From a bacterium (lineage in GTDB: Bacteria > Bacillota > Bacilli > Lactobacillales > Streptococcaceae), in the NCBI GenBank assembly GCA_905221455.1, contig CAJNDF010000007.1:62001-126000 (forward strand): DNA of 64,000 nucleotides. Direction: 5' to 3'. How positions within the stretch are numbered: position 1 is the first letter of the stretch; the number at the start of each line of letters is the position of its first letter. Made by a program: the position numbers and the translations under genes. The notes beneath the pieces were generated by a model. That model was given only the letters and a program-made list of their open reading frames with translations. It had not been told where the DNA came from and ran no database searches. Positions 1 to 64,000 of the stretch are shown one piece after another.

Positions 1-1128
1 GGCAATGGCCTTGTCTAGGTCTTGGAAGAAAGAGCCGATGGCTTCTTGTTCAGGGAGGGAGGGGAAAATCAATTCAATATCAGATAACTGATTAAAAGAC
101 AAAGTATCTCTAACTCCACCCTCAGAGTATATTGCTCTCTGACTATCAAATAAAGACGTTTTAAACCAGTACCACAAATATGAATCATCTATATTTTCAA
201 CAGTGGAAAAAGAAATGTATAACGGTGATACAACCGATAAAGTATCTCCCTCTTTCTTGTATGCTATAGACCCAACATTAATTCGTGAAGGATTATAGGC
301 AAATTGCTTTTCAGATATCACATAATAATTTGATAAATCTGCACTTGCAACAGAGTAATCTTCAAACTGCTCTGTTTGTTTTACAAATCCTAATTTATTA
401 GAAACACTTTCAACATTATTTATAGCTAAATCTCTGTTCTTTTTATTATTTTTCTTCAACACTTCCCCCAACTTCACTTCCTTCCACTCATCTTCAAATC
501 CTGCGAAGCGAAGGGCTGGTTTGGTTTGTCCTTTGGCTGGGAAGAGGAGCTTGAGGTAGGTTTTCTTCTGCTCTTTGAGTACCTCTAACTTACGCTGTTG
601 AAGGCTAATGAGCTGGTCAATATCTTGGAAGAAAGAACCGATGGCGGTTTGCTCGGGGAGGGAGGAGAGGGATATGCCCAACTCCTTTACGATACTACCA
701 GAAAGATTCCCCTGACCTCCTTGAAGATATTTATCAGTTATATTCTTTTTTTGAAGTCTTAACCACTGCACTATAAATTCAGATGTATAATTAGTTTTAG
801 GAATTATACTTAAAATTGCTTGATTTATGGCACCATTAATTTTAGAAATACCTACTTCTCCACTAGTGGCTCCATATAAAGCATAAAGAATATCCCCTTT
901 TTTAACTAGTTTAGCAGAAGAATTATCTAAGCCATCCTTAGTTAAAAATAATTCTGTTTTGTCCGAATTAATTTCAGCTGATCTAATAAAAGGTATTTCT
1001 CCACCGTAGTATTTCTTATTGCCTGCAGCGGGCGTTCCACCAGAGAACGAGGTAGAAATTTCTCCCAACTTCTTCTCTTCCCAAGATTCGGTATAGCCTG
1101 CAAAGCGATAACTTGGTTTCTTTGTCAT
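1..1128 (-). CDS. hsdS: Type I restriction specificity subunit HsdS (partial)
   Basis: DNA-recognition subunit of a type I restriction-modification enzyme. The frame is open for 376 codons to the left edge, so the C-terminus is missing. It starts MTKKPSYRFAGYTESWEEKK. A first variable target-recognition domain (about residues 20-155) is followed by the conserved helical segment SLPEQTAIGSFFQDID (about 156-200), then a second KLGEV-type domain start and second variable domain (about 220-350). A second copy of the conserved segment, SLPEQEAIGSFFQDLDKAI, lies at the edge. The start at 1128 has GGGAG just upstream and sits 1 nt after the stop of the AbiH gene, so the two are co-transcribed. hsdM is not seen. 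Confidence 0.9.
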   Translation of the reverse strand, partial: MTKKPSYRFAGYTESWEEKKLGEISTSFSGGTPAAGNKKYYGGEIPFIRSAEINSDKTELFLTKDGLDNSSAKLVKKGDILYALYGATSGEVGISKINGAINQAILSIIPKTNYTSEFIVQWLRLQKKNITDKYLQGGQGNLSGSIVKELGISLSSLPEQTAIGSFFQDIDQLISLQQRKLEVLKEQKKTYLKLLFPAKGQTKPALRFAGFEDEWKEVKLGEVLKKNNKKNRDLAINNVESVSNKLGFVKQTEQFEDYSVASADLSNYYVISEKQFAYNPSRINVGSIAYKKEGDTLSVVSPLYISFSTVENIDDSYLWYWFKTSLFDSQRAIYSEGGVRDTLSFNQLSDIELIFPSLPEQEAIGSFFQDLDKAIA

Positions 1129-1129
1129 T

Positions 1130-2614
1130 TTACTCCCTTTCTTTAATCAAATTCATAGAATCTACATTTACTTTTAATTCTAGTTGTGCATTCCCTGGAT
1201 GGATGAAATGAAACTCTTTCTCACATTCTGGCAAAATAGGTCTTGTAAAAGTTGAATTTTGAATTTCTATTTCTTCTAAATTTGGGAAACCCGATAAATC
1301 AATAGATTTTTTCTCAGTAGTTATGCTACTATCCCAAATACGAATAGCACTACATATACTTTCTTTCAGAGTATCGAATAAGTCATCTATAAAAATTGAA
1401 CAATCTTTTATCCTCAATTCTGAGCAATTTCTTAGTAACACTTTAAAAGAATCTGAAAAAATCAAAGTGGGAAATCCTACACACTCTCTTACACTTTCAA
1501 ACTCAATTGGTATTTCTTTACCCTTATCAATTTCCCCAAATTCGATAAACTTTAATATCCATTCTAGCCCTTCACAGTCAGCGTCACTTTTTAGTTGAAT
1601 CGATCGAATATCTGAAGGTTCCAAGGAGGAAGCTGTTATCCAAATCTTTTCAAATTCCTTATTTTGAGGAATATTCAGATTAAAAAGCTTTTGAAAAAGA
1701 AGTAATTCTTCTTCGCCTTTTTCTTCTTCTGAAAGATTTTCTCCAGACAGATTGAACTCCAAAGCTTGTTCCTTATCTACTAATACATCCACAAAAGGAA
1801 TCAATTGAACTTTTTCGACTACATCACGCTTAAAATTTTGGAGAAGAGTTTGCATCTTATCGCTATAATCCCGCTTATAGTAAAATAGATAAATCTTTCT
1901 CGCTTTTTTTATCCATTTACTTAAAAAGTTCAAATCTGTCCCAGCTATCGAATGTCCTAAGATATAAAGATCCATTTCATCATCTAGTTCGATATCTCTT
2001 GGCATCTCATCTCGTTCTTTTAATAATAGATGATCCTTTTTAATTCTCACTAACTTATCATTATCCGTCGAGTTAGGTAAAACTATCTCAGAAATTCTAT
2101 CGTGTTCTAGAAAACCTCCACCAAAAATAATGTTGCGATTCTCTAGGCTACCATGAACTTGATAAACTTTATCTGCTAAATCCTTCAGTTCAATATCTGT
2201 TAAAGTATTTGTGTAATTAAAATTGAAAACCTTAGCATCTCTAAAAATCGAACGGTATACAGGATTTACTTCGCCTCCTATTCGTTGTTTCCATCGACGA
2301 TATTCTCGACTAAGATAGGTATAAAATTGAAGTTCTAACCTTTCCAATGCTTGATTATATGTGTCAACCGTCTGACAAGCTAGTTTTTTGTCCTCAATTG
2401 AATTAGCATTAAAGATAAGATTCTCAAATAGTCCTTCGAAATCAGACCAATTATCATTAATATCTTTTTGGAATAGCGGATTAAACTTATAAAAGTCTGA
2501 CGGTTCTTTCAATTTATAATTCTCACCTATATCATACAAAAAAGACTGATAGGAAGACTTTATTCCAATATTCATATCGAATCCATTTCCAACAACTATA
2601 TATTTGTCAATCAC
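1130..2614 (-). CDS. abiH: AbiH-family abortive infection protein
   Basis: 494 aa. The N-terminus VVGNGFDMNIGIKSSYQSFL is the hallmark of bacteriophage AbiH proteins (GNGFD, then S/T-SYxxFL). Further conserved points are FNYTNTL near residue 133, VHGS near 153 and ILGHSIAGTD near 218, the usual AbiH order. The C-terminal third (about 300-494) reads like a leucine-rich-repeat-like set of short strands and may be a separate module. AbiH was described as a lactococcal phage abortive-infection factor; its mechanism is not clear. It lies between hsdR and hsdS, transcribed in the same direction, so it is probably part of the defence operon. RBS AAGGAGGGG precedes the ATG. Confidence 0.8.
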   Translation of the reverse strand: MIDKYIVVGNGFDMNIGIKSSYQSFLYDIGENYKLKEPSDFYKFNPLFQKDINDNWSDFEGLFENLIFNANSIEDKKLACQTVDTYNQALERLELQFYTYLSREYRRWKQRIGGEVNPVYRSIFRDAKVFNFNYTNTLTDIELKDLADKVYQVHGSLENRNIIFGGGFLEHDRISEIVLPNSTDNDKLVRIKKDHLLLKERDEMPRDIELDDEMDLYILGHSIAGTDLNFLSKWIKKARKIYLFYYKRDYSDKMQTLLQNFKRDVVEKVQLIPFVDVLVDKEQALEFNLSGENLSEEEKGEEELLLFQKLFNLNIPQNKEFEKIWITASSLEPSDIRSIQLKSDADCEGLEWILKFIEFGEIDKGKEIPIEFESVRECVGFPTLIFSDSFKVLLRNCSELRIKDCSIFIDDLFDTLKESICSAIRIWDSSITTEKKSIDLSGFPNLEEIEIQNSTFTRPILPECEKEFHFIHPGNAQLELKVNVDSMNLIKERE

Positions 2615-2629
2615 TATATCCCCTCCTTT

Positions 2630-2818
2630 CTATTACTCCATTTTCTTATTTCTACACTTTAGATTTTCTCTTTTTGATTTCTATTCTTCAATTTTGGCAG
2701 TTTTTACACTTTAGGATGTCCATCTGTCATTTCTATTGTTCAATTTTTATCATTTTTGCACTTTAGAACAACAGCTATGCTATCCTATTCTTCCATTTTA
2801 CCTATTTTGAAACAATAG
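2630..2818. repeat. 52-bp tandem repeat between abiH and hsdR
   Basis: The motif cactttag recurs at 2655, 2707 and 2759, exactly 52 bp apart. Each copy is flanked by related T-rich text (tttctattcttcaatttt). A fourth degenerate copy lies near 2811. The array fills most of the 266-bp gap between the abiH start and the hsdR stop. No ORF is seen in it. Function unknown; it could carry a promoter for abiH-hsdS or be a recombination scar. Confidence 0.7.
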
Positions 2819-2880
2819 AAGGTCTGATTTGACAAGATAAAGTTAAACATCTAGCAAATAAGAAAAGTCAAATCGGTAGT

Positions 2881-5800
2881 TTATCTCCCCCTTAGCGGTA
2901 AGATATCCTCTGAAATCATGCGCATATAGTCCTCTTTGAGGGCTTTTTTGTATTTGAGTTTTGGTAGTGCCTTGTCTCCGTGGGCTTCCTTATAGGCCAG
3001 GTAGTCCTGAGATTCTGTAATGGCTTTTTCGCCATTTTGCTTGTCTCGTCCGATACGATAGTTGTCCACTACGAACTGGAGTTCGTCCTCTCCTATCTGC
3101 CAATAATCTGCCGTTTCACGAATCTTTTGCTGGGTAGTTAGCTCAATCATCTCATCCAACTTATGGGTTACAGACTGACCCTGATAGCTCTTGGCATCAG
3201 CTTGAACATCCTGCCAGAGTTTGGAGATGAGGCTGGATAACTTGGGATTGGTTTTGTTCAAATCCTCGATATAGTTATCTACTAGACTCTTTTCCTTTTT
3301 ACCGATGAGGTTTTCCCGATTTTCAATCAGGGCTTGGATGAGAGAGAGGATATAGTGATAATTTATCTCGTCGGTGCGGATGGATTCAAGCTCGTACTCT
3401 ATATCTAGGAGAAGGCCTTCATCTTCTTGGTCTTCTTTTCTGCGTCTGCGGAGCTCTTCGATGACATTTTGATATTGGCCGGCAAAATTCTCGATGTCTT
3501 CTAGGCTGAGTCCAATCTCTCTGAGAATGACTTTCTCATCATAGTCCGAATAGACTTGTATAGAAGATAGGAGCTTGTCAAATTCTTGGAAAGCCTTGGC
3601 AAAGCGTTTTAATTCTGCATCTGTAGCCGTATCCAAATCTGGCACCTGCTCTGGACTTGGAGCGATGGCTAATAGTTGATGAACCTTGTCCATAAACTTG
3701 GCCTTCTCCTCCTGCCACTCTGGGGCTAAGACACTGGTTTCGCCACCATTTGAGTAGAGGCTCAGAGCTTCATCCACCTTTTCTTTAAAGCGGTCAGGTG
3801 TTTGGAAGGTAACGATTTGGCCGAATTTCTTGCCTTCATCAAAGAGGCGATTGGTTCGTGAAAAGGCCTGAATGATATGCTGGGGTTTCATGGGCTGACG
3901 ATCCATGAACAGGGTCGATAGGCAAGGGGCATCAAAGCCCGTCAACAAGCGGTCCACCACGATAACCAGGTCCAACTGTTCCTCACGGAAGGCAAAGCGT
4001 TCTTTCTTACGGGCCAGACGGTCGTTGAGGTCACTGTTGTAGGAAGCAATGGTGGCTAGGCTAAAGCGAGTGCCAAACATGGCATTGTAGTCTTCTAGGC
4101 TCTCCTCCATGTAGGCTTGGTTGACATAGGAGTCTGCTTCATTCTCTGTCACAGAGTAAGTAATGGCAACCTTAGGGAAGTCTGGCAAGACCTTTTTAAC
4201 ATTTTCCGATATGCTTAGAGACTTTTCTCCATTTTTGACTTGCTTGATCAGGTTATAATAGGCCTGCGCACGGGCAATACTTTTGACGGTCAAAATGGCT
4301 TCATAGGTTTTTCCTACCCCATTTTGGAAACCGAGTTTGCGTCTTGAGCGATTGAGAATAGCATCTAAAACGGCAAGCATATGGCCTTCGTCATCATAGC
4401 GCTCCTCGTCAATCTCATCTTCTGCCCAACCAGGCATGGTCGTCTGATACTCTACATTAAAGCCAAGAACCGCCTTATCATGGATGGCTTCTTTGACGGT
4501 ATATTGGTGGAGACAGTCACCGTACTGCTCTTCGGTCGTCTGAGCAAGGTCTCCTTTTTGTTCACGCTTATTTTCTGTAAAGATAGGAGTCCCTGTAAAA
4601 CCATACCAGAGAGAATTTGTAAAGAAGTGCTCTAGGTGGCGCTGGCGTTCAGGGGTCACTGCACGATGGCATTCATCGACGACAAAGGCTAGTTTAAGTT
4701 GCTTGATACGATTGTAGACCTTTTGGTGACGTCCTTCATCAAACTGCCGAATCATGGCATTGATTTTCTGGATAGTTGTCACAACGACACGACGGTCATC
4801 AGAAGCCAGATTTTTAACCAATTCCTGTGTATCATCGGTCTCGTCGATATCAATCATATCGTTCTCTGCGTAAGACTGAAAAGAACTGGTCGTCTGCTGG
4901 TCGAGGTCTGTCCTATCAATCACAAAGATTGTCTTTTCGATAGATGGAATCTGGAGCAGATTGCGCGAAACCTTATAGGAGGTCAGGGTCTTTCCTGAAC
5001 CAGTCGTATGCCAAATATAGCCCGACTGGCGCTTGCGACTGGCTTCACGGATAGCCTCAATGGCATGTACCTGATAGGGGCGCAATAAAATCAATGCCTT
5101 CTTGTCATCATCGATGACAGAATACTGCATGACCATCTCGTGGGCTCTCGGTATCGACAAGACAGACTCTGCAAAGTCAAATAGCTGGGGTTGAGGTCTA
5201 TTTTCACTATCCACCCACTTGGTCAAGAAGCGTTCATTTAGCTTGTTAGCTTTGGCAGCTGCAATGTAGCGAGTGTCTGTGACATTAGAGACGACAAACA
5301 TCTGAAGACTTGAAAAAATGCCTCTGAATTGTCCTTCTTGGTCGTATTTCTTAATCTGACGGAAGGCATCCGTATAAGGATGAGAACGGCTTTTTAGTTC
5401 GATTTGAATCATGGGCAGACCATTGATTAGCAAAGTCACATCCCCACGACGCTGGCGAATCCCTTCTCCGCCTGTGATAACTTGGTTGACAACCTCATAG
5501 CTGGATTTGCCACCAGCGACATTGTTTCTCCACAAGACTTCCAAGCGAATAGTGCCTAGACTGGCATCTTCACGTTGAACCTGTACCTTGGCAATGCCAT
5601 TTTCCCCTGCTATCCACTTGGCTGCTTCATAGAAGTTAACAAAATTGAGCTGGTTTTTGATTTGATTTTTCTCTGAATTTGTAAGGGGATGGTCTTGCAA
5701 AATGCGGACATTATTAGCTTCCAGCTTGGCAAAAAAGTTTCCCCAGAGGAGGTCTTCAGTATTTAACTCAGGTCGATACACCCATTGACTTTCTCCCTTT

Positions 5801-6249
5801 GTCAGCTGGTTTATCAAATCTCGCTCGATAGCCAACTCCTGTTTGGTTTTGGGGTTACCTGCTACAGGGATAGCAGTCTCGTCTTTAGGAGAGAGTCTCT
5901 GGCTGATATGGAAATCCTGCAAGGCTGCTTGATTGAGATGTTGCAATTTTTTGAGAAGATCTTGCTCCGTACCTTTTATCGCTTGATAGGCTGCCGTCAG
6001 ATCTTTATCTGCATCTAGGTAGTGATGCGGGTTCTTCTTTATTTGGATATAGCCCTGTACCAAATCTTCTAAACGTCTCAGCTGAATAGTAAGCTGGTTC
6101 TGGAGTTCCTGAGAATTGCCTCCAGATGCTTCTTTCTGGTTGATAGCTTCTAGGTATTCTACGATGGCGGCATAACTAGGCTGTAACTCAGGTGCTGAAA
6201 CGATGAGCTCTTGTTCTAATTCTTTTGATAAAGTGTACATCATGTCCAT
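2881..6249 (-). CDS. hsdR: Type I restriction endonuclease subunit HsdR
   Basis: 1122 aa motor and nuclease subunit. An N-terminal PD-(D/E)XK nuclease is visible at about residues 265-290 (GDVTLLIN ... [11 protein letters not shown]). The Walker A motif [11 protein letters not shown] is near 415-425 and the DECH box VVDECHRAV near 523, followed by YGFTGTPI. Helicase motif VI is seen as QAFSRTNR. The length suits the EcoR124/HsdR family. ATG codons at 6249, 6243 and 6240 are all possible starts; GGGGT lies just upstream of the first two. The gene heads the hsdR-abiH-hsdS cluster. Its partner HsdM must lie outside the window or be supplied in trans. Confidence 0.93.
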
Positions 6250-6310
6250 ACCCCATTTCTATAACGCAAAAAGCCTACCAAAAACATTGGTAGGTTTTGA
6301 AAATGGGTAT
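6248..6310 (-). promoter_or_regulatory. Nested inverted repeat over the hsdR ribosome-binding site
   Basis: An outer inverted repeat (6248-6259 against 6299-6310, ATACCCATTTTC and GAAATGGGGTAT on the minus strand) encloses a terminator-like hairpin at 6269-6298 (AAAACCTACCAA tgttt TTGGTAGGCTTTT). The outer arm covers the GGGG Shine-Dalgarno region and part of the first ATG of hsdR. The structure could end upstream transcripts or mask hsdR translation; which one is inference. Confidence 0.5.
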
Positions 6311-6536
6311 GAAAACGCGAGTTTATATATATATATGCAAGCTAGTTATTTGCTTAAATCTGAAAACCATAGGGACTCTTCCTTTTCATTCATCCAAGGT
6401 GTTGATAGGATTGAAAAACAACACCTTTACTTCCTTCCATTGTATCATAAAAAACTAGTAGTGAAAAGGTTTTCTAGGGTATTCTCTCTGAATCTAGTAA
6501 TAATTCCCTGACCTTCAAACTTCTACTAAAACAAGC
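6311..6536. other. Gene-free spacer
   Basis: About 225 bp, AT-rich, with a run of alternating TA at about 6327-6336. I see no credible gene, RNA or repeat. It separates the restriction cluster from telA. Confidence 0.5.
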
Positions 6537-6567
6537 AAAATCCCCTGCAAATCTACATTACAGGGGA
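6537..6567 (-). terminator. Rho-independent terminator of xpaC-telA
   Basis: On the minus strand, GTCCCCTG ... CAGGGGA is followed by TTTT. It begins a few bases after the telA stop codon. Confidence 0.75.
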
Positions 6568-6575
6568 CTTGTGTG

Positions 6576-7823
6576 TTATTCTTGTACTTCTTTCTGAGCA
6601 GCCTTTCCTTGGTCTAGAAGGGCTTGGACAATTTTCTCATCGCGTAGTTTGACAGAATCGTTGATCATTTCTGCGGACTTGACGATGGTTGTTTCTAGTT
6701 GAGCACGTTTCTGGCGTCCCAATTCAATGGCAGCGACGATACCTTGGTTTTGAGCGACCAGGCTTTCAGCTAGTTTGGTAACCGATTCGACAGCGACTGT
6801 CGGGCTTTGTGCAATTCGTTCCATCTGCGGAATCACTTCCTTGCTGGTCTCAGCTAGCATCTGAAGGGCAGCATTGTTGGCATTAACAATAGCATCTGCC
6901 ACAACACCTGATTTCATTGATTGTTGCAAAATACCAAGTTGGGCAATCGAAAGTTTCATTGTTGGAATGGTATTGCGACGAAGCATGCCCAATTTTTGGC
7001 GCATATCAGATGACACCTTCACAAGATTGCGCATCTGAGGTGTTGTTGCCCAAGCAACATAAAGACGGCTGACATACTCGGTGTGTTGTTGTTCGAGGGT
7101 ATTGACCACTTCTGCCATGCGGGCCAATTCTTGTGACTTGGTTTGGTATTCTACCGTACTTGTATCGAGTTGGTCAGTTTGAGCTTTCAGTTCTGCAGCG
7201 CGCTTGCCAGCTTCTGTCTGGCTGGCTTCGATAAAGGAAATCACTCCCACTAGATTTTCAATAGACTTGGTATTGTCCTCTATCAACATCTCAGCAGAGA
7301 CGATATTTCGAGCTAGGACATCTTCTTGCTTGACCACTGCGGCAGCCATGCCATCGAGCTTTTGCTCCACTGTTTTTGAGTCAAAGTAAAATTCTTGTAG
7401 CGTATTTTTACTCTTGTTAAACAAGCGTTGCAAAAAGTTTGGCTTTTCTTCTAACTCAGCAATTTCAGCGTTCTTGTATTTGACTACAAAACCTTGCAAC
7501 TCACGGTTGGTATTCTTGAGTAGATCATCTACTTGGGGAATCTGCAGTTTCTTTTGTTCTGACAAGATACGATTGACCGTATTATTCACACCTTCTACAG
7601 CAGATTGTCCAAAATCCAAAAGGGCATTTTGATTGGTGACAAACTGGTCTACTAACTGGGGCACGCGCGCCTTGATTCCTTCTTGCTGCTCAGGGCTCAA
7701 CTTTTCCAGGAAGGTCAAGGTCTTGTCTGAGCCCGTATTTGTCTCAATGATTTGAGTTGTCTTATCCACCTTAGCTACTGTATTATTGGCAATCTGGTCA
7801 ATATCAAAATTAAATTCTGTCAT
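6576..7823 (-). CDS. telA: TelA-family toxic anion resistance protein
   Basis: 415 aa, mostly helical, with long coiled-coil stretches (for example residues 190-240 and 300-400). The sequence matches the TelA/KlaA family, first linked to tellurite resistance and in Firmicutes also to resistance to cell-envelope agents. No signal peptide or membrane helix is seen, so it should be cytosolic. RBS AAAGGAG precedes the ATG. It lies 21 bp downstream of xpaC; this xpaC-telA pairing is common in Firmicutes. Substrate and mechanism are not evident from the sequence. Confidence 0.85.
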   Translation of the reverse strand: MTEFNFDIDQIANNTVAKVDKTTQIIETNTGSDKTLTFLEKLSPEQQEGIKARVPQLVDQFVTNQNALLDFGQSAVEGVNNTVNRILSEQKKLQIPQVDDLLKNTNRELQGFVVKYKNAEIAELEEKPNFLQRLFNKSKNTLQEFYFDSKTVEQKLDGMAAAVVKQEDVLARNIVSAEMLIEDNTKSIENLVGVISFIEASQTEAGKRAAELKAQTDQLDTSTVEYQTKSQELARMAEVVNTLEQQHTEYVSRLYVAWATTPQMRNLVKVSSDMRQKLGMLRRNTIPTMKLSIAQLGILQQSMKSGVVADAIVNANNAALQMLAETSKEVIPQMERIAQSPTVAVESVTKLAESLVAQNQGIVAAIELGRQKRAQLETTIVKSAEMINDSVKLRDEKIVQALLDQGKAAQKEVQE

Positions 7824-7844
7824 GGTTACTCCTTTATTTCTAAC

Positions 7845-8651
7845 CTATTCTTTACGATCTTTTTCTAGGATACGCAGACTGATATCAAAATCACGCATAT
7901 CTGTTTCATTGAGTTCTCTCAGGACTTGGTCCAGCTCAAGGTCAAATTGTTCGATGGCTGCTTTAGCTTGCTCTAAGCGTTCTTCTGCCCGATTATAGTT
8001 TTTAGGATTGGCCTTAATCTTTAAATAGCCTTCTAAAATCGTTTTGAATTTCTCCATCTTCAAACTATGAATGGCCGTCAATTCTTCCTTATCCCCCTCA
8101 GCCGAGGTAGCAATCTTGTCTAAAATGGCCTGATGATCAATGGCAATATTAGCCAAGGTCTGGGACAATTCTGGAGCTAATTCCTCTGGCTCCGCATTTT
8201 CAAGATTTACCTGATTTTCTCTATCCAAACGTTCTAACTGAACGTCGATATTTGCCCGTACTGTACGAACCTTTTTATCAATACGGTTGTAGATATCAGC
8301 ATCGATATAGGACTTGAGACGATCTGCCTCCTGATGTATCTCCCGCAGTTCGATCAATACTTGATTGGCCAGACTCTTATAGGACTCTGAGCCTTTTTCT
8401 ACTAAAGTTTCCTCTAGTTGCTGAATATCTTTGTCTGCCTGACGAATCCGAGCTTTTAAAAGCTCAATTCGATCATCTAGAGAGGCATCCTGCAAAAGAG
8501 GATAGCGCCAACGTTTATAGAGGCGATAACCACCATAGCCTAGCAGGACACAAGCCGCAAGTGGAAGAGCATATTGGACCAAGAGTCCCAATAAGAACAA
8601 GAAGCCCCAAAAATAGAGACAGCCTTTCCAAAAACCATTACCCGATTTCAT
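7845..8651 (-). CDS. xpaC: XpaC-family membrane protein
   Basis: 268 aa, read from the ATG at 8651 (MKSGNGFWKG), which has AAGGA at suitable spacing; an ATG at 8657 overlaps the Shine-Dalgarno and is less likely. One or two hydrophobic helices at about residues 8-42 are followed by KRW and a charged helical cytosolic domain typical of XpaC (annotated historically as a 5-bromo-4-chloroindolyl phosphate hydrolysis protein). First gene of a two-gene operon with telA. A -10-like TAAAAT lies about 30 bp upstream. Confidence 0.8.
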   Translation of the reverse strand: MKSGNGFWKGCLYFWGFLFLLGLLVQYALPLAACVLLGYGGYRLYKRWRYPLLQDASLDDRIELLKARIRQADKDIQQLEETLVEKGSESYKSLANQVLIELREIHQEADRLKSYIDADIYNRIDKKVRTVRANIDVQLERLDRENQVNLENAEPEELAPELSQTLANIAIDHQAILDKIATSAEGDKEELTAIHSLKMEKFKTILEGYLKIKANPKNYNRAEERLEQAKAAIEQFDLELDQVLRELNETDMRDFDISLRILEKDRKE

Positions 8652-8833
8652 AAACATTCCTTATTTTCAATTTATAAATCTATTTTAGCACAAAAGAGAA
8701 AAATGAGGGCGGAAATCCCCTAGAAAAGAGTTGATTTCTTTGCTGTAGAATGGAGGCTAGTAGCGTATGTTCTAATTTCAGTGGAACGGATTCAAACCAC
8801 AAACACACTCTGGGGAAATATAGAAACAAAAGC

Positions 8834-8862
8834 TTGAAATATTAGGTGTTATATGTTAGAAT
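8834..8862 (+). promoter_or_regulatory. Promoter of candidate antitoxin RNA II
   Basis: TTGAAA (8834-8839), a 17-bp spacer and TAGAAT (8857-8862) on the plus strand. It points toward the shared terminator at 8901-8936, with no ORF behind it. Confidence 0.65.
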
Positions 8863-8873
8863 GAACTTACAAT

Positions 8874-8899
8874 GTGAGTAAAGTTACAGCATATGTAAC
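8874..8899. repeat. Direct repeat copy 1 of the par-like locus
   Basis: Begins GTGAGTAAAGTT and ends CATATGTAAC. It matches the copy at 9036-9062 at nearly every position and lies inside the predicted RNA II. In par systems these repeats mediate antisense pairing. Confidence 0.75.
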
Positions 8900-8900
8900 T

Positions 8901-8936
8901 AAAAAAGCCCCATCGTGCCACCGATAGGGTTTTTTG
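8901..8936. terminator. Bidirectional terminator shared by toxin and antitoxin RNAs
   Basis: AAAAAAGCCCCATCG tgccac CGATAGGGTTTTTT: an A-run, a stem of about 8 bp and a T-run, so it can act on both strands. It lies where the two convergent transcripts meet. Confidence 0.8.
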
Positions 8937-8980
8937 CTACCCTCTAAAAGGGTTAACCATTACTTTTTACGTTTCTTAAG

Positions 8981-9055
8981 CTATAACTTGAAAAGCTCAG
9001 ATAACACGTTAATCAGTAACGGAGCTAGAAACACTGTGAGTAAAGTTTCTAACAT
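8981..9055 (-). CDS. Fst-like type I toxin, shortened by an in-frame TAG
   Basis: A 24-residue hydrophobic peptide starting MLETLLTVFLAPLL and ending LSELFKL. The Ala-Pro near residue 11 within one membrane helix is typical of Fst-family membrane toxins. The frame stops at TAG (8981-8983), then continues LKKRKK to a TAA at 8960-8962. Family members usually have Trp followed by a charged tail here, so TGG to TAG is the likely change; the unmutated form would be 31 aa. Strong RBS GGGAGGTG, 8 nt before ATG. Upstream C-rich sequence (9076-9090) can pair with this SD, as in the par 5' stem-loop. The truncated peptide may be inactive. Confidence 0.7.
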   Translation of the reverse strand: MLETLLTVFLAPLLINVLSELFKL

Positions 9056-9062
9056 ATGTAAC
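9036..9062. repeat. Direct repeat copy 2, across the toxin start codon
   Basis: Begins GTGAGTAAAGTTTC and ends CATATGTAAC, matching 8874-8899. It spans the first codons and start region of the Fst-like toxin, so an RNA carrying copy 1 could base-pair with the toxin message at its start. Confidence 0.75.
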
Positions 9063-9094
9063 ACCTCCCTTCCTTAAAGTGAGGGGGCCAAAAT

Positions 9095-9123
9095 ATTATA
9101 TCACACCAGATTTATATCATCAA
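9095..9123 (-). promoter_or_regulatory. Promoter of the Fst-like toxin message (RNA I)
   Basis: On the minus strand, TTGATG (9118-9123), a 17-bp spacer and TATAAT (9095-9100). The transcript would start near 9088 and run about 185 nt to the terminator at 8901-8936. Confidence 0.75.
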
Positions 9124-9220
9124 CATCACATAATTCTTGGAATAGATAGACTTAGATACACAACTAACCTTACTAGCAAATATCTAAGTAAACCCAGAAA
9201 TCAACATTTTAAGACAAAGC

Positions 9221-9244
9221 AAAAAGCCCACTGTTGTAGGCTTT
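9221..9244 (-). terminator. Terminator of rpsD
   Basis: On the minus strand AAAGCCTAC aaca GTGGGCTTTTTG, about 20 bp after the rpsD stop codon. Confidence 0.75.
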
Positions 9245-9264
9245 CTGTAAGATATTTCTTAAAA

Positions 9265-9876
9265 TTAAAGCATTTTGTTGTAGAATTCAACGACAAGTGC
9301 TTCGTTGATTTCTGGGTTGATTTCGTCGCGTTCTGGCAAGCGAGTCAATGAACCTTCTAATTTTTCAGCGTCGAATGATACGAATGCTGGACGTCCAAGA
9401 GTAGCTTCTACTGCTTCAAGGATAGCTGGAACTTTCAATGATTTTTCACGAACTGAGATCACTTGACCTGGAGTTACGCGGTATGATGGGATATCAACGC
9501 GTTTTCCGTCAACAAGGATGTGACCGTGGTTTACGAATTGACGTGCTTGACGACGAGTAGTCGCAAGACCAAGACGGTAAACAACGTTATCCAAACGACG
9601 TTCCAAAAGAAGCATGAAGTTGAAACCTAGGATTCCGCCTTTGATTTTTGTAGCTTGTACGAACAAGTTACGGAATTGTTTTTCACCTACACCGTAAGTG
9701 AAACGAAGTTTTTGTTTTTCAGCCAATTGCAAACCGTATTCTGACAATTTAGAACGGTTGTTTGGTCCGTGTTGTCCTGGTACGTAGTTACGACGTGCCA
9801 ATTCTTTACCTGTACCTGTAAGTGAAAGGCCAAGGCGACGAGCTTGTTTCCAAGATGGTCCTGTATAACGTGACAT
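9265..9876 (-). CDS. rpsD: 30S ribosomal protein S4
   Basis: 203 aa, full length. [16 protein letters not shown] is the S4 start. The S4 RNA-binding domain at about residues 92-150 includes [35 protein letters not shown]4 binds 16S rRNA early in small-subunit assembly and in many bacteria represses its own mRNA. RBS AGGAGG lies 8-9 nt before ATG. The gene stands alone, with its own promoter, a roughly 150-nt leader and a terminator. Confidence 0.98.
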
Positions 9877-10029
9877 GTGAATGTCCTCCTGATATAAATA
9901 ATATTTCGGTGGAAATAGTCACTTAGAAAGCCCTGATTCGTGCAGATGCCCTTCGCCTAAACAGCCAAGGTTACTTATCATAAGACACCTGTTGACGAGC
10001 TTCATGCTTTCCTGCTGATATTTCACACA
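9877..10029 (-). promoter_or_regulatory. Long 5' leader of rpsD, candidate S4 autoregulatory RNA
   Basis: The predicted start near 10029 leaves about 150 nt before the rpsD ATG with no ORF of note. S4 autoregulates its mRNA in Bacillus and E. coli through structured leaders, so this is a plausible site. I did not establish a fold, so this is inference. Confidence 0.4.
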
Positions 10030-10035
10030 AAATCC

Positions 10036-10064
10036 ATTCTACCATGAATGGCTGGATTTGTAAA
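10036..10064 (-). promoter_or_regulatory. rpsD promoter
   Basis: On the minus strand TTTACA (10059-10064), a 17-bp spacer and TAGAAT (10036-10041). It sits directly after the stop codon of the histidine kinase gene. Confidence 0.65.
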
Positions 10065-10070
10065 GGGGTT

Positions 10071-11123
10071 TTAAGCTTTATTTTCACTGCCAGAGAGATT
10101 GAGAACGAGAGTAAAGGTGCTTCCGAGGCCGTACTGGCTGCTGACCGTGATTTCTCCCCCCAATTGATGGGCCAATTCACGCGCAATCGCAAGCCCTAAG
10201 CCATGACCACCTGTTTTCATGTTACGCGAAGTTTCTACACGATAAAGGCGTTTGAAAATATTCTCCAAGTCCTCTGGTGCAATGCCCTGTCCCTCATCGG
10301 TCACACTGATTGAAAGCCGGTTCTTCTCCAGCTTAGCCACCACTTCCAGCTTGGTTCCTGGAGCCGAGTATTTAAATGCGTTATTGACCAGATTCACCAA
10401 GATGCGAGAAAGCTTGGCATAATCTCCTTCAATCCGGGCAGATTCTGGGATTACCTGCAAGTGGACATCTCGCTCCTCCTGCTCAATCAAGAACTGAAAT
10501 TCACTCATACACTCAATCAAAAGCTGATCCAGAAAAATGCTGTCTTTGCTAGTCGTCTCCGCCTGATTTCTAGCTGTGTTTAGGGTCAAAAAATTCAACT
10601 CTTCAACCAGTTTATTGAGTCTTTCCGTCTGACGCCCAATGGTTGCTAGATAATGCTCCTGTTCTCCTTCCTTGATAACCCCATCCAAAATCCCTTCTAC
10701 CGTCGCTTGAATCGAAGTAATGGGAGTCTTGATATCATGCGATAACTGGGCAATCATTAAGCCCTTTTCTCGTTCGCTTTCTTCCAAGGAATCAAAGGTC
10801 GCCTGCAAATCATGGGACATTTCATTGAAGGCTTGCCCTAACTGCTGAAATTCTGCAGGCCCTTGAACCTCCAGATTTGCAGGGAAGTCCTTGTCCGCTA
10901 CTCGCTTGGCATGTTCCTTAAGTTTGGCCAATGATGTAAAGACTGGCGACAGGAGAAAGAGACTAATCCCAGCACCGACAAAACTTGCGATTAAAGTCAT
11001 GCCAATCAAGAAATAAATTTCTCTTTGCTCAATTAACATGCGCTGGATAGCCCAAAAAACCACGATAATCGTTAGGAGTGTTGAAATGATATACCCCACT
11101 AAAATATAACTTTTTAATTTCAT
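10071..11123 (-). CDS. Sensor histidine kinase (TCS08-type, HK08)
   Basis: 350 aa. Two membrane helices at about residues 6-28 and 36-60 enclose almost no extracellular loop, so it is an intramembrane-sensing type. A HAMP region runs to about 110. The phospho-acceptor motif LSHDIKTPITSIQ puts His at about 128. The ATPase part shows NLVNNAFKYS (N box), DEGQGIAPEDLENIF (G1) and GGHGLGLAIA (G2). Its start overlaps the response regulator stop (TAATG), so the two are translationally coupled. By position next to a PavB-type adhesin gene it corresponds to pneumococcal TCS08. The ligand is unknown from sequence. Confidence 0.88.
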   Translation of the reverse strand: MKLKSYILVGYIISTLLTIIVVFWAIQRMLIEQREIYFLIGMTLIASFVGAGISLFLLSPVFTSLAKLKEHAKRVADKDFPANLEVQGPAEFQQLGQAFNEMSHDLQATFDSLEESEREKGLMIAQLSHDIKTPITSIQATVEGILDGVIKEGEQEHYLATIGRQTERLNKLVEELNFLTLNTARNQAETTSKDSIFLDQLLIECMSEFQFLIEQEERDVHLQVIPESARIEGDYAKLSRILVNLVNNAFKYSAPGTKLEVVAKLEKNRLSISVTDEGQGIAPEDLENIFKRLYRVETSRNMKTGGHGLGLAIARELAHQLGGEITVSSQYGLGSTFTLVLNLSGSENKA

Positions 11124-11818
11124 TAACTACCTCGTGCTTTCTCAATTTTGTAGCCCAAGCCCCAGACGGTTTTGATAGTAGGCGTTTCTGCACTGGCATG
11201 TTTAGCCAACTCCTGTCGAAGAGCATGGATATGAACATTCAAGGTATTGGTATCATCCACATAGTCTTCTTGCCAGACCTTTTCATAGAGATCTGTCTTA
11301 GAGAAAACCCGCTCTGGATTGCTGGCTAAAAGCCATAGAAGTTCGAAGGATTTGACTGTCAAATCAAGCGCCACATCTCCAACTTGAACCTCATGGCTAT
11401 CGTGATTCATCCGTAAATCCCCAAGGCTGACGACTTCTGTCTCACCTCCACGATGAAGGCGACGCAAGATATTGTGGACACGCAAAACCAGCTCACGAGG
11501 GCTAAAGGGCTTGGCAATAAAGTCATCTGCCCCCAAGCTCAGACTATAAATCTTGTCCTGCTCGCTTGTCTTAGCCGTAATAAAGAGAAAAGGCTGATCC
11601 GGAGATTGATACTGAACTTCGCTAATCAAATCATAACCATCCATCCGAGGCATCATGATATCTGTAATAATCAAATCAATCGCTTTTCGCTTGAAGATTT
11701 CCAAGGCCTCTACTCCATCATGAGCCACCAAAACCTGATATCCCGCCTGAACCAGATAGCGTTGATGAATATCTGTGATTTCTACCTCGTCGTCAACGAG
11801 TAAAATTGTCTTTCCCAT
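11123..11818 (-). CDS. OmpR-family response regulator (TCS08-type, RR08)
   Basis: 231 aa from the ATG at 11818 (MGKTILLVDDEVEIT), which has AAAGGAGAG upstream; the longer frame from 11866 adds a leader covering the promoter. The receiver domain shows DD near residue 9-10, the phospho-Asp in LIITDIMMPRMDG near 52, and TAKT and K in FIAKPFSP near 104. A winged-helix DNA-binding domain (about 130-228) contains VWGLGYKIE. It is followed immediately by its kinase. Two direct repeats next to its own promoter suggest autoregulation. In pneumococcus TCS08 is reported to control pavB, the next gene upstream here. Confidence 0.9.
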   Translation of the reverse strand: MGKTILLVDDEVEITDIHQRYLVQAGYQVLVAHDGVEALEIFKRKAIDLIITDIMMPRMDGYDLISEVQYQSPDQPFLFITAKTSEQDKIYSLSLGADDFIAKPFSPRELVLRVHNILRRLHRGGETEVVSLGDLRMNHDSHEVQVGDVALDLTVKSFELLWLLASNPERVFSKTDLYEKVWQEDYVDDTNTLNVHIHALRQELAKHASAETPTIKTVWGLGYKIEKARGS

Positions 11819-11856
11819 CTGTCTCTCCTTTGAAAAAAACAGTGCTATACCACAAT

Positions 11857-11899
11857 AGTATAACACTATTTTAATCGCTTTACGAACATTCTAATCGCT
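11857..11899 (-). promoter_or_regulatory. Response regulator promoter with 20-bp-spaced direct repeats
   Basis: On the minus strand AGCGATTAGAAT (11888-11899) and AGCGATTAAAAT (11868-11879) are 20 bp apart centre to centre, two helical turns. They are followed within 5 bp by a -10 TATACT (11857-11862). No good -35 is seen. Tandem repeats in the -35 position suit an OmpR-type activator, most simply the regulator encoded just downstream. Confidence 0.6.
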
Positions 11900-11941
11900 A
11901 TCTGAATTTTTCAAATCCTAGATAGAAAGTCTGTAGCTAGA

Positions 11942-14170
11942 CTAGTCATTTTCCTCTTTTTTAGCTTTCAAACCAAGACCACCTAACAGTCCAGCCAAGG
12001 CGAGTCCAAAGAATCCAAGAGTAGCCATTGAGGTTTGGGCTTCACCAGTATATGGAAGCATGTCTTTTTGGTCTTTCATTTGATCAGCCATCATTGGACT
12101 TGACACCTTGTTATTAGCTGCCATCTTGCCTTCATCAGACATTTTGCTTGGGGTTGCTGGAGCTTGGTCTTGCTTCATGCTTGGTGTTGTCATAGGCTGG
12201 CTAGCATTCATGGTTTTGTCCTGCTCTTTGTTAGGCATCATCTTATCCTGACTAGCAGCTGACATTTGAGATTTCATCTTAGACGCATCTTGATGACTAT
12301 TCATCATTGGAGCCGGCATAGTTGAACCATTAGAAGATGGGACGAAGCCTGATTGCATCGGAGTAAGAGACTGATGTCCATTCAAGTTTACTGTCAAATC
12401 CTTAGTCGCTACAAGGTTGCTCAAGTCTGCTTTGCCATCTTTTGCACCGTACACTTTGATAGTAGCTTTATAGCTTTGTGTACCGTTTTGTTTCAACAAG
12501 TCTAACAAATCTTTGTCAGATTTGCCTTGAGTACCGGCCAAATCTACTTCGTAGAAGTAAAGGCCTTTGCCCAATTTTTCTACTGGTGGAAGAGCAGGAT
12601 TTTTAGCAGAACCGTTATCTGACCATGGAGCCTTGTCAGAAGCTTTCAAAATCAAACGAGTTAACATACCGTCTCCGGCGAAGAATTCGTATGGGATGAC
12701 TTGGTTGACACCTGCTGTGAATGGGCCTGGGAAGTTAGCTTTGTCCAAGTAAGAAGCTGGGACGTCTACTGTGTCTTTGGTATTGTCGGCTACGCCTTTT
12801 TGTACTTCGGCTGGAGTGGTTAAGCCGTTCAAGTTGACATCCAAATCCTTAGTCACTACGAGATTTGTCAAATCGGCCTTGCCGTCTTTTGCACCGTACA
12901 CTTTGATAGTAGCTTTATAGCTTTGAGTGCCGTTTTGTTTCAAGAGGTCAAGAAGCTCTTTATCAGATTTTCCTTGAGTGCCAGCCAAATCCACTTCATA
13001 GAAGTAAAGGCCTTTGCCCAATTTCTCTACTGGTGGGAGAGCTGGATTTTTAGCTGAACCGTTGTCTGACCATGGAGCCTTGTCAGAAGCTTTCAAGATC
13101 AAACGAGTCAACATACCGTCACCTGCGAAGAATTCATATGGAATGACTTGGTTGACACCGGCTGTAAATGGACCTGGGAAGTTAGCTTTGTCCAAATAAG
13201 AAGCTGGAACATCTACTGTGTCTTTGGTATTGTCGGCTACGCCTTTTTGAACTTCAGCTGGTGTAGTTAAGCCATTCAAGTTAACATCCAAACCTTTAGT
13301 CGCTACGAGATTATTCAAATCTGCCTTGCCATCTTTCGCACCATACACCTTAATGGTAGCTTTGTAGCTTTGAGTGCCGTTTTGTTTCAAGAGGTCAAGT
13401 AAGTCTTTATCTGATTTGCCTTGAGTGCCTGCCAAGTCCACTTCGTAGAAGTAGAGGCCTTTGCCCAAGTTTTCTACTGGTGGGAGAGCTGGATTTTTAG
13501 CTGAACCATTATCTGACCAGGGGGCCTTGTCAGAAGCTTTCAAGATCAGGCGTGTTAACATACCGTCACCAGCGAAGAACTCGTATGGGATGACTTGGTT
13601 GACGCCCGCTGTGAATGGGCCAGGGAAGTTGGCCTTATCCAAGTAAGTGGCTGGAACGTCTACTGTGTCTTTGGTATTGTCTGCCACACCTTTTTGCACT
13701 TCGGCTGGAGTAGTTGCTGGTTGAGCTTCACTTGCTTCACGGTCTTGTCCAGAGACTACAGGAACAGGATTTGTCGCAGGTTTAACCGCATCTTCTGTTT
13801 CTTTCTTAGACTCTGGTTTTGCTTGCACTTCTTCTTTAAGTGCTACTACTTGGTCTTTAGCAGCTACATCCGTTTTTTCTGGAGAGCTTGTAGTATCCAA
13901 GCTTGCTTTAGGTGCTGACTCTGCCTGTTCTGAAGGAAGAGCTACATCAACTGCTTTCTTGAGAACCTCTGCTGGTAAGTCGCTCTTTTCACTCACTGAA
14001 GCAGCGTCTGGTACGACTTGAGCAGGGGTTGGATTGACCACATCGGCACGCACAGAACTTGGTTGCCCAACTAGGACAAAGAAGCCACTAGCCACAACAA
14101 CTGAGGCAACACCGACACTAAGACGGCGAATAGACCAGCGAGTATATCTTTGATTTGGATTGAATTTCAT
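11942..14170 (-). CDS. pavB: PavB-type SSURE-repeat surface adhesin
   Basis: 742 aa cell-wall-anchored protein. The N-terminus carries a YSIRK-like signal (RWSIRRLSVGVASVVVASG). Residues about 45-150 are a Pro/Lys/Ala-rich spacer. Three near-identical SSURE repeats of 149 aa start near residues 153, 302 and 451 (TPAEVQKGVADNTKDTVDVP); SSURE domains bind fibronectin and plasminogen in pneumococcal PavB. A Met/Gln/Ser-rich linker (about 600-700, some 17 Met) precedes the sortase signal LPYTGEAQ, a hydrophobic helix and a KKEEND tail. Repeat number varies between strains in this family. It lies upstream of the two-component genes that probably regulate it. Confidence 0.9.
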   Translation of the reverse strand: MKFNPNQRYTRWSIRRLSVGVASVVVASGFFVLVGQPSSVRADVVNPTPAQVVPDAASVSEKSDLPAEVLKKAVDVALPSEQAESAPKASLDTTSSPEKTDVAAKDQVVALKEEVQAKPESKKETEDAVKPATNPVPVVSGQDREASEAQPATTPAEVQKGVADNTKDTVDVPATYLDKANFPGPFTAGVNQVIPYEFFAGDGMLTRLILKASDKAPWSDNGSAKNPALPPVENLGKGLYFYEVDLAGTQGKSDKDLLDLLKQNGTQSYKATIKVYGAKDGKADLNNLVATKGLDVNLNGLTTPAEVQKGVADNTKDTVDVPASYLDKANFPGPFTAGVNQVIPYEFFAGDGMLTRLILKASDKAPWSDNGSAKNPALPPVEKLGKGLYFYEVDLAGTQGKSDKELLDLLKQNGTQSYKATIKVYGAKDGKADLTNLVVTKDLDVNLNGLTTPAEVQKGVADNTKDTVDVPASYLDKANFPGPFTAGVNQVIPYEFFAGDGMLTRLILKASDKAPWSDNGSAKNPALPPVEKLGKGLYFYEVDLAGTQGKSDKDLLDLLKQNGTQSYKATIKVYGAKDGKADLSNLVATKDLTVNLNGHQSLTPMQSGFVPSSNGSTMPAPMMNSHQDASKMKSQMSAASQDKMMPNKEQDKTMNASQPMTTPSMKQDQAPATPSKMSDEGKMAANNKVSSPMMADQMKDQKDMLPYTGEAQTSMATLGFFGLALAGLLGGLGLKAKKEEND
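12374..13714 (-). repeat. Three 447-bp SSURE-encoding tandem repeats
   Basis: Three consecutive 447-bp units, in phase with the reading frame, encode the 149-aa SSURE domains of the PavB-type protein. Differences are mostly synonymous. Units two and three are the closest in protein sequence. Copy number can change by recombination. Confidence 0.9.
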
Positions 14171-14232
14171 AGGATTCTCCTTAGAGTTTTTCTTTATTTG
14201 ATGACTCTAGTATAATCTCCTAAAATTAAAAA

Positions 14233-14266
14233 GGATTAAGAAAAAGTTAAAATTTTTCTTAAATCC
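14233..14266 (-). promoter_or_regulatory. Inverted repeat upstream of the pavB-type promoter
   Basis: On the minus strand GGATTTAAGAAAAA, a 7-nt spacer and TTTTTCTTAATCC (14233-14245 and 14253-14266). It lies upstream of a -10 TATACT near 14210. A candidate operator for the adjacent two-component system. TTTAAG followed by TTTAAC also loosely resembles the CiaR TTTAAG-N5-TTTAAG site, but with 6-nt spacing. Confidence 0.45.
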
Positions 14267-14285
14267 CTCTTATAAAATACTTATA

Positions 14286-15302
14286 TTAATTAAATCCATA
14301 AACAGATTTGGTGATTTGATAGACGACATTGGAAAGTTTGCGAGCAGGCAAGACGGAGTGTTTGGTCAAACGGCTGAGCATGGTCTTGCGGATAGCTTGA
14401 AAGACCTCTGGATTTTCCTGCTGAATATAGATCCACAGCTCCCGTTTTTTTGCCAGATGCTCCGCTGTTCCTGCTCGATTGAGCAGGGCACTGGAAATAA
14501 CTGTCGTAATCTCAATATGATTCAGCAGATATTCTCGCATTTTTGGGTGGCTTACTTTGGACAAATCAAGCTGGTCTACCAAGAGTCTATTGACCTTGAG
14601 TTGCTGGTCAATTCGCTTAATCATCACTTGCTCATTGACAGACTGGTCCTCACGCCCAATCAAATAACGATAGAAATCGACAGGCAAATAGTACATGGTC
14701 TTAACCTGCTGAAGGGGGGTAAAAACAAAGAGATTATCGACATAAAAAGTATGCTCAGGCAGTTGGAACTGACTCTCTCGCAACAAATCTGTCCGGTAAA
14801 TCAGCGAGTGCATCATGATATACTGACCTTTTGAGAAATTTCCGACCTGGTCCCAGCCAAAAATCTGCTGGACAGGCAAGACTGACTCATAACTCATACT
14901 CTTCTTACGAGACTGACCTTCCTTTTCATAGACAAAATTGGTCACAAAGGCATCCACCTCTTGCCCTTCACTCTCTAGTTCTTGCAAGGTTTCCAAAATT
15001 TTCAGATAAGCACGAGGATCCACCCAGTCATCACTATCAACCACTTTAAAATAACGCCCAGAAGCCTCCTCCAAGCCACGATTGACAGCACCGCCATGGC
15101 CCTTATTTTCCTGATAAATGGCTCTCACAATGTTAGGATACTTGCTGGCTAAACGCTCAGCGATTTCCTGAGTTTGGTCCTGAGACCCATCATTGATAAT
15201 CAAAATCTCAACTTGCTCACCACCAATCACTAGCGACTCCACGCAGTAATGAAGATAGGCCGCAGTATTATAGCTAGGAATGGCGATAGACAATAACTTC
15301 AT
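14286..15302 (-). CDS. Family 2 glycosyltransferase
   Basis: 338 aa. The GT-A fold start KLLSIAIPSYNTAAYLHYCVESL is followed by IINDGSQDQTQEIA (residues about 35-48) and the metal/nucleotide-binding KVVDSDDWVDP (about 88-98). It transfers a sugar from a nucleotide donor; acceptor and linkage cannot be told. No membrane helix is obvious. It lies about 115 bp downstream of the PavB-type gene's start region and is transcribed in the same direction. Whether it glycosylates a surface protein or teichoic acid is open. Confidence 0.82.
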   Translation of the reverse strand: MKLLSIAIPSYNTAAYLHYCVESLVIGGEQVEILIINDGSQDQTQEIAERLASKYPNIVRAIYQENKGHGGAVNRGLEEASGRYFKVVDSDDWVDPRAYLKILETLQELESEGQEVDAFVTNFVYEKEGQSRKKSMSYESVLPVQQIFGWDQVGNFSKGQYIMMHSLIYRTDLLRESQFQLPEHTFYVDNLFVFTPLQQVKTMYYLPVDFYRYLIGREDQSVNEQVMIKRIDQQLKVNRLLVDQLDLSKVSHPKMREYLLNHIEITTVISSALLNRAGTAEHLAKKRELWIYIQQENPEVFQAIRKTMLSRLTKHSVLPARKLSNVVYQITKSVYGFN

Positions 15303-15333
15303 GATCTACTCCTTTAGGGGACTGATTTTTTCT

Positions 15334-15487
15334 TATACTCAATGAAAATCAAAGAGCAAACTAGGAAACTAGCCGCAGATTGCTCAAAGTACAGCTTTGA
15401 GGTTGCAGATAAAACTGACGAAGTCAGTAACTATACGCACGGCAAGGCGACATTGACGTGGTTTGAAGAGATTTTCGAAGAGTATTA
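15334..15487 (-). repeat. BOX element, A-B-C type
   Basis: On the minus strand it reads boxA (TACTCTTCGAAAATCTC, with the GGCAAGGCGAC stretch used in BOX typing on the complement), one boxB (TTACTGACTTCGTCAGT) and boxC (ending TTTTCATTGAGTA). BOX elements are short non-autonomous repeats of pneumococcus and relatives. It lies between the glycosyltransferase start and trkA. Confidence 0.85.
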
Positions 15488-15590
15488 CTCTCTCTTGTCA
15501 CTTCTTTCTATTCTACCATAAAGTCCAGATTTTGAAGGACTTTTACTAGAATACAAGGGTTTCTGGTCTCTATTTGCTATCTTGGACATC

Positions 15591-15611
15591 AAAAAAGAGG
15601 GAATTTCCCTC
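15591..15611 (-). terminator. Terminator of the trkH-trkA operon
   Basis: On the minus strand GAGGGAAATTCCCTC followed by TTTTTT, directly after the trkA stop codon. Confidence 0.85.
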
Positions 15612-15612
15612 C

Positions 15613-16278
15613 TTACGAATTTAACTCTGCTAAGTCATCTAGATACTGGTTATTGATAACCGCCAAGATATAGGCATCTGCTTTCAAGAGGTCATTGGGC
15701 CCAAACTGGACATCCAGTTGTGAATTTTCTTGTTCACGAAATCCTAGGACATTGAGGTTGTATTTGCCACGTAGATCTAGCTGACTCAGGCTTTGACCAG
15801 CCCAAACACTAGGAATTTTCATCTCTACGATAGACACATTTTTATCCAGCTGAAAGACATCAACATTGTTATGAAAGAGAATGGTCTGCGCTAGGGACTG
15901 GCCCATTTCATACTCAGGTGAAATCACCGAGTCAGCACCGATTTTTTCCAGTACCTTCTTGGCTGTCTGGCTTTTGACCTTGGCAATAACCCTTGGTACA
16001 CCCAAACTCTTACAATGCATCACTGCAAGCACACTCGACTCTAGATTTTCCCCTGTTGCCACTACAACCGTATCACAGGTATCAATTCCAGCGGTTCTGA
16101 GGAGTTCCTCATCTGTAATATCACCCACAACTCCACGCGCTAAAACTGGCTCAAATTGATTGATACGCTCGGCGTGGTCGTCAATGGCAATAATATTCAT
16201 ATCTTGCTTGGCAAGGGCCTTCAGAACACTACTCCCAAAAATCCCCAAGCCTAAAATTCCAATCGTACGATCTGACAT
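15613..16278 (-). CDS. trkA: Potassium uptake regulatory subunit TrkA/KtrA
   Basis: 221 aa from the ATG at 16278, which has AAAGGAAG upstream and lies 14 nt after the trkH stop. The RCK N-domain carries the Rossmann motif GILGLGIFGSSV and the acidic strand end AIDDH. The C-terminal TrkA_C domain starts near residue 140. It forms the cytosolic gating ring that binds NAD(H)/ATP or, in pneumococcus, cyclic di-AMP in the related CabP. It works with the pore protein encoded just upstream. A longer frame from 16299 overlaps trkH and is less likely. Confidence 0.9.
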   Translation of the reverse strand: MSDRTIGILGLGIFGSSVLKALAKQDMNIIAIDDHAERINQFEPVLARGVVGDITDEELLRTAGIDTCDTVVVATGENLESSVLAVMHCKSLGVPRVIAKVKSQTAKKVLEKIGADSVISPEYEMGQSLAQTILFHNNVDVFQLDKNVSIVEMKIPSVWAGQSLSQLDLRGKYNLNVLGFREQENSQLDVQFGPNDLLKADAYILAVINNQYLDDLAELNS

Positions 16279-16291
16279 CGTTCTTCCTTTC

Positions 16292-17671
16292 TTATCCAAT
16301 ACTAATATCTGCTTTCATATACTGAATCAAATCTTTCTTATCAGGCTGGTAATCCGCTAGACTAACCAGCAAGGTCAAGGGACCGATACGGCCGATAAAC
16401 ATGAGCACCATGACAATGCTTAGGGCTAGCTTGCCCAATTCTGGTGTCAAATTTGCCGTTACCCCAACTGTCGCAAGAGCTGAAATGGTCTCAAACATGA
16501 GATAAATAAATCGCGGCGTTCCTTCTGCCGTAATTCCAAGCAACATCAAACCCAACAAGAAGGTCATCAAAAAGATAATGAAGACACTAAAGGATTTTTG
16601 GACTGTTCGAGTTTCAATGGTTCTCTGCGCAACATTGGCATGAGGCAAGCCCAGCAACTCACTACGAGAAAAAACCAACAAGACAAAGAAGGTCGTAATC
16701 TTGAGCCCCCCAGCCGTTCCTCCAGGCGCTCCACCCAAAAACATCTGTAAGATATAGATAAACAAGGTCACAGGCCGAGCTTGGGTGTAGTCAATAGAGG
16801 CAAAGCCAGCCGTTCTCATGCTGACGGTTTGGAAAAAGCTAACCAAAACTTTCTCTGGGACACTGAGATTGCCAATCGTTCCTGGATTGTGCCACTCTGT
16901 AAAGAGTGTGGATACTGTCCCAAACAGCAAAATCCCTGCGGTCAAGAAGAGAACCAGCTTGGTGTGGAAACGCAGACGGCGTTTTTTCTTCTTGCCTAGC
17001 TGGGTTGCCAAGTCAAACCAGACCATAAATCCAAGACCACCTGTGATAATTAAGGCAGCAATGACCAGATTGATTAAGGGATCCGTCTGAAAAGCCACTA
17101 AACTGCTACTGCCGAAATTATCAAAACCAGCATTACAAAAGGCTGAAATGGCTAGAAAGATAGAGGTAAAAATGCCTCGTCCCCAGCCAAACTCAGGAAT
17201 AAAACGAAAACTTAGTAGAAAGGCACCCAAGCCCTCCACCAGAAAAGTCGTTAAAAAGATAGACCGTATAAAAGCTCTCAGCGAACGAGTCTCCCCGTAA
17301 CTAAAACTCTCCTGAATGGTTTCACGACTGCGAAGACTGAGCTTCTGCTTCCCCTGAATATAAAAGACCCCGATAAAGGTCATGAGGCCCAGACCACCAA
17401 TCTGTATCAAGAGCATACAAATCAGCTGCCCCCAGACATTATAGGTGGTAGCTACCGGTTGCGTAAAAAGTCCCGTCACACAGACCATGGACACCGTCGT
17501 AAAAAGATGGTCAAAATAAGTGGCCTGCGAACCACTAGCCTGGACAAAAGGCAGACTCAAAAGGAGAGAACCTATAAAAATAACTCCAGCGAAACTTAAA
17601 AAGATGCGACGAGCAGGCGAAAGTCCGCCAAAGACCCTTTCAAGTTTTTTCACAAATAATTTGAATAACAT
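16292..17671 (-). CDS. trkH: Potassium uptake pore protein TrkH/KtrB
   Basis: 459 aa multi-spanning membrane protein with about ten hydrophobic segments and four filter-like loops (for example VCVTGLF, NAGFDNFG, RTAGFAS and ATVGVT), as expected for the SKT superfamily K+ transporters. It begins MLFKLFVKKLERVFGGLSPARR. It is the first gene of a trkH-trkA operon with the gating subunit. In pneumococcus this pair is the c-di-AMP-regulated TrkH/CabP potassium system; that assignment is by homology. Confidence 0.92.
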   Translation of the reverse strand: MLFKLFVKKLERVFGGLSPARRIFLSFAGVIFIGSLLLSLPFVQASGSQATYFDHLFTTVSMVCVTGLFTQPVATTYNVWGQLICMLLIQIGGLGLMTFIGVFYIQGKQKLSLRSRETIQESFSYGETRSLRAFIRSIFLTTFLVEGLGAFLLSFRFIPEFGWGRGIFTSIFLAISAFCNAGFDNFGSSSLVAFQTDPLINLVIAALIITGGLGFMVWFDLATQLGKKKKRRLRFHTKLVLFLTAGILLFGTVSTLFTEWHNPGTIGNLSVPEKVLVSFFQTVSMRTAGFASIDYTQARPVTLFIYILQMFLGGAPGGTAGGLKITTFFVLLVFSRSELLGLPHANVAQRTIETRTVQKSFSVFIIFLMTFLLGLMLLGITAEGTPRFIYLMFETISALATVGVTANLTPELGKLALSIVMVLMFIGRIGPLTLLVSLADYQPDKKDLIQYMKADISIG

Positions 17672-17704
17672 ACATCCATTGTACCATAAAAAGAAGGATA
17701 GGAG

Positions 17705-18469
17705 TTAGATATGAAAGGCTATCTCAAGGCAGAGTTCCAAGGCCTTCTCGAAAGCCTCTGAACCCCAGTCACGACTGTCGTACTGGTCCAAATCGGCTAA
17801 AGAATCCGCTGTAAATAACAACTCTCCCCAGAGAACACCACGCAATTGAGCTACTGCCGCAAGTGCAGCACACTCCATCTCCACAACAGCACAGCCTTCC
17901 TCCTTGCGGTAAGCCACCTTTTCAGCTGTTTCTCGGTAAAAGCCATCTGTAGACCAGGTCATGACTTCTTCATAGGGAATCCCTCTGACTTTCAAAACTC
18001 GCTCAATAGCAGCAATAGCATCTGGCTGAATTTCCATATAACGAGAAGGCGCTACATAGTGGTAGCTGGCTCCTTCATCTCGCAGAGCCCGAACAGGGAC
18101 AAGAAAAGCATTCTCCTCTATATCAGTTAGCACACCACAGGTGCCAGTGGAAATGATTTGCTCCACACCATAGCCAATCAACCAATCCATAAACTGGGCT
18201 GCTGGAGCGGAACCGACAGGAGCCTGGGCCAGACAAATTTCCTCGCCCTTATAGTTCACGACATAGACTGGATAGGTCTTGGTGGCAGAAACGAATTCGC
18301 CGACACAATCCGCCCCTACTTCCCTCGCATAACGGTCAATCTCTTCCTCTAAAAAAGCATAGACACACTTCTTGGGCAAGTGCAAGTCCAACCCCTCGTG
18401 ATTGGGCATGATAACCGCCTGAGGATTATCATCAAACTCTAAAATGGGAATCGCATGTTTCTGAATCAT
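17705..18469 (-). CDS. Nucleoside phosphorylase (PNP/UDP family)
   Basis: 254 aa from the ATG at 18469 (MIQKHAIPILEFDD), which has a strong RBS GGAGGTGG; upstream in-frame codons lie in the promoter region. The PNP_UDP_1 fold is suggested by GTCGVL (phosphate/ribose region, about residue 118-124) and VVEMECAALAAVAQ (about 205-218, the ribose-binding MExA motif). It likely splits a purine or uridine nucleoside to base and ribose-1-phosphate. Exact substrate unknown. It ends about 33 bp after the trkH start and is a separate unit. Confidence 0.82.
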   Translation of the reverse strand: MIQKHAIPILEFDDNPQAVIMPNHEGLDLHLPKKCVYAFLEEEIDRYAREVGADCVGEFVSATKTYPVYVVNYKGEEICLAQAPVGSAPAAQFMDWLIGYGVEQIISTGTCGVLTDIEENAFLVPVRALRDEGASYHYVAPSRYMEIQPDAIAAIERVLKVRGIPYEEVMTWSTDGFYRETAEKVAYRKEEGCAVVEMECAALAAVAQLRGVLWGELLFTADSLADLDQYDSRDWGSEAFEKALELCLEIAFHI

Positions 18470-18625
18470 AGCCCACCTCCTCTGATTTTGTACTATTGTA
18501 TCAAAAGATGGCAGAGTGTCAAGGAGGGGCATATAAACTATGGTGAGAAATTTGCCAACTACTCCTGAAATCTCTAAAAACAAGGTGAGACACAAAAAAT
18601 CAGAGCTCAAGAGAGACTAGACTCC

Positions 18626-19189
18626 TTACTTTTCTTCAACAGGTATTTCCTTAATCACGCGCGCAGGATTGCCCGCTAGGACAACATTGTCACCGAAGGA
18701 CTTGGTGATTACTGCCCCTGCTCCTGCAACGACGTTATTTCCCAGTGTCACTCCAGGAAGGACAATGACGCCACCACCAGCCCAGAAATTATCTCCGATT
18801 GTGATGGGTTTTCCGTACTCAATACCTGAATTACGTTCCTGCGGATCAAGTGGATGGAGTGGGGTTAAAAACTGACAGTTGGGACCGATCATAGCATTGT
18901 CCCCGATACGAATAGGGCAGATGTCCAGCATGGTCAAGTTCCAGTTAGAGTAAAAATTTTCCCCTAAATGGATGTTGACACCGTAGTCCACCATCAAGCG
19001 AGTGTTGATATAAAGATTTTCCCCGGTCGAGCCAAACCAAGTCTTGATGATTTCGGCTCCCTTCAAGGGGTCCTCTTCCTTGTTAAAGGCAGCCTGTTTT
19101 TGGCGAGAAGCCTGAGCCAAGGCTCTCAGTTCTGGGTCTGACGGACGGTAAAACTCTCCTGCTATCATTTTCTGGTATTCGCTTGTCAT
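18626..19189 (-). CDS. Hexapeptide-repeat sugar O-acetyltransferase
   Basis: 187 aa from the ATG at 19189 (MTSEYQKMIAGEFYRPSDPE), preceded by AAGGAGAAG. The N-terminal Mac domain and the left-handed beta-helix turns (IGDNAMIGPNCQ, TIGDNFWAGGGVIVLPGVTLGNNVVAGAGAV) match maltose/galactoside O-acetyltransferases. The catalytic His is probably the one in LTPLHPLDP near residue 117. It uses acetyl-CoA to acetylate a sugar. It lies 157 nt upstream of the phosphorylase and may share its transcript. Confidence 0.88.
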   Translation of the reverse strand: MTSEYQKMIAGEFYRPSDPELRALAQASRQKQAAFNKEEDPLKGAEIIKTWFGSTGENLYINTRLMVDYGVNIHLGENFYSNWNLTMLDICPIRIGDNAMIGPNCQFLTPLHPLDPQERNSGIEYGKPITIGDNFWAGGGVIVLPGVTLGNNVVAGAGAVITKSFGDNVVLAGNPARVIKEIPVEEK

Positions 19190-19274
19190 TGTATTCTTCT
19201 CCTTATTCCCTACTATCATATCAAAATTTCGACATATCTGACTAGGATAAGGAGCACTTCCTACAACTTATACT

Positions 19275-20132
19275 CTATATCCTGTCTAAGCGAATACGAG
19301 TCACAATTCCATCTGGGTCTGCGATTTCCAGCTGGGTAGATGTCAGGCACTTGATTGGTGCAGCAACTGCTTGTGCTCGCTGGGCAATCGTTAATAGTTC
19401 TTCTTTTCCTGCAACTTCGATGACATAGTAGGCCAAACCTGGCAAGCCTTGCTTACGCGGAGCCAGACCTTTTCCTCCCCATTCGTTGACTGCCAAATGA
19501 TGATGGTAGTCCCCAGCTGCAATCCAACTAGCGCTAGGCACACTGAACTTATCCTCTAGTCCTAACACCTTTTGATAAAACTGGCTAGACTTTCGACTAT
19601 CCTTGACGGACAGATGGATATGCCCCATTCTCGTCCCCTCGGCTAAAGTAAAGGGCTCTACTCTTTCCCCCAACTCATAGATATCCTGCGCCGCAAGGGC
19701 CTCAGTCACCCCGATAATGCGGCCATCTTCTCGAATATCCCATGTAGAAACCGGCTTGTCTCTATAGAGTTCAATTCCATTCCCCTCCAAATCCTCCAAG
19801 TAAAGGGCCTCACTGTAACCATGATCTGCACCGCCGACAAGAGGAATCTGTAAATCTGTCAGGTGCTTCAAGACATCTGCCAAAGCCTTTCGTGTCGGCA
19901 AGAGAATAGCCAGATGGTAAAGACCATAATGTTCCCTTACTTCTTCGCCCTCTTGTGCTTGAATCAAGTGTACCAAGGCTTTTCCGCCAAGTCCCAGAAT
20001 GGCCTCTGTCTCAGTCTGAGATAGGATTTCTAAACCAATAATCTGCTGATAAAAGGCTGTTTGACTGACCAAATCCTTCACATTTAAAACTGCCTCTGCT
20101 AAATAAATGTGGCTCTTGTATTCATAGGTCAT
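19275..20132 (-). CDS. VOC-family dioxygenase/glyoxalase-like protein
   Basis: 285 aa with two vicinal-oxygen-chelate modules (about residues 8-120 and 165-283). Conserved metal-ligand candidates are His and Glu in VHLIQ (about 55), HLAILL (about 73), GNGIELYRD (about 117-123), GHIHLSV (about 170) and HHHLAVNEWGG (about 210). The architecture resembles catechol-2,3-dioxygenase CatE/YfiE-type proteins. The substrate cannot be inferred; in streptococci a ring-cleavage role is doubtful. Confidence 0.75.
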   Translation of the reverse strand: MTYEYKSHIYLAEAVLNVKDLVSQTAFYQQIIGLEILSQTETEAILGLGGKALVHLIQAQEGEEVREHYGLYHLAILLPTRKALADVLKHLTDLQIPLVGGADHGYSEALYLEDLEGNGIELYRDKPVSTWDIREDGRIIGVTEALAAQDIYELGERVEPFTLAEGTRMGHIHLSVKDSRKSSQFYQKVLGLEDKFSVPSASWIAAGDYHHHLAVNEWGGKGLAPRKQGLPGLAYYVIEVAGKEELLTIAQRAQAVAAPIKCLTSTQLEIADPDGIVTRIRLDRI

Positions 20133-20229
20133 AAATATTTCCCCTTTTGTTGTAACTTTAATTATTACAACTATTATATAACTTCCATCAAGAAAGTCAA
20201 GTCAGACAACTTGAGGCCTCTATTCTAAC

Positions 20230-20266
20230 AAGAAAGAGGCCAATGTTCGCCATCAACCTCTTTCTT
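20230..20266 (-). terminator. Terminator of the CAP-domain choline-binding gene
   Basis: On the minus strand AAGAAAGAGG, a 17-nt loop and CCTCTTTCTTG, about 60 bp past the stop codon. Confidence 0.65.
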
Positions 20267-20326
20267 ATCGTTCATTCTTTTTGCTAAGTAAGATGAATAC
20301 TTTACCTATGGCCTGACATTTTCAGC

Positions 20327-21514
20327 CTAGTTTACCCATTCACCATTACCATTTACACGGTAACCATCTGGTGTTGTTGTGCTCACAGCCAAAGCTCCAG
20401 AACCGTAAGCATAGTACCAGTGTGGCCCGACTTTAAACCAACCTGTCTTCATGATACCTGCTTCGTCAAGGTAATACCAAGTGCCATTTTCCTTGTACCA
20501 GCCTGTCTTCATAGCTCCTGAGCCGTCAAAGTAGAACCATCTGCTACCATCTGTTCCCCAGCCTGTAAACATAGCACCTGAATTGCTCAAGTAATACCAG
20601 CTACCAGAAACTTTTACAAATCCAGTCTGCATGATACCTAAGTCATTCAAATAGTACCATTTACCATCTGTTTTCACCCAGCCTGTCTTCACATCACCAG
20701 ACTCATAAAAATACCATTTGCCATTAGATTCCACCCAACCAGACTGATCAGACGTAGACGCTCTAAAATCTTTCAGTGGTTTTTCTACAACCGTAGCTTT
20801 AGTTTTAACTGTTGAAAGATTTGAGGCAGTCACTTCTGTATACTGAACAGCAGAACCATATCCACCAGCCAATTCCTCTGAAGAAGCATCATCACCTAGA
20901 GTTTGAGCAATTGTAATAGCTTTGTATTGATTGTTAGGATTTTTAAAAGCTGCCATCCCCATGTGTGTAAATTTAGGGTTAATTAGCGACTCATAGTGAC
21001 CAGATTTCCCGTTGTCTGAACCACTATTTTTTTTCTTCACATAATCTGCTTTTTCAGAACGCCATTGTTCAATAGCTTTTAGAAAACCGTCATGATTCCA
21101 TGCCAAATTTTCTCCCATTATACTATTAGAAGTTGGAAAGGCACTCCAAAGATCTTTGCTAGAAAGACGGGTATGATCCATGGTTATAGATGCTTCTGTA
21201 GCTCTGGCAAAAGCTGCCTTTTCTAGGTCAGTTGACCATTTGATAGGGACATACTTATCTACCAAACCTTCGTCCGCTGCTTCTTTACGAATAGCATTAA
21301 TGGCATCCAAAATAGATTGTTGATGAGGAGCCACAAATTCTCCTTTGATTCCAACCAAAACATTGCCACTAGAAGGTTTTAGCACCTCTGAGGTTAATAC
21401 ATTACCATCAGTAGATTGCGTTGCCACCAATCTGTCATTGGCAAAAACATCATTTGTCAAAACTGCTCCAGCCAAGGTCAAAGCCAAGGCACTAGCAAAT
21501 ACAATTTTCTTCAT
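20327..21514 (-). CDS. CAP-domain choline-binding surface protein
   Basis: 395 aa secreted protein. The signal peptide is at residues 1-25 (MKKIVFASALALTLAGAVLT, cut after VFA). Residues about 60-205 form a CAP/SCP domain (ILDAINAIRKEA, MGENLAWN, SGHYESLINPKFTHMGMA). After a Ser/Thr linker come about six choline-binding repeats (GWVESNGKWYFYESGDVKTG type, residues 258-378) and the usual C-terminal tail DGYRVNGNGEWVN. It should attach non-covalently to phosphocholine on teichoic acids. By position it is near the pneumococcal cbpI region but is longer and has a CAP domain. Function unknown. Confidence 0.85.
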   Translation of the reverse strand: MKKIVFASALALTLAGAVLTNDVFANDRLVATQSTDGNVLTSEVLKPSSGNVLVGIKGEFVAPHQQSILDAINAIRKEAADEGLVDKYVPIKWSTDLEKAAFARATEASITMDHTRLSSKDLWSAFPTSNSIMGENLAWNHDGFLKAIEQWRSEKADYVKKKNSGSDNGKSGHYESLINPKFTHMGMAAFKNPNNQYKAITIAQTLGDDASSEELAGGYGSAVQYTEVTASNLSTVKTKATVVEKPLKDFRASTSDQSGWVESNGKWYFYESGDVKTGWVKTDGKWYYLNDLGIMQTGFVKVSGSWYYLSNSGAMFTGWGTDGSRWFYFDGSGAMKTGWYKENGTWYYLDEAGIMKTGWFKVGPHWYYAYGSGALAVSTTTPDGYRVNGNGEWVN

Positions 21515-21657
21515 TGTTTACTCCTTATATCTTTTGAATCGTATCTTGATAAATACTTCTCGACACCCAATTATATCATATTTTCCTATTCTTTGCCTGT
21601 TTCTACTAATGTTATAAGGCAAATACTATTCACACCGCAAAGTAGAAACGCCATTCT

Positions 21658-22695
21658 TTACTTCACAACAAGCTCATAACGTGTCTTGCTTGTAAAGGTT
21701 TGACCTGCTTTAAGAATGACTTGGCCTTTGAGGTCACTGTGGATGGCATCTGGTAAAGCTTGCGCTTCAAGGGCAATTCCATTGTGCTGTACCATTGGCT
21801 GACCTCCTACGATGACACTCTCATCCACAAAGTTTGCTGTGTAGACAACAAAACAAGGAGCCTCTGTCTTGAAAAGCAAGAAGCGACCTGAGTTTTGGTC
21901 ATAAAGGAATCCAGCATTGTCATGACCTGCAGGAAGGGCAAATGGATGGTCCAAGCCAGATACCAGCTGGATTTGCTCATCTTCCTCTGCAAAGATATCC
22001 TTCAACAAAGCACCATTGTAGATATGTTTAACCACATCACGATTGACATCTGGAGTTTTTGCAGGAACACCGTCAGGAGCGATTGGGTAAATCCCCTCTG
22101 TGTTCAGTTGGAAGACATGGCGGTCAATGGTCTGCGTGAAATCACCAGACAAATTGAAATAGCTGTGGTTGGTTGGATTGACCAGCGTATCCTTATCGGT
22201 CGTTACCTTATAGCTGATTTCGTAGGCACCAGTTTCTTCCAAGTGGTAACTGATCCAGATCTTGAGATTACCAGGGAACCCTCCTGTCCCATCTGTACGC
22301 TCTGTGTAAAGGGTCAAGCCATGGTCGCTCACTTCAACTAATTCAAACAAGCTTGAATCCCAACCTGTTGAGCCACTGTGGTTACAGTTGCTAGCATTGT
22401 TGACATCAAGGTCATAGGTCTTACCATTGAGCTCAAAGGTCGCACCTGCAATACGGCCTGCCACGGGACCCACACTAGCTCCATGCTTGGGACTATTGCC
22501 TACATAGCTATCAAAGTCATCAAATCCCAAGATAATGTTGGCAAAATCTCCAGCCTTGTCAGGGGTGACATAACGCAAAATGGTCGCACCATAAGTCATG
22601 ATCTCAAGCTGGTAGCCACCGTCAGTCTCAAAGCGATAAGCCAAGACATCCTTGCCCTCAACATTTCCAAATACACGCTCTGTGTATGCTTTCAT
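21658..22695 (-). CDS. galM: Aldose 1-epimerase (mutarotase)
   Basis: 345 aa. GalM motifs: NHSGSTGWD near residue 106, NPTNHSYFNLSG with catalytic His near 175, and the catalytic Glu in the C-terminal NGIALEAQALPDA near 308. It interconverts alpha and beta anomers of galactose or glucose. It is the last gene of the bgaC-PTS-agaS-galM group, where it would prepare galactose released or imported by the operon. A hairpin lies between agaS and galM, so read-through may be partial. Confidence 0.92.
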   Translation of the reverse strand: MKAYTERVFGNVEGKDVLAYRFETDGGYQLEIMTYGATILRYVTPDKAGDFANIILGFDDFDSYVGNSPKHGASVGPVAGRIAGATFELNGKTYDLDVNNASNCNHSGSTGWDSSLFELVEVSDHGLTLYTERTDGTGGFPGNLKIWISYHLEETGAYEISYKVTTDKDTLVNPTNHSYFNLSGDFTQTIDRHVFQLNTEGIYPIAPDGVPAKTPDVNRDVVKHIYNGALLKDIFAEEDEQIQLVSGLDHPFALPAGHDNAGFLYDQNSGRFLLFKTEAPCFVVYTANFVDESVIVGGQPMVQHNGIALEAQALPDAIHSDLKGQVILKAGQTFTSKTRYELVVK

Positions 22696-22729
22696 TCTGT
22701 TCTCCTTTTACTATTTCTCTCAAGCAAAC

Positions 22730-22763
22730 AAACCATAGAAAGCCTACTGACAATCTATGGTTT
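22730..22763 (-). terminator. Hairpin between agaS and galM
   Basis: AAACCATAGA ... TCTATGGTTT, with 10-bp arms and a 14-nt loop; T-rich sequence follows on the minus strand. It may attenuate transcription into galM. Confidence 0.5.
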
Positions 22764-22810
22764 ATCTGATGATTTACAAATCCTCTTGTCAAGAATTTAT
22801 AAACACTGTA

Positions 22811-23977
22811 TTACTTTTGATATTCGTGGATGATAACACCTTGTACCACACGGTTTACGGTACCTGTAGGAGACGGTGTATCTGGTTTATTTTCTACCTT
22901 GAGCGAAGTCAATAAGGCAAAGAGTTGGGCATAAACGATGTAAGGGAAGACACGGTAAATATCATTCAAAACACCGCCACAACCAAGGGCCACTTCTTTG
23001 ACATTTTCAAGACCAAAGGCTTGATCACTCAAAAGCACAACACGACGAGCAATCTGGTCACCAGCAACTTCACGAACCAAGTCCAAGTCGTACTTGCGAG
23101 TGTAGTCTGTCGTTGTACCAAAGACCAAGACAACTGTATCTTCGTTGATAAGAGATTTTGGTCCGTGACGGAAGCCGACTGGGCTTTCATACATAGTCGC
23201 AACTTGACCAGCTGTTAATTCCAAAATCTTGAGCTGAGCTTCATGAGCAAGTCCGAAGAAAGGACCAGCACCAAGGTAGATGACACGGTTAAAGTCTAAA
23301 TCAACAAGCTCTTTGACATCTTCTGCCTTGTCTAGAACTTTACGGGCAAGGCTAGACACAACTTCAAAACGTTCAGCTTTCACAGCAAATTCTGTAGGAT
23401 CAAAGACCAAGAGAGCTGTTAGCATCATAGACGTAAAGCTAGAAGTCATGGCAAATCCAGCGTCATTAGAAGCAGCTGGTTGCAAGAGCAAGAGATTACG
23501 GTCATCGCCGTGGGCTTGAAGAGCCAATTTCCCGTCCGCTGCACAAGTAATGGTCACTTGGTAAAGCTCATCCACCAAGGCTTTGGCCAAATCAACAGTT
23601 GCCACACTTTCCGGAGAATTCCCACTACGAGCAAAAGATACAAGGACAGTCGCCACATCTTTTTTCAAATAAGTTTCTGGATTGGCAACAATATCTGTGG
23701 TCGCAATGGCATTGAAATTCCATTTGCGTTCGTCGTAGACTTCCTTAAAGTAAGGTACCAAGGTATCTCCCACATAAGCAGAAGTCCCAGCACCTGTCAA
23801 AATAACCTTGATATAGTCATGTTTATCAGCAATCCCTTGCAGGAAGACTGCAATTTCTTCACGTTGTGCTTGGTAAGATTCAAAAGCTTCTTTCCATACA
23901 TCAGGCTGTTGGTAGATTTCACGCGTAGTGATTTCTGCACCCAATTCGAGCAAGTCTTCTTTTGTATAATGTAGCAT
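22811..23977 (-). CDS. agaS: Sugar isomerase AgaS (SIS domains)
   Basis: 388 aa with two SIS domains: VILTGAGTSAYVGDTL (about residues 59-74) with ARSGNSPES (about 112-120), and VIYLGAGPFFGLAHEAQLKILELTAGQVATMYESPVGFRHGPKSLI (about 230-278). It matches the AgaS/GlmS-like isomerase family, which acts on hexosamine phosphates (galactosamine-6-P to tagatose-6-P). It lies in the operon with a mannose-family PTS and BgaC, consistent with use of Gal-beta-1,3-GalNAc or GlcNAc sugars. Confidence 0.9.
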   Translation of the reverse strand: MLHYTKEDLLELGAEITTREIYQQPDVWKEAFESYQAQREEIAVFLQGIADKHDYIKVILTGAGTSAYVGDTLVPYFKEVYDERKWNFNAIATTDIVANPETYLKKDVATVLVSFARSGNSPESVATVDLAKALVDELYQVTITCAADGKLALQAHGDDRNLLLLQPAASNDAGFAMTSSFTSMMLTALLVFDPTEFAVKAERFEVVSSLARKVLDKAEDVKELVDLDFNRVIYLGAGPFFGLAHEAQLKILELTAGQVATMYESPVGFRHGPKSLINEDTVVLVFGTTTDYTRKYDLDLVREVAGDQIARRVVLLSDQAFGLENVKEVALGCGGVLNDIYRVFPYIVYAQLFALLTSLKVENKPDTPSPTGTVNRVVQGVIIHEYQK

Positions 23978-24001
23978 TGAGTTCCTCTTTTTCTATTAAA
24001 T

Positions 24002-24030
24002 ATGGGAATGGGAGTAAGCCCCATTCCCAT
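24002..24030. other. Perfect 11-bp hairpin upstream of agaS
   Basis: ATGGGAATGGG, 7 nt, CCCATTCCCAT. It sits between the PTS EIIA gene and agaS. The following sequence is only weakly T-rich, so it could be a processing or stabilising stem rather than a terminator. Confidence 0.5.
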
Positions 24031-24077
24031 GTATATTCTATATAAGATGCTCTAACGATTTTCACGTTGTCACATCG

Positions 24078-24185
24078 TATACTCAATGAAAATCAAAGAG
24101 CAAACTAGGAAACTAGCCGCAGGCTGTACTTGAGTACGGCAAGGCGACGTTGACGCGGTTTGAATTTGATTTTCGAAGAGTATTA
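24078..24185 (-). repeat. BOX element, A-C type, reaching into the EIIA stop codon
   Basis: boxA and boxC joined without boxB, read on the minus strand from 24185 to 24078. Its first bases coincide with the TAA stop of the PTS EIIA gene (24183-24185). It lies inside the operon, between EIIA and agaS. Confidence 0.85.
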
Positions 24186-24587
24186 TTCATCTTCGTCATC
24201 ATCGAAGCCCGCTAACAGGTCATTGACTTTCACAATGCTTTCTGCAGCACGACTCTTGTAGTCCGCATCTGCGCCTGTAAGGCTCGCATTGATAAATTCA
24301 ATCACCATTGGAAGATTCATCCCTGCGTAAAGGTCAATATCACGACCTTCCATGATCAAACGGCTTACCACGTTACATGGTGTACCGCCAAGAAGATCCG
24401 CAAAGACTAGGAAATCATCCAACCCTTCAATAGCAGCTTCAAATTTAGCAGTAAAGTCTTCTGGGCCATCTTCTGGAAGAAGAGCTACTGTATAGATATT
24501 GTCTTGTGGACCCATAATCATTTCAGTGCTACCTTTAAGTTCCTCACAGAAGCGACCATGACTCACCAAAATTAATGATTTAGCCAT
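24183..24587 (-). CDS. Mannose-family PTS EIIA component
   Basis: 134 aa. LVSHGRFCEEL carries the phosphorylated His near residue 10; LLGGTPCNV near 67 is the second family motif. It takes phosphate from HPr and passes it to EIIB. The protein ends in an acidic tail (DDDEDE) whose stop codon lies in a BOX element. It is directly downstream of EIID (3-nt gap) in the order bgaC-IIB-IIC-IID-IIA-agaS-galM. Confidence 0.92.
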   Translation of the reverse strand: MAKSLILVSHGRFCEELKGSTEMIMGPQDNIYTVALLPEDGPEDFTAKFEAAIEGLDDFLVFADLLGGTPCNVVSRLIMEGRDIDLYAGMNLPMVIEFINASLTGADADYKSRAAESIVKVNDLLAGFDDDEDE

Positions 24588-24590
24588 AAA

Positions 24591-25412
24591 TTATGCGCCC
24601 ATTCCAAGTACAAATTTACCAAAGGCAGAAAGAGCCAAAGCAAGTACGATAATAATACCGATAGCTTTAGTAGAGTTCATACCTTTCTTACCAAGCAACC
24701 AGAAGATAAAGGCAGTAAAGATTGCTGGAAGCAAGCGTGGGAAGATTTGGTTCAAGATGTCTTGGAAGTCAATCATCTTCTCACCGATTGCCCATTTGTA
24801 AGAAATTTCAAAGTTGATCATTGTTGCTACAAGAGCACCCATCATGAAGACACCAAGTACAGATGCAGCGTCAATCAAAGCTGTCAAGGTACTTTGCATG
24901 TTGTTGATAAGGTTAACCCCTTCTTTGTAGGCAAATTCCAACTGTTTCCAACGGAAGATATCATACGCTACTGCAACTGCAATCCAAAGGAAGATACCCC
25001 AAGGTTGACCACCGATAGCCATAGTTGCTGCGATAGATCCCATGATAGCAGGTACAAGTGAACCAAAGATTGTATCTCCAAGAGGAGCAAATGGTCCCAT
25101 CAAACCTGTCTTGATACCGTTAACGGCATCTTTTGAACCTACACCATCTTTTTCTTCCATGGCAAGGTCAAAACCAGCGATAATGGTGTGGAAGAATGGT
25201 GAAGTATTGAAGAATTGAGTATGAACTTTCATCATTTCTTTCAATTCAGGAGTGCCATCCCCATACATTTTACGCAACTGAGGCAGGATCATGTAAAGGT
25301 AACCAGAAGCTTGCATACGTTCGTAGTTCCAACCCAATTGGAAAGTAAACAAGCTACGTTTGTTGATTTGATTAAAATCTTCTTTTGTAAGTTTGTAATT
25401 AGAATTCGTCAT
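24591..25412 (-). CDS. Mannose-family PTS EIID component
   Basis: 273 aa from ATG 25412 (MTNSNYKLTKEDFNQINKRSLF). A cytosolic N-terminus is followed by GPFAPLGDTIFGSLVPAIMGSI and C-terminal membrane helices, typical of EIID. With EIIC it forms the sugar channel. The start overlaps the end of the EIIC gene by 14 nt, pointing to coupled translation. Confidence 0.92.
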   Translation of the reverse strand: MTNSNYKLTKEDFNQINKRSLFTFQLGWNYERMQASGYLYMILPQLRKMYGDGTPELKEMMKVHTQFFNTSPFFHTIIAGFDLAMEEKDGVGSKDAVNGIKTGLMGPFAPLGDTIFGSLVPAIMGSIAATMAIGGQPWGIFLWIAVAVAYDIFRWKQLEFAYKEGVNLINNMQSTLTALIDAASVLGVFMMGALVATMINFEISYKWAIGEKMIDFQDILNQIFPRLLPAIFTAFIFWLLGKKGMNSTKAIGIIIVLALALSAFGKFVLGMGA

Positions 25413-26304
25413 CTTCGATTTCCCCACTTTCTGATGGTGTAGAAGGTGCTGCTACAGCTACTTTTTGGCTATTTTTGAAGTGAAGCACTGCTAGGAAGAT
25501 ACCTACGATAGAGATACCAATCATAGACAATCCTTTGAAGTTGTTCACGAAACCAATTTTTTCAGCAACATCTTTAGGTAGAGTACCGATAACACCTGCA
25601 ACAGCGCCACCAAGACCTGTTACATATGAGTAAAGAACAGTCAACATAGCTGTCAAGCCAAATCCCATTGCAAGGTAGTGAAGGTTACGTTTAACTGGAA
25701 GGTAACGAAGCAAGATTGCAAATCCAAGACCTGGAAGCATACGTCCTGCGAGTGTCAAACCATCTGCAACCCATTGGTATTTTGTAACGAAATCTACTAC
25801 GTGTTGTACAAATTCACCACCAAAAGCAAGCGCAAAGAAGACTGGAAGGGCACGAGATAGAGCCCAAGGAATCGCACCAAGCAAGTAGTTACGTTCAATA
25901 CCTTTATAGTCAAAGCGTTCGATTGCAGCATCCACACGGTGAGCGAAGAAAGTAGTTGTCATACGACCAAGAACGTCGAAGTAAGTCAAGAGAGTTGCTA
26001 CTGGCACAGCGATTGTTGTAATCGCAAGTGCTGTATCAATTCCTTGTGAAACAGAGAAGGCTGTCGCAAGAACCGCACCAGAAGTTGCGTCGATACGAGA
26101 AGCACCACCGAAGGTACCAACCCCAAGAACGAATAGCTGCAAGTTACCACCGATAAGCAGACCAGTAGTCACATCTCCCATAATTAAACCAGTAATGAAA
26201 CCAGCAAATACAGGGGAACCTGCAGATGAAACGATCGTCAACTCATCACAGATTTGATAAGCTGAGTACAAAGTGAGAAGTAAAATTTGCCACCATTGTA
26301 TCAT
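25399..26304 (-). CDS. Mannose-family PTS EIIC component
   Basis: 301 aa, about eight hydrophobic segments. The signature GFITGLIMGDVTTGLLIGGNLQLFVLG (about residues 35-60) is the EIIC sugar-specific permease motif. It ends in an acidic, Ser/Pro-containing tail that overlaps the EIID start. In pneumococcus this PTS next to BgaC is reported to take up galacto-N-biose-type disaccharides or galactose; the sequence alone does not fix the sugar. Confidence 0.92.
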   Translation of the reverse strand: MIQWWQILLLTLYSAYQICDELTIVSSAGSPVFAGFITGLIMGDVTTGLLIGGNLQLFVLGVGTFGGASRIDATSGAVLATAFSVSQGIDTALAITTIAVPVATLLTYFDVLGRMTTTFFAHRVDAAIERFDYKGIERNYLLGAIPWALSRALPVFFALAFGGEFVQHVVDFVTKYQWVADGLTLAGRMLPGLGFAILLRYLPVKRNLHYLAMGFGLTAMLTVLYSYVTGLGGAVAGVIGTLPKDVAEKIGFVNNFKGLSMIGISIVGIFLAVLHFKNSQKVAVAAPSTPSESGEIEDDEF

Positions 26305-26330
26305 AACAATGACCTCCTAAAAATTTTTTC

Positions 26331-26803
26331 CTATTTTAATAAGCTCAAAAAGTCTGAAATTGGATCATTTGGAACCATTTGAGCAGTTAATTTAACACCT
26401 TTTTCTGCTAGTTTGCGGAAATCTTCCACATCCTTGTCCACTACGTTGATAGAACGTGTGATAGCACGAGTTTCTGGTGTTTGAGACATATTCCCAACAT
26501 TGAGGGTTTCAAGTGGTACACCGGCTTCTACCAAACCAAGGAAGCGGTCTGGTTTACGGGCCACGATAAAGAGACGTTGACTATCGTATTTTCCAGCAAG
26601 AATATTGGCTGCCGCTTTTTCAATTGGCAAAATACTCAATTTCACACCTGGTGGTGTTGCAAGTTTCAAACCACTCTTTTCAACGTCATTGTTGACAACT
26701 TCGTCGTCTACAACCATAATACGTGAAACATTTAGTTTTCCAGCCCATAGATTGGCTACTTGTCCGTGGATTAAACGTCCATCGATACGGCATCCTACAA
26801 TTG

Positions 26804-26807
<4 letters not shown>
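26331..26807 (-). CDS. Mannose-family PTS EIIB component
   Basis: 158 aa. GCRIDGRLIHGQVANLW contains the phosphoryl-accepting His near residue 14. It carries phosphate from EIIA to the incoming sugar. The ATG overlaps the bgaC stop codon (ATGA), and a strong GGGGG-type SD lies inside the end of bgaC. Confidence 0.93.
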
Positions 26808-28591
<1,784 letters not shown>

Positions 28592-28612
28592 AAAACTACC
28601 TTTTGACTGCAA

Positions 28613-28628
28613 AAGTTTGCGCTTTCAT
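28613..28628 (-). promoter_or_regulatory. CcpA-binding cre site at bgaC
   Basis: On the minus strand ATGAAAGCGCAAACTT fits the consensus WTGNAANCGNWNNCWW at every fixed position. It lies just downstream of the predicted start of transcription, a roadblock position, so the operon should be repressed by CcpA when preferred sugars are present. Confidence 0.75.
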
Positions 28629-28642
28629 TTATTGTTATATTA

Positions 28643-28671
28643 AATATAGCGCAATCATTCATGTTTGTCAA
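28643..28671 (-). promoter_or_regulatory. bgaC operon promoter
   Basis: TTGACA (28666-28671), a 17-bp spacer and TATATT (28643-28648) on the minus strand: near-consensus, so control must be by repression. Confidence 0.85.
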
Positions 28672-28730
28672 TAGTCTTAACTAGATTATTTAAAATTTTT
28701 CTATTTTTTTACTAACTTTTAGGCAAAATA

Positions 28731-28800
28731 CTTATAAAATCGTATAAGTCCTGGCACTTCGCTCTTTTTCGCCAAAAACCTTGTATAAAAATGTATAAAA
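28731..28800. promoter_or_regulatory. Candidate GntR operators between bgaC and its regulator
   Basis: CTTATAAAATCGTATAAG (28731-28748) is an inverted repeat; TTGTATAAAAATGTATAAAA (28781-28800) has a related GTATAA half-site twice. They lie in the divergent promoter region, where the regulator encoded at 28925 would be expected to bind. Inferred from symmetry and position only. Confidence 0.4.
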
Positions 28801-28924
28801 TCCTGATTATTTAGATGTAAATTAACCTTTTAGCCTATTATTTTAATTTTTTATTCAAAAGACTACTATTCTTTTCTTTTTTATGGTAAAATCTTTTATG
28901 GAAAAGGAAAATCGAGGTGAAAAT

Positions 28925-29641
28925 ATGGCAATTCCTAAATATCAATATATAAAAGACGAATTAAAGAACAAAATCATCTCTGGTCAATTCGCCAGTGGAG
29001 ATAAATTTTACACTGAAGCTGAATTGATTTCAATGTATGATGTGAGTTCTATCACAGTTGTCCGCGCCTTAAACGACCTTGCCAAAGATGGCTATATTGT
29101 CCGTCAACAAGGAAAAGGAACCTTCGTTTCACGCGCACGCAAACACAAACTCGTAGAGTTTTCAGATGTAGAAGTTTTTGAAACTAAAGATGATAAAGTG
29201 ACCGTCCTTTCTATTGAACGCGGAAATAAACTAAGCTACTTAGAAAAACTTGGATTACGTGGTGATCAGTTCTACTATAAGATTGAGCGCGTACGTAAAT
29301 CAAACGGTGTTGTATACATCTACCATACATCTTACATTCCAGAACAATACATCAACGCAAATTATCCAAACCTTGAATACTATAGCTCTATCTATAGCCG
29401 TTTCAAATTGGATTACCACATTCACATGAATGATGAACACTTTGAAGAAATCAATGAAATAGCATTTCCAACTCCAGAACACGTGGTTTCCATTCTAGGA
29501 ATCAATGATCAATTCCCTACTGTCCTTCAGACCAAGATTACGAAACTCGAATCTACTGGTCAAGTTTTGGAATATAGTGAAACCTACAAACGATCTGATT
29601 ACTACAAGATTAAATTCATCTCATGTGACCGTGATCACTAA
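28925..29641 (+). CDS. GntR/HutC-family repressor of the bgaC operon
   Basis: 238 aa from ATG 28925 (MAIPKYQYIKDELKNKI), preceded by GAGGTG; an upstream in-frame ATG at 28883 has no RBS and overlaps the -10 region. The winged helix at residues 1-68 includes FYTEAELISMYDVSSITVVRALNDL and GKGTFV. The C-terminal UTRA domain (about 90-235) would bind a sugar phosphate effector. It is the only plus-strand gene in this stretch, divergent from bgaC, which is the usual arrangement of a local repressor (BgaR of pneumococcus by position). Confidence 0.88.
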   Translation: MAIPKYQYIKDELKNKIISGQFASGDKFYTEAELISMYDVSSITVVRALNDLAKDGYIVRQQGKGTFVSRARKHKLVEFSDVEVFETKDDKVTVLSIERGNKLSYLEKLGLRGDQFYYKIERVRKSNGVVYIYHTSYIPEQYINANYPNLEYYSSIYSRFKLDYHIHMNDEHFEEINEIAFPTPEHVVSILGINDQFPTVLQTKITKLESTGQVLEYSETYKRSDYYKIKFISCDRDH

Positions 29642-29646
29642 GAAGA

Positions 29647-29675
29647 AAGCCTGAGCCTCATCGCTTGGGCTTTTT
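29647..29675 (+). terminator. Terminator of the GntR gene
   Basis: AAGCCTGAGC ctcatc GCTTGGGCTTTTT, starting 6 bp past the stop codon. Confidence 0.75.
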
Positions 29676-29753
29676 CAATGCTTATTATATCCCATCAAAA
29701 CTGTATTTTCTATATGTCAATGAAGATCGATTAAATTTGTTTAAATTTTACTA

Positions 29754-29858
29754 ATACTCTTCGAAAATCAAATTCAAACCACGTCAGCGTCGCCTTGCCG
29801 TACTCAAGTACAGCCTGCGGCTAGTTTCCTAGTTTGCTCTTTGATTTTCATTGAGTAT
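29754..29858 (+). repeat. BOX element, A-C type
   Basis: Reads on the plus strand from TACTCTTCGAAAATC (boxA) to TTTTCATTGAGTA (boxC), with no boxB. It lies between the convergent GntR gene and purB, where pneumococcus carries strH by memory; no strH remnant is visible. Confidence 0.85.
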
Positions 29859-29901
29859 AAAATATTGGTAATCTTTTTATCAAAAAGCTTTAATAAACAA
29901 G

Positions 29902-29956
29902 AAAAACCGAAGTTCTTCTACTCCAGTAAATAAAGTAATAGAACTTCGATTTTATT
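29902..29956. terminator. Terminator of purB, likely bidirectional
   Basis: CGAAGTTCT ... AGAACTTCG with a 23-nt loop, T-rich on the plus side and TTTTTC on the minus side. It lies directly after the purB stop and faces the GntR gene. Confidence 0.65.
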
Positions 29957-29960
29957 TTAA

Positions 29961-31256
29961 TTATCCTAAACCAAGACGTTCAAAGATATCATCCACTCGT
30001 TTAGTGTAATAAACTGGGTTGAAAATTTCGTCGATTTCTTCTTGAGTGAGGCGCGATGTTACTTCTGGATCTGCTTCAAGAAGTGGTTTAAAATCTACTT
30101 GATTGTCCCAAGAGTAGGCTGTTTTTGGTTGTACCAAGTCATAGGCTTGCTCACGAGTCATGCCTTTTTCAATCAAGGTCAACATGGCACGTTGGCTAAA
30201 GATAAGACCAAAAGTAGAGTTCATGTTGCGGATCATATTTTCTGGGAAGACTGTCAAGTTCTTGACGATATTCCCAAAACGGTTGAGCATGTAGTCAATC
30301 AAAATGGTCGTATCTGGTGTAATGATACGCTCAGCTGATGAGTGAGAAATGTCACGTTCATGCCAGAGAGCGACATTTTCATAGGCCGTAATCATATGAC
30401 CACGGATAACACGCGCAAGACCTGTCATATTTTCAGAACCGATAGGGTTGCGTTTGTGCGGCATTGCAGATGAACCTTTTTGCCCTTTAGCAAAGAACTC
30501 TTCCACTTCGCGTTGCTCAGATTTTTGAAGACCACGGATCTCAGTTGCCATACGTTCGATTGAAGTCGCGATACTAGCAAGAACCGCAAAGTACTCAGCA
30601 TGAAGGTCACGAGGAAGGACTTGTGTAGAGATTTCTTGGGCACAGATACCCAATTTGTCGCAGACGTATTGCTCAACGAATGGCGGGATATTGGCAAAGT
30701 TACCAACCGCACCAGAAATCTTACCAGCTTCCACACCAGCAGCCGCATGCTCGAAACGCTCGATATTGCGCTTCATTTCGCTGTACCAAGTCGCCAATTT
30801 AAGACCAAAGGTTGTAGGCTCAGCGTGCACACCGTGGGTACGACCCATCATGATGGTGAACTTGTGTTCCTTAGCCTTGCCAGCGATGATGTTGGTGAAG
30901 TTTTCAAGGTCACGACGGATGATGTCATTGGCCTGCTTGTAGAGGTAACCGTAGGCAGTATCCACCACGTCGGTAGAAGTCAAACCATAGTGAACCCACT
31001 TACGCTCTTCACCCAGAGTCTCAGAAACCGCACGCGTGAAAGCCACCACATCGTGGCGCGTCTCCTGCTCAATCTCCAAAATACGGTCGATGTCAAAGTC
31101 CGCCTTCTCGCGAATCAAAGCCACATCTTCCTTAGGGATTTCCCCCAACTCAGCCCATGCTTCGTCAGCCAAGATTTCCACCTCAAGCCAAGCACGGTAT
31201 TTATTTTCTTCACTCCAAATATTCGCCATCTCAGGGCGAGAGTAACGGTTGATCAT
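29961..31256 (-). CDS. purB: Adenylosuccinate lyase
   Basis: 431 aa. The fumarase-superfamily signature [11 protein letters not shown] lies near residue 263-273; TSTDVVDTA (about 92-100) and [14 protein letters not shown] (about 138-151) carry active-site residues. It acts twice in purine metabolism: SAICAR to AICAR plus fumarate, and adenylosuccinate to AMP plus fumarate. It ends the purE-K-orf-B stretch. Confidence 0.97.
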
Positions 31257-31326
31257 GTTGTTAATTTTTCCTTTCTTTTTCTACTTCACGATGTGCAAAC
31301 AAATCATAGAACATTGATTAGCCAAA

Positions 31327-31554
31327 TTATTCAAATTCTTCTTTCCCAATCCATACAGACGGGTAATGTTCCAATGAATTAAGGTCTGTATCTAGTGACA
31401 AGTCATAAATTGCTAAATAGTTTTCAGGGTATTGAGCAACTAACTCTTCATATTTAGCCCTCACTTTTGCGTGATTGCTACTAGCATACACGACTTCGAC
31501 GGCTGCTCCAGTCTTATCTTTTTCTACAAAAGCATTAACAATAATTTGTATCAT
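31327..31554 (-). CDS. Conserved small protein between purK and purB
   Basis: 75 aa, MIQIIVNAFVEKDKTGAA, ending YPSVWIGKEEFE. A small mixed alpha/beta protein with no signal or membrane segment and no motif I recognise. It lies 9 nt after purK and 70 nt before purB, in frame for co-transcription; a hypothetical protein is found at this place in pneumococcal genomes (from memory). Function unknown. Confidence 0.75.
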   Translation of the reverse strand: MIQIIVNAFVEKDKTGAAVEVVYASSNHAKVRAKYEELVAQYPENYLAIYDLSLDTDLNSLEHYPSVWIGKEEFE

Positions 31555-31563
31555 ATGCTTGTC

Positions 31564-32655
31564 CTAAAAATCAATCCCTTTCCCAAACTCATCCACACTA
31601 TCCGGCACATCACTAAACAAAGTCACGTGTCCCATCTTGCGATTGTGCTTCGCTTCTATTTTACCATACATGTGGAGGTGGGCGCTTGGATTTTCTGTGA
31701 CATATTTTTCAGCAGCCTCTACCTGCTGGCCGAGAACATTGAGCATGACAGCTGGAGCATGTAATTTTATTTCTGGCAATGGCGATCCCAGAACGCCTAG
31801 AATATGGGTATCAAACTGAGAGAAGTCACAGGCTTCGATTGAGTAGTGTCCTGAGTTGTGTGGGCGTGGCGCAATTTCGTTGACGATGATGTCATCAGCT
31901 GTCGCAAACATTTCCACGCATAGAGTTCCAGACAGGTTAAGCTGTTCAGCAATTCGCACTGCCATTGCTTTGGCTTTGGCTGCTAAACTTTCTGAAATTC
32001 GAGCTGGAACGATAGTCTTAGACAAAATGTTGTTGCGGTGGATATTTTCCTGAACTGGAAAAATCGTCACATCCTTGCCATTTCCTGACACGATGACAGA
32101 AATTTCAAGATCAAAGTTGACGAATTCTTCCAAGACGCAGTCAGCTGAGTTGGCTAGTGCACGGGCTTCTTCCAAGTCTGCTTCCGAGCGAATGACCTTT
32201 TGCCCATGCCCATCGTAGCCACCTGTCGCAGTCTTGAGGACATAGTTTTTGGACAGGTCAATATCTGCCAAATCTTGGCTCGAGGTCACAACCTTATAGG
32301 GTGCCACAGTGACTTGTGCCTTGTTTGAGAGAAAGTCCTTTTCAAAAATGCGATTTTGAGAAATGCGAAGGAGATCTGTCCCTTGAGGGAGTTGTCCATC
32401 CTTGATAACCGCATCCAAACCGTCAGCATCGACATTTTCAAACTCATAGGTCAGGACATCGCAACGCTCCGCCAACTCACGGAGGGCATCCACATCGTTA
32501 TAAGGGGCCACGATGATTTCCGCCACACGAGAGGCCGGGCAATCAGCCGCAGGATCCAGAGCGATAACCTTGTGACCCATGTAGATAGCTGAGATGGCCA
32601 TCATCTGTCCCAGCTGACCGCCACCGATAATTCCGATTGTTTTAGATGAGCTCAT
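31564..32655 (-). CDS. purK: 5-(carboxyamino)imidazole ribonucleotide synthase
   Basis: 363 aa ATP-grasp enzyme. N-terminal [15 protein letters not shown]-binding loop [12 protein letters not shown] (about residues 142-153), and [17 protein letters not shown] (about 255-271) are PurK hallmarks. It makes N5-CAIR from AIR, bicarbonate and ATP, the substrate of PurE encoded just upstream. Its start overlaps the end of purE by 14 nt. Confidence 0.97.
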
Positions 32656-33133
32656 TGGTAGACTCCTCTGCGATTTTTCCTTGCTCTTCCGCGAAATCAG
32701 CCAAAGCTGTCGCGATAGCTTGATCCTCTACTGATAGGAGACGGAGGGCAAAGAGGGCCGCATTAGTCGCACCTGCTTCCCCGATAGCCATAGTCGCAAC
32801 CGGTACGCCACCCGGCATCTGAACGATAGAGTAGAGCGAGTCCACGCCACTAAGGGCACGCGATTTGACCGGTACCCCAATGACAGGAAGGGTTGTTTTC
32901 GCTGCGACCATACCTGGCAAATGGGCTGCGCCACCTGCACCTGCGATGATGACCTTGATACCACGGCTACGAGCCTCCTCCGCATGTCTGAACATGAGGT
33001 CTGGTGTACGGTGGGCAGAAACAACTTTCTTTTCGTAGGCTACACCGAAGCGGTCTAGGACTTCTGCTGTTTTTTGCATGGTTGCCCAGTCGGATTTTGA
33101 GCCCATGATGATGGAAATAATTGGTTTGGTCAT
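32642..33133 (-). CDS. purE: N5-CAIR mutase
   Basis: 163 aa. MGSKSDW near residue 10, SAHRTPD near 40 and [16 protein letters not shown] near 65-80 are the PurE active-site motifs. It converts N5-CAIR to CAIR. RBS AAAGGAAAA lies just before the ATG. First gene of the purE-purK-orf-purB group. Confidence 0.97.
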
Positions 33134-33228
33134 AATTTTCCTTTTCTTCCTTTCTGATACTGGTCTTAGGTGGTGGGGACGGAAGCAAACCTTCGGTTTC
33201 TTTGAGCCTAAGGTCTCAAATTTTCCCT

Positions 33229-33258
33229 AGACCAGAACAGATACTGTTCTGGTCTTTT
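33229..33258. terminator. Strong hairpin between purD and purE
   Basis: AGACCAGAACAG ata CTGTTCTGGTCT followed by TTTT: a perfect 12-bp stem in the 178-bp gap (33134-33311). T-run on the plus strand; on the minus strand the sequence after the stem is AGGGAAAATTTGAG, so termination of purD transcripts is not certain. Rest of the gap holds no gene. Confidence 0.6.
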
Positions 33259-33311
33259 CACCACGGCGACCATTGTCGTGTTTGGCGACTGCGTCGCTTT
33301 TTCTTATATCT

Positions 33312-34574
33312 TTATCTAATTGCCTTGCTTCCGATATCGGTTCGGTAGAAAAGTCCTTCTGTTTTTTGTTGGGCGAGTTCACTGTAAATAATGTTTTGTC
33401 CGTCTTTGACGGTGTCTGCTGTGGTGACGAGCATATAAACACGTCCACCGTTTGATAGCAGTGCACTGCTATTTTCCGAAAACTTAGCCCCTGCATAGTA
33501 GGTGATGATGTCGCCTTCTGTCTTGGCTGGCAACTTGACACCTTTTTCATAGTCTAGCGGATAACCGTTGGATGCGACAACCACACCCAGAGTCACACCC
33601 TTGTCCGTCCACGTGATATTCGGCTCCTTGCCATCCAAAATATCCGTGATATTTTGCGCAAAGTCAGATGTTAAACGAGGCAGGATAATCTGAGTTTCAG
33701 GATCTCCAAAACGAGAGTTGAACTCAATGACTTTCGGTCCATCAGCTGTTAAGATAAGACCTGCGTAAAGAACACCAAGATAAGGACGACCTTCTTTGAT
33801 CATGCCTTCAAGAACTGGCTTGATAATCGTGTCAACTGCTATGTCAACCACACTCTGTGGCAAGTGAGGAACTGGCGCATAGGCACCCATACCACCTGTA
33901 TTAGGTCCCTTATCGCCATCATAGGCACGTTTGTGATCCTGAGCCGTTGGCATGATGTAGAACTTGTCGCCATTGACAAAGGCAAAGAGAGAGAACTCTT
34001 CCCCGTCAAGGAATTCCTCGATGACTACACGCGCACCTGAATCACCGAATTTATTATCCAAAAGCATCTCATGAGCTGCTTCGACTGCTTGCTCGACTGT
34101 CTCAGCAACAACGACACCTTTTCCAAGGGCCAATCCATCCGCCTTGACCACGATTGGAGCGCCTTTTTCTTCGATATAGGCCTTGGATTCCTCAAAATCA
34201 GAAAATGTGCCGTAGGCTGCTGTCGGAATGTCGTATTTGACCATGATTTCCTTAGCAAAATCCTTGGACCACTCCAGCTCCGCTGCAACCCTAGTCGGAC
34301 CAAAAGCCTTGAGCCCAGCTTGATTAAAATCATCCACGATTCCAGCGGCCAGTGCGTCATCTGGACCGATAAAGGTCCAAGCAATATCGTTTGACTTTGC
34401 AAAGTCAATTAACTTAGAATGTTCGGAAATAGAGATATTCACCAATTCCAGACCATCCAGAGTCATCCCGTCATTCCCAGGAGCCACAAAGACTTGTTCA
34501 ACGTCTTTTGATTCAAGCAACTTCTTAGCAATGGCATGTTCACGACCACCAGAACCGACAACTAACAGTTTCAT
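33312..34574 (-). CDS. purD: Phosphoribosylamine-glycine ligase
   Basis: 420 aa. N-terminal LVVGSGGREHAIAKKL, the ATP-grasp stretch VVKADGLALGKGV (about residues 141-153) and EFNSRFGDPETQ (about 285-296) identify GAR synthetase. It joins glycine to phosphoribosylamine with ATP. A terminator separates it from purH upstream, so it may have its own promoter. Confidence 0.97.
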   Translation of the reverse strand: MKLLVVGSGGREHAIAKKLLESKDVEQVFVAPGNDGMTLDGLELVNISISEHSKLIDFAKSNDIAWTFIGPDDALAAGIVDDFNQAGLKAFGPTRVAAELEWSKDFAKEIMVKYDIPTAAYGTFSDFEESKAYIEEKGAPIVVKADGLALGKGVVVAETVEQAVEAAHEMLLDNKFGDSGARVVIEEFLDGEEFSLFAFVNGDKFYIMPTAQDHKRAYDGDKGPNTGGMGAYAPVPHLPQSVVDIAVDTIIKPVLEGMIKEGRPYLGVLYAGLILTADGPKVIEFNSRFGDPETQIILPRLTSDFAQNITDILDGKEPNITWTDKGVTLGVVVASNGYPLDYEKGVKLPAKTEGDIITYYAGAKFSENSSALLSNGGRVYMLVTTADTVKDGQNIIYSELAQQKTEGLFYRTDIGSKAIR

Positions 34575-34656
34575 CTCACAACCTCTTTTGCGAATTATTT
34601 AATAACATTATATCACAAACGTTCGTATTAATCTTCTTTCACTTAGCATTTTAAGA

Positions 34657-34688
34657 CAAAAAAGGAAAGAAACTGTTTTCTTTCCTTT
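34657..34688 (-). terminator. Terminator after purH
   Basis: On the minus strand AAAGGAAAGAAAA cag TTTCTTTCCTTTTTTG, starting 8 bp past the purH stop codon. It should end much of the purC-to-purH transcript. Confidence 0.75.
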
Positions 34689-34695
34689 AGTGTTC

Positions 34696-36243
34696 TTAAT
34701 GTCTAAAATGTCTTACGCCTGTGAAGACCATAGTCAAGCCGTATTTGTCAGCAGCTTCGATGGATTCCTGATCACGGACCGATCCACCTGGCTGGATGAT
34801 GGCCTTGATACCTGCTTTGGCGATTTCTTCCACGTTATCCGCAAATGGGAAGAAGGCATCCGAAGCAAGAACAGCGCCATCAAGGCGGTCTTTAGCTTGG
34901 TCAATGGCGATACGGACTGAAGCCACACGGTTGGTTTGACCTGGACCAACACCAAGTGTCATGTGGTCGTTGGTTACAATGATCCCGTTTGATTTCACAT
35001 ACTTGATGGCTTTCCAAGCAAACTCAAGTGCTGTCGCTTCTGTCTCAGTTGGTTGGCGCTTGGTCACCACCTGCCAGTCAGTCGGGCTTTCCTTAACCAC
35101 GTCTTGGTTTTGCACAAGAAGTCCACCGACTACGCCTGTGTACTCTGCTTCCACTTCACTAGCCTCTTGAGCATCAAATGTCAAGGCAAGGATACGCAAG
35201 TTTTTCTTTTTATTAGTCAAAATGGCTAGCGCCTCATCCGTATAGCTTGGTGCGATGATGATTTCAAGGAAAACGCCGTGCATCTTCTCAGCTGTCGCAA
35301 CATCCACCTCACGGTTAAGAACAACGATACCACCAAAGATAGACACTGGGTCAGACTCATAAGCGTAGTCCCAAGCAGTCTCAATGTCATCAGCCTGACC
35401 GATTCCACATGGGTTCATGTGTTTGAGAGCCACAACGGTTGGACGGTCTTTGAAATCACGGATAATACGAATAGCAGCATCCGCATCGCGGATATTGTTA
35501 AAGGACAATTCCTTACCGTTGAGCTGTTTGGCTGATGCAATTGAGTAGTCCGTCGGCAAAGCTTTTTGGTAGAAGTCCGCATCCTGCTGAGGATTTTCCC
35601 CATAACGCATGGCTTGTTTGAGATCATAGGTCAAAGTGAGCTTTTCTGGTTTGCTTTCGCCCACTTGAGCCGTGAAGTATTCCGCTATCAAGGCATCATA
35701 AGCCGCTGTGTGACGGAAAACCTTGGCTGCCAAACGTTGGCGAGTTTCATAAGTCGTTTCACCATTGGCTGACAATTCATCAAGAACCACAGTATAGTCA
35801 GCAGGGTCTACCACAACTGTTACGCTAGCGTGGTTCTTCGCTGCTGAACGAAGCATAGATGGCCCACCGATATCAATGTTTTCAACTGCATCAGCGTAAG
35901 TCACATCTGGTTTGAGAATCGTTTCCTTGAAAGGATAGAGATTAACTACTACAAGATCGATAAGCTCGATCTTATTGTCCTTAGCAGCCTCTAGGTGACT
36001 ATCCAAGTCACGACGAGCGAGGAGCCCGCCGTGGATATTTGGGTGGAGGGTCTTGACACGACCATCCATCATTTCTGGGAAGCCAGTCACATCATCGATA
36101 GCAATGGTGTCCACCCCAGCATTATCAAGGGCAACCTTGGTTCCACCTGTCGAGATAATATCCCAACCGAGATTTTTAAGTTCTTGAGCAAATTCAACAA
36201 TGCCCGCTTTGTCTGAGACGCTGATTAAGGCTTTTTTCGTCAT
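34696..36243 (-). CDS. purH: Bifunctional AICAR transformylase/IMP cyclohydrolase
   Basis: 515 aa. The N-terminal MGS-like cyclohydrolase domain (residues 1-190) begins [17 protein letters not shown] and includes STGGT and GGLLARRD. The transformylase domain (about 200-515) shows [10 protein letters not shown] and [18 protein letters not shown]. It carries out the last two steps to IMP. Its start is 1 nt after the stop of the small acetyltransferase gene. Confidence 0.97.
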
Positions 36244-36244
36244 T

Positions 36245-36709
36245 CTATTCCTCTTTCTTTAGATCCAAGCGCATAGCGACTTCGTTATTTTCTTCTATAA
36301 ATCCTGTTTCCTGAAAACCCAAACTAGTCAACAGATGCTTCATTTTTTCATTTCCAACCACATAATCTGCAATAATATGATTGCAAGCGCTATCCATCTG
36401 AGCCTTTTTGATTAGAGCTTCCAAGGCTTTTCGACCATAACCTCTTCCTTGGTACTGCTGGCCAATCATTATCCGCCAGATAAAGTATTCCGCTTCATCC
36501 CCGTCTATTTCCAGAAGGAGAAAACCAACTACAAGCCCATTCCAATAAATTGCCATTGGAAACACATCCCCATTCTCTCGGTAGAGCCATGCGTCAGCTA
36601 AAGAGCGTACATTTGGAGACACGAAACGTGCTCGTTCATCAGCTTCAGATATTTTCAAATCCAGCACTGCCTGATAACTGCTCTCATCTACTAATTTCAG
36701 TTCAATCAT
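36245..36709 (-). CDS. GNAT-family N-acetyltransferase in the purine operon
   Basis: 154 aa from ATG 36709 ([19 protein letters not shown]), which has AGGAGAA before it. The GNAT acetyl-CoA loop is [19 protein letters not shown] (about residues 95-113), and [16 protein letters not shown] forms the last strands. It resembles the BltD/spermine-type acetyltransferases, but the substrate is not known. It is squeezed between purN and purH, where pneumococcal TIGR4 has a vanZ gene (from memory), so this slot seems to hold different cargo in different strains. Confidence 0.85.
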
Positions 36710-36753
36710 TTTTTCTCCTAGCAAGATTGCGCAATTAAAACTTGACTTCCTTC

Positions 36754-37305
36754 TTATTTTCGTGCAACTCCCAAGCTATCCAGCACTTCCGGATACAACT
36801 TATACTCTGCCTCATGAATGCGAGCTTCAAAACTTTCAATCGTATCATCAGCCAGCCGTGGCACACGGACTTGTTTGATGACCTTGCCTGTATCCACTCC
36901 GGAATCCACCCAGTGAATGGTCACGCCGCTCTCTGCAACACCAGCATTCCAAGCGTCCTCAATCCCATAAGCTCCTGGGAACTCTGGCAGGTAGGCAGGA
37001 TGAATGTTGATGATTCGACCTTCATAGGCTGCCAATAAGGTTGGCCCAACGATTTTCATATAGCCGGCGAGGCAAACCAAGTCAATCTGGTGTTCTTCCA
37101 AGAGTTCGACAAGGGCTGCTTCGTAGTCTGCCTTGCTCTCAAACTCCTTGAGTTCAAAAGCATAGGACAGAACGCCGAGCTTGTCTGCACGTTCGAGCAC
37201 ATAGGCGTCACGATGGTCTGAAAAGACAAACTCTACTGGAAATTGTTCCGCTATCACCTGAAAATTTGAGCCATTACCAGAGGCAAAAACCGCTATTTTT
37301 TTCAT
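36754..37305 (-). CDS. purN: GAR transformylase (folate-dependent)
   Basis: 183 aa. [13 protein letters not shown] at the N-terminus, [34 protein letters not shown] (His and Pro of the active site) and [17 protein letters not shown] are PurN motifs. It formylates GAR using 10-formyl-THF. The ATG overlaps the purM stop codon (ATGA). Confidence 0.97.
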
Positions 37306-38324
37306 TTGATGATGACACTTTCGTTTTCTTTCTTGACGATGCGACCAATTTCATAGACTGGTTCATCCAACAATTCCTTGACACGACTTACATTTTCAGG
37401 GCTAACTGCAAACATAAGCCCCACACCCATATTGAAGATTTCAAACATTTCTTCGTGTTTGATCTGACCGTATTTTTCAAGGGCTTTGAAAATCGGTAAA
37501 ACTGGAACCTTGTCTTCCTCAATCTCAGCAGCTAGGTCAGTAGCAAACATACGAGGGACATTTTCGATAAAGCCACCACCTGTGATGTGGGCAATGCCGT
37601 TGACCAACTCTTCCTTGATGAGTGGCAAAACAGCCTTGACATAGATACGAGTCGGCTCAAGAAGGACTTCTTTGAGTTTCTTGCCTTCCAATTCTGGCAA
37701 GACTTCTTCACCTGTGTAGTCGGCAAAAACACGACGCACGAGTGAATAACCATTTGAGTGGATACCACTTGAAGCAAGTCCGAGAAGAACATCGCCTTCT
37801 GCCACCTTTGAACCGTCAATGATTTGAGATTTTTCAGCTACACCGACTGCAAAACCAGCCAAGTCATAGTCATCTGCGCCGTACATACCAGGCATTTCAG
37901 CTGTTTCCCCACCAATGAGGGCAGCACCTGCCTGCACACAACCTTCTGCCACACCAGCAACGACTTGTTCTAGCTTAGCTGGTTCATTCTTGCCAGTTGC
38001 GACATAGTCAAGGAAATAGAGAGGCTCCGCACCTGCAGCGATAATATCATTGACACACATGGCCACACAGTCCTGACCAATGGTATCGTGCTTGTCGTAC
38101 TTGATAGCCAGCATGAGTTTGGTTCCGACACCGTCAGTCCCCGAAATCAAGACGGGTTCTTTAACCCCAGTCTTGGAAAGGTCAAACATGCCACCAAAGC
38201 CTCCCAGAGCTCCTAGGACACCTGCACGCTCCGTACGAGCCACATGCTTTTTGATCCGTTCAACAACTTCATAACCCGCTTCAACATCCACACCAGATTG
38301 AGCGTACGCATTTTTATTTGCCAT
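37302..38324 (-). CDS. purM: AIR synthase
   Basis: 340 aa. [54 protein letters not shown] and [16 protein letters not shown] are the family signatures. It cyclises FGAM to AIR with ATP. It overlaps purN by 4 nt and follows purF after an unusually long 214-bp gap that contains hairpins and what looks like a copy of its own 5' end. Confidence 0.97.
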
Positions 38325-38362
38325 TTTATTTTTCCTTTTCTTTTTTTGGGAAAGACTGCGAC

Positions 38363-38399
38363 GTATTTTTAGATAAACAATTATTTTATCTAAAAATAC
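38363..38399 (-). other. 14-bp hairpin upstream of purM
   Basis: GTATTTTTAGATAA ... TTATCTAAAAATAC, long AT-rich stem with a loop of about 9 nt, between purF and purM. No T-run typical of a terminator; it may stabilise or process the operon mRNA. Confidence 0.55.
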
Positions 38400-38460
38400 T
38401 AGTCAGGTCTCTAGCTTTGGTCCCATAGGAGAAAGCGTCTACTGACAAATGCTTTAGCTT

Positions 38461-38502
38461 TTAGTCAGTAGTGAGACGTGGGGCATAAGCATTTTTTGTC
38501 AT
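38461..38502 (-). pseudogene. Copy of the purM 5' end (13-codon fragment)
   Basis: Reads MTKNAYAPRLTTD then stop, preceded by AAAGGAATAAATAA. purM itself reads MANKNAYAQ and is preceded by AAAGGAAAAATAAA. The shared Shine-Dalgarno, spacing and NAYA coding suggest a partial duplication left in the purF-purM gap. It could also be translated as a short leader peptide. Confidence 0.5.
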
Positions 38503-38538
38503 TTATTTATTCCTTTTCTTTAATGGAGAATCTGACGC

Positions 38539-39981
38539 CTACTTGTAAAAACTAGTCTTTTCTTCCAAACTTCGACGGTAGTCTTCCTCATAGTCGTAGA
38601 GAGGTGTTGGGTAGTCACCGTCAAAGTAAGCGACACAGAGACCACCATTTGGCGCATCTGTTTCAATCCCAATTGAATCAATCAACCCCTCAACAGAAAG
38701 ATAAGTCAGACTGTCCGCTCCAATGATTTGGCGAGTTTCTTCGACCGTATGATTAGCCGCAATCAGTTCCTGACGGGTCTGGATATCAATCCCGTAGAAG
38801 CACGGATAAGCTAGCGCTGGACTGCCAATAGCAACGTGAACCTCAGTTGCACCCGCTTCTTTCAAGAGCTGAACGATACGACGAGAGGTTGTTCCACGTA
38901 CAATAGAGTCATCAATCATAACCACACGCTTGCCTTTGACAACACCAGAAACCGCAGACAGTTTCATCCGCACCCCTTGCTCCCGCAATTCTTGAGTCGG
39001 TTGAATAAAGGTACGTTGGGTGTATTGGTTCTTGATGAGGCCCATTTCATTTGGTAGCCCGGACTCTTCCGCAAAGCCCATAGCCGCGCTGAGCGAAGAA
39101 TTTGGCACACCGACCACGATATCTGCCTCATACTTAAATTCACGCGCCAATTGGGCACCCATACGTTTACGTGCCGTATGGACATTGACACCATGAATGT
39201 TAGAATCAGGGCGAGCAAAATAGATATACTCCATAGAACAGATTGCTAACTGAGTATCATCTGTATAGCTATCATACTGGATTCCCTTGTCATCAATGAT
39301 CACAATCTCACCTGGCTTCAAATCTCGAATCCACTCGGCCCCGATAACCTCAAAAGCACAAGTTTCAGATGAAACCACCACTGCTCCGTTGGCCATTTTC
39401 CCGATAGAAAGCGGACGGAAGCCATTAGGGTCAAGAGCCGCAATCAACTTGTCCTCAAACAACAAGATATAAGCAAAGCCACCTTTGACAAGACTGAGTG
39501 CTTCCTTTATTTTGCCCATCAGGCTAGGATTGTGACTGCGACGAATGAGGTGAGCCAAGATTTCCGAGTCCGAAGTCGCGCTGAAAATCGCTCCTCTTTC
39601 TTCCAACTCCTTCTTGAGAGAGGCCGCATTGGTCAAGTTTCCATTATGAGCCAAGCCAAACTGCATATCGTGAAAACGGAAGAGGAAGGGCTGGATGTTA
39701 TCTACAGAAGCTTCGCCAGCAGTCGCATAACGCACGTGACCAATCGCACCAGTTCCAGTTAATTTATCCAAATTAGCAGGATTTCTGAACACTTCTGATA
39801 AAAGGCCCATGTCACGATGGCGCTTCAGTTGTCCTTGATCATTAGAGAGGATTCCTGCCCCCTCCTGACCACGGTGCTGAAGACTGTGGAGACCAAAATA
39901 AGTCAATTTAGCAGCATCTGGATGCCCCCAGATACCGAAAACACCACATTCTTCATTAAGAGATTTTACTTCGTATGTCAT
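38539..39981 (-). CDS. purF: Amidophosphoribosyltransferase
   Basis: 480 aa. An 11-residue propeptide precedes the catalytic Cys of CGVFGIWGHPDAAKL. The glutaminase domain continues with LHSLQHRGQEGAG and GLAHNGNLTNA. The PRPP motif VVMIDDSIVRGTTSRRI lies near residue 357. It makes phosphoribosylamine, the first committed step of purine synthesis. It sits between purL and purM. Confidence 0.97.
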   Translation of the reverse strand: MTYEVKSLNEECGVFGIWGHPDAAKLTYFGLHSLQHRGQEGAGILSNDQGQLKRHRDMGLLSEVFRNPANLDKLTGTGAIGHVRYATAGEASVDNIQPFLFRFHDMQFGLAHNGNLTNAASLKKELEERGAIFSATSDSEILAHLIRRSHNPSLMGKIKEALSLVKGGFAYILLFEDKLIAALDPNGFRPLSIGKMANGAVVVSSETCAFEVIGAEWIRDLKPGEIVIIDDKGIQYDSYTDDTQLAICSMEYIYFARPDSNIHGVNVHTARKRMGAQLAREFKYEADIVVGVPNSSLSAAMGFAEESGLPNEMGLIKNQYTQRTFIQPTQELREQGVRMKLSAVSGVVKGKRVVMIDDSIVRGTTSRRIVQLLKEAGATEVHVAIGSPALAYPCFYGIDIQTRQELIAANHTVEETRQIIGADSLTYLSVEGLIDSIGIETDAPNGGLCVAYFDGDYPTPLYDYEEDYRRSLEEKTSFYK

Positions 39982-39993
39982 TTTTTATACCTT

Positions 39994-42900
39994 TTATTTC
40001 CCTGTGAAATAACGCACCGCTGACGCGAATAGGTGCTGGTCTTTATTGCCTGGGATATTTTGGAAAAGACCGTCCTCATAGCGTTCTGAGTGGCCCATCT
40101 TACCGATGATTTGACCATTCTTGCTGGTAATTCCTTCGATGGCATGGACAGAACCATTCGGATTGTACTTAGAATCCATACTTGGTTTTCCATCAAAGTC
40201 AACATATTGGCTGAAGATTTGACCATTGTCACGGAGCTCTGCAAATTCTTCAGCTGTCACGACAAACTTCCCTTCACCGTGCGAAACAGGAATGGCATGA
40301 ATCTCACCAACTTCCACTCCAGCCAACCATGGTGAGTTAGTATTGGCAATGCGAGTTTCCACCATCTTGGCCACGTGTTGGTTGGCATCATTGTAGAAGA
40401 GGGTTGGACTAGTACTGCTGGCATCTTCGAAGTTCCCGTATGGAAGAAGACCTGATTTGACCAAGGCCTGGAATCCATTACAGATACCAATAATCAAGCC
40501 ACCACGAGCGATAAAGCTATCAATAGCAGCACGCACTTTTTCATTGAGCAGGATGTTGACGATAAACTTAGCTGAACCATCTGGTTCATCCGCAGCCGAG
40601 AATCCACCTGCAAAGAAGAGAATGTTAGCCTTACCGATGTTGTCAACCATAGTTTCAACTGACTTGACAATAGCCTCTTCATTCAAGGTCACAAATGGCA
40701 CTAAGTTGACCTCTGCACCTTCTTTTTCGAAAGCCTTAGCTGAGTCATATTCCGAGTTAGTTCCTGGGAAGACTGGGATATAAACCACAGGTTTTTCAAC
40801 CTTTTCTTTGGCTTTTATCACAACATCTGATGCCACAGCTGGTACTTCAGCAAGTTCTTTGGCTTGGGTAAATTCTGTTGGGTAAACTTCTTCCAATTTG
40901 CCTTGGAAGGCACTGTCAAGTTTCTGTCCATCTAGCTTCACGCCGTTGACAAGGAGTGTAAAGTCTGCACTTGTTTGTCCAATCTTCTCCACTCCAGCAA
41001 TTTCTTCAGGAGAGGTAAAGACAAATCCGCCTAATTGAGCTGTCAAAGCCGTCTCAAGTTCAGGTAAGATTACCTCAGCACCGATATGATTTCCAAAGGT
41101 AGCAAGAGCCAAACTTTCAAGCACACCGCCGTATTTAACAGCTGAAGCTGCTGTTACTTTGTGAGCCTTTTGAAGGGCTTCAAACTGAGCAAAATTAGAC
41201 TTAATCAAGTCAAAATCAATTTCTGCAGAGAGGGCTTGACCTGGGATGTAGTAGATATTTTCACCAGCAGTTTTGAACTCTGGAGAGAGGACCTTACGGC
41301 TATCTGCCGTCGTCACCCCAAAGGCTACCAAGGTTGGTGGCACTGTCAATTCTTCAAAAGTACCAGACATAGAGTCCTTACCACCGATAGATGGCAAACC
41401 AAGTTGGATTTGTGCTTCGATTGAACCTAGAAGAGCTGCTACTGGCTGACCAAAACGTTCTGCTTGTTTATCCATGCGCTCGAAGTATTCTTGATAAGAG
41501 AAACGAGCCTTAGACCAGTTTGCACCCGCAGCCACCAAACGAGCGGTCGCTTCGATGACCGCATAAGCAGCACCGTGGTATGGAGACCATTCTGCTAGAT
41601 AAGGGTTAAAACCTTGAGCCATAACAGACGCAGTATGAGTTACACCATGCTGAACTGGCAATTTCTGCACAGAAGCCTCAGTTGGTGTGAGTTGGTAACG
41701 ACCGCCAAGCGGATGATTGACTGTTGAACGACCGACCGAACAGTCAAAGATGGTTTGCAAGCCTTTTTGACTCGCATGGTTCAAATCAGACAGAACCGCA
41801 AGAGTATCAGCTTCAAGTGCTTCAGTGCTTGTTATGCGTTCTTCTGGGAGTTTGACATCCTTGTCCACAACCTTAGCATCGACGACCACGCGCACACCGT
41901 TTGTATCAAGGAAACGACGCTCTAAGTCGACAATAATTTCACCATTCCAGTGCATAACCAGATTTGGTTTTTCAGTGACTGTCGCAACCACAACAGCGTC
42001 AATATTCTCTTTGTTACATTCTTCAACAAAGGCATCTACGTCTTCAAGACGCACCACAACCGCCATCCGTTCTTGTGATTCAGAGATGGCAATTTCGGTA
42101 CCATTCAAGCCCTGGTATTTAAGAGGCACCTTGTTAAGATCAATTTCAAGACCGTCTGCTAATTCACCGATAGCCACACAGACACCGCCTGCCCCAAAGT
42201 CATTAGATTTCTTGATAAGACGAGTGACATTGCCATTACGGAAAAGGCGTTGAATCTTGCGTTCTTCGATGGCATTCCCTTTTTGAACCTCAGCTCCAGC
42301 AGTTTCCACAGACTCAACCGTTTGAACCTTAGAAGAGCCCGTCGCACCACCGACACCATCACGTCCTGTCTTACCTCCAAGGAGAATAATCACATCACCC
42401 GCTTCCGGTTTTTCACGGACAACATTGCCCTTAGGAGCCGCACCAACAACAGCACCAAGTTCCATACGTTTAGCTACAAAGCCTGGGTGGAAGTACTCAC
42501 GAACGTAGGTTGTTGCAAGCCCAATCTGGTTACCATATGAAGAATAACCATGAGCCGCTGTTTTAGAAATAACTTGTTGTGGTAATTTCCCAGCGCGAGT
42601 TTCCGAAATCGGCGCTGTAATATCACCAGCACCTGAGATGCGCATGGCTTGGTAGACATATGAGCGACCTGACAATGGGTCACGAATGGCTCCACCGATA
42701 CAAGTAGCCGCTCCACCAAATGGCTCAATCTCAGTAGGGTGATTGTGGGTTTCATTTTTGAACATGAGGAGCCATGGCTCTTTCACACCATCAATGTCCA
42801 CTTCGATTTCGACTGAGCAAGCATTGATTTCGTCTGATACTTCCATATCATCCAAACGCCCATTAGCACGCTCATAACGACCGAAAATAGTCGCCATATC

Positions 42901-43719
42901 CATCAAGGTTTGCGGTTTTTCAGAACGCCCCAACTCCTCACGCATGGCAATATACTTGTCATAGGTCGCCTGTAATTGTTTTTGGAATTTCGATGCGGAG
43001 AAATCAATCTGCTTCAACTCAGTCTCAAACGTCGTGTGACGGCAGTGGTCAGACCAGTAAGTATCCAAAACCTTGAGTTCCGTCTCAGTTGGCACGCGCC
43101 CGATTGACTTGAAATAGTCTTGGATAAAGAGCAAATCATCCACTTCCATAGCCATCTCTTGCTCGGTCTTGTAGCGAGCAAAGTCTTCTGCCCTATAGCT
43201 TTCAAAGAAAGTCAATTTTGGAATGGTCTTGTCTGACTCAGAAAATTCCTGCTTGGCAATCCCTGTCGTGATGTCCTTGAAACGAGAATCAACTGAGTTG
43301 AGCAGATAGTTCTTGACCGCTTCCAACTCAGTCGCATCAATGTCTTTATTCACCAAGTAAAGTTGGGCTGTATTGACTGTCACATCACTCGAACTTCCCA
43401 ACAAAAGCAAGGCTTCTTGCGAAGAAGCTGCACGCTGGTCAAATTGACCTGGCAAGCTTTCAATGGCAAAGAAAGCATAGTTGGCAAGATCCGCCTGCAC
43501 AGCCGCTTCGTCCAAAACATGGTCTGTCACCTGCTCAGAGAAGATGTGTTTCTCTGCAGGCGCAAACAATTCCTCAGCCAAGTTAAAGACATCATACACT
43601 TGCACAATACGAATACTTTTCAAGCTTGAAAGTCCCAAGTTATGCTGGAGTTCTCTAACCAAACTCTCTGACTTGACCTGAAAATCAGCCTTTTTCTCAA
43701 CAAAAATACGTTTATCCAT
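39994..43719 (-). CDS. purL: FGAM synthase, single-chain
   Basis: 1241 aa from ATG 43719 (MDKRIFVEKKADFQVKSESL); a TTG one codon upstream is possible but not needed. This is the long single-chain form. The linker/synthase part has HTTFETEL, NETHNHPTEIEPFGGAATCIGGAIRDP and GGKTGRDGVGGATGSS. The C-terminal class I glutaminase (about 965-1241) has the nucleophile Cys in IGICNGFQALVKSGLLPYG. It makes FGAM from FGAR. It follows purC after 56 bp and precedes purF by 12. Confidence 0.97.
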   Translation of the reverse strand: MDKRIFVEKKADFQVKSESLVRELQHNLGLSSLKSIRIVQVYDVFNLAEELFAPAEKHIFSEQVTDHVLDEAAVQADLANYAFFAIESLPGQFDQRAASSQEALLLLGSSSDVTVNTAQLYLVNKDIDATELEAVKNYLLNSVDSRFKDITTGIAKQEFSESDKTIPKLTFFESYRAEDFARYKTEQEMAMEVDDLLFIQDYFKSIGRVPTETELKVLDTYWSDHCRHTTFETELKQIDFSASKFQKQLQATYDKYIAMREELGRSEKPQTLMDMATIFGRYERANGRLDDMEVSDEINACSVEIEVDIDGVKEPWLLMFKNETHNHPTEIEPFGGAATCIGGAIRDPLSGRSYVYQAMRISGAGDITAPISETRAGKLPQQVISKTAAHGYSSYGNQIGLATTYVREYFHPGFVAKRMELGAVVGAAPKGNVVREKPEAGDVIILLGGKTGRDGVGGATGSSKVQTVESVETAGAEVQKGNAIEERKIQRLFRNGNVTRLIKKSNDFGAGGVCVAIGELADGLEIDLNKVPLKYQGLNGTEIAISESQERMAVVVRLEDVDAFVEECNKENIDAVVVATVTEKPNLVMHWNGEIIVDLERRFLDTNGVRVVVDAKVVDKDVKLPEERITSTEALEADTLAVLSDLNHASQKGLQTIFDCSVGRSTVNHPLGGRYQLTPTEASVQKLPVQHGVTHTASVMAQGFNPYLAEWSPYHGAAYAVIEATARLVAAGANWSKARFSYQEYFERMDKQAERFGQPVAALLGSIEAQIQLGLPSIGGKDSMSGTFEELTVPPTLVAFGVTTADSRKVLSPEFKTAGENIYYIPGQALSAEIDFDLIKSNFAQFEALQKAHKVTAASAVKYGGVLESLALATFGNHIGAEVILPELETALTAQLGGFVFTSPEEIAGVEKIGQTSADFTLLVNGVKLDGQKLDSAFQGKLEEVYPTEFTQAKELAEVPAVASDVVIKAKEKVEKPVVYIPVFPGTNSEYDSAKAFEKEGAEVNLVPFVTLNEEAIVKSVETMVDNIGKANILFFAGGFSAADEPDGSAKFIVNILLNEKVRAAIDSFIARGGLIIGICNGFQALVKSGLLPYGNFEDASSTSPTLFYNDANQHVAKMVETRIANTNSPWLAGVEVGEIHAIPVSHGEGKFVVTAEEFAELRDNGQIFSQYVDFDGKPSMDSKYNPNGSVHAIEGITSKNGQIIGKMGHSERYEDGLFQNIPGNKDQHLFASAVRYFTGK

Positions 43720-43775
43720 CAATTCTTATTCCTTTATTTTAACCCTTGCAATGTCCCCAAACGACCTCTAGGTTG

Positions 43776-44483
43776 TTATTTCAACCCCTGCAACTTTTCC
43801 CAAACAATCTCGTAAACATCAGTCAATTCACCTAAGCCACGACGGAAAACATCCTTGTCCATGTGGTTGCCATCCGCATCCCACAAACGGCAGTTATCTG
43901 GTGAAAATTCGTCTGCCAAGATAATCTTGCCATCCTTGTCAAAACCGAACTCTAGCTTAAAGTCAATCAATTTAAGACCAATCTCAGCAAACCAGACTTT
44001 CAAGAGTTCATTGATACGACGAGTTTCTTCCTTCAAGTAGGCAATCTGCTGGTCATCCGCAATCTGTAGGAATTTCACATGCTCATCATTGATGAATGGA
44101 TCATCCAAATCATCATTTTTATAGTAAAATTCGACAATCGGAGTCTCCAAGGCGATTCCCTCATCAACGCCAAAACGTTTTGAAAAGGAACCAGCAGTGT
44201 AGTTGCGAAGCACGACTTCCAAAGGAATGATTTCCACCTTTTTATTGAGTTGTTCCGTGTCTGAAAGTTTCTCCACAAAGTGAGTCGCCACACCAGCCGC
44301 ATTTAATTTCTCAAAAATAAAAGATGAAATCTGATTATTCAATACTCCCTTGCCCGCAATCTGCTCCTTCTTGACACCATTGAAAGCAGTCGCCTGGTCC
44401 TTGTAAGTTGAAATAATAAGATTTTCATCCTCAGTTGTATAGATATCTTTAGCTTTTCCCGAATAGATCAATTGTTTTGACAT
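43776..44483 (-). CDS. purC: SAICAR synthetase
   Basis: 235 aa from ATG 44483 ([17 protein letters not shown]), the usual length; the longer open frame from 44654 reads through the promoter. Motifs: [14 protein letters not shown] (about residues 90-103), [31 protein letters not shown] (about 172-202). It adds aspartate to CAIR with ATP. It is the first gene of the purC-L-F-M-N-(GNAT)-H operon and has a good promoter of its own. Confidence 0.97.
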
Positions 44484-44515
44484 TTTAAAGTTCGCCTTTC
44501 GTATTACTTGAGCAC

Positions 44516-44562
44516 ATTCTACCACAAAAATCCTAAAATTACAAGAATTTAAACGAATAAAT
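44516..44562 (-). promoter_or_regulatory. purC operon promoter with a PurBox-like element
   Basis: On the minus strand TTGTAA (44539-44544), a 17-bp spacer and TAGAAT (44516-44521). On the plus strand 44548-44562 reads TTTAAACGAATAAAT, a partial match to the streptococcal/lactococcal PurBox AWWWCCGAACWWT (CGAA core kept). The promoter is well supported, the box less so. Confidence 0.6.
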
Positions 44563-44653
44563 AGTGCAGTCAGCTCAAAAATCATAAAGAAAAAAACTGC
44601 AAGAAGTATCTTTCTCACAGCTTTAAAATCATTTAACTCTAAAAACACGAACA

Positions 44654-46003
44654 TTACTCTTTGTTCAAAAATTGATCCAAATAATAACGTAGATAACTTT
44701 TCTTGCTTGTAATCATCTGCAGGCGACCTTCCACCCCGTACCGAAGTTTTTCAGCCTGCTCAGCAGTCAGATCGGTCTCCGCCTCGATTTTAAAGAAATT
44801 CCCTTTCTCAGTCTTAGTAGCTGTCGCATCAATACTTGTAATAGTAGAATCTAGGAAAATTTGATTCTTGGCATCATGAGTCGTCGTATAGCGAACAGAA
44901 TCACCGACCTTGATCCTTGCTACATCCTTTGAACTTAGATAAGCTGTAAGTTTGGCTTTCCCTTCTTTTTCCAAGGACGGATAGAGTTGGGCTAGTAGGG
45001 CACCTTCTGCTACCATGGTAGAATCACTGGTCTCAGTATTAAGATGAAGCACCCCATCCTCACTTGCCATAATTTTCCCCTTGTCTAAAAGATTTCCCTG
45101 TACCTTCTTACCTGATTCTGCCTCTAAGATCTTTTGGTCTAAAAGAGTCAATTCCTGACCAACCTTAGCCAAGTGTTGTGATTTAAGGGATTCCAATTGA
45201 CTGCTTAAGCCAGACGCATAGGCTTGCTGGGTACCTGAACCTGCATACTGAACACGGTAAGTAGCAAGACTAGATTCTAACTGAGAAAGCTGCGCTTCAA
45301 CCTGCGCCACTGCCTGAGCCTTAGCTTGCGGATTTTCCTCGCCCTGAGACTTATAGGACTGGTAGAGAGAGTAGGCTAGATTCTGACTGGCCAAAGAAGC
45401 ACCTGTTTCAATAGCTGACTTAGCTGTCTGGTAATCGCGAATTTTAGCCTCTGTTTGGCTGATGAGGTTCCCGATTTCAGCTTGGGTTTGACTAGCTGCT
45501 GCATTCTGGGACGCGATAGTCTCGTTTTGTTGCGATGTACTAGCCCTAAGACTGCCTGCTTGACTGATGTAGTCGCGAAAGGTGGCTTGGTAGCCAAACT
45601 TATCCTCCTCTGGAAAGTAATCCGTCCCTTCTTGCAGGCTCTTTTGCAAATACTCCAATTGCTTTTTTTGATCCTTGAGCATGTCCAGCTGACTGGCATA
45701 AGACTCCGCTTGAACACCTTCTGCCCCTTCCTGATATTGAAGCAGAAGTTCCCCCTTCTTAACCAGCTTATTTTCTTCCAAATGATTGACAAGAATGCGA
45801 TTGTTGCTAGTTGACTGGATATTTGCAAGGATACGACTAGGCTCAACAGTAGCTCTAGTTGACAAACTCATCTCCTTCTCTGCCAAAGTTGCAAAGCCAA
45901 GCAAAAACACAAGCAGAAGGGACATGGGTACAATCACCCGACTGGAAAAATTATGGTAACGACGATTATAAAACTCCGCACTTTCTAAAAATTCTGGTTT
46001 CAT
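44654..46003 (-). CDS. comB: Competence peptide exporter accessory protein ComB
   Basis: 449 aa. One membrane helix near residues 20-42 ([19 protein letters not shown]), a long coiled-coil periplasmic-type region rich in Gln/Ala (about 95-300), and a C-terminal beta-rich adaptor part ([18 protein letters not shown]). It belongs to the HlyD/membrane-fusion family and pairs with the ComA peptidase-ABC exporter to secrete competence-stimulating and other double-glycine peptides. It starts 12 nt after comA; RBS GGAGAGG. Confidence 0.95.
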
Positions 46004-46015
46004 CCTCTCCTCTTT

Positions 46016-48169
46016 CTAGCTATTCACCAAATGGGCGTAAAAGCCACCCTGTGCAAGCAAATCAGCATGCTTTCCTTCTTCAACAATCTTTCCTTGATCC
46101 AAGATAACAACCTTCTCTGTCCGCTCAGCAATGGTCAAGCGGTGAGCAATGAAAATCAAGGTTTTATCTAAAGCCATGAGATTATCGACAATTCGCTTCT
46201 CTGTCAAAATATCCAAACTGCTGGTCGCCTCATCCAAAATCAAGACAGGCGCATCTGTCAAGAGAGCACGCGCCAGAGCGATTCTCTGACGCTGGCCACC
46301 TGAAATCCCTGCCCCATCCGAAGTCAATTCTGTCTGGTAATTCAGTGGCATACGCTCGATATCCTCCCGAATCTCTGCCAACTCGACCGCCCGTAAAATA
46401 TCTTCCTGAGTCGTCCCCTCCTTGGCTCCAAGGAGAAGATTCTCCAAAATCGTCCCGTTAAAGACATAGGGCTGTTGAGGCAGATAGTTAATGTACTGGC
46501 GCAAGGCCTTTTTGTCAATCTGATTAAGATTGACACCACCCAGACTAATCTCTCCCTGACTTGGATCGTAAAAATTAACCATCATCTTGGCCAAGGTCGT
46601 CTTACCTGATCCTGAAATCCCCACAAAAGCCACCTTAGAACCTTGTGGAATAGTCAAATTGATATCCGACAAGACATCTCGACCATAGCCATACTTGTAG
46701 TAAACCTGCTTGAAGGACATCTCTCCCTTCATCAAGCTCAAATCCTCAACCGTTTTCTTCTCCTCAAACTCCGAAGCTACCAGATAAACCTCATTCAGAC
46801 GGTTATTGGCAACCTGCGCTGTCTGAAGCTTGGTTTGCAGGTTGATGATATTTTCCAAAGGATTGGTAAAGTAAACCAGCAAGGTATTATAGGTAATCAA
46901 CTGCCCCAAACTCATCTTACCATCCATGACCAGAACAGCTCCCATCCAGAGAATGCCGACATTAAGTAAGAGATGAGCAACCTTTTTCAGAGCCTTTTGC
47001 TGACTCTCTGCCCGACTATAGGTAAAGGATTTTTTCAGATAATCCACAAATTCCTTGTCAATCTTTTGGTAACGCTGACTTTCACTGGTCAATGACTTGA
47101 TAGTCTCAATACCGTTGATGTCCTCGATGATAGAAGAAGACAGAACCGCATTGGCTTCCATGGTATCCCGATTCATCTTTTCAAACGGCTTCATAAAGGC
47201 AAAGATAATCACTGTATAGATAGGAAGCGCCAATAAGGTCATGAAAAAGAGATTGGTATTTTGTGAAAATAAAACAAGAGAAATAATGACGACCGTTGAC
47301 ACATCTAGGAAAATCGAAAGAATGGTCGAAGCCAGCGCGTCAATGATACTGTTAGCATCTGTAAAACGAGACACGATTTCCCCTGTTCTGCGTGTCGCAA
47401 AGAAAGACATAGGCAGGTGAAAAACATGCTTGATATAGGACAAAATCACATCAATCGACAAGCGTTGCCCCAAAACAAGTAAGAGATACTCCTGAGCGTA
47501 AGACAAGATCTGCTGAAGAATATAAACAATCACCAGCCCAATAGAAATAATCCCCAGTGTCGAACGCATCTGATCTGGCACATAGGTATCAATGATAGAC
47601 TGCAAATAATAAGAACCCACAATGTTAATCAAGGTGACCAAGAGTGTTGCCAAAACGATATTAGTAATCAAGCCACGCTGCTTCACTAATATAGGGATAA
47701 AAGAGAGAAGGCCATTCTTTTGATCCTTATGAGGCTTATAGTCTGGACTAGGTGCCATAAACAAAGTCACTCCCGTCCATTCTTCCGCAAAACGCTCACG
47801 TGGCAGTTTGGTCAATTTCACCCCAGGATCTGGGTCGGCAATATGAATGCTGTTCTTATCCTGCCCAGTCACCACATAGTAGTGGAGCAATTTTCCTTCC
47901 TTAAGCACATGGGCAACAAAAGGAAAAGTCAAATCTGGCAAGTCAAAAAGCGTCATATCCGCCTTAATTGCTCGCGTCTCAAAACCAATCTCCTCTGCCA
48001 CCTTGACCAAGCCCAAGGCCGTAGTCCCATCCATGGTCGTCTTAGCCAATTCTCGCAAGTGAGCCAAAGAATAGTAGCTACCATAGTAGCCAAAAACCAT
48101 GGCTAATGAAGCTACACCGCAGTCCATCTGATCCACCTGCGGACGATAATGACGTTTCCCAAATTTCAT
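46016..48169 (-). CDS. comA: Peptidase-containing ABC exporter ComA
   Basis: 717 aa from ATG 48169 (MKFGKRHYRPQVDQMDCGV); an ATG at 48175 abuts the GGAG and is less likely. The N-terminal C39 peptidase has catalytic Cys 17 (DQMDCGVASLAMV) and His near 96 (HYYVV), and cuts after the double glycine. Six membrane helices span about 160-440. The ABC domain shows Walker A GISGSGKTT (about 508-516), signature ISGGQRQRI and Walker B VLILDEATSS. It processes and exports CSP and bacteriocin-type peptides. Several double-glycine peptide genes lie upstream here. Confidence 0.97.
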   Translation of the reverse strand: MKFGKRHYRPQVDQMDCGVASLAMVFGYYGSYYSLAHLRELAKTTMDGTTALGLVKVAEEIGFETRAIKADMTLFDLPDLTFPFVAHVLKEGKLLHYYVVTGQDKNSIHIADPDPGVKLTKLPRERFAEEWTGVTLFMAPSPDYKPHKDQKNGLLSFIPILVKQRGLITNIVLATLLVTLINIVGSYYLQSIIDTYVPDQMRSTLGIISIGLVIVYILQQILSYAQEYLLLVLGQRLSIDVILSYIKHVFHLPMSFFATRRTGEIVSRFTDANSIIDALASTILSIFLDVSTVVIISLVLFSQNTNLFFMTLLALPIYTVIIFAFMKPFEKMNRDTMEANAVLSSSIIEDINGIETIKSLTSESQRYQKIDKEFVDYLKKSFTYSRAESQQKALKKVAHLLLNVGILWMGAVLVMDGKMSLGQLITYNTLLVYFTNPLENIINLQTKLQTAQVANNRLNEVYLVASEFEEKKTVEDLSLMKGEMSFKQVYYKYGYGRDVLSDINLTIPQGSKVAFVGISGSGKTTLAKMMVNFYDPSQGEISLGGVNLNQIDKKALRQYINYLPQQPYVFNGTILENLLLGAKEGTTQEDILRAVELAEIREDIERMPLNYQTELTSDGAGISGGQRQRIALARALLTDAPVLILDEATSSLDILTEKRIVDNLMALDKTLIFIAHRLTIAERTEKVVILDQGKIVEEGKHADLLAQGGFYAHLVNS

Positions 48170-48207
48170 ATTCATCTCCTTTTTCCTAAACTCATCTGAT
48201 AATACCT

Positions 48208-48275
48208 ATCTTACCCCAATCCCCAAACAAAAACTGGACTTCTTCCCCAAATGTGCCTATCTACCTCCCAACTGC
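48208..48275 (-). promoter_or_regulatory. comAB promoter with ComE-type direct repeats
   Basis: On the minus strand GCAGTTGGG (48267-48275), 12 bp, ACATTTGGG (48246-48254): the pneumococcal ComE box has two 9-bp repeats (aCAnTTcaG type) with a 12-bp gap. A -10-like TAAGAT lies at 48208-48213. comAB should therefore be induced with the early competence genes. comCDE are not in this window. Confidence 0.8.
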
Positions 48276-48319
48276 ACTTTTTGGATAAAAAATAGGCAGA
48301 ACAAACGTCATGCCTAAAA
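48270..48319 (-). repeat. comA upstream repeat, copy A
   Basis: About 45 bp (aactgcactttttgg ... taggcagaacaa) that recurs with few changes at 48601-48650. It includes one half of the ComE box. The 62-aa gene lies between the copies. Confidence 0.75.
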
Positions 48320-48326
48320 TATATAT

Positions 48327-48515
48327 TTATTTCTTTTTCTTCCTAATTCTTTTGTCAATCATATATAAAACGATAATCGAAAACAGCGGCGGAACAATAT
48401 AACTCTTTTCACTCATTGTCAGCTGAAATCCCAGAATCGCTAGTATCTTAAAGATGAAAATATTCATTACAAATAGAAAAACAAATACTAAAAAATATTT
48501 TAAAACCTTCTTCAT
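48327..48515 (-). CDS. Small two-helix membrane protein, candidate bacteriocin immunity
   Basis: 62 aa: two hydrophobic helices (about residues 5-27 and 41-55) and a basic tail (DKRIRKKKK). No leader or double glycine. Size, topology and position in a bacteriocin-like peptide cluster suit an immunity protein, but I do not recognise the family. It lies between two copies of the comA promoter region and is transcribed toward comA. Confidence 0.6.
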   Translation of the reverse strand: MKKVLKYFLVFVFLFVMNIFIFKILAILGFQLTMSEKSYIVPPLFSIIVLYMIDKRIRKKKK

Positions 48516-48558
48516 TCCTTTTCTTCAACTCTCCTAATTTCTATACCTATTTTATCAA

Positions 48559-48650
48559 ATTTTATCAAAAAATACATGTAAAACCCCAAATAAACACCTC
48601 AACTGCACTTTTTGGCAAAAAATAGGCAGAACAAGCGTCCTACCTACTAA
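48559..48650 (-). promoter_or_regulatory. Second, altered copy of the comA promoter region
   Basis: 48601-48650 repeats 48270-48319. On the minus strand it leads into GCAGTTGAG (a good ComE half-site), but the next TATTTGGGG follows after about 5 bp instead of 12, so the box is damaged or different. A -10 TAAAAT lies at 48559-48564, upstream of the 62-aa gene. Confidence 0.6.
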
Positions 48651-48890
48651 AAATATGCTATTGAAAGGAAATTGATTTTTTACTGACACCCTAGGCAAGT
48701 TTGGAACAAATAAATCATTGATAGTAACATTTACGACAGTCTATTTATTACTTCAATTTCTAATGTCCCTGCTATTTCTAAGCCACCTATGGTATGATCT
48801 ATTCCTAGTCAGAATAGATAACACCGTTCTAAATTACGATTCATAGTTTTTCTTACATTCTTTAATAAAATATGTATCAAATTGTTAAAA
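48651..48890. other. Gene-poor spacer, possible peptide-gene remnant
   Basis: No complete ORF with an RBS. One minus-strand frame reads HTIGGLEIAGTLEIEVINRL before a stop, with no start codon, and may be the tail of a lost peptide gene. A short inverted repeat CTATTC ctagtca GAATAG lies near 48800. Confidence 0.35.
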
Positions 48891-49046
48891 TTAACGTCTG
48901 CTTCCTAGATGACGACCGTACATATAGGCAACAACTCCTAAAACACCCCAAGCGATAGCTGTAGAAGTAGTAATAATAAGTCCACCCTCGGTACTAGCCA
49001 AATCTGCTTCTGCCATGATCTCAAATTTTTCTTCTAATTTTTTCAT
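48891..49046 (-). CDS. Double-glycine leader peptide C (bacteriocin-like)
   Basis: 51 aa. Leader MKKLEEKFEIMAEADLASTE then GG at 21-22; mature part of 29 aa starts LIITTSTAIAWGVLGVV and ends in a basic GRHLGSRR. One hydrophobic helix. Substrate type for the ComAB exporter. Last of four tandem small genes; RBS GGAGTAGGTGGG upstream. Class II bacteriocin by form, activity unproven. Confidence 0.75.
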   Translation of the reverse strand: MKKLEEKFEIMAEADLASTEGGLIITTSTAIAWGVLGVVAYMYGRHLGSRR

Positions 49047-49070
49047 ATCCCACCTACTCCTTTAAATATA

Positions 49071-49223
49071 TTAACCAAACGTACGAGATAACCAATAACC
49101 AGCTACCCCAGCTCCACCTGCAGCAAGTAATGAGCCTCCGATAACAATCAATAAACCCACTCCGCCTTGTACTTGCTCTAATTCATTTTGCTTTACGATT
49201 TCAAATTGATTCAAATTTTGCAT
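49071..49223 (-). CDS. Double-glycine leader peptide B (bacteriocin-like)
   Basis: 50 aa. Leader MQNLNQFEIVKQNELEQVQGG fits the classic double-glycine consensus (LxxxExVxGG spacing). The 29-aa mature peptide begins VGLLIVIGGSLLAAGG and has several GxxxG-like spacings, as in two-peptide class IIb bacteriocins. RBS AAGGAG, 7 nt before ATG. 24 nt separate it from peptide C. Confidence 0.8.
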   Translation of the reverse strand: MQNLNQFEIVKQNELEQVQGGVGLLIVIGGSLLAAGGAGVAGYWLSRTFG

Positions 49224-49236
49224 GATATACTCCTTT

Positions 49237-49347
49237 TTAAATAATACTAGCTAATCCAATAGCTACTCCTACTAATAAACCCACTATTCCTGAGGCTGAT
49301 ATAATAACAGCCGCAAATTCGTTTGAAAACTTCATTGATTCTCTCAT
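49237..49347 (-). CDS. 36-aa hydrophobic peptide without a leader
   Basis: MRESMKFSNEFAAVIISASG, continuing through a hydrophobic helix with GVAIGLASII at the end. The ATG at 49347 overlaps the stop of peptide A (TAATG), so translation may be coupled; a second ATG at 49335 would give 32 aa. There is no double glycine. Its GVAIG stretch echoes the end of peptide A. It may be an immunity peptide, a leaderless partner or a decayed bacteriocin. RBS weak. Confidence 0.55.
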   Translation of the reverse strand: MRESMKFSNEFAAVIISASGIVGLLVGVAIGLASII

Positions 49348-49520
49348 TATCTCTTGTTTCGACTAATTCCAATAGCTACTCCTGCACTTAAACCAGCAAA
49401 TGCTGAACCTGCAATAATACTAGCTGCTACTGCTATCGGAATAATTCCCCCATCTACATTCATCAACTCTTCTTCTGTAAGAGCTACAAAGTTCTGTTCC
49501 ATTTTGTCAAAATTTGTCAT
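49347..49520 (-). CDS. Double-glycine leader peptide A (bacteriocin-like)
   Basis: 57 aa. Leader MTNFDKMEQNFVALTEEELM then NVDGG (residues 21-25) is very typical of streptococcal class II bacteriocins. The 32-aa mature part begins IIPIAVAASIIAGSAFAG and ends GISRNKR. RBS AAAGGAG. First of four tandem small genes. Likely processed and exported by ComAB or a Blp-type exporter. Confidence 0.85.
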   Translation of the reverse strand: MTNFDKMEQNFVALTEEELMNVDGGIIPIAVAASIIAGSAFAGLSAGVAIGISRNKR

Positions 49521-49550
49521 CTTTTTTCTCCTTTATTTCTATTTTTCAGT

Positions 49551-49598
49551 TTACGATTTCTGGATCTTAAACCATTTTAAAAACCAGAATAGATAAAT
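49551..49598 (-). pseudogene. Decayed fifth copy of the 16-residue PWF-type microprotein
   Basis: In frame it reads (I)YLFWFLKWFKIQKS then TAA, like the four intact copies upstream, but the start position is ATT and no ATG/GTG/TTG or SD is present. It lies about 118 bp after the last intact start, close to the 125-bp period. Confidence 0.55.
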
Positions 49599-49665
49599 TA
49601 CTGAATTTCTTTTCTTCTCACTTATCTATTTGAGAAGTGATTTAAAATGAACAGGTAAATTTCAT

Positions 49666-49716
49666 TTATTTTAAATACCATTTGATAAACCATGGCAATA
49701 AGATTGGTAAATACAT
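49666..49716 (-). CDS. 16-residue microprotein, array copy 4
   Basis: MYLPILLPWFIKWYLK then TAA. RBS GGAAGGAG lies 8-9 nt before the ATG. Hydrophobic, with Pro-Trp-Phe in the middle and Lys at the end; no leader. Start lies exactly 125 bp after that of copy 3. The most diverged intact copy. Family not recognised. Confidence 0.75.
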   Translation of the reverse strand: MYLPILLPWFIKWYLK

Positions 49717-49790
49717 CGCGTAGTCTCCTTCCTTTTCCTCTTACTTATCTATTCGAAAAAAATTTCGAAAATGTACAACTAAATTAAATT

Positions 49791-49841
49791 TTATTTCAAA
49801 AATAATTTAATGAACCACGGATACAAGATTGGTAGATACAT
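49791..49841 (-). CDS. 16-residue microprotein, array copy 3
   Basis: MYLPILYPWFIKLFLK then TAA. RBS AAAGGAG before the ATG. Intermediate between copies 1-2 and copy 4: P4 and PWF as in copy 4, LF.K end closer to copies 1-2. Conserved 5' and 3' flanks within the 125-bp unit. Confidence 0.75.
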   Translation of the reverse strand: MYLPILYPWFIKLFLK

Positions 49842-49915
49842 AAACCAGACTCCTTTCTTTTCCTCTTACTTATCTATTCGAAAAAAATTTCGAAAATAAA
49901 CAACTAAATCAAATT

Positions 49916-49966
49916 TTATTTAAAAAATAACTCAGTGAACCATGGGTAGAACATTGATATAAACAT
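49916..49966 (-). CDS. 16-residue microprotein, array copy 2
   Basis: MFISMFYPWFTELFFK then TAA, identical to copy 1. RBS AAAGGAG, 7 nt before ATG. The identical coding stretch with slightly different flanks suggests a recent duplication. Confidence 0.75.
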   Translation of the reverse strand: MFISMFYPWFTELFFK

Positions 49967-50040
49967 AAACCAGGCTCCTTTCTTTTCCCTCTTACCTATC
50001 TATTCGAAAAAAATTTCGAAAATGTACAACTAAATTAAAT

Positions 50041-50091
50041 TTATTTAAAAAATAACTCAGTGAACCATGGGTAGAACATTGATATAAACAT
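50041..50091 (-). CDS. 16-residue microprotein, array copy 1
   Basis: MFISMFYPWFTELFFK then TAA. RBS AAAGGAG, 8 nt before the ATG at 50091. First unit, just after the terminator of the response regulator gene. An internal ATG at codon 5 could give a 12-residue form, but the SD spacing favours the first. Confidence 0.75.
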   Translation of the reverse strand: MFISMFYPWFTELFFK

Positions 50092-50141
50092 GAACTAGGC
50101 TCCTTTCCTTTTCCTCTTACTTATCTATTCGAAAAACAATT

Positions 50142-50184
50142 CAAAAAAATAAGAATATCAGAAAATTTTCCGACATTCTTATTG
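50142..50184 (-). terminator. Terminator of the pheromone two-component operon
   Basis: On the minus strand AATAAGAATGTCGGAAAA TTTTCTGATATTCTTATT followed by TTTTT: a long stem with few mismatches, about 27 bp past the response regulator stop. It separates the regulator from the microprotein array. Confidence 0.8.
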
Positions 50185-50210
50185 ATAAATTGATTCAAGT
50201 CTAACAGATA

Positions 50211-50942
50211 TTAGACATTGAGATGTTTTTTAAGGGTTCTTCTGGCTGTTCGTGACACGGGGAAGTGCAAGCCTTCTAACAGGGTCACTTCTGTGGCAGT
50301 CATCTCTTCAACAGCCTGTAAACTGACTAACGTATTGCGATTGGCATAGACAAAGTAATCTTTTTCAGCCTTGGCAGCGATATCCTTGAGACTGCCATAA
50401 ATGGTCTTGATAGAATGATTAGCATAATAGACCTTGATACGATGGGATTCCACTGAAGTTTCAAAGGCCAAAATCTCATGGTAGGGCAGAGTAAAGCCCC
50501 GTCTCCCCTCAAAACTATAGGTAAAGAGACGCATATTTTCCCTCTTATCCACTGCCAGTATATAGTCCAGACAGCGCTCCAGCTGATGACGGTAATCCTC
50601 CTCAGACTGATCCTTGGAAATAAAATCCAAGGCAGACAAGTGGTAGCGAAAAGCTAGAGGCAAGGCCTCCGAGTGCGTGGACACAAAGACAATGCTTGTA
50701 AAAGGATCCCGCTCCCGAACCTGTTGGGCAACCTGAAAGCCCCGTTCACGCTCTCCATCAATCTCTAAATCCAATAAATAGAGTTGGTAATGGTCAAAAT
50801 ACTGAGAATACTTTTCAACATCCCCATAGTTTTTGGCAATATCAATTTCCAATCTTAAATTGCGAGAGCGACCGATATCTAGCAAAGTCTGCTCTATCCG
50901 TCCTTGTTGGACTCTATCGTCTTCCAAAACTAAAATTCTCAT
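50211..50942 (-). CDS. LytTR-type response regulator (ComE/BlpR-like)
   Basis: 243 aa. Receiver domain with acidic pocket LEDDR (residues 6-10), phospho-Asp in YLLDLEIDGERERGFQVA (about 58-60), and VSTHSEALPLAFRY with ALDFISKD (K near 114). The LytTR DNA-binding domain (about 145-243) has ILAFETSVESHRIKVYY and FPVSRTARRTLKKHL. Closest in form to ComE and BlpR, which bind tandem repeats. It overlaps the kinase stop (ATGA). Confidence 0.88.
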   Translation of the reverse strand: MRILVLEDDRVQQGRIEQTLLDIGRSRNLRLEIDIAKNYGDVEKYSQYFDHYQLYLLDLEIDGERERGFQVAQQVRERDPFTSIVFVSTHSEALPLAFRYHLSALDFISKDQSEEDYRHQLERCLDYILAVDKRENMRLFTYSFEGRRGFTLPYHEILAFETSVESHRIKVYYANHSIKTIYGSLKDIAAKAEKDYFVYANRNTLVSLQAVEEMTATEVTLLEGLHFPVSRTARRTLKKHLNV

Positions 50943-52273
50943 TCCTCTCCCCCTCGTTTCTTATCCTTAAATGGCAATTCTAAATCTTGTCTAAAGGTCG
51001 TTTCTCCTAGCTGGGTATCTAAGTTTAAATCATAATGAAAAACCATATCCTCCAAGGTCGCTAAGCCCAGTCCACTGTGGTTTCCCTTAGTCGAATAACC
51101 CTTTTGACTGAGAATGCTGGGATTCAGTTCTTCTTTCTTACGAGTGTTTTCAATGATAAAACGGACACTCCTATCGCCTGCCAATAAAGCAACCCGAATC
51201 TGCGGATGTTCCGCCTCACTGGCTGCCTCTAAGGCATTTGTCGTGAGGATAGAGAGGATACGGATAGCCTCCAACATCGGCAAAGCCAGCTCTTCTACGA
51301 CCCCCACCGTCTCCAAACTAAAATGAATTCCTTGCTTATCTGCCACAATCATGGCTTTTGCCAAGGTATTACGAATGGCTATATCATGGATATTATGAAG
51401 ATTAAAGGCCGTGTAATCCGCCTTCCTCAGCTTTTCATTGGTCTTTAGAAAGACATCTTGATAAATGGTAGAAACTTCAGCCATGTCTTGATTGGCTATG
51501 GCAGGCTCCATGCTGGCGACAATCCCTGCAAAATCATGACGGAAACCTCGAACTTCATCATAGAGATGACCTAGCTTATCCACCATTCCTTGCAAGGAAC
51601 GATTTTCATCTTCCTGTCTCTGAATGGTCTGCTCATCACGATAAGCCTGTTCCAAATGCTTGACGTAAAAGAGCCAAGAGAAAAATAGGATGAAAATCAG
51701 GAGAGAAATGGTCGTATCAAATCGAACGTAGAAAGAACAATTTATATTTGTCATAAACGAAGAGAATATCCTAAACACAGTCAGAGGTAGGATAATGAAA
51801 AAACTCTTATAATAGTGGGTTTTGAAAGCATCTGAAAAGAATAAATCCAAATCCAAAGACCAACGCTTCATCATAACTACTGTCAGTACAAGAGCTAGTA
51901 GAGAAAAAGTAGAATTAACAATACCATTTCCTACTTCTGATAGCATATCTATATCTAATATCCGAATATAGAACAATACCAATAAATAGCGAATACTCTG
52001 ATAAAAACTAAAAAGATAGAATGAAAGAAATAACGATTCCCCCTTTTTCTTCCTATTCACATAGAAAATAAGGTAAAAAAAGATTAAAACTTCCAAATAC
52101 ATAATTTCAAAAAAAGTTTTACCAGCTATTACTTGCATCATTAATAAATAGACTATGTATCTCTTTTTACGAAATTCCGGTATAATTTGGTAACCTAGAT
52201 AAATTGGAGGAACTATAATGGAAACCATCAGCAATAAAGCAAATAGAATCTCCTTAATAAAAGTCAAAACCAT
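50939..52273 (-). CDS. Peptide-pheromone histidine kinase (HPK10, ComD/BlpH-like)
   Basis: 444 aa from ATG 52273 (MVLTFIKEILFALLLMVS), 1 nt after the stop of the peptide gene; an in-frame TTG at 52282 is an alternative. Six or more membrane helices fill residues 1-210. The phospho-acceptor is in RGFRHDFAGIVASM (about residue 250), and the ATPase shows LTTNALEAASEAE and HSGLGLATL, with no classic F box, as in the AgrC/ComD group. It should sense an exported peptide, most simply the one encoded next to it. Confidence 0.88.
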   Translation of the reverse strand: MVLTFIKEILFALLLMVSIIVPPIYLGYQIIPEFRKKRYIVYLLMMQVIAGKTFFEIMYLEVLIFFYLIFYVNRKKKGESLFLSFYLFSFYQSIRYLLVLFYIRILDIDMLSEVGNGIVNSTFSLLALVLTVVMMKRWSLDLDLFFSDAFKTHYYKSFFIILPLTVFRIFSSFMTNINCSFYVRFDTTISLLIFILFFSWLFYVKHLEQAYRDEQTIQRQEDENRSLQGMVDKLGHLYDEVRGFRHDFAGIVASMEPAIANQDMAEVSTIYQDVFLKTNEKLRKADYTAFNLHNIHDIAIRNTLAKAMIVADKQGIHFSLETVGVVEELALPMLEAIRILSILTTNALEAASEAEHPQIRVALLAGDRSVRFIIENTRKKEELNPSILSQKGYSTKGNHSGLGLATLEDMVFHYDLNLDTQLGETTFRQDLELPFKDKKRGGEE

Positions 52274-52274
52274 A

Positions 52275-52436
52275 CTATCCAATCACAGTTTTAGTTGGTG
52301 CTGGACTACAATACCGAGGTTGGCAAAGCCCAAACAAAGAACAAAAGAAATTCCCTCCACCATTCACTTCCTCCAAAGCCTCTGGAGTTAACTCTTCAAA
52401 TTGTTCCAATTCTACAAATGTGTTTTTCATTTCCAT
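52275..52436 (-). CDS. Double-glycine peptide, candidate pheromone of the adjacent kinase
   Basis: 53 aa, MEMKNTFVELEQFEELTPEA then LEEVNGG: a textbook double-glycine leader. The 26-aa mature part begins GNFFCSLFGLCQPRYC and ends PAPTKTVIG, with three Cys. RBS AAAAGGAG, 6 nt before ATG. Gene order peptide-kinase-regulator copies comC-comD-comE. It does not look like CSP or BlpC, and the Cys content would also fit a bacteriocin. It should be exported by ComAB. Confidence 0.8.
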   Translation of the reverse strand: MEMKNTFVELEQFEELTPEALEEVNGGGNFFCSLFGLCQPRYCSPAPTKTVIG

Positions 52437-52488
52437 GACAGACTCCTTTTCATTATTTTATAGATAACTCTATCCCCTACTTCATCTA

Positions 52489-52533
52489 CAAAAGGCTTTA
52501 GTTTTCTTTTGAAATACAAGAAATCTAAAGCCT
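52489..52533 (-). terminator. Terminator downstream of the choline-binding protein gene
   Basis: On the minus strand AGGCTTTAG ... CTAAAGCCTTTTG, 9-bp stem extended by partial pairing (TTTCTT with AAGAAA). It separates the choline-binding gene from the pheromone peptide gene; only about 50 bp remain for a promoter (TATAAAAT near 52455). Confidence 0.7.
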
Positions 52534-52588
52534 CCTGAAAATGGTATATTGGTTAGAGTGTTAACAATTAGTTGTGAAGATATTATTT

Positions 52589-53764
52589 TTATTTAACCAC
52601 AACCACTTTATAATATTCGTTTGAGTGTGGAGATTCAATCTTAATTTTTTCACCGTATAAACCATCGATTTCTTTATCCAGATAATCTGAAACTCCTGAT
52701 GGCAAGCGTTTCATCTTAAGAATTTCACCAGATTGATCCGCATAGGCTAGGATGTGATAGTGGGCTGTAGCCATACCATCATCAATCAATACAAAATAGC
52801 CTGTTTTAAGCTTACCTTGCTCATTTTCTAAATAGTATAGTTTATTATTATTGATTGTAAAGTGGGTAGCTCCAAGACGAAGTCGTGCACCTGGATTTTC
52901 TAAATAGACATCATTACCAACTTTTTTAATCTCTGAATAGGTTGTCATTGCTGGGATATTAACCACACGATGTCCATTTTCATCAAAGTAGTAGCGATTT
53001 GGTAAGTTTTGGAAGTTCTGTACAACTGCCTTAGGATCAATTTCTTGTCCTTCTTCTTTATTATCCACTAAAGCTAAGGTAGTATTTGCAACCTCATCCC
53101 CATATTTGTTAGAGAACTTCTTGAACTCTGGTCTGATATACCAAGCATTTTTTTCAATAATAACATCGTCACCTTTAGCATTTAGCAAATATTCTTGCCC
53201 ATCTCCAAGTTTGACAATATCATGAATATTGTATCCAGCATCTTTTCTATTTGCTAGATAGCCATCCTTACCAATGACATAACTTTCCCCATCACTGGCT
53301 GGAACAGCTCTATCTGCGACCATAGCACCTGATTTTTCAAAGTAAGACCATTTACCATCTATGAACACCCAACCTGTCATCATAGAACCACTAAAATGAA
53401 GATAGTACCATGTAGACCCTTCTTTGTACCAACCTGTACGCATGGCGCCACTATCTGCTAGTGAGTACCATGTGCTACCTTCCTTGTACCAGCCAGTGCG
53501 CATAGCACCACTGTCTGCTAGTGAATACCATGTGTTACCGTCTTTGAACCAGCCTGTCTGCATTTTACCAGAACCGTCAAAGTGGTACCAAGAACCAGCA
53601 TTTTGCACCCATTTATCCTTAGCTAAACTGCCATCTTGTGAAAGATTCCAGTCAGCACCATTTTTAACCCAAGTATCTGCAGCCTGTGCTTGGTTGATAG
53701 ACAAAAGTAGACCAGCACCTGCAAGCAAGCCAAGTGTAAGTAGTTTAGATTTTTTCATAGCCAT
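52589..53764 (-). CDS. Choline-binding protein with N-terminal repeats
   Basis: 391 aa. Signal peptide MAMKKSKLLTLGLLAGAGLL, cut after AQA near residue 28. About six choline-binding repeats (WVQNAGSWYHFDGSGKMQTG type) at residues 35-155, three of them nearly identical (GWYKEGSTWYSLADSGAMRT). The C-terminal part (about 160-391) has no enzyme motif I know. The layout with N-terminal choline-binding repeats recalls CbpF-like proteins, which dampen LytC; that link is only by architecture. Located on phosphocholine-bearing teichoic acid. Confidence 0.82.
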   Translation of the reverse strand: MAMKKSKLLTLGLLAGAGLLLSINQAQAADTWVKNGADWNLSQDGSLAKDKWVQNAGSWYHFDGSGKMQTGWFKDGNTWYSLADSGAMRTGWYKEGSTWYSLADSGAMRTGWYKEGSTWYYLHFSGSMMTGWVFIDGKWSYFEKSGAMVADRAVPASDGESYVIGKDGYLANRKDAGYNIHDIVKLGDGQEYLLNAKGDDVIIEKNAWYIRPEFKKFSNKYGDEVANTTLALVDNKEEGQEIDPKAVVQNFQNLPNRYYFDENGHRVVNIPAMTTYSEIKKVGNDVYLENPGARLRLGATHFTINNNKLYYLENEQGKLKTGYFVLIDDGMATAHYHILAYADQSGEILKMKRLPSGVSDYLDKEIDGLYGEKIKIESPHSNEYYKVVVVK

Positions 53765-53870
53765 TTCCTCCTTTATTGAATAGCTATAAGAGGGTTTCCC
53801 CTCTTTATTTAGCTATATTCTAATACTTTTCATTGTCAAAGTCAATAATATTGTGAAAAATTAGACAATA

Positions 53871-54729
53871 TTACCAATATCTACGAATTGTATTTTGATC
53901 CATTCCATATTGATTCATATAAGAAACATATTGACCTGGACGTGGAGCATGAACTACATTTCCACCACCAACATAAATACCCACATGTTGATTTGAACCT
54001 TGGTCGCCATTGTACAATATTAAATCTCCAGGAAGTTGTGAACCACTATATATAAATTTCCCTCCTTCAGCTTGTTCTCCAGTTGTTCTACCAATATAAA
54101 TATCGAACTTAGCATGAATAGCCATCGTAAATCCTGAGCAATCTACACCCTTATCCAAGTCTGCCCCACCCCAAACATATGGGATTTTCCCTACAAATGT
54201 CTTTGCGTATTCACCAAGTGCCTGTCCACGATTTTCTACCCATACACCACTGGCTCTAAAGAAGTATGGCGTACCATTCACACGTTGATAACCAGTGACC
54301 ATAGCACCACTAGCAGATAAGTAGTAATAATTACCATCAGGTTGAATCCAAGTATTTTCTTTCATCCATCCTTGGTCATCAAAATAGTACCACTTGTCAT
54401 CTAATTGTTCCCAATTTTTAGCATAACCACCTGAACCGTATTTAAACCACCATTTACCATTGGTTTGCATCCATGTTCCTTTCGGATCACGATATTGATT
54501 GAAAGCTTTCTTCTCTTGATTACCCTCTGCTTGAGTTTCTTTATCTTCAAAACCAATCAATTTTACTTGATCAGCTTCTTCAGCTTTTATCTTGCCTTGA
54601 TTAACTAATTGAGCAATCGCTTCTTTCTCACTTGCTGATGGGGAATCAGCATAGGCTACCGTAGTATTTGCTAAGAGAAGGCCTCCTGCAAGAACTAATA
54701 AACTAGAATAAAGATATTTTTTTCATCAT
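53871..54729 (-). pseudogene. NlpC/P60 choline-binding hydrolase, frameshifted in the signal peptide
   Basis: The ATG (54729 or 54726) leads into a run of seven A (54717-54723 on the minus strand) and then TAG after about seven codons. With six A the frame would read MKKYLYSSLLVLAGGLLLAN, TVAYADSPSASEKEAI and on through the whole protein, about 285 aa. Downstream: choline-binding repeats (about 80-180), then an NlpC/P60 domain with catalytic Cys in VDCSGFTMAIHAK, His in QHVGIYVGGGNVVHAPRP. A Met-start frame from 54560 exists but lacks the signal. It is either a pseudogene, a slip-prone phase-variable gene, or an assembly error. Confidence 0.8.
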
Positions 54730-54895
54730 AAAAATCCTTTCTTTTTCTCCTTTTTGGAGATTGATTTTTTCTGACTCTATTATATCCCTTATTTCTCCTC
54801 AGATTTCTACTGTCCCTAGAAAGACTAAATCTGTTCCTAAACGGTCACTTGAACCAAAGAAAAATTCCAAAGCAAGTGCCTTGGAACTCCTATAT

Positions 54896-55552
54896 CTACT
54901 CAACAATCACTTTTGTCATATCAAGAGCCATTGGTTGATAGTATACATCAGGGTGCTTATTATCCCTAATAATCTCACCGTATTCAACAAAACCAAACGA
55001 TTTATAAAAATTAATCACTTTATCTTCATTGACACTATCCAAATAAACCATTTTACCCCCTAAAATGCTCTGGGCTAATTGAATTTTTTCAACCACTAAT
55101 TCCATAACTTGCTGACCAGTAATTTTATTAAAGTGTAAATTTCTACCAAATTGGGCAATCAAAAGTCCTGGTATATAATTTAAGTTTCTCGCGTTTTTCC
55201 CACTTAAAACAAAAGATTTTTTGTTATCATTATCTAATTCTTGAACATTAACAATTTTTAATGTTAGTGTAAAAAAACCTAAAATCTCAAATCTATCTCC
55301 TGATATCTCTTGATCAATAATAATAAAATTTCTCGATTTATGTGTCAGCTCTGTTGTAATTGCGTCATTTTTAAGATACTCTAACATATCCTCATTTTTA
55401 CCAAACGACACTTGCTCAGAAACAATCTTAGAGAAGTTCTCACGGACTTTTTGACGTATTCTCCGTTCATTAGTATATTCAGGATTTCTAGTAATAACGG
55501 TTTGTCGTATAAACTTGATGACATCCCCTAGTGGTAAGGCATATAATTTCAT
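54896..55552 (-). CDS. GNAT-like acetyltransferase, candidate toxin
   Basis: 218 aa. GNAT-like features: GFFTLTLKIV strand (about residues 92-101), YIPGLLIAQFGRN (about 127-139), and YLDSVNEDKVINFYKSFGFVEYGE (about 176-199), the usual last motif. The acetyl-CoA loop between them is not a clean R/QxxGxG/A. It starts 3 nt after a 53-aa upstream gene and is probably co-transcribed. Small-gene plus GNAT pairs are a known toxin-antitoxin form (TacAT, AtaRT), where the enzyme acetylates charged tRNA. That role here is inference. Confidence 0.65.
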   Translation of the reverse strand: MKLYALPLGDVIKFIRQTVITRNPEYTNERRIRQKVRENFSKIVSEQVSFGKNEDMLEYLKNDAITTELTHKSRNFIIIDQEISGDRFEILGFFTLTLKIVNVQELDNDNKKSFVLSGKNARNLNYIPGLLIAQFGRNLHFNKITGQQVMELVVEKIQLAQSILGGKMVYLDSVNEDKVINFYKSFGFVEYGEIIRDNKHPDVYYQPMALDMTKVIVE

Positions 55553-55555
55553 ACT

Positions 55556-55717
55556 TTATCTTACCAGCTTCTCTAGACCTAGTAAGGAAGGTTGTTCTTG
55601 TTTATCTGTATTCTTTTTGATAATATCAAGCAACAAATCAGTTGATTTAGAGGCTTGAATTTTTTCAAAATCTTCTTTTGTGAGTGTGATATCACGAGTA
55701 ATACTAAATGTAGCCAC
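55556..55717 (-). CDS. Small protein upstream of the GNAT gene, candidate antitoxin
   Basis: 53 aa from GTG 55717 (MATFSITRDITLTKEDFEKI), chosen because AAAGGAAG lies just upstream and a promoter -10 occupies the in-frame ATG at 55750. The first strand TFSITRDITL followed by helix resembles the ends of antitoxins, but no ribbon-helix-helix signature is certain. The C-terminus (NTDKQEQPSLLGLEKLVR) looks like a flexible toxin-binding tail. Pairs with the GNAT gene. Confidence 0.6.
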   Translation of the reverse strand: MATFSITRDITLTKEDFEKIQASKSTDLLLDIIKKNTDKQEQPSLLGLEKLVR

Positions 55718-55748
55718 GAGTATACTTCCTTTCTCTTCTAATAAGTCC

Positions 55749-55777
55749 ATTATAACGTGTTTTTCCCATTTTTACAA
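55749..55777 (-). promoter_or_regulatory. Promoter of the candidate toxin-antitoxin pair
   Basis: TTGTAA (55772-55777), a 17-bp spacer and TATAAT (55749-55754) on the minus strand. Transcription would start near 55742, about 25 nt before the GTG start at 55717, which rules out the ATG at 55750. Confidence 0.75.
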
Positions 55778-55840
55778 GGATATCCGATATTCCTCATTTC
55801 TAAAAACCATCTACTTCCGTTGTCTTGGAACTTCTTATCT

Positions 55841-56074
55841 TTATTTTCCTTGAATGATTTTAACCACATCTCCTACACTTTGGAGTTGGTCAATTTCCTC
55901 ATCGCTGATTTCGATATTAAATTCATCTTCCAGTGTCAAGATAAACTCCATCAAGTCAACTGAGTCAGCATCCAAATCGTCTTTCAGACTCAAGGATTCT
56001 GTCACGACAAAGTCCTCTCCCTGTCGCTCTTGGATAATGGTCACAATACGGTCAAAAATTTCTTTTTCTGTCAT
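55841..56074 (-). CDS. acpP: Acyl carrier protein
   Basis: 77 aa acidic protein. The 4'-phosphopantetheine site is Ser in DLDADSVDLMEF (near residue 37). It follows plsX by 5 nt. This copy next to plsX is distinct from the fatty-acid-cluster copy in streptococci (from memory) and would feed the PlsX/PlsY phospholipid route. Confidence 0.95.
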   Translation of the reverse strand: MTEKEIFDRIVTIIQERQGEDFVVTESLSLKDDLDADSVDLMEFILTLEDEFNIEISDEEIDQLQSVGDVVKIIQGK

Positions 56075-56079
56075 CTCTT

Positions 56080-57072
56080 TTATTCTCCTGAAAATTCACG
56101 CGCAGTCTGGGCAACTACGTCTGTTTCTAGCATGGTACGAATCTGGTGGATTGTACTATAAACAGCCTTGGCATCGCTTGAGCCATGAGTCTTAACAACC
56201 GGTGCCTTGACACCAAACAAGACCGCTCCACCAACATCTGAATAGTTGAGCTGTTTTTTCAAACCTCTGAGGCTGTCCTTGAGAAGAAGGGCTCCTAGTT
56301 TCGCTCGAAGACCACCACCTGTAATAGCTGTCTTGAGCAAGCCCATAATTCCCATGGCTGTCCCTTCAATGGATTTGAGCACAGCGTTTCCCGTGAAACC
56401 ATCTGCCACAACAACATCCGCAACGCCATTCATCAAATCACGTGCTTCCACATTTCCGATAAAGTTTAAACTTTCATCAGCCACTAGTAATTCATAGGTT
56501 TCCTTACGAAGCGGATCGCCCTTACTACTCTCTGTTCCGTTATTGAGCAAGCCAACACGTGGTTGCGCAATGCCACGGACATTTTTTGCATAGAAGGAAC
56601 CGAGGACAGCGTATTGATGGAGGTGCTGGGCTGTATTCTCCGCATTGGCACCGAGGTCCAGCATGTCAAAACCTTTCCCATCAATGGTCGGCAAGGTAGA
56701 CATAAGCCCAGGACGGTCGATATTCTTGATACGACCCACGATGAAAAATCCTGCTGCTAGTAAGGCACCTGTATTCCCAGCTGAGAGGACAGCATCTGCT
56801 TCACCCTCTTTGACAGCCTTGGCTGCCAAGACCATGCTGGCATTTTTCTTCTTCCGAATAGCTCTCGTAGGTTCATCGTCTGAATCAATCTTCTCATCCG
56901 TATGAATAATGCTGACGCGCTCTGCCGCTGTCAGATATTGCTTGATTTTGCTTTCATCTCCGTAGAGTTGAACCTCAATATCTGAAAAGTCAGCCAGGGC
57001 TTGATTGACCCCCTCAACGATGGCCTGAGGTGCGTAATCGCCCCCCATGGCATCTACTGCGATTTTTTTCAT
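56080..57072 (-). CDS. plsX: Phosphate acyltransferase PlsX
   Basis: 330 aa from ATG 57072 ([21 protein letters not shown]), which overlaps the recO stop codon (ATGA) and has AGAGGAAAA upstream; the longer frame from 57102 is not needed. Motifs: [19 protein letters not shown] (about residues 93-105), [25 protein letters not shown]. It makes acyl-phosphate from acyl-ACP for phospholipid synthesis, next to its acyl carrier gene. Confidence 0.97.
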
Positions 57073-57839
57073 TTGTTTTCCTCTTTTAGTAATTGTCCCC
57101 AATCTGCTAGGGAATCAATAAATTTCTTTGATTTTAGGTGAATCCCCACGTACTCTTCGTAGAGCTGGTCCATAAATTGTCGTAGCTCTTGCTTGATTTC
57201 AGGCTTGAGCGAAATGGTTTCCAAAGTCTCAAAATCAATGGCTTGAAATTGATTGAGCAGATAAGGGATATTGGGATTGAGATGGCAACGTCTCTCATCC
57301 TCATGATAATGCTCTGGACAGAGACAGGCTCCATATTTGAAAGAAAAGTCAAAAGCCTGACCAACCCGATGACAAAAGACACACTCATTAAAATTGAGAC
57401 TAATTCCAAACCGAGTCAAGATTTGAATTTCAAAGATATTGGTCAAAACCTGATAATCCAAGCCCGCTTCCATCAACTCCAAAGTCTTTTGCAAAAAAGC
57501 AAACAAGGGAGCATCCTGCTGATTATCCTGCAAACTCGCATCTGCAAGAGCTGCTATGTAGGTCGCATAGGCCATGACAAAGAGATCACTATTAATCTTG
57601 GGAAAGGTCATCACCTCATGGTAGTCCTCGATGTAGCTAAGCCCGTCATCATTGATTCGCAAGAGAAATCGTGCCAGCACCAAGGGTTGAATAACAGGCG
57701 CCAGTTTGGATTGACCAGCGTGTTTAACGAAAAACATCCGCTTACCAGCCTGCTCTGTAAAAATCTTGACTAGCTTGTCATCCTCACGAAAGTTACGATT
57801 GTAGAGCACCAAGCCTTGACTCGTGATAGACTGAATCAT
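57069..57839 (-). CDS. recO: DNA repair protein RecO
   Basis: 256 aa. OB-fold N-terminus ([35 protein letters not shown]) and a central zinc-binding motif with Cys in [10 protein letters not shown] and CLCPEHYH (about residues 150-180). It loads RecA with RecR in the RecF pathway. Start overlaps the araT stop (ATGA) and stop overlaps plsX, so four genes araT-recO-plsX-acpP form one coupled operon. Confidence 0.95.
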
Positions 57840-59005
57840 GCTTCTCTCATGTACTCCTCAAGTCGTTTCATGGCTTCTTTGATCGTCTCCATGCTGGCTG
57901 CATAAGATAGGCGAACATAACCTTCCCCGTAACATCCAAAGGCTGCACCAGGGATAAAGGCAACGGCCTTCTTCTGGGCAAAATCCTTGAGAAAAACAAA
58001 GGAATCTTGATTGTAACCAGCTGGAATCTTAGCAAAGATATAGAAGGCACCGTCTGGTTTGATAATCTCAAATCCAAGAGCAGTCATCTTTTCGATGATA
58101 TAATCTCGACGCTGGATGTATTCCTTCTTCATAGGTTCCGCATCGTTTTTACCAGCCGTCAAGGCTTCCACCGCAGCGTGTTGCGCCATGGTATTTGCGG
58201 CAGTCACCAAGTACTGGTGGCTCTTGATTAACTGAGCTGTAAAGGCCGCAGGAGCGAAAATCAGCCCCAAACGCCAACCTGTCATAGCATGCGATTTAGA
58301 TAAACCATTGATAATGATAGCCTGATCTCTCAACATAGTTCCTAAAGACACATGGGCTTGCCCTGTGTAGGTCAATTCTGAGTAAACCTCATCACAGACA
58401 ACGAAAATCTCATACTTGCGTAAAACAGCTGCCAAGGCTTCCAACTGCTCCCGACTATAGGTAATTCCTGTCGGATTGGCTGGATAGTTGAGAATTACCG
58501 CCTTGAGCTTGTCTCCTTGCTCCAAAATAGCCTTTTCCAACATCTCAGGAGTCAAGACAAACCCATTTTCAGTTGTGTCAATCTCGACAATCTCTGCCCC
58601 AACTAGATTGACAATCGGTTCATAACCTGGATAAGCAGGAGCTGGCAAGAGCACCTTGTCTCCCTCTTCCAAAATAGCAGTCAAAGTCGCAGACAATGCC
58701 TCTGTCGCCCCAATTGTAACCAAGATTTCATTTTCAGGAGCATAGTCCAGTTGGTATTTTTCCTTAACAAAATCACTGGCTGCCTGACGTAAGGTCAGCA
58801 GACCACTCATCCCTGTATAGTAGGATTGGTTCTGGTCAATGGCTCGCTTGGCCGCCTCCTTGACATGATCTGGCGTTGTAAAATCAGGTTCCCCCAAGGT
58901 CAAACGCAAGACCCCAGGAATCTCCGAAATAGCCTGGTCAAACTGACGAATCAACGAAACTTGAATCTTATCTAACTGTTTATTAAAGCGCTTAGTTAAA
59001 TCCAT
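57836..59005 (-). CDS. araT: PLP-dependent aminotransferase (AraT-type)
   Basis: 389 aa, class I/II aminotransferase. Pyridoxal Lys in [16 protein letters not shown] (near residue 232), NPANPTG (about 170) and CDEVYSEL (about 200). The sequence is like lactococcal AraT and pneumococcal SP_0035-type enzymes that act on aromatic or other amino acids. First gene of the operon with recO, plsX and acpP. RBS AGGAGG. Confidence 0.88.
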
Positions 59006-59035
59006 AGATACCTCCTACTTTCGAAACGTATCTCT

Positions 59036-59064
59036 ATTATACTACAAAAGCCCCCCGACCGCAA
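59036..59064 (-). promoter_or_regulatory. Promoter of the araT-recO-plsX-acpP operon
   Basis: TTGCGG (59059-59064), a 17-bp spacer and TATAAT (59036-59041) on the minus strand, about 25 nt upstream of the araT ATG. Confidence 0.75.
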
Positions 59065-59345
59065 AAATACATGATAGAATAACGCTAGCATAACAAATTG
59101 AAGTATTTAAAATGGATTTATTGCAACTCCACTAACGGACTTAGTTTGGATTAGATAAGCACGACAAAAAAATACCAGAGGTGGAGCTCTAGTATCTTTG
59201 TTTTTGCCAAGACTTCGTTACAGTTCTTGTAAAATTATTATCACATGATTAGCGCTACTTGTCAAATAATTGTTAGCTCCACTTTCTATTTTACTTTTCC
59301 TGTTTACAGGTCTATAATGGTAACAGATTCTATTTGGAGGTTCTT
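59065..59345. other. Intergenic region with one hairpin
   Basis: Divergent gap between araT and the YeiH-like gene. It holds a terminator-like hairpin at 59166-59206 (ATACCAGAG gtggag CTCTAGTAT, T-rich after it on the plus strand) that no flanking gene needs. A small plus-strand RNA ending here is possible, but no promoter stands out. TATAAT at 59313-59318 probably serves the YeiH-like gene. Confidence 0.45.
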
Positions 59346-60356
59346 ATGTCATTTCTATCAAAAAATGGAGCAGGCATCTTGGCCTGCCTTCTCATTTCCA
59401 TCCTATCTTGGTACTTAGGAGGATTCTTCCCTGTCATTGGCGCGCCCGTCTTTGCGATTTTTATGGGCATGCTTCTCCATCCCTTTCTTTCGTCCTATAA
59501 ACAACTGGATGCGGGATTGACCTTTAGTTCCAAGAAATTGCTCCAGTATGCCGTTATCTTGCTTGGTTTTGGTCTCAATATCTCGCAAGTCTTCGCAGTT
59601 GGGCAATCTTCGCTCCCTGTCATCCTGTCCACCATTTCAATAGCCTTGATTGTTGCCTACCTCTTCCAGCGTTTCTTTGCACTGGATACAAAACTGGCTA
59701 CCTTGATTGGAGTTGGTTCTTCTATCTGTGGGGGCTCTGCCATTGCTGCGACAGCGCCCGTTATCCATGCCAAAGAAAAGGAAGTCGCCCAAGCCATCTC
59801 CGTTATCTTTTTCTTCAATGTCTTGGCTGCGCTCATCTTTCCAACCCTCGGAACCTGGCTTCACCTATCCAATGACGGGTTCGCCCTCTTTGCAGGAACT
59901 GCGGTCAATGATACTTCCTCTGTAACGGCTACCGCCAGCGCCTGGGACAGTCTCTACCAGACTAATACTCTCGAATCCGCAACTATTGTCAAACTCACAC
60001 GTACTCTGGCTATCATTCCCATCACTCTCTTTCTCTCCTACTGGCAAAGTCGCCAACAAGAAAATAAGCAAGGATTGCAACTGAAAAAAGTCTTCCCACT
60101 TTTTATCCTTTACTTTATCCTTGCCTCTCTCCTAACCACCCTACTGACCTCTCTTGGTGTGTCCAGTAGTTTCTTTACCCCTCTCAAACAACTCTCCAAA
60201 TTCCTCATTATCATGGCCATGAGTGCTATCGGTCTCAAAACAAATCTGGTAGCTATGGTCAAATCCAGTGGAAAATCCATTATCCTCGGAGCCATTTGCT
60301 GGATTGCCATCATCCTCACCAGTCTTGGGATGCAGACCCTTATCGGCATTTTCTAA
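59346..60356 (+). CDS. YeiH/UPF0324-family membrane protein
   Basis: 336 aa from ATG 59346 ([18 protein letters not shown]) with TTGGAGG upstream; the TTG of that SD could extend the frame but is unlikely. About ten hydrophobic helices. Family stretch [18 protein letters not shown] (about residues 122-139) and [14 protein letters not shown] (about 179-192) identify the putative sulfate exporter (PSE) group. Its substrate is not established. The only plus-strand gene here; ends in a convergent terminator. Confidence 0.9.
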
Positions 60357-60360
60357 CACA

Positions 60361-60386
60361 AAAGGTAGCCCACCAGCTACCTTTTT
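60361..60386. terminator. Bidirectional terminator between convergent genes
   Basis: AAAGGTAGC ccacca GCTACCTTTTT, between the YeiH-like gene (plus) and the CoA-binding gene (minus). Confidence 0.85.
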
Positions 60387-60387
60387 C

Positions 60388-60825
60388 TTATGCTTCCTCA
60401 ATCAAGCGTGTATGTTCTCTCTTGATGCAGCGATTCATCACGATGTCATCACATCCACCAGCACGCAAGATTTCTTCCGCTTCTAGACTTTCAAGCCCCA
60501 GTTGTGCCCAAAAAATCTTGGCATCAGCCTTGAGAAAATCACGCGCCACATCTGGCAGAAACTCACTGCGACGGTAAACATTGACAATATCTACAGGAAA
60601 AGGAATCTCAGCGAGGCTAGCATAAGCCTTTTCACCCAAGATTTCGCCACCTGCCGCCTTGGGATTGACTGGGATGATTTTATAACCCCGAGCCTGCATT
60701 TCCTTGGTTACTCGATTGCTAGTTGTTTCCTCACGGTCTGACAAGCCCACCACAACAAGAGTTGTACTCGTTGCTAAATACTGACGAATCACGCCATCAC
60801 TTGGATTGATAAATTCTTGACTCAT
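60388..60825 (-). CDS. CoA-binding domain protein (YccU-like)
   Basis: 145 aa single Rossmann domain: TTLVVVGLSDREETTSNRVTKEMQARGYKIIPVNP (about residues 20-54) matches the CoA-binding fold of succinyl-CoA synthetase-like small proteins. IFWAQLGLESLEAEEI and NRCIKREH complete the family pattern. Cytosolic; role unknown. It lies upstream of the convergent terminator and downstream of polA, in the same direction. Confidence 0.9.
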   Translation of the reverse strand: MSQEFINPSDGVIRQYLATSTTLVVVGLSDREETTSNRVTKEMQARGYKIIPVNPKAAGGEILGEKAYASLAEIPFPVDIVNVYRRSEFLPDVARDFLKADAKIFWAQLGLESLEAEEILRAGGCDDIVMNRCIKREHTRLIEEA

Positions 60826-60885
60826 AGAAATTCTCCTTTTTCATCAGTATAGCACAATTTGAAAAGGCTTGCAGAATTCTACTAC

Positions 60886-60912
60886 AAAAAAGGAGGACTA
60901 GCCCCCTTTTTA
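60886..60912 (-). terminator. Terminator at the polA stop codon
   Basis: On the minus strand AAAAAGGGGGC tagt CCTCCTTTTTT; the stem begins at the polA stop codon itself. Confidence 0.75.
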
Positions 60913-63543
60913 TTTAGCCTCGTACCAAGTTGCCCCTTCATTCTCATCTGCGATGAGGGGAACACTGAGTTGAATAGCTTCTTCCATGGTTTGTTTGACC
61001 AATTTTTTCATCTCTGCTAGTTCCGATTTCGGAACTTCAAGGACGATTTCATCGTGCACTTGTAACAACATCTTGGTCTGATAGCCACCTTCAACCAAGG
61101 CCTTGTCTAGCTGGATCATAGCAATCTTAAGAATATCTGCCGCCGAACCCTGGATAGGAGAGTTGATGGCAGTCCGCTCCGCAAAACCACGAATGTTGAA
61201 GTTACGCGAATTGATATCTGGCAACTCACGACGACGTTTGAAGAGAGTCTCTACATATCCCTTATCACGCGCTTCACGCACCACTTCATCCATGTAGTTT
61301 TTAATACCCGGGAAACGTTCAAAGTAGGTATCAATGTAGGCTTTGGCCTCCTTACGGCTGATGCCCAAATTATTAGACAGACCAAAATCTGAAATCCCGT
61401 AAACCACTCCAAAGTTCACCGCCTTGGCATTGCGACGGTCGTTTGCAGTCACATCCTCAGGACGCTCAATGCCAAAGACCCGCATGGCTGTCGAAGTATG
61501 GATATCTGCCCCCTCTTGGAAGGCCTTAATCAAGTGCTCATCTTTAGAGATATGCGCCAAAACGCGCAATTCAATCTGTGAATAGTCGGAGCTGAGAAGC
61601 ACACTATCGTCCCACTCAGGCACAAAAGCCTTACGAATGAGGCGGCCTTGCTCCAAGCGCACAGGGATATTTTGCAAGTTTGGATCCACACTAGACAGAC
61701 GCCCAGTCTGGGTCAAATCCTGCACATAGCGCGTATGAATCTTGCCATCATCCAAAATCCAGTCCTGCAAGCCAATCACATAAGTAGACTGAATCTTAGC
61801 AATCTGACGGTAATCCAAGATTTTCTTAACAATCGGCGCAATAGGAGCCAGACGCTCCAACACATCCACCGCTGTCGAATAACCCGTCTTGGTTTTCTTG
61901 GTGTATTCTAGAGGAAGACCAAGCTTTTCAAAAAGAAGTACACCCAACTGCTTCGGCGAATTGATGTTAAACTCCTCACCAGCCAGTTCGTAAATCTCTT
62001 GAGTTAGTTTTTCAATAACAAGCTCATTTTCAGCCTGCATCTCAAGCAAGGTCTCTTTCTTGACCGTAATCCCAGCAATTTCCATCTTGGCAAGGACGAA
62101 GGCTAGAGGTTGCTCTATTTCATAAAGAAGCTCTAATTGTCCATTTTCACTGAGTTTTTCAAGTAAAACAGGCTCTGTTTCGACTAAAACAGCAATCTTA
62201 CGAGCCAAATGTTCCAATAATTTCTCGCGTTCAGGAATGGCCTTTTTGACACCCTTACCATAGAAAGTCTCATCATCGACCAAATAAGTCTGACCATAAA
62301 GACTAGCAATAGTCGCAATTTCATTGTCCTCCACAGTCGAAAGAAGATATTTAGCCAAACGGCTGTCAAAAGCAGGCGCCTGCAAATTCACATCATAACG
62401 ATTTAAGAGAACTTTAGCCTTCTTAAAGTCATACACTTTCAGAGGTGTTTTTTCTAAGAAGTCTTTGAAAATCGGGTCTTGCAAAAGTTCAAGCTTGTCT
62501 GTGGCATAGAACTTTTCCCCACAAGACCAGGCAAATCCAACCAAATCATCCATATGGTAATTCTCACCAAAAAGCTCAAAATGGAAGATAGACTCTTCAC
62601 TCAGCATGTCTTGACTAACTTGGTCAACGATAGTAAAGTCCAAACTCTCAGCCACATCAGCTGACGATGCATTTAAAGCCTGCTTAAGCTGTTTGAAGCC
62701 CATCTCATCATAGAATTTCCCAAGATCTTCCACATCTGGACCACTATAAACCAAATCCTCCAAACCAATCTCAATCGGTGCCTTGGTATCAATGGTCGCC
62801 AGTGTTTTAGACAAAAAGGCCTGTTCCTTATCATTGATGAGATTTTCCTTCATTTTAGAAGCCTTCATCCCATCGATATTTTCATAAATACCCTCAAGCG
62901 ACCCATGCTCCAGCAAGAGCTTGATACCCGTTTTTTCACCGATTTTGGTCACCCCAGGGATATTATCCGACTTATCTCCCATAAGCGCCTTGAGATCGAT
63001 AAACTGAGTCGGTGTGAGCCCCATCTTTTCCATAAGATAGTCTGGCGTAAAGGCCTCAAACTCAGCCACACCTTTCTTGGAAATCTCAACCACCGTATGC
63101 TCATCCGTCAGCTGAATCAAGTCCTTATCCCCACTGACAATGGTAATGTCAAAACCAGCCTGCTCAGCTAGTTTATCCAGCGTCCCGATGATATCATCCG
63201 CCTCATACTGAGCCAACTCATAGTGGCGAATCCCCATATGATCCAGCAACTCACGAATGAAGGGAAATTGCTCACGAAACTCATCAGGAGTCTTAGCACG
63301 ACCACCCTTATAGTCCGCATACATCTCTGTACGGAAGGTCGTCTTCCCAGCATCAAAAGCCACCAAAATATGACTAGGTTCAACCCGCTCCAATAAATGA
63401 CTCAACATCAACTGAAAGCCATAAATCGCATTGGTATGCAAACCAGCCGCATTCTTAAAACGGTCCAACTGCTGATAGAGCGCAAAAAACGCCCGAAAGG
63501 CCACAGAAGACCCATCAATCAATAATAATTTTTTCTTATCCAT
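60910..63543 (-). CDS. polA: DNA polymerase I
   Basis: 877 aa from ATG 63543 (MDKKKLLLIDGSSVAFRAFF); the longer open frame to 63597 covers the promoter. The N-terminal 5'-3' nuclease (residues 1-290) has YEADDIIGTL and SGDKDLIQL. The middle domain lacks a clear 3'-5' exonuclease acidic set, as in pneumococcal Pol I. The polymerase part has motif A SSDYSQIELRVLAHIS, O-helix RRNAKAVNFGVVYGIS and motif C QVHDEIVLEVP. It fills gaps in repair and lagging-strand synthesis. Confidence 0.97.
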   Translation of the reverse strand: MDKKKLLLIDGSSVAFRAFFALYQQLDRFKNAAGLHTNAIYGFQLMLSHLLERVEPSHILVAFDAGKTTFRTEMYADYKGGRAKTPDEFREQFPFIRELLDHMGIRHYELAQYEADDIIGTLDKLAEQAGFDITIVSGDKDLIQLTDEHTVVEISKKGVAEFEAFTPDYLMEKMGLTPTQFIDLKALMGDKSDNIPGVTKIGEKTGIKLLLEHGSLEGIYENIDGMKASKMKENLINDKEQAFLSKTLATIDTKAPIEIGLEDLVYSGPDVEDLGKFYDEMGFKQLKQALNASSADVAESLDFTIVDQVSQDMLSEESIFHFELFGENYHMDDLVGFAWSCGEKFYATDKLELLQDPIFKDFLEKTPLKVYDFKKAKVLLNRYDVNLQAPAFDSRLAKYLLSTVEDNEIATIASLYGQTYLVDDETFYGKGVKKAIPEREKLLEHLARKIAVLVETEPVLLEKLSENGQLELLYEIEQPLAFVLAKMEIAGITVKKETLLEMQAENELVIEKLTQEIYELAGEEFNINSPKQLGVLLFEKLGLPLEYTKKTKTGYSTAVDVLERLAPIAPIVKKILDYRQIAKIQSTYVIGLQDWILDDGKIHTRYVQDLTQTGRLSSVDPNLQNIPVRLEQGRLIRKAFVPEWDDSVLLSSDYSQIELRVLAHISKDEHLIKAFQEGADIHTSTAMRVFGIERPEDVTANDRRNAKAVNFGVVYGISDFGLSNNLGISRKEAKAYIDTYFERFPGIKNYMDEVVREARDKGYVETLFKRRRELPDINSRNFNIRGFAERTAINSPIQGSAADILKIAMIQLDKALVEGGYQTKMLLQVHDEIVLEVPKSELAEMKKLVKQTMEEAIQLSVPLIADENEGATWYEAK

Positions 63544-63669
63544 ACACCCATTATAAAGGAAAGCACCAAAAAATACCATTGGAAAGAGCCAGAGCAAGTA
63601 TTTTTCAAACTTTTTCCGAATAAATAGATAGAGCCAGAGAATCTAGTAAACCTAGATTTAAAAATGTGC

Positions 63670-63675
63670 TATAAT
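63670..63675 (+). promoter_or_regulatory. Extended -10 promoter of the right-edge gene
   Basis: TGC TATAAT (TGnTATAAT extended -10) at 63667-63675, with AGGAGAGGAAG leading into the ATG at 63691. No good -35 is seen. Confidence 0.55.
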
Positions 63676-63690
63676 GAAAGGAGAGGAAGA

Positions 63691-64000
63691 ATGATTCTCA
63701 GACATCCGGGCATCAGCCCGACCAACGATTTGGTTGCTAAGAAGATTTTTAGCAATCCAGAAATCACTTGTCAATTTATCCGCGATATGCTGGACTTGCC
63801 AGCAAAAAATGTGACCATTTTGGAGGGAAGCAATATTCACGTTTTGCCTTCTACTCCATACTCGACCCAGGATTTCTATACCAGTATAGACGTTTTAGCT
63901 GAACTAGATAATGGAACCCAAGTTATCATTGAAATTCAGGTACATCATCAGAATTTTTTCATCAATCGCCTGTGGGCTTACTTATGCAGCCAGGTCAATC
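63691..64000 (+). CDS. PD-(D/E)XK nuclease-family transposase-like protein (partial)
   Basis: First 103 codons, open at the right edge. MILRHPGISPTNDLVAKKIF, then FYTSIDVLAELDNGTQVIIEIQVHHQ gives the Asp and Glu-x-Gln catalytic pattern of the Rpn/PDDEXK_2 family often annotated as transposase. These proteins are linked to recombination-promoting nucleases. Start supported by a strong RBS and an extended -10 promoter. C-terminal part not visible. Confidence 0.8.
   Translation, partial: MILRHPGISPTNDLVAKKIFSNPEITCQFIRDMLDLPAKNVTILEGSNIHVLPSTPYSTQDFYTSIDVLAELDNGTQVIIEIQVHHQNFFINRLWAYLCSQVN

Follow-up and report, generated by a model that had tools for sequence, protein, structure and literature searches.

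Many mitis-group streptococci of the mouth carry a tandem array of micro-ORFs of 16 or so codons ahead of the competence-associated bacteriocin (cab) genes with which they attack other bacteria nearby. In the window, by which we mean the whole 64,000-nucleotide stretch of DNA that was analysed, the array holds four ORFs of 16 codons (51 nucleotides) on the minus strand, spaced 125 bp apart. That these micro-ORFs are real genes and also stand under SigX-type control is, as a joint claim, very probably right. What are such genes for? We read the array as a series of distinct late-competence genes that serve the deployment of the cab bacteriocins by way of the producer's membrane. Taken whole, this reading is tentative, with belief and doubt close to balance.

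The starts, lengths and peptides of the four ORFs, and the Shine-Dalgarno sequence of each, are all as an earlier note on this DNA had described them (Table 1). The note was right to see a gene array; it overlooked the SigX boxes, the cab link, a fifth unit and a third type of peptide. An AAGGAG-type Shine-Dalgarno sequence precedes all four micro-ORFs and lies at a like distance in other copies. A repeat scan of the window recovered the 125-bp direct repeat independently of the ORF calls, and a degenerate pattern of the ORF matched 78 of 284 Streptococcus genomes against a single match for the reversed control pattern; together these rule out a chance repeat. The fifth unit, of the third peptide type (type C), has decayed: it reads CAAATA instead of CGAATA and, relative to the locus with which it was aligned, has lost its Shine-Dalgarno sequence and ATG. 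The product of micro-ORF 4 occurs as an identical peptide in relatives. The terminator scan, whose total in the window (three, against a shuffle mean of 2.4) shows no excess, reported no terminator between the array and the bacteriocin genes.

Table 1. Features of the array and of the genes that follow it in the window.
Feature	Coordinates	Strand	Details
SigX (cin) box, micro-ORF 1	50126..50133	-	TTCGAATA
Shine-Dalgarno, micro-ORF 1	50100..50106	-	AAAGGAG; read from sequence
Micro-ORF 1	50041..50091	-	ATG 50091, TAA end 50041; MFISMFYPWFTELFFK, 16 aa, net charge 0
SigX box, micro-ORF 2	50001..50008	-	TTCGAATA
Micro-ORF 2	49916..49966	-	ATG 49966, TAA end 49916; MFISMFYPWFTELFFK, 16 aa, net charge 0
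SigX box, micro-ORF 3	49875..49882	-	TTCGAATA
Micro-ORF 3	49791..49841	-	ATG 49841, TAA end 49791; MYLPILYPWFIKLFLK, 16 aa
SigX box, micro-ORF 4	49750..49757	-	TTCGAATA
Micro-ORF 4	49666..49716	-	ATG 49716, TAA end 49666; MYLPILLPWFIKWYLK, 16 aa
Decayed fifth unit, type C	about 49561..49640	-	Alignment with locus L169
Terminator-like stem, 16 pairs	50148..50183	-	Between array and LytTR response-regulator gene
cab-type double-glycine bacteriocin gene	49347..49520	-	NCBIfam lactobin A/cerein 7B; Pfam Bacteriocin_IIc
Second double-glycine bacteriocin gene	49071..49223	-	NCBIfam lactobin A/cerein 7B
Third double-glycine peptide gene	48891..49046	-	Motif; no family match
62-aa hydrophobic ORF, immunity-protein candidate	48327..48515	-	Inferred from position; no family match
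comA, peptide cleavage/export ABC transporter	46016..48175	-	Named by place and papers
comB, bacteriocin secretion accessory protein	44654..46003	-	Named by place and papers

Relatives were retrieved by synteny with plsX because recruitment by the peptide itself was to be avoided. All 284 of the 284 Streptococcus genomes matched in the plsX search; among the matches listed, at least 99 genomes had a plsX of at least 91% identity, and 95 of these, from the mitis group, were fetched. The downstream stretch was taken from the 95 and from 20 more distant genomes; in four others (G230, G234, G235 and G257) plsX is at the end of a contig, and these were not used. The scan of each locus began at CGAATA and accepted every ORF preceded by a suitably spaced ribosome site; the ORFs were typed afterwards. 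In 78 of the 95, acpP and comA lie in order on one contig, which with the window gives 79 loci. The stretch lacks comA in the other 17, seven of which still have micro-ORFs. The 20 regions from more distant genomes contain no micro-ORFs, and comA is absent from those regions.

Intact micro-ORFs are present in 68 of the 79 loci and number 190. They comprise 150 PWF copies (types A and B), all of 16 codons, and 40 of type C (for example MISVIYPIWLFKWLRG), of 16 or 17 codons; the type C tally takes in two 16-codon members first classed as 'other'. Neighbouring copies are spaced 122-126 bp apart in 108 of 122 pairs, and adjacent copies are identical in 6 of 114. Length is not absolute, since one locus outside the 79 (L006) has a copy of 12 codons. 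No copy is found in nine of the 79 loci: in six the gap between acpP and comA measures just 213-245 bp, in two (L135, L155) other genes occupy it, and in one (L139) it contains a double-glycine peptide lacking a SigX unit. Two further loci, L190 and L191, have an intact type C copy right after acpP, behind a box decayed to TTGAATA, and the next bacteriocin gene has a premature stop.

A strict pattern searched with one genome per species matched 54 stretches, all in records labelled Streptococcus; the species include S. mitis, S. oralis, S. infantis and S. pseudopneumoniae. Records labelled S. pneumoniae also appear among the matches and may be mislabelled relatives. A general pattern of SigX box plus 16-codon ORF, a search that had no positive control, matched 4 of 80 genomes taken from those that the degenerate ORF pattern had not matched, against six control matches; all four matches fall in a single look-alike stretch that encodes no PWF peptide. 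A phage origin was rejected, the strict pattern having no match among viral contigs.

Is the peptide or the DNA under selection? Between them the 59 distinct A/B ORFs specify 30 peptides; their pooled pS is 0.59 and their pN 0.17, hence a pN/pS of 0.29. Entropy at codon positions 1, 2 and 3 is 0.44, 0.34 and 0.98, so that variation falls mostly on the third position; this phase bias was equalled by 17 of 20,000 column permutations. Codon-phase conservation and a constant frame, as expected of protein-coding sequence, thus both characterize the A/B kind. For type C the ratio is 0.32 over 14 distinct ORFs (24 copies of 16 codons, the 16 copies of 17 codons being excluded), and its phase bias taken alone is not significant, being reached by 2226 of 20,000 permutations. 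An earlier run on loci partly recruited by the peptide pattern, now superseded by the synteny set, also gave a ratio of 0.29; the shuffles, 42 of 200 of which were usable, had a mean of 0.86 and a minimum of 0.38. Judged by this comparison of sequences, it is shown to be the amino-acid sequence that evolution keeps in the micro-ORFs, and the earlier note's argument for selection on the peptide is borne out by the A/B ratio and third-position variation. All 59 distinct A/B ORFs end in AAATAA; some constraint at the nucleotide level may therefore exist too.

Among the findings named in the earlier note as counting against it were common frame-breaking changes in relatives and a conserved RNA element in place of the coding frame. 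By manual classification, clear breaks are rare in the A/B kind, with 2 (L126, L137) against 150 intact copies; an assembly gap interrupts one further A/B copy (L151). In type C breaks are frequent, about 8 against 40 intact and the window's fifth unit besides (L141, L146, L151, L158, L168, L171, L180 and L187). One copy (L154) has a GTG start, and remnants in L133 and L149 fall outside the classification. As for RNA, the fold z of 30 units averages -0.07 with a lowest value of -2.90 and none stands out, and the window has no Rfam match at the gathering threshold. A structured RNA element is accordingly disfavoured.

How are the genes switched on? The four window boxes start 41-42 nucleotides 5' of the ATGs. 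Among 192 distinct copies, counted on loci partly recruited via the peptide pattern, NNCGAATA lies upstream of 184; in 177 of these it starts at a distance of 39-43 nucleotides from the ATG. The full box reads TTCGAATA in 119 copies and TACGAATA in 19, the latter form mostly at the gene that opens an array. Boxes of the TNCGAATA type that marks SigX genes are thus present, with a T-rich stretch visible upstream in the printed units. Control loci pulled in by DNA similarity to the array, from other Streptococcus genomes, have the same box and style of leader at dprA (two cases) and at a single-strand-binding-protein gene, which we take to be ssbB. With these late-competence SigX genes the array shares the CGAATA box, the upstream T-rich stretch and a similar leader; it differs in that its products have only 16-17 residues, are encoded in tandem and are linked to bacteriocins instead of DNA uptake.

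Published work agrees on the box. In the available parts of PMC6001120 the SigX (cin) box is given as TACGAATA, with S. mitis variants whose second base is t, c or g, and TtCGAATA is given for the Cib-like operon at the cab locus, whose SigX dependence was established by RT-PCR. Induction by CSP through sigX is published for the cab operon as a whole (PMC6001120, PMC13059744). The boxes lead us strongly to infer that SigX would transcribe each of the window's copies.

The array locus is the published cab locus (PMC13059744, available in part). It shares with the cab locus of S. mitis the place between plsX-acpP and comAB, the SigX boxes and the double-glycine bacteriocins (PMC13059744, PMC6001120). 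The difference is that those papers, in the parts available, treat the box stretch as a promoter, whereas here the same stretch encodes 16-residue peptides. In S. pneumoniae TIGR4, blpU is reported at this place, and in D39 a transposase gene in addition (PMC6001120). Assemblies frequently have a contig break at the cab locus (PMC13059744). The link to bacteriocin genes is constant: in 68 of 68 loci a double-glycine gene lies 3' of the last copy on the same strand, 32-168 nucleotides away (median 45). Where copies occur at two places (L130, L137, L145, L158), both are ahead of double-glycine genes; no micro-ORF copy stands directly before the later double-glycine genes of L127, L134 and L147. 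The first bacteriocin takes 36 different mature forms, accompanied by few types of micro-ORF peptide; MYLPILLPWFIKWYLK heads 14 of the 36.

The sequence shows each unit to be laid out in the order box, leader, Shine-Dalgarno sequence and 16-codon ORF. In all likelihood SigX transcribes every unit in the competent cell, and transcription continues into the double-glycine bacteriocin genes; the array would therefore be both a multiple promoter and a set of genes. Its products would be short, leaderless, hydrophobic peptides with a Lys at the end, mostly of charge +2, which would insert in the producer's own membrane. Such insertion is probable. The 14 commonest peptides are very hydrophobic, with a mean Eisenberg hydrophobicity of 0.44-0.55, and 13 of the 14 have a net charge of +2; MFISMFYPWFTELFFK, encoded by two of the window's four genes, has a charge of 0. 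As the earlier note had held, no double-glycine leader occurs among the listed variants, and the peptides thereby lack the mark of the Cab double-glycine bacteriocins.

In the membrane the peptides might serve the bacteriocins generically, by protecting the producer or by holding Cab peptides at the surface. Constant linkage to bacteriocins together with indifference to their type is the argument for a generic service. We regard a producer-side accessory role of this sort as possible, though with slightly more doubt than belief. CabAB is retained by the producer and kills by contact, yet synthetic CabAB passes a transwell membrane; synthetic CabA and CabB are also enough for killing (PMC13059744). 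The microproteins must then be dispensable for killing as such, because the two synthetic peptides suffice. A membrane peptide made along with the bacteriocins could account for retention despite the free passage of the synthetics, which makes the family a candidate for this unexplained feature of Cab bacteriocins. The specific claim that the microproteins keep Cab peptides on the producer's surface for contact-dependent killing, shield its membrane, or both, whichever bacteriocin is made, is itself unlikely. If it were true, they would constitute a new class of bacteriocin-deployment factor.

Could the peptides instead be weapons? The earlier note had suggested leaderless membrane-active peptides, and such peptides, released or displayed on the surface, might aid killing by the bacteriocins. 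The tandem paralogues have diversified, as the scarcity of identical neighbours attests; they are hydrophobic and mostly of charge +2; and they are encoded within a bacteriocin locus. Genes for multi-peptide leaderless bacteriocins are laid out in tandem, and those of aureocin A70, garvicin KS and the cereucins likewise specify several related peptides without leaders. The array peptides, however, have about half the 30-31 residues of the leaderless peptides in the available part of a published table, and no transporter or immunity gene of their own was recognised in the ORF lists and gene maps, which do contain small uncharacterised membrane ORFs. The sole exporter recognised beside the array is comAB, and ComAB recognises double-glycine leaders (PMC13059744). 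Their amphipathicity is ordinary too: the helical moment of the 14 commonest peptides is 0.18-0.32, at the 29th-88th percentile of shuffles. Phenol-soluble modulins are typified by a strongly amphipathic helix, and no such helix is apparent among these 14, whose moments lie within the shuffle range. Finally, the same peptides precede many different first bacteriocins. Leaderless attack peptides are thus possible but not favoured; we think them an improbable answer.

Less probable still is that the micro-ORFs are regulatory leaders whose translation, or the stalling of ribosomes on them, tunes the bacteriocin operon downstream. They stand at the head of the operon, are short, have their own stop and end a median of 45 nucleotides before the first bacteriocin ATG. 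The 30 units folded show no unusual RNA structure, however. Because every unit has its own box, the transcripts would all share the last copy alone. Type C, which is always the last of its array or close to it, decays the most (about 8 of 49 copies broken, with the window's fifth unit in addition, against 2 of 152 for A/B, by manual classification). That the copy closest to the bacteriocin gene decays speaks against a switch by leader peptide.

The earlier note had also suggested short signalling peptides; that the products are such signals, with a receptor that is either encoded nearby or imported, is very unlikely. In size and aromatic core the peptides resemble ComS/XIP of S. mutans, and a sensor kinase/regulator pair adjoins the array in the window. 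An Rgg/RRNPP pheromone would have its cognate cytoplasmic receptor encoded alongside; the regulator beside the array belongs to a LytTR/GHKL pair. That pair has its own double-glycine peptide gene; the regulator ORF is missing from many array-bearing loci, and each array holds several diverse copies.

The published explanation of tandem SigX boxes is close to a further alternative, that promoter repeats were amplified for stronger bacteriocin expression and carried a short ORF along as a passenger. The strain under study had five tandem boxes, and another had up to 38; the boxes were explained as accumulated repeats that perhaps enhance expression, and removal of four of the five lowered expression of a reporter (PMC13059744, in the parts available). 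The invariant AAATAA ends would also suit a passenger. A pN/pS of 0.29 at a pS of 0.59, a near-constant length and the rarity of A/B breaks speak against it, and we give this explanation very little weight. If the published promoter boxes carry these ORFs too, removing them also removed genes. A toxin-antitoxin array is least credible of all: Ibs/Sib loci are tandem repeats that encode very small hydrophobic peptides, self-toxic and held down by antisense RNA in a type I system, yet no plus-strand sigma-70-like site passed the scan threshold in 49620-50140 (a weak test, because the scan finds as many sites in shuffles), and both the inferred tie of expression to SigX and the link to bacteriocin genes point elsewhere.

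The micro-ORFs add a new component to a locus of known kind and seem to form an undescribed gene family, probably because ORFs of 51 nucleotides are rarely annotated. The earlier note knew of no described family, and our literature searches found none: six peptide fragments searched as text gave no match, and the available text of the literature searched, figures and supplements apart, contains no description of these ORFs. The search for Cab peptides was restricted to ORFs of 100-300 nucleotides with a double-glycine motif (PMC13059744), limits that put the 51-nucleotide ORFs outside it. Two other studies, in the portions available, looked for unannotated small ORFs (PMC11921387) or examined small ORFs near bacteriocins by hand (PMC2828477), and their authors may therefore have seen these. 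The rio3 gene of S. pneumoniae D39 is a translated micro-ORF that likewise lies near comA, between sp_0041 and sp_0042; we rejected it as the pneumococcal form because its sequence, MNRNLERCYLF, differs, and the available main text of that paper contains no PWF, PWL or PWY string (PMC9426450). With this family the SigX regulon gains inferred members associated with predation genes, not with DNA uptake.

Several other features of the locus deserve mention. Between acpP and the array, at 50211-52436 on the minus strand, lie genes for a LytTR response regulator, a GHKL sensor kinase and a ComC-like double-glycine peptide, likely a quorum-sensing cassette; its regulator ORF is present in only part of the cab loci. 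Also on that strand, inside the locus, are a choline-binding-repeat protein (52589-53764), with ORFs of the same start recurring in other large cab loci, and an NlpC/P60 hydrolase with choline-binding repeats (53871-54560). Between acpP and the cell-wall genes, a 64-aa ORF and, after it, one of 218 aa (54896-55750, minus strand) resemble a small two-gene unit. In L041, L044, L111 and others a SigX unit like those of the micro-ORFs encodes a 42-residue double-glycine peptide (MKEHYYGFVELTSEELTDIQGG plus 20 residues, with variants); this peptide accounts for all 16 double-glycine units in the first locus set, and the 79 loci contain 12 double-glycine SigX units. A conserved membrane-like ORF of 60-66 aa (MFLKKEVI...) follows a box-like TGCGAATAGACC in a different setting in L116, L127, L133 and others.
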